DNA of 10,303 nt from Candidatus Fermentibacterales bacterium (GTDB taxonomy: Bacteria > Fermentibacterota > Fermentibacteria > Fermentibacterales > JAFGKQ01): positions 1 through 10,303 of the forward strand of contig JAFGKQ010000095.1 in NCBI GenBank assembly GCA_016928495.1, in the 5' to 3' direction. Position 1 is the first letter of the stretch. Each line of letters begins with the position of its first letter. A model generated the notes under the pieces. The model was not told where the DNA came from, searched no databases, and saw only the letters and a list, made by a program, of their open reading frames with translations. The position numbers and the translations under genes were made by a program. Positions 1-10,303 of the stretch are shown one piece after another.

Positions 1-537
1 CACTACCGCTCTGGCCCCGTAGGCGAAGGCGGTGGATACCACGTCCGCCACGCAGGAGAGGGTCGGCCCACCCAGCATCACGGCGACCGAGACCTCGGTG
101 CCCGCCGACACGGCGTGGCGTATGGCCTCGCGGGCAGCCGTGAGGGCGTCCAGCCCGCACAGGCTCTCGTAGATGGCCCGGTCGCTGGAGGGAAGAGATA
201 CCTCGAAGTGACGCGCCCCGGCTCCTGTCAGCCTCCCGGCAAGCTCCGGCGTGAGAAGGACTCCGTTGGTAGCGATGCATATCCTTGGTATGCCGGCAGT
301 AGAGGCGGCGGATACCAGCTCGACAAGGTCATCGCGAAGCAGCGGCTCTCCTCCCGTGAAGGTGATGCCGGCAGGCTCCGCCTCGGCCCGGAGCTTCCGG
401 ATCAGCCCCGCCGCAGCCCGAGTGTCGAGAGGGACCGGCCTGCCTGCCCCCGGGGCCTTCCAGACGTTGTAGCAGTAGATGCAGTCGGCGTTGCAGTCCG
501 GCGTGATCTCGAAGACGAACCAGGGCCGAGGGGGCAC
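1..537 (-). CDS. Radical SAM protein (3' end outside window)
   Basis: The visible 179 residues form the N-terminal part of a radical SAM domain. The iron-sulfur motif C15-x3-C19-x2-C22 (CNADCIYCYNVWK) sits right at the N-terminus, followed by the SAM-binding GGEP motif (ITFTGGEPLLRDD, residues 62-65) and an ATNG strand. Such enzymes use a [4Fe-4S] cluster to cleave S-adenosylmethionine and start radical chemistry; the substrate cannot be told, and any C-terminal SPASM or auxiliary-cluster domain would lie beyond base 1. The start is uncertain. There is no ATG; GTG at 537 is used here, but CTG at 543 is closer to the AGGAG at 559-555, which abuts the stop of the upstream gene. The gene follows the helical hypothetical gene (stop 562-560) in what looks like one transcript. 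Family assignment is firm; specific function is unknown. Confidence 0.88.
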   Translation of the reverse strand, partial: MPPRPWFVFEITPDCNADCIYCYNVWKAPGAGRPVPLDTRAAAGLIRKLRAEAEPAGITFTGGEPLLRDDLVELVSAASTAGIPRICIATNGVLLTPELAGRLTGAGARHFEVSLPSSDRAIYESLCGLDALTAAREAIRHAVSAGTEVSVAVMLGGPTLSCVADVVSTAFAYGARAVV

Positions 538-559
538 GCTCAGCGGGGTGCTCCGTCTC

Positions 560-1528
560 CTATGGCAGCGTGCGACTGCCGGTCTCGATGGCGAGAACCA
601 GCGACCTGAAACCTGGCATGGCTTCTCCGAGAGCCCGCAGCCGGTCCCTGGCCCTGGAGATCATCTCCACCTGGGTGAGCATGTGTTCCGGGACCGTGTC
701 ACCGCCCTGCTGCCATCGCTCGATCTGTGCCAGCAGGGCTGCAGCCGAGCTGTCCAGGGCAGCCACCGAGCCCTCGAGGAGCGTCACGGGATCGATGTCC
801 GGTGTGGTGCGTCCGAAGCCCGCCGGAGAGGGCAGCATGTAGCCGGCCAGAGAGACTGCGTCCACAAGAACGAAGCTCTGCGCGGTCTCCACTATGTCCC
901 ACAGGACCCCCGTAGCCTCGAAGGCCGAGACCGTGCCGGACTGCAGCAGCCCGGAGAGGGCGTCGATCCGTAGCTCCAGGTGCTGCAGCAGGCTGCCCTT
1001 GTCGAACTCGATCCTGCTGGGCATCATGCGTGTCAGCATGCCCGGCACGCCGTAGGAGAAGAGGTTCAGCCTGGCCTCTATGAGGCTCGAGAGCATGGAT
1101 GCCTCCGCGCTGTCGATCAGGGCTGCTCCATCCGGGCCCTGGCCTCCCGCCAGGATCGCGATGAGGCTGTCGGCCTCGATACGGAGCAGGTTGGCCTTCG
1201 ACCACTCCAGGTCTCCGCCTGAGTACCACTCCTGGTCGAAGTCGGCCTCTATGGCGCCCAGGCGCCTCCAGATGCCGCAGAGGCGGGTCCACTCCGCTCG
1301 CTCGCCCAGCACACCCGCTCTCCGGCCGTCCAGATGCCGGAGGCTGTCGATCTCAATGACGGCTCCGAAGGGTCGAGCGCGCGCTATGGCCGCGTCGTTG
1401 CCTGCCGTTTCCGCCGCGCCCGGGGATGCCGCGGCCCGCGCTGCGGAAGCGGCGACCAGGGCCGCAAGCAGCTCCGCGCGCCCCGGGCCCGTCGTTCCGT
1501 TGCCGTGACTGCTCTTCGAGACTCTCAC
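560..1528 (-). CDS. Helical hypothetical protein upstream of radical SAM gene
   Basis: This is a 322-residue protein that I do not recognise. It starts with GTG at 1528, preceded by a good GGAGGTG ribosome binding site about 6 bases upstream. The first 45 residues are polar and then Ala-rich (AELLAALVAASAARAAA), which could be a weak signal peptide or a flexible leader; the arginine inside makes export doubtful. The rest is rich in Leu, Ala, Glu and Arg with few glycines, suggesting a long alpha-helical protein. There are no obvious catalytic motifs; two Cys-free stretches surround a Trp-rich patch near residues 80-110 (EWTRLCGIWRR, EWYSGGDLEWS). Its TAG stop is followed at once by AGGAGA and the radical SAM gene, so the two are probably co-transcribed and may work together, perhaps as partner or substrate-handling protein. 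That link is inference from position only. Confidence 0.75.
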   Translation of the reverse strand: MRVSKSSHGNGTTGPGRAELLAALVAASAARAAASPGAAETAGNDAAIARARPFGAVIEIDSLRHLDGRRAGVLGERAEWTRLCGIWRRLGAIEADFDQEWYSGGDLEWSKANLLRIEADSLIAILAGGQGPDGAALIDSAEASMLSSLIEARLNLFSYGVPGMLTRMMPSRIEFDKGSLLQHLELRIDALSGLLQSGTVSAFEATGVLWDIVETAQSFVLVDAVSLAGYMLPSPAGFGRTTPDIDPVTLLEGSVAALDSSAAALLAQIERWQQGGDTVPEHMLTQVEMISRARDRLRALGEAMPGFRSLVLAIETGSRTLP

Positions 1529-1607
1529 CCCGCACCTCCCGTGGTTCTCGGTCAGCCTCTCGTCATTCCTGACTATCCCCGCGCGCGGCCGTTGTTCCCC
1601 GCCCGGG

Positions 1608-1636
1608 TTGACCGTAGGGGCCCGGGTTCCAATCCT
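1608..1636 (+). promoter_or_regulatory. Weak candidate promoter for the aldehyde dehydrogenase gene
   Basis: TTGACC at 1608-1613 is followed after 17 bases by AATCCT at 1631-1636. The -35 matches five of six consensus bases; the -10 matches only about three. It lies in the 157 bp divergent gap between the helical hypothetical gene and the dehydrogenase. No clear promoter was seen for the opposite strand. Confidence 0.2.
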
Positions 1637-1685
1637 TCCTGCTGATCCATTGTCCAGTCTGCGATCAACCCATGAGAGGAACGCA

Positions 1686-3059
1686 ATGGCGCTCGAATCG
1701 AGGAACCCTTTCGACGGATCGCTTATCCGCCTGTACGAGGAGCACGCTCACGAAGAGGTGGAGAAGATCCTCGACAGCTCCGCGACAGCTTTCGAGGGCT
1801 GGAGCAGGACCGCTTTCGACCAGAGAGCCGAGATCCTGCGCCGCGCGGCGGGCCTGCTGAGAGAACGCAACCGCGACCATGCGGGTCTGATAGCTCGGGA
1901 GATGGGCAAGCCCGTGTCGCAGGGAAGGGGGGAGGTCGAGAAGTGCGCATGGGTATGCGAGTACTACGCCGAGAACGCCGCTTCCTTCCTGTCTCCGGTC
2001 AACGTTGCCACCGACGCTGTCTGCAGCCAGATCGTGTTCAGGCCCATCGGCCCCGTGCTCGCGGTCATGCCCTGGAACTTCCCCTTCTGGCAGGTCTTCC
2101 GTTTCGCGGCTCCCGGCCTGATGGCAGGCAACACCGTACTGCTCAAGCACTCATCCAACGTTACGGGATGCGCTCTCGCCATCGAGGAGGTCTTCAGGGA
2201 GGCGGGCCTGCCGGATGGGTGCTTCCGCACCCTTGTTCTGTGCTCTCCGCGAATCCCGGCTCTGATAGGCGACGGGAGGATCGCCGCGGTCACGCTCACG
2301 GGAAGCACGGCGGCCGGACGCGCGGTCGGCGAGGCCGCCGGCAGCGCCCTGAAGAAGGCGGTGCTGGAGCTGGGTGGCAGCGATCCCTACATCGTACTGG
2401 AGGATGCCGATGTGGAGGCCGCTGCCAGGATCTGCGTGCAGTCCAGGCTCATCAACAGCGGGCAGAGCTGTATCGCCGCGAAGCGGTTCATAGTCCATGA
2501 GGACGTGTACGATGGCTTCAGGGACATGTTCGTCAGGGGCATGAGGGCCGCGGTAGTGGGTGATCCCATGGAGGAGGACACTCTCGTCGGTCCCCTGGCC
2601 AGGTCCGATCTGAGGCACGAGCTCCATTCACAGGTCACGAGGAGCCTCGAGATGGGGGCGAGCCTGGTCCTCGGCGGAACCGTCCCGGACGGTCCCGGCA
2701 TCTTCTACCCGCCTACGGTGCTCGAGCATGTTTCCCCGGAGATGCCGGCGTTCGGCGAGGAGACGTTCGGCCCCGTGGCTGCTCTGTCCAGGGCCCGTGA
2801 CGAGAGGGAGGCGATCGAGCTGGCCAACGGCACGGCGTTCGGCCTTGGAGCAGCCGTCTTCACGCGCGACGTCGAGAGAGGGTACAGGATCGCCTCGGAA
2901 GAGCTCCGAGCCGGCTGCTGCTTCGTGAACGGGTTCGTCAGGTCCGATCCGAGATTGCCGTTCGGGGGAGTGGGGCAGTCCGGCTACGGGAGAGAGCTGT
3001 CCGAATTCGGCATCAGGGAGTTCGTCAACACAAAGACGGTCTCGGCCTATCCGGGCTGA
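1686..3059 (+). CDS. Aldehyde dehydrogenase, succinate-semialdehyde type (Sad/YneI-like)
   Basis: This 457-residue NAD(P)-dependent aldehyde dehydrogenase oxidises an aldehyde, probably succinate semialdehyde or a similar one, to the acid in the cytoplasm. All catalytic residues are visible: Asn131 in MPWNFPFWQ, Glu228 in LELGGSDPYIVL and the nucleophile Cys262 in NSGQSCIAAKRFI, with family-typical spacing. The C-terminal block has EETFGPVA and LPFGGVGQSGYGREL. The phrases LLKHSSNVTGCA, ELGGSDPYIVL and CIAAKRFI resemble the E. coli Sad (YneI) subgroup closely, and the length is also close. The start was put at ATG 1686 because AGAGGAA lies just before it and the family N-terminus (NPFDG) follows; an upstream ATG at 1608 would add 26 residues with no family character. 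Substrate choice is inferred from subgroup resemblance. No GABA aminotransferase or other partner gene is adjacent. Confidence 0.93.
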   Translation: MALESRNPFDGSLIRLYEEHAHEEVEKILDSSATAFEGWSRTAFDQRAEILRRAAGLLRERNRDHAGLIAREMGKPVSQGRGEVEKCAWVCEYYAENAASFLSPVNVATDAVCSQIVFRPIGPVLAVMPWNFPFWQVFRFAAPGLMAGNTVLLKHSSNVTGCALAIEEVFREAGLPDGCFRTLVLCSPRIPALIGDGRIAAVTLTGSTAAGRAVGEAAGSALKKAVLELGGSDPYIVLEDADVEAAARICVQSRLINSGQSCIAAKRFIVHEDVYDGFRDMFVRGMRAAVVGDPMEEDTLVGPLARSDLRHELHSQVTRSLEMGASLVLGGTVPDGPGIFYPPTVLEHVSPEMPAFGEETFGPVAALSRARDEREAIELANGTAFGLGAAVFTRDVERGYRIASEELRAGCCFVNGFVRSDPRLPFGGVGQSGYGRELSEFGIREFVNTKTVSAYPG

Positions 3060-3065
3060 GTCCCT

Positions 3066-3641
3066 TCACCGCCCGAACGGAACCCGGAGCAGGGGCTCAT
3101 CGCACCCGGCAAGGTTGCAGATGACCGACAATCCGTCCAGGCGCATCTCGAACGACGAAGACGTTCCCCGGCCTCGGCCGGGGACCTCGAGCAGCCTCTC
3201 GGACCCATCCGGACCGGGCTTGCCGGCGTGAGCCAGGGTGATGTGGGGAAGCCAGCGACCCGGCCTGAAGGTCTCCCTCTGACGCCGGCTGATGCCCCCG
3301 GCCGCCTCGAAGACGGATGCCTGCAGCGCCAGAAGCTCGGGGGTGGGAGCCACGGCAAGGAACAGAACGCGGGCCTCATCTCCGACGAAGAGCCCCAGTC
3401 CGGCAGTCCTGAGCACCAGGGGGTGGCTCACGGTCCGGGCCACCCTCTGTAGTCTCTGCTCCAGGGCATCGAGGTCGTAGGCTTCGGCGACATGGTACGA
3501 GAGGTGCTCGAGACTGCTGGCTGCCAGATCCGAAGTTGCTCCGAGCCATTCGCTTATCGAATCAGCAAGAGAGCGGGCGAGCTTCGAGGCCTCCCGGTCC
3601 AGCAGGGAGCAGATGGAGTAGGTTTCCGCGGGGCCTGTCAC
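3066..3641 (-). CDS. 2'-5' RNA ligase family (2H phosphoesterase) protein
   Basis: This 191-residue protein carries the two H-x-S/T motifs that define 2H phosphoesterases: H46-L-S48 (SLEHLSYHVAE) and H133-I-T135 (WLPHITLAHAG). Enzymes of this fold act on 2',3'-cyclic phosphate RNA ends or similar cyclic nucleotides; some can also ligate 2'-5' bonds in vitro. The length matches the family. The start is GTG at 3641, which overlaps the stop of the upstream phosphatase gene as GTGA and has GGAGAG just upstream; longer versions of the frame would overlap that gene for about 100 bases and look like antisense-type composition. It is therefore translationally coupled to the HAD phosphatase. Its stop lies only 6 bp from the stop of the convergent aldehyde dehydrogenase gene. 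The exact substrate is unknown, and it is divergent enough from ThpR that no symbol is given. Confidence 0.82.
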   Translation of the reverse strand: MTGPAETYSICSLLDREASKLARSLADSISEWLGATSDLAASSLEHLSYHVAEAYDLDALEQRLQRVARTVSHPLVLRTAGLGLFVGDEARVLFLAVAPTPELLALQASVFEAAGGISRRQRETFRPGRWLPHITLAHAGKPGPDGSERLLEVPGRGRGTSSSFEMRLDGLSVICNLAGCDEPLLRVPFGR

Positions 3642-4312
3642 CGCTCTCCGCCCAGGAGCACGCCGATCAGCTCCGGGGGCCTGCCGACAAGGACTGCCGC
3701 ACCGCCCGACTCCAGCTCGGCGCTGTCCCGGAACCCCCACAGAACACCCACGGGCAGCATCCCTGCCGCAACGGCGGTCCTCATGTCCACCGCCGTGTCG
3801 CCGACGAAGGCCACTTCACGGGGGGCGCAGCCAAGGCAACCTGCGGCGATCTCCAGAGCCGCATCGGGAGCTGGTTTGGGAACGCTGCCTGGCTCGGCCC
3901 CGCGTATGCAGGAGAAAGGGTGGTGCGGGAAGAACCGCCTCACCGCCGCAACGGCGGAGTCATTCGGCTTGTTGCTGAGGACCGCGACCGGCACGGACCG
4001 CTCCGACAGCCTGTCGAGGACCTCGCCGATGCCCTCGTAGGGGCGGGTTCGCCTGTCGCCTTCCATGAGGTACAGGGAGCGGACCCGTGCCGCGAGAGCA
4101 TCCACGCGCTCGTCGGGGGCCTCTTCCCGCTGCCTCTGGAGCAGCCGTCGCAGGAGGTTCTCGAGTCCCCGGCCCACCTCCAGCCGGTAGGTCTCTCTGT
4201 CGTGGGTGTCGAGCCCCTCCTCGGACAGGATCTCGTTGACGACGGCCCGGATGTCATCGAGAGTGTCGAGAAGAGTACCGTCGAGATCGAAGATCACGCC
4301 TCGCGGGATCAT
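3638..4312 (-). CDS. HAD-superfamily hydrolase, phosphoglycolate phosphatase-like
   Basis: This 224-residue haloacid dehalogenase-type phosphatase has all four family motifs. Motif I is FDLDGTLLDT with nucleophile Asp9 and acid/base Asp11; motif II is Ser113 in VLSNK; motif III is Lys146 in VPKPAPDAA; motif IV is GDTAVD with Asp172 and Asp176. Residues about 15-90 form the helical cap of the Gph/PGP type. Such enzymes remove phosphate from small metabolites, with 2-phosphoglycolate the classic substrate, but substrate range cannot be read from sequence. The ATG at 4312 follows GGAGG, which overlaps the TAG stop of the upstream secreted-protein gene, so translation is probably coupled. The TGA stop overlaps the start of the 2H phosphoesterase gene. 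The family is certain; the specific activity is only likely. Confidence 0.9.
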   Translation of the reverse strand: MIPRGVIFDLDGTLLDTLDDIRAVVNEILSEEGLDTHDRETYRLEVGRGLENLLRRLLQRQREEAPDERVDALAARVRSLYLMEGDRRTRPYEGIGEVLDRLSERSVPVAVLSNKPNDSAVAAVRRFFPHHPFSCIRGAEPGSVPKPAPDAALEIAAGCLGCAPREVAFVGDTAVDMRTAVAAGMLPVGVLWGFRDSAELESGGAAVLVGRPPELIGVLLGGER

Positions 4313-4319
4313 GATCCGA

Positions 4320-4808
4320 CTAATCCTCCCGGTAGAGCGCGCAGGGGCCCGCGGTCGCGCACCTGTCGCAGAACCTGCAGATGCCCGAGGACCTGGCAGC
4401 GCCGGGGGCTCCCCAGACGTCGTAGACGTCTCTCAGGTCCGCTTCGAGGAGGTCCGGCTCGAGGTTGATGAAGCCGCAGGTCCCGACGATGGCGGTCACT
4501 CCCGGAGGCTCGGCTCCGAGGACCTCCACGATGGTCGCGTAGCCGCTGTCATCCGGGGTCACCTCGAACAGAGAGCACTCGAAGTCCGGCGTCTCCTCTC
4601 CGATGCTCTCCACCGCCTCGAGCAGCAGCGACCTCAGCCACAGGGTCGCGGTGCTGTCGCGGGAGGCGATGAGGAGAGCCGCGTAGCCGTCGGGGGCGAG
4701 AAGGGCGTCCAGCTCCCGGAAGCTGCCTGCTCTCGTGAAGCTCCCGCCGGCTGCGGCCGGAGCCATGGCCAGGCCCGCGACCAGGAGGCACGCTAGACGG
4801 TTGCTCAT
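4320..4808 (-). CDS. Secreted thioredoxin-fold-like protein with C-terminal Cys cluster
   Basis: This 162-residue protein begins with a signal-peptide-like segment (MSNRLACLLVAGLAMAPAAAGG, first about 20 residues), so it is probably exported. The middle (residues 40-110) has the rhythm of a thioredoxin fold: a hydrophobic strand ALLIAS, a helix LWLRSLLLEAVESIG, a second strand ECSLFEVTPDDS and a PPGVTAIVG segment resembling the cis-proline loop. The usual CxxC at the start of the first helix is absent (SRDSTATLW). Instead the C-terminus has Cys144-x2-Cys147-x2-Cys150-x5-Cys156, plus single Cys78 and Cys111. The cluster could bind a metal or an iron-sulfur centre, or form disulfides. The gene starts 15 bp after the stop of the small SAP-like gene, with a weak ribosome binding site, and runs directly into the HAD phosphatase gene. 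The fold call is inference; function is unknown. Confidence 0.7.
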   Translation of the reverse strand: MSNRLACLLVAGLAMAPAAAGGSFTRAGSFRELDALLAPDGYAALLIASRDSTATLWLRSLLLEAVESIGEETPDFECSLFEVTPDDSGYATIVEVLGAEPPGVTAIVGTCGFINLEPDLLEADLRDVYDVWGAPGAARSSGICRFCDRCATAGPCALYRED

Positions 4809-4823
4809 CTGCCCGGCACCGGA

Positions 4824-5015
4824 TCAGGCGTCGTCCAGACCCATGCAGTCCTTCCGCCACAGGCAGTCCTGCTGATCGCAGTACTCCCGTGCCGTTCCGA
4901 AGCAGGGGAAGTTCCCTTCCGCGACCTGGATGGCTCTGATGAGCTCTTCCTTCTTGAGTCGGGAGACCTTTATCCCGAGGGCCTTGGCCTTCTGCACTAT
5001 CTCCGCTCTTGTCAA
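4824..5015 (-). CDS. Small SAP/Rho-N-like protein with Cys-rich tail
   Basis: This 63-residue protein has an N-terminal helix-extended loop-helix resembling SAP or Rho N-terminal nucleic-acid-binding motifs (LTRAEIVQKAKALGIK, then LKKEELIRAIQVAEGN). A short tail follows with four cysteines (PCFGTAREYCDQQDCLWRKDC). I have the impression that small proteins with this layout, SAP-like helices followed by PCFGTA and CxxxxCxWRxDC, recur in deltaproteobacteria and related phyla, but no function is known to me. Start choice: TTG at 5015 is preceded by a perfect GGAGGTG six bases upstream; the longer frame opens at another TTG (5048) with no such site. It heads the four-gene minus-strand cluster that continues with the secreted Cys-cluster protein 15 bp downstream. 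Nucleic-acid binding and metal binding by the tail are inferences. Confidence 0.78.
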   Translation of the reverse strand: MTRAEIVQKAKALGIKVSRLKKEELIRAIQVAEGNFPCFGTAREYCDQQDCLWRKDCMGLDDA

Positions 5016-5088
5016 CCTCGCACCTCCAAACACGAGTTCGTAGTCCAACCATGCTCCAGGAGGAGCCGTCTGCCGCTGAAAGTACTCG

Positions 5089-5106
5089 TCCTCTGTTAAG
5101 AGAGGA
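5089..5106. promoter_or_regulatory. 18-bp near-palindrome upstream of the SAP-like gene
   Basis: TCCTCT-GTTAAG-AGAGGA has perfect 6-base arms around a TTAA centre, mismatched only at the two G positions flanking TTAA. It lies in the 153 bp gap between the DUF6982-like gene and the SAP-like gene, about 75 bp upstream of the latter's TTG start. Position and symmetry suit a dimeric repressor operator, but there is no clear promoter next to it. Confidence 0.25.
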
Positions 5107-5168
5107 TGATCGGGCGCTTCGTAGCGATCGATGTCCCCGTCCGGGTGACGCCCGATGGGAAGGGACGG

Positions 5169-5582
5169 TCAGGTGCCCTGGCCGATGATCTCCACTGACT
5201 CCAGGGCACTGTTTATCACGAAGGCCCGCTGGATGTTGCACGCCGGGTCCGCAGGGTACAGGAAGAACCCGGTCTTGTCCCTGTGGAAGGCCTGTGTAGT
5301 ACCCAGTAGCACCTCGCCGTCCTGGAACTTCACCTTGAGCTTCTTGCCCGGGGCGGTCGAGATCGCGGAGAAATCCTGCTTGGGTTCGTATGACGGGTCT
5401 CCGCTGAAGTCCTTGACGAAGAACAGAGCCTTCAGCTCATCGAGGACTATCTCCTTCACGAAGTCCTGATTCGCCACGGACGCCAGGTGGAAGGAAGGCT
5501 TGGCCGGCACGAAATCGCGCGTGAAGCCCTTGAAGACGCGGCCATCCTTGTAGTGCGCAACGAGTTTGTTGACGGTCTGCAT
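5169..5582 (-). CDS. DUF6982-like small protein
   Basis: This 137-residue protein starts with MQTVNKLVAHYKDGRVFKG, then TRDFVPAKPSFHL and ELKALFFVKDFSGDPSY. These phrases match my memory of the DUF6982 family, a beta-rich domain often found alone or next to PilZ domains, whose role is unknown. The second half (KLKVKFQDGEVLLGTT, GFFLYPADPACNIQRAFVI) repeats the general pattern of a beta-barrel-like domain, so the protein may contain two related halves of the type K-V-x-F/Y-x-DG-x-V-x-x-G. Start: ATG at 5582 has a strong GGAGGGGGG just upstream; an in-frame ATG at 5606 lies before that site and is disfavoured. There is no signal peptide or membrane segment, so it is probably cytoplasmic. It has its own gap on both sides (107 bp and 153 bp) and may be transcribed alone. 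Confidence 0.75.
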   Translation of the reverse strand: MQTVNKLVAHYKDGRVFKGFTRDFVPAKPSFHLASVANQDFVKEIVLDELKALFFVKDFSGDPSYEPKQDFSAISTAPGKKLKVKFQDGEVLLGTTQAFHRDKTGFFLYPADPACNIQRAFVINSALESVEIIGQGT

Positions 5583-5629
5583 GTTACCCCCCTCCAGACT
5601 CGCCACTCGTACACCCTGTCCGGCCCGGC

Positions 5630-5659
5630 GGAGCTCCGCTCACCCCAAAGCGGCGCTCC
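5630..5659. other. Inverted repeat (hairpin) between asparaginase and DUF6982-like gene
   Basis: GGAGC-t-CCGCT, an eight-base loop, then AGCGG-c-GCTCC form a 10-pair stem with one mismatch. It begins about 30 bases past the asparaginase stop on the minus strand. No T run follows in either direction, so it is at best a non-canonical terminator or a processing hairpin. Confidence 0.3.
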
Positions 5660-5689
5660 GGTCATGGTTCAGGCCGCTTCTACATTCTA

Positions 5690-6235
5690 CTAACCCGGAG
5701 TAGATTCATCAACCGCGGCCAGCGGCTCCTCGAACACGCCCCTTTCTCTGTTCTTGGTCAGTCTGTCCCACCGCCCGACCCTGCCGTTCATGCATATGTA
5801 GACTCCCGGCACCAGGAGCTGCACTGCCGCAACCGCGCAGCCCAGGTTGAAGACGGCATCGGACCCGGTAACGCTATAGGGGACCATGGCCCCCGTCAGC
5901 ACTACCGTCTTTGTCGAGCAGGCGGTTGCGAGCTTCCGGGCCGTATGCTGCATGGTATCCGTGCCGTGGGTGATCACGATCATCTCCTCCGGAGAGCTCA
6001 CGACCACCTCCAGGATCCTCTCCCGGCCCGGCTCGTCCATGTGCAGGCTGTCTACGAGCTGGTTCACCTCCAGCTCCACGGGAAGGGTGCATCTGACCTG
6101 ACCGAGAATCTCCGGCAGATGGGTCCTGCGAAGCGTCAGCTCGCCGCGCAGCTCGTCGTACTCCTTGTCGAATGTGCCGCCCGTTATGATGATGCGGATG
6201 GCTCGTCCGCGGTCCTGCCGTATCGCGTTTCGCAG
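5690..6235 (-). CDS. Single-domain asparaginase family protein
   Basis: This approximately 181-residue protein matches the N-terminal catalytic domain of L-asparaginases: the threonine motif IIITGGTFDKEYDEL (Thr21), the THGTDTM motif (Thr92, Asp93), KTVVLTGAMVPY (Lys109) and GSDAVFNLGCA. It stops after GVYICMNGRV and GVFEEP, lacking the C-terminal domain of the usual 320-350 residue enzyme. I believe such short forms occur as a stand-alone family in several proteobacteria. Asparagine hydrolysis is the likely but unproven activity. The start is odd: no ATG, GTG or TTG exists in frame between the rubrerythrin stop and the TGGT motif. CTG at 6235 is proposed because GGGAG lies seven bases before it; the next canonical start (GTG 6079) would delete the catalytic threonine. 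The frame is the same as that of the upstream rubrerythrin. Confidence 0.82.
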   Translation of the reverse strand: MRNAIRQDRGRAIRIIITGGTFDKEYDELRGELTLRRTHLPEILGQVRCTLPVELEVNQLVDSLHMDEPGRERILEVVVSSPEEMIVITHGTDTMQHTARKLATACSTKTVVLTGAMVPYSVTGSDAVFNLGCAVAAVQLLVPGVYICMNGRVGRWDRLTKNRERGVFEEPLAAVDESTPG

Positions 6236-6262
6236 GACCGTCTCCCTGCCCTGTCCGTGAAC

Positions 6263-6739
6263 CTAGTTGCCGCTCCTGCTGGCCATGTCATCGTACTCCA
6301 GCTCGAAGCGCAGCTTGTGCCTGGCCTCCTCGCGCGCGAGCATGGCGAAGACCTCGCCTGTGCCGGCGTCGGAAGCGCTCTCCGCGAGATGGGAGTACAG
6401 CCTGAAGGCGATCTTCTCCTTCTGCATGGCGAAGACCAGAGCGTCTTCGTAGCTCATTCCAGGGGATGGCTTCACGCTCGTCACGTACTCGGAGATCCTG
6501 AGGTCCTGGATCATGCCCTCATCCTGACCGGCCGCGCCGATGCCCTTCTGCTTGAGCTCCAGGAGCAGGTCTCTGTGCCCGGTCTCCTCCCTCGCGAACT
6601 GCTCGAACGTACTGGCCATCGCGGAGCTCGTCATCTGCCCGGCCATCTCGAGGTAGAAGTCCCGGGATTCCTCCTCTCCCCTTATCGCAAAATCGAGGAC
6701 GTCGTCGATGCTCTTCCAGTCTTCGGCTCTGTGGGACAT
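6263..6739 (-). CDS. Rubrerythrin-like diiron ferritin-fold protein
   Basis: This 158-residue four-helix protein has the diiron ligand pattern of rubrerythrins: Glu in the first helix (RGEEESRDFY, residues 22-24), E51-E-x-x-H55 (AREETGHRD), Glu108 in the third helix (MQKEKIAFRLY) and E137/E138-x-x-H141 (AREEARHKL). There is no C-terminal rubredoxin CxxC domain, so it is the short erythrin-like form. Such proteins reduce hydrogen peroxide or handle iron in the cytoplasm of anaerobes and microaerophiles, with electrons from a separate rubredoxin. Start ATG 6739 has AGGAA just upstream. A much longer reading frame continues upstream to 7444, but there it is only the antisense of the coiled-coil gene. 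The stop TAG is followed in the same frame by the asparaginase. An AT-rich TATATATAA lies about 45 bp upstream and may be its -10 region. Confidence 0.92.
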   Translation of the reverse strand: MSHRAEDWKSIDDVLDFAIRGEEESRDFYLEMAGQMTSSAMASTFEQFAREETGHRDLLLELKQKGIGAAGQDEGMIQDLRISEYVTSVKPSPGMSYEDALVFAMQKEKIAFRLYSHLAESASDAGTGEVFAMLAREEARHKLRFELEYDDMASRSGN

Positions 6740-6781
6740 TTCGTTCCTTTCGTGGGTACCTGTGCTTTGCGATCGATGCGC

Positions 6782-6790
6782 TATATATAA
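6782..6790 (-). promoter_or_regulatory. AT-rich candidate -10 region upstream of rubrerythrin
   Basis: TATATATAA (plus-strand reading) is a conspicuous AT block in GC-rich surroundings, placed about 45 bp before the rubrerythrin start. It is near-symmetric and could serve either strand, but no good -35 hexamer is spaced correctly on either side. Confidence 0.35.
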
Positions 6791-6898
6791 GCAGGTCGGT
6801 TGACCCAGGGCACATCCAGGAGGCAGGCCGCAGGGCTCTGAGGCCCCACCGGACGTTGGTCCGGGCACCGGGCTCTCGCGGTGGAAAGGCTGCTCGCA

Positions 6899-7330
6899 AT
6901 GGAAAGGGAAGAGCTCCGGAAGCAGAAGCAGCAGCTCGAGACGGAGCGGGATGCGCTCCGGAAGGAGCTGGCCTCTCTGAAGAAGCAGGAGAAGCCGGGC
7001 AGCAACGTGATGGCGGGAGGGCTCGCCGAGCTGAGAGACGGACAGGCCCGGCTGGAGCAGAAGCTGGCTCCCGTCCTGAAGAAGCTGGAGGTGATCGAGC
7101 GGCTCGAGAAGGCGGAGTTCGCTCGCGAGCAGATCCCTCTGGTCCGCCAGGAAGTCGAGCTGCTCGAGCAGGAGCTCCGGGAAGTGGAGAAGAGGTCTCC
7201 TCAGAGGTTCCTGGACAAGATCCGCCACAAGGCCGACCTGGCCCGGGCCCGCAGGAATCTCGAGAACGCGAAGAACAGGCTCGGCGAGTACAAGGGCCTG
7301 GTGTCCTGGTCCGAGCAGTACAAGTGGTAG
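6899..7330 (+). CDS. Small coiled-coil protein
   Basis: This 143-residue protein (149 if GTG 6881 is used) is almost entirely charged helix. Residues 1-30 form a coiled coil (MEREELRKQKQQLE, RDALRKELASLKKQ), followed by a short Gly/Ser linker (KPGSNVMAGG), a second long coil (ARLEQKLAPVLKKLEVIERLE through ELLEQELREVEKRS) and a basic helical tail ending in SWSEQYKW. No enzyme motif, signal peptide or membrane segment is visible. ATG 6899 was chosen because GGAAAGG lies about nine bases before it; GTG 6881 has no such site. It may be a scaffold or a structural cell-division or polar factor, but that cannot be supported by sequence. It is divergent from the rubrerythrin gene and ends just before the his leader. 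Its very long antisense frame is an artefact of GC-rich codons. Confidence 0.7.
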   Translation: MEREELRKQKQQLETERDALRKELASLKKQEKPGSNVMAGGLAELRDGQARLEQKLAPVLKKLEVIERLEKAEFAREQIPLVRQEVELLEQELREVEKRSPQRFLDKIRHKADLARARRNLENAKNRLGEYKGLVSWSEQYKW

Positions 7331-7337
7331 AAGAGGG

Positions 7338-7362
7338 CCGGCCGGGACCGTTCCCGGGCCGG
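7338..7362 (+). terminator. GC-rich hairpin after the coiled-coil gene, no U tract
   Basis: CCGGCC-GGGA, a four-base loop, then TCCC-G-GGCCGG form a 10-pair stem with one bulged G, eight bases after the stop codon. It is followed by GCTTGACA rather than a T run, so it would be an atypical terminator. Its place between the coiled-coil stop and the candidate his promoter suits an end-of-transcript signal. Confidence 0.35.
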
Positions 7363-7364
7363 GC

Positions 7365-7393
7365 TTGACAAAGACCCTTCCCGATCGAATGTA
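7365..7393 (+). promoter_or_regulatory. Candidate promoter of the his leader
   Basis: A perfect -35 hexamer TTGACA is at 7365-7370. Seventeen bases later comes AATGTA (7388-7393), a poor -10 match. If used, transcription would start near 7400, at or just before the ATG at 7404, so the leader peptide could be translated from a nearly leaderless RNA. Confidence 0.4.
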
Positions 7394-7403
7394 CACCCCC
7401 ACT

Positions 7404-7565
7404 ATGAATGCCACACCAGTGGTCGCATCAGGACTCGCGCGCACGCCGGGAGGTTCCCCGGCCCGCGCAGGCCTGCGCCATCTCTTCCATGCTCACCATC
7501 ATGTCAGGACAGGCGGGATGCCCATGCGTCCTCATGCCGGCTCCGGGGGAGGGATGACCGACTAG
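7404..7565 (+). CDS. hisL: Putative histidine-operon leader peptide
   Basis: This 53-codon frame contains six His codons, five of them in eight positions (HLFHAHHH, residues 26-33, bases 7479-7502). It ends in TAG 32 bases before an intrinsic terminator that itself precedes hisG. Clustered codons for the end product ahead of a terminator are the hallmark of ribosome-mediated attenuation, as in E. coli hisL. Ribosome stalling for lack of His-tRNA would keep the downstream antiterminator free. The start is uncertain: ATG 7404 has no Shine-Dalgarno and may be leaderless; ATG 7389 and GTG 7419 are also in frame. The peptide is longer than classical leaders. The whole frame is GC-rich, with Gly/Pro/Arg filler outside the His run, suggesting that only the His run is selected. 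It could be a chance frame, but its position makes that less likely. Confidence 0.6.
   Translation: MNATPVVASGLARTPGGSPARAGLRHLFHAHHHVRTGGMPMRPHAGSGGGMTD
7439..7468 (+). other. Leader RNA hairpin before the His codons
   Basis: GCGC (7439-7442) and GCCGGG (7445-7450) pair with CCCGGC (7457-7462) and GCGC (7465-7468) around a six-base loop and a 2x2 internal loop. A second, overlapping perfect palindrome GCGCAGGCCTGCGC (7465-7478) ends exactly one base before the first His codon. The two are mutually exclusive and could act as polymerase pause or switching structures. Confidence 0.45.
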
Positions 7566-7596
7566 ACTCGCGGACAAGGCAGCAGAGAGGGCAGGC

Positions 7597-7624
7597 AGGC
7601 CCGCCGGATTCCGGCGGGCCTTTT
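7597..7624 (+). terminator. Intrinsic terminator (attenuator) upstream of hisG
   Basis: AGGCCCGCCGG, a three-base ATT loop, and CCGGCGGGCCT form a perfect 11-pair stem followed by TTTTCTTGTTT. The stem sits between the leader peptide stop and the hisG ribosome binding site, the position of a his attenuator. The 5' arm bases CCCGCC (7600-7605) can alternatively pair with GGCGGG at 7512-7517, ten bases after the last clustered His codon, giving a possible antiterminator. Confidence 0.85.
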
Positions 7625-7650
7625 CTTGTTTCGGAAGGGGAGAAGAGACG

Positions 7651-8526
7651 ATGCGGAACGCAAACGACAGGCTGAGGCTGCTGCTTCCCGCCGGCAGGAT
7701 ACAGGAAAAGGTGCTGGGGCTGCTCCGGAGAAGCGGCCTCGAGTTCGGCATGACGGCAAGATCCTACAAGCCCGTGTGCTCCGACCCCGCCATAGAGGCT
7801 AAGATGCTGAAGCCTCAGAACATCCCGCAGCTGGTCGCCCTGGGGAGGCACCACTGCGGCTTCACTGGCCTTGACTGGGTGGTGGAGCAGGAGGCGGACG
7901 TGATGGAGCTTCTCGATCTCGGCTACGATGCGGCGACCATCGTCTCGGCCATTCCCGAGAACCTGAGCCTGGACGAGCTGCTGGGCAACGGCGTGGCCGT
8001 GGTGGCATCGGAGTACAGGAGGATCGCGCTGGACTACATCCGGAACCGGGGGATCACCGGAGGGGTACTGGTCCAGGCCTATGGCGCCACCGAGGCGCTC
8101 CCGCCCGACGATGCCGACATGATCGTCGACAACACCTCCACCGGAACCACCCTGGCCATGAACCGCCTCAAGGTCGTGGACGAGATCATGCGCACCTCGA
8201 CCAGGTTCATCTGCAACAGACAGGTCTACGAGAGGGACCCGGAGATCCGCAGGAAGCTGGATGAGATCGCCATGATCATGCGCAGCACGCTCGATGCGGC
8301 AGAGAAGAGGATCCTCGAGATGAACGTTCCTGGCGAGAACCTCGAGGAGGTCGTCGGGCTCCTTCCCTGCATGCGCTCACCGACGGTGGCGCCGCTCTAC
8401 GGCGAGGAGGGCTTTGCGGTGAAGATCGCGATGCCGAGGTGCGACGTCGCCAGGCTGATTCCCCTGCTCAAGGCCATGGGGGCAAGAGACATACTCGAGT
8501 ACAACGTCGAGAAGATCGTGATCTAG
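7651..8526 (+). CDS. hisG: ATP phosphoribosyltransferase, long form
   Basis: HisG joins ATP and PRPP in the first step of histidine synthesis. This 291-residue version is the long form: two catalytic domains plus a C-terminal ACT-like regulatory domain (about residues 215-291, ending IAMPRCDVARLIPLLKAMGARDILEYNVEKIVI in two pieces of strand and helix). It should therefore work as a homohexamer inhibited by histidine and not need HisZ. The N-terminal RLRLLLPAGRIQEKVLGLL and the PRPP loop DNTSTGTTL (160-168, after DADMIV) are diagnostic. ATG 7651 follows AAGGGGAGAAGAG. It is the first enzyme gene after the attenuator, so its expression is probably controlled by the leader. The TAG stop overlaps the TAGGAGG ribosome binding site of hisC. 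Identification is secure. Confidence 0.96.
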   Translation: MRNANDRLRLLLPAGRIQEKVLGLLRRSGLEFGMTARSYKPVCSDPAIEAKMLKPQNIPQLVALGRHHCGFTGLDWVVEQEADVMELLDLGYDAATIVSAIPENLSLDELLGNGVAVVASEYRRIALDYIRNRGITGGVLVQAYGATEALPPDDADMIVDNTSTGTTLAMNRLKVVDEIMRTSTRFICNRQVYERDPEIRRKLDEIAMIMRSTLDAAEKRILEMNVPGENLEEVVGLLPCMRSPTVAPLYGEEGFAVKIAMPRCDVARLIPLLKAMGARDILEYNVEKIVI

Positions 8527-8537
8527 GAGGACGGGCG

Positions 8538-9623
8538 ATGACCGACAGACCGCTTGCCAGGGAATCCGTCAGGGCATCGGTTGCGTACCAGCCGCCGCTC
8601 GAGGGCAGGGCATCCATGGTCAGGCTGGACTTCAACGAGTCCAGCCCTCCCGGCACACTCGACCAGCTCGTGCTCGAGAGGCGCTGTATCGAGATGTACC
8701 CCGAGTACGACCGGGCGGTAGCCATGCTCTCCGTGCACTGGGGAATCGACCGGGAGAACCTCCTGCTGTGCAACGGGAGCAGCGAGGGGATCATGCTCGT
8801 CTCCTTCTGCTTCACAGAGCCGGGCAGAACCGTTGCCGTTGTCGCCCGGCCCACGTTCGCACTGATACCCCACTACCTGCGGATCGCCGGTGCTCTCGTG
8901 ACCGAGGTGGATGTGGACCCTGCGTGCTTCGAGCTGCCTCTGGGCGATCTGGAGCGTGCCCTCGAAGGCGGGGCCGGGATCGTGTTCCTTGCCTCGCCCG
9001 ACAATCCGACCGGCGCAGTCGTCCCGGTCGAATGGCTGGAGGATGCGCGCCGACGCTTCCCGGGCTGCCTTTTCGTCCTCGATCAGGCCTACGCGGAGTA
9101 CGTCGCGGATGACCCTTGCCGCATGCTGCACGCTGCGTCTGCAGGAAGCAACCTGCTCGTGCTTCGCACCTTCTCCAAGGCCTGGGGTCTCGCGGGTCTC
9201 CGGATCGGCGCCGTAGTGGGCAACGGGAACCTGATCGGTGAGCTATCCAAGCTCAGGACCCCGTATAGCGTGAACGCGGCAGCAGTCGGAGCACTCTGTG
9301 CAGTGATCTCCGATGCCCCTTCGGCGCCGAGGAGAGGTGCCCTCGAAACGGCGCGGAGACGGGACCGTCTTGTGGATCAGGTTCGCGGACTGGGGCTGGA
9401 GTGCCGAGGCAGCCCTGCGAACTTCGTTCTGATCGAGCTCGGAGGATCTCATGCCGCCAGAGCTTTCTGCGATCTCTGCAGGAGCAGGGCCCTCCTCGTC
9501 AGGGACAGGTCGGACTGTCATGGGATGGAGGGTGTGGTCCGCGCGTCCGTGGGGCCTGACCGGCAGAACGAGCTGCTGCTCGACTGCATAGGCGAGTATC
9601 TGAAGGCTGGAGGGATGACATGA
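8538..9623 (+). CDS. hisC: Histidinol-phosphate aminotransferase
   Basis: HisC is a PLP enzyme that moves an amino group from glutamate to imidazole-acetol phosphate. This 361-residue protein has the fold-type I aminotransferase marks: LDFNES near residue 30, ASPDNPTG (152-159), DQAYAEY (Asp182, Tyr185) and the PLP lysine Lys214 in TFSKAWGLAGLRIGA. Arg residues follow in the C-terminal RASVG. ATG 8538 has AGGAGG about seven bases before it, inside the hisG stop region; a longer frame from 8439 overlaps hisG and is rejected. The TGA stop overlaps the hisB start as ATGA, which implies translational coupling. The general family also includes other small-substrate aminotransferases, but operon position makes HisC nearly certain. 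The usual order has hisD between hisG and hisC; here it is absent. Confidence 0.95.
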   Translation: MTDRPLARESVRASVAYQPPLEGRASMVRLDFNESSPPGTLDQLVLERRCIEMYPEYDRAVAMLSVHWGIDRENLLLCNGSSEGIMLVSFCFTEPGRTVAVVARPTFALIPHYLRIAGALVTEVDVDPACFELPLGDLERALEGGAGIVFLASPDNPTGAVVPVEWLEDARRRFPGCLFVLDQAYAEYVADDPCRMLHAASAGSNLLVLRTFSKAWGLAGLRIGAVVGNGNLIGELSKLRTPYSVNAAAVGALCAVISDAPSAPRRGALETARRRDRLVDQVRGLGLECRGSPANFVLIELGGSHAARAFCDLCRSRALLVRDRSDCHGMEGVVRASVGPDRQNELLLDCIGEYLKAGGMT

Positions 9624-10219
9624 GCGGCACGAGAGAGGGCTCCTTCCGAAGGAAGACGAGGGAGACGGATCTGAGGACCACACTCGGGCTCGATCGCTTC
9701 GAGTTCCCGGAGGTCAGCGTTCAGCTTCCATTCCTGGGTCACATGCTCGAGGCGCTCGCGGTCCATGCCGGTGTGTTCCTCGGAGTCCGGGGCACCGGAG
9801 ACCTGAGCGTGGATCCGCATCACCTGATCGAGGACTGCGGGATCTGTCTCGGAAGGGCGCTGTGCATGGCGCTGGAGGCCGGCGGGCCGGTCGCGCGCAT
9901 CGGGTGGTCGATAGTGCCGATGGATGGAAGCCTGGCAACGACTGCGCTCGACCTGTGCGGGCGGCCCAACCTCGTCTGGAAGGCGGAGCCCGGACTGGAA
10001 GCACTTCCCGACGGCACCAGCCCATCGCTCTACCGCCACTTCTTCAAGGGCTTCGTGGACGGTTCCGGCTCGACTCTGCACGTGATCCTCGAGTACTCGG
10101 ACGACGGGCACCACGCCATCGAGTGCATCTTCAAGTCCTTCGGGCGGAGCCTGGGGCAGTCGGTGACTCTGCGGGATGAGGCAGTGACAGCCAGCTCCAA
10201 GGGGGTGCTCGATGGCTGA
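9620..10219 (+). CDS. hisB: Imidazoleglycerol-phosphate dehydratase
   Basis: HisB removes water from imidazole glycerol phosphate, using two manganese ions. This 199-residue monofunctional form lacks the histidinol phosphatase domain of the E. coli enzyme. The metal-binding motifs are present: H67-H68-x-x-E71-D72 (VDPHHLIEDCGICLG) and H164-H165-x-x-E168 (GHHAIECIFKS), with His41 (LGHMLEALAVHAG) and His140 (RHFFKGF). The N-terminal RRKTRETDL is the family start. Two oddities: the usual FDHM is replaced by LGHM, and the HHTxED threonine by leucine. ATG 9620 overlaps the hisC stop (ATGA) and follows GGAGGGATGAC. The 3' end overlaps hisH by eight bases. Identity is secure; the changes look like lineage variation, not loss of function, since all ligands are kept. 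Confidence 0.95.
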   Translation: MSGTREGSFRRKTRETDLRTTLGLDRFEFPEVSVQLPFLGHMLEALAVHAGVFLGVRGTGDLSVDPHHLIEDCGICLGRALCMALEAGGPVARIGWSIVPMDGSLATTALDLCGRPNLVWKAEPGLEALPDGTSPSLYRHFFKGFVDGSGSTLHVILEYSDDGHHAIECIFKSFGRSLGQSVTLRDEAVTASSKGVLDG

Positions 10220-10303
10220 GAGCATCTGCGTCGTGACCAGCGCCGGAGGCAACCTCGGCTCTCTGTTCAGGTGCCTCACCAGGCTGGGCTGTAGCTTCAG
10301 GCC
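10212..10303 (+). CDS. hisH: HisH, imidazole glycerol phosphate synthase amidotransferase subunit (5' part)
   Basis: Only about 30 residues are visible before the window ends. They read MAESICVVTSAGGNL, then GSLFRCLTRLGCSF. This fits the HisH N-terminus, in which a first strand is followed by a GN-L-x-S loop and a helix (usually DYGxGNLxSV). Here SAGGNLGSL replaces the usual DYG. HisH supplies ammonia from glutamine to HisF to form imidazole glycerol phosphate and AICAR. The ATG at 10212 overlaps the hisB stop by eight bases, giving tight coupling. The call depends heavily on operon position, since the catalytic Cys lies beyond the window. Confidence 0.78.
   Translation, partial: MAESICVVTSAGGNLGSLFRCLTRLGCSFR

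Follow-up and report, generated by a model that had tools for sequence, protein, structure and literature searches.

What governs transcription of the histidine genes at the end of the 10,303-nt stretch analyzed here (hereafter, the window), which comes from a Candidatus Fermentibacterales bacterium with a fragmented 2.3-Mb assembly of 81% completeness? Pfam places hisG, hisC, and hisB there in that order, and the original prediction had read the region directly before hisG as a histidine attenuator with a His-rich leader peptide. The analysis reported below, which rests in part on modeling, leads us to the view that this element very probably regulates the hisGCB operon by ribosome-mediated transcription attenuation, hisG being the first gene that would be under its control. 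The features are collected in Table 1. The gene 5' of the leader is represented by the frame 6881-7330, on the same strand as hisG, whereas for the hisC-like gene only the longest frame is given, the true start being probably later than 8439 and close to the end of hisG. Elsewhere in the window, the minus strand carries a DUF6982-family protein (5169-5606) and a frame (5690-6079) resembling, by eye, part of an L-asparaginase.

Table 1. Features of the his leader region and operon, in window coordinates.
Feature	Position	Strand	Basis
Probable promoter: TTGACA 7365-7370, 17-nt spacer, -10 AATGTA 7388-7393	7365..7393	+	sequence; relatives
Leader peptide frame MNATPVVASGLARTPGGSPARAGLRHLFHAHHHVRTGGMPMRPHAGSGGGMTD, 53 codons + TAG	7404..7565 (ATG 7404, TAG 7563-7565)	+	translation
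Strong hairpin in leader frame, directly 5' of His run	7437..7468	+	-23.1 kcal/mol, z -2.0
Regulatory His codons CAT CTC TTC CAT GCT CAC CAT CAT (HLFHAHHH)	7479..7502	+	shuffles; relatives
Local hairpin 7515-7521/7526-7532 + 7512-7514/7536-7538	7512..7538	+	-13.6 kcal/mol, z -2.7
Antiterminator: 7512-7517/7600-7605, 7519-7522/7594-7597, 7525-7527/7591-7593, inner helices 7531-7587	7512..7605	+	minimum-energy fold, ribosome on His codons
Intrinsic terminator AGGCCCGCCGG-ATT-CCGGCGGGCCT, 11-bp stem 7597-7621, 3-nt loop, then TTTTC	7597..7625	+	folding
hisG, ATP phosphoribosyltransferase with HisG_C domain	7651..8526	+	PF01634 1.2e-35, PF08029 8e-22
hisC-like aminotransferase	8439..9623	+	PF00155; longest frame
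hisB, imidazoleglycerol-phosphate dehydratase	9620..10219	+	PF00475

The TTGACA, the peptide stretch HLFHAHHH, the GGCGGG, the TAG at 7563, and the terminator were all found where they had been predicted. The His run occupies codons 26-33 of the 53-codon frame, with five CAY triplets among those eight codons; and since at least five His in eight codons appeared in only 0.06% of cases (p 0.0006) when the stretch 7331-7650 was dinucleotide-shuffled 20,000 times, the run is not due to chance, while the count of such CAY triplet sites over the whole genome (281) was uninformative. The terminator folds with -24.9 kcal/mol (z -4.7), a stability that none of 200 shuffles equaled, and contains in its 5' arm the CCCGCC (7600-7605) that is complementary to the GGCGGG (7512-7517) downstream from the His codons. 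The extra hairpins anticipated just before the His run were likewise encountered, at -23 kcal/mol, in the form of two helices (7437-7441/7464-7468 and 7445-7450/7457-7462), which structure might possibly function as an RNA-polymerase pause hairpin.

The leader had been described as up to 53 codons long and without a Shine-Dalgarno sequence, and the frame from the ATG at 7404 agrees on both points. No sigma-70-type promoter passes a consensus scan because the -10 hexamer, AATGTA, is weak, the TTGACA being perfect. The ATG lies 10 nt past that -10 and, in L013—a locus from the same phylum considered below—9 nt past a -10 of TATTCT. If the promoter is used as we infer, the window's ATG would come about 3-5 nt after the start of the transcript, and the leaders of both loci would begin no more than a few nucleotides from the 5' end, which near-leaderless arrangement would account for the missing Shine-Dalgarno in the window. 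Unlike the window, the related loci L002 and L004 have purine-rich, Shine-Dalgarno-like stretches preceding their leaders.

A masked stretch stood for the ribosome, beginning 18 nt behind the first A-site base and ending 12 nt ahead of it; the RNA was folded as far as the middle of the terminator. At every ribosome position within the His run, the 5' arm of the terminator paired with the RNA ahead at a mean probability of 0.54-0.67; so that in this model the ribosome on the His codons does leave 7512-7517 to hold the terminator arm, as had been proposed. From the codon after the run as far as the stop, the probability fell to 0.00-0.11. The antiterminator is thus computed to exclude the terminator, to form while the ribosome stands on any of the His codons, and to be lost once the ribosome has gone past. 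In L002 the same model likewise lost the pairing just as the ribosome left the last His codon; a similar switch with a less exact edge was seen in L004a, L004b, and L013, the last of the four His codons in L004a being already beyond that edge; and the E. coli hisL control followed the same trend more weakly. Shuffled spacers matched the observed switch in 6 of 200 cases (3%) for the window, 1 for L002, 12 for L004a, 3 for L004b, 18 for L013, and 8 for E. coli, each out of 200. Over 34 loci the terminator 5' arm was complementary to the 40 nt 3' of the His run (mean z -1.69) and displayed no complementarity to the 40 nt 5' of it (mean z 0.07; SE about 0.17), which means we take as support and attach to them no probability, the loci being partly related and hence nonindependent. 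In the window by itself, the complementarity of the arm was not significant relative to shuffles, which are equally GC-rich (z -0.7, p 0.26), and the weight of the argument therefore shifts to the relatives and to the ribosome-position model.

These results would fit the following course of events. Transcription would start near 7400 and a ribosome begin at the ATG, almost at the 5' end. If His-tRNA were scarce, the ribosome would wait on one of the His codons, the RNA ahead would fold into the long antiterminator, with 7512-7517 holding 7600-7605 before the 3' arm of the terminator had been made, and the RNA polymerase would continue into hisG. If His-tRNA were ample, the ribosome would pass the run, 7512-7538 would close as a local hairpin that locked the antiterminator arm away, and on finishing at the TAG the ribosome would cover the inner antiterminator helices, so that the terminator would form and transcription end. 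The parts, their conservation, and the position-dependent switch of the fold are what the computation shows; the translation of the leader and the response to histidine we infer. The order of events matters here, since in the full-length RNA at equilibrium the terminator is favored despite a stalled ribosome (about -53 versus -40 to -44 kcal/mol) and is thus the stable state once complete, so that the antiterminator has to form first; the order of transcription permits this sequence, and a kinetic pre-emption of the terminator may be supposed.

In one particular the mechanism departs from the original prediction, according to which a ribosome arriving at the TAG would cover 7512-7517. A bacterial ribosome at 7563, with the usual footprint, covers about 7548-7578. 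We accordingly rejected that detail: a ribosome in that position sits on inner helices of the antiterminator, while 7512-7538 closes into its local hairpin, which belongs to the minimum-energy fold computed with the ribosome mask at the stop codon. The TAG sits 45 nt past the antiterminator arm 7512-7517, a distance larger than in the relatives; the stop codons of L002 and L004 are only a few nucleotides from the arm—the long tail of the window being the exception—so that the covering of the arm by a stop-codon ribosome would hold there.

The phylum sample consisted of 42 genomes, all from one order, of which only five encode HisB; HisG is missing as well from nearly all the others, which absence suggests that most of these organisms are probably histidine auxotrophs. 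Histidine synthesis is thus an exception in the phylum, recognizable HisG and HisB being missing from most of G001-G041. In one of the five HisB genomes, G013, hisG runs off the contig and the upstream region is unreadable; the evidence within the phylum comes, then, from four informative genomes. All four (the window, L002, L004, and L013) have a His leader, a G-rich arm, a terminator, and a promoter-like TTGACR, with TTGACA or TTGACG at the matching site in the last three. The HisG of L002 (G005) is 64% identical to that of the window, and its leader ends in ...LWHHHRHVHPSAGAGHTL; that of L013 (G002) is just 29% identical, and the leader there reads MKQGIALGRHHHHAARRQGGWCVPG; and in L004 (G041) one leader, MNKLARVTMHHHHVVCINTRGGGAF, is followed by another, MRNSNHHHHGSSECKGRGAP, each with a terminator of its own behind it. 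In L013 the central C/G/C of the arm, the terminator 5' arm, and the 3' arm is replaced by G/C/G with both pairings kept, this swap being the single clear compensatory change and coming from that locus alone. Relatives that kept the terminator and had lost the His run had been named in advance as the observation that would speak against attenuation; all four readable genomes keep both. With that conservation, with pairing that starts right after the His codons, and with a switch placed exactly at the end of the run, the reading as a His attenuator held up. The hisG of G041 is split across two frames by an internal TGA and TAA (L004:1498-2190), through either sequencing error or decay. Two complete units of His leader plus terminator stand in tandem 5' of hisG not only there (L004:1215-1497) but also in Kangiella shandongensis (L057, about 2620-2980) and in a Calditrichia bin (L049, about 2610-2890). 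In the latter the second attenuator and hisG are separated by a tRNA-His (GTG) gene (L049:2887-2960), a placement that might bring under the attenuator's control the very tRNA whose charging is sensed.

Other explanations of the same features have to be weighed. The terminator could simply end the upstream gene, which shares the strand of hisG and stops at 7330, with the His codons there by chance; but the terminator lies about 270 nt beyond that frame and only 25-30 nt before hisG, with the TTGACA in between, and the improbability of the run in the shuffles, together with the retention of run, arm, and terminator in all the readable relatives, renders this account highly improbable. Scarcely more credible, though still very unlikely, would be a His-rich leader that acted on hisG translation or on Rho-dependent termination with no role for the intrinsic terminator: the thermodynamic dominance of the terminator and the existence of translational attenuator variants (PMC9413887) speak for such a scheme, and the strong hairpin with its U tract 5' of hisG speaks against it. 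If, finally, the reading frame were incidental, the element could be a T-box—which tRNA-binding RNAs regulate his genes in Firmicutes (PMC9413887)—or some other riboswitch; we give that idea practically no credence, since no Rfam family, the T-box and RF00514 His_leader included, matched in the window up to an E of 5 and the switch point tracks the His codons. Attenuation by a translating ribosome is the explanation that we retain.

How far does such attenuation extend? From a scan of named genomes we picked 80 hisG loci by HisG similarity, 79 of them with an upstream stretch; at least four His in eight codons occurred upstream of hisG in 33 of the 79, versus a single case among the same 79 when the reverse strand was read. 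Named as in their record titles, many of which denote metagenome bins, the leader-bearing groups included Obscuribacterales and Vampirovibrionales (Melainabacteria), Treponema and relatives (Spirochaetota), Zixibacteria, Calditrichota, Bacteroidota, Aminicenantes, and Kangiella with Pleionea (Pseudomonadota). The same plan is thus found 5' of hisG in at least seven lineages outside the enterobacteria. At the gathering threshold RF00514 His_leader matched none of L002, L004, L013, L026, L027, L049, and L057, while scoring 131.6 bits with the E. coli control; with the window, the Rfam models missed all eight non-E. coli leaders tested, and the range of the mechanism is therefore probably under-recorded: his attenuators are apparently common in many phyla without being listed in the databases. 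A tree of HisG united the window, L002, and L004 in one group (support 97), which was embedded in a set of attenuator-bearing Melainabacteria and Zixibacteria; the attenuator label required at least 11 changes, each of which might be a gain or a loss, and only 3 when strongly supported branches alone were counted, so that there may have been one or a few origins.

A 2013 survey with Rfam models had suggested that amino-acid attenuators may stem from Gammaproteobacteria, with very few transfers (PMC3766115). We incline slightly toward a different history, in which his attenuation would be ancient or repeatedly evolved and would cross phyla instead of having been born in Gammaproteobacteria and rarely spread, with near-leaderless leaders in the present lineage and, in places, two in series. 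Published predictions of his attenuators span Proteobacteria and several Firmicutes, among the latter the Bacillus cereus group, Eubacteriales, and Erysipelotrichales (PMC9413887), with further examples at hisZ and hisS in bacilli (PMC2965389). A search of the literature turned up no attenuators in candidate phyla. The comparative study of Vitreschak et al. 2004 is said to list perhaps Bacteroidetes/Chlorobi and Thermotogales as well. The organism itself does lie outside the classical host range, as had been claimed; the case stands out less than that claim implied, given the Firmicutes predictions and the many phyla of our survey.

The computations lend good support to a mechanism that is already known, here in a host unusual for it. 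Its variant traits would be the near-leaderless start, the length of a leader that carries the His run in mid-frame, and, in a relative, the tandem copies; leaders starting at the extreme 5' end and doubled attenuators offer testable variants of the textbook mechanism. The predictions in Firmicutes share with the window a His leader, a terminator, and an antiterminator before his genes outside Proteobacteria (PMC9413887, PMC2965389), but differ in phylum and in sequence. In mycobacteria, small upstream frames rich in Cys codons have been proposed as attenuators, whether of transcription or of translation being left open (PMC4633059); these resemble the window as proposed attenuator leaders in hosts where leaderless transcripts are common, and differ in that they encode cysteine instead of histidine and belong to Actinobacteria. 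With the hisL of E. coli and Salmonella (RF00514) the window shares a short frame with a His run and an intrinsic terminator 5' of hisG, and with that of E. coli an antiterminator that begins just past the run and the same switch in the same model. Whereas hisL has 16 codons with seven consecutive His, the window has 53 with five His in eight; and the near-leaderless start, the long tail 3' of the His run, in which a local hairpin lies, and the lack of an RF00514 match are traits of the window.
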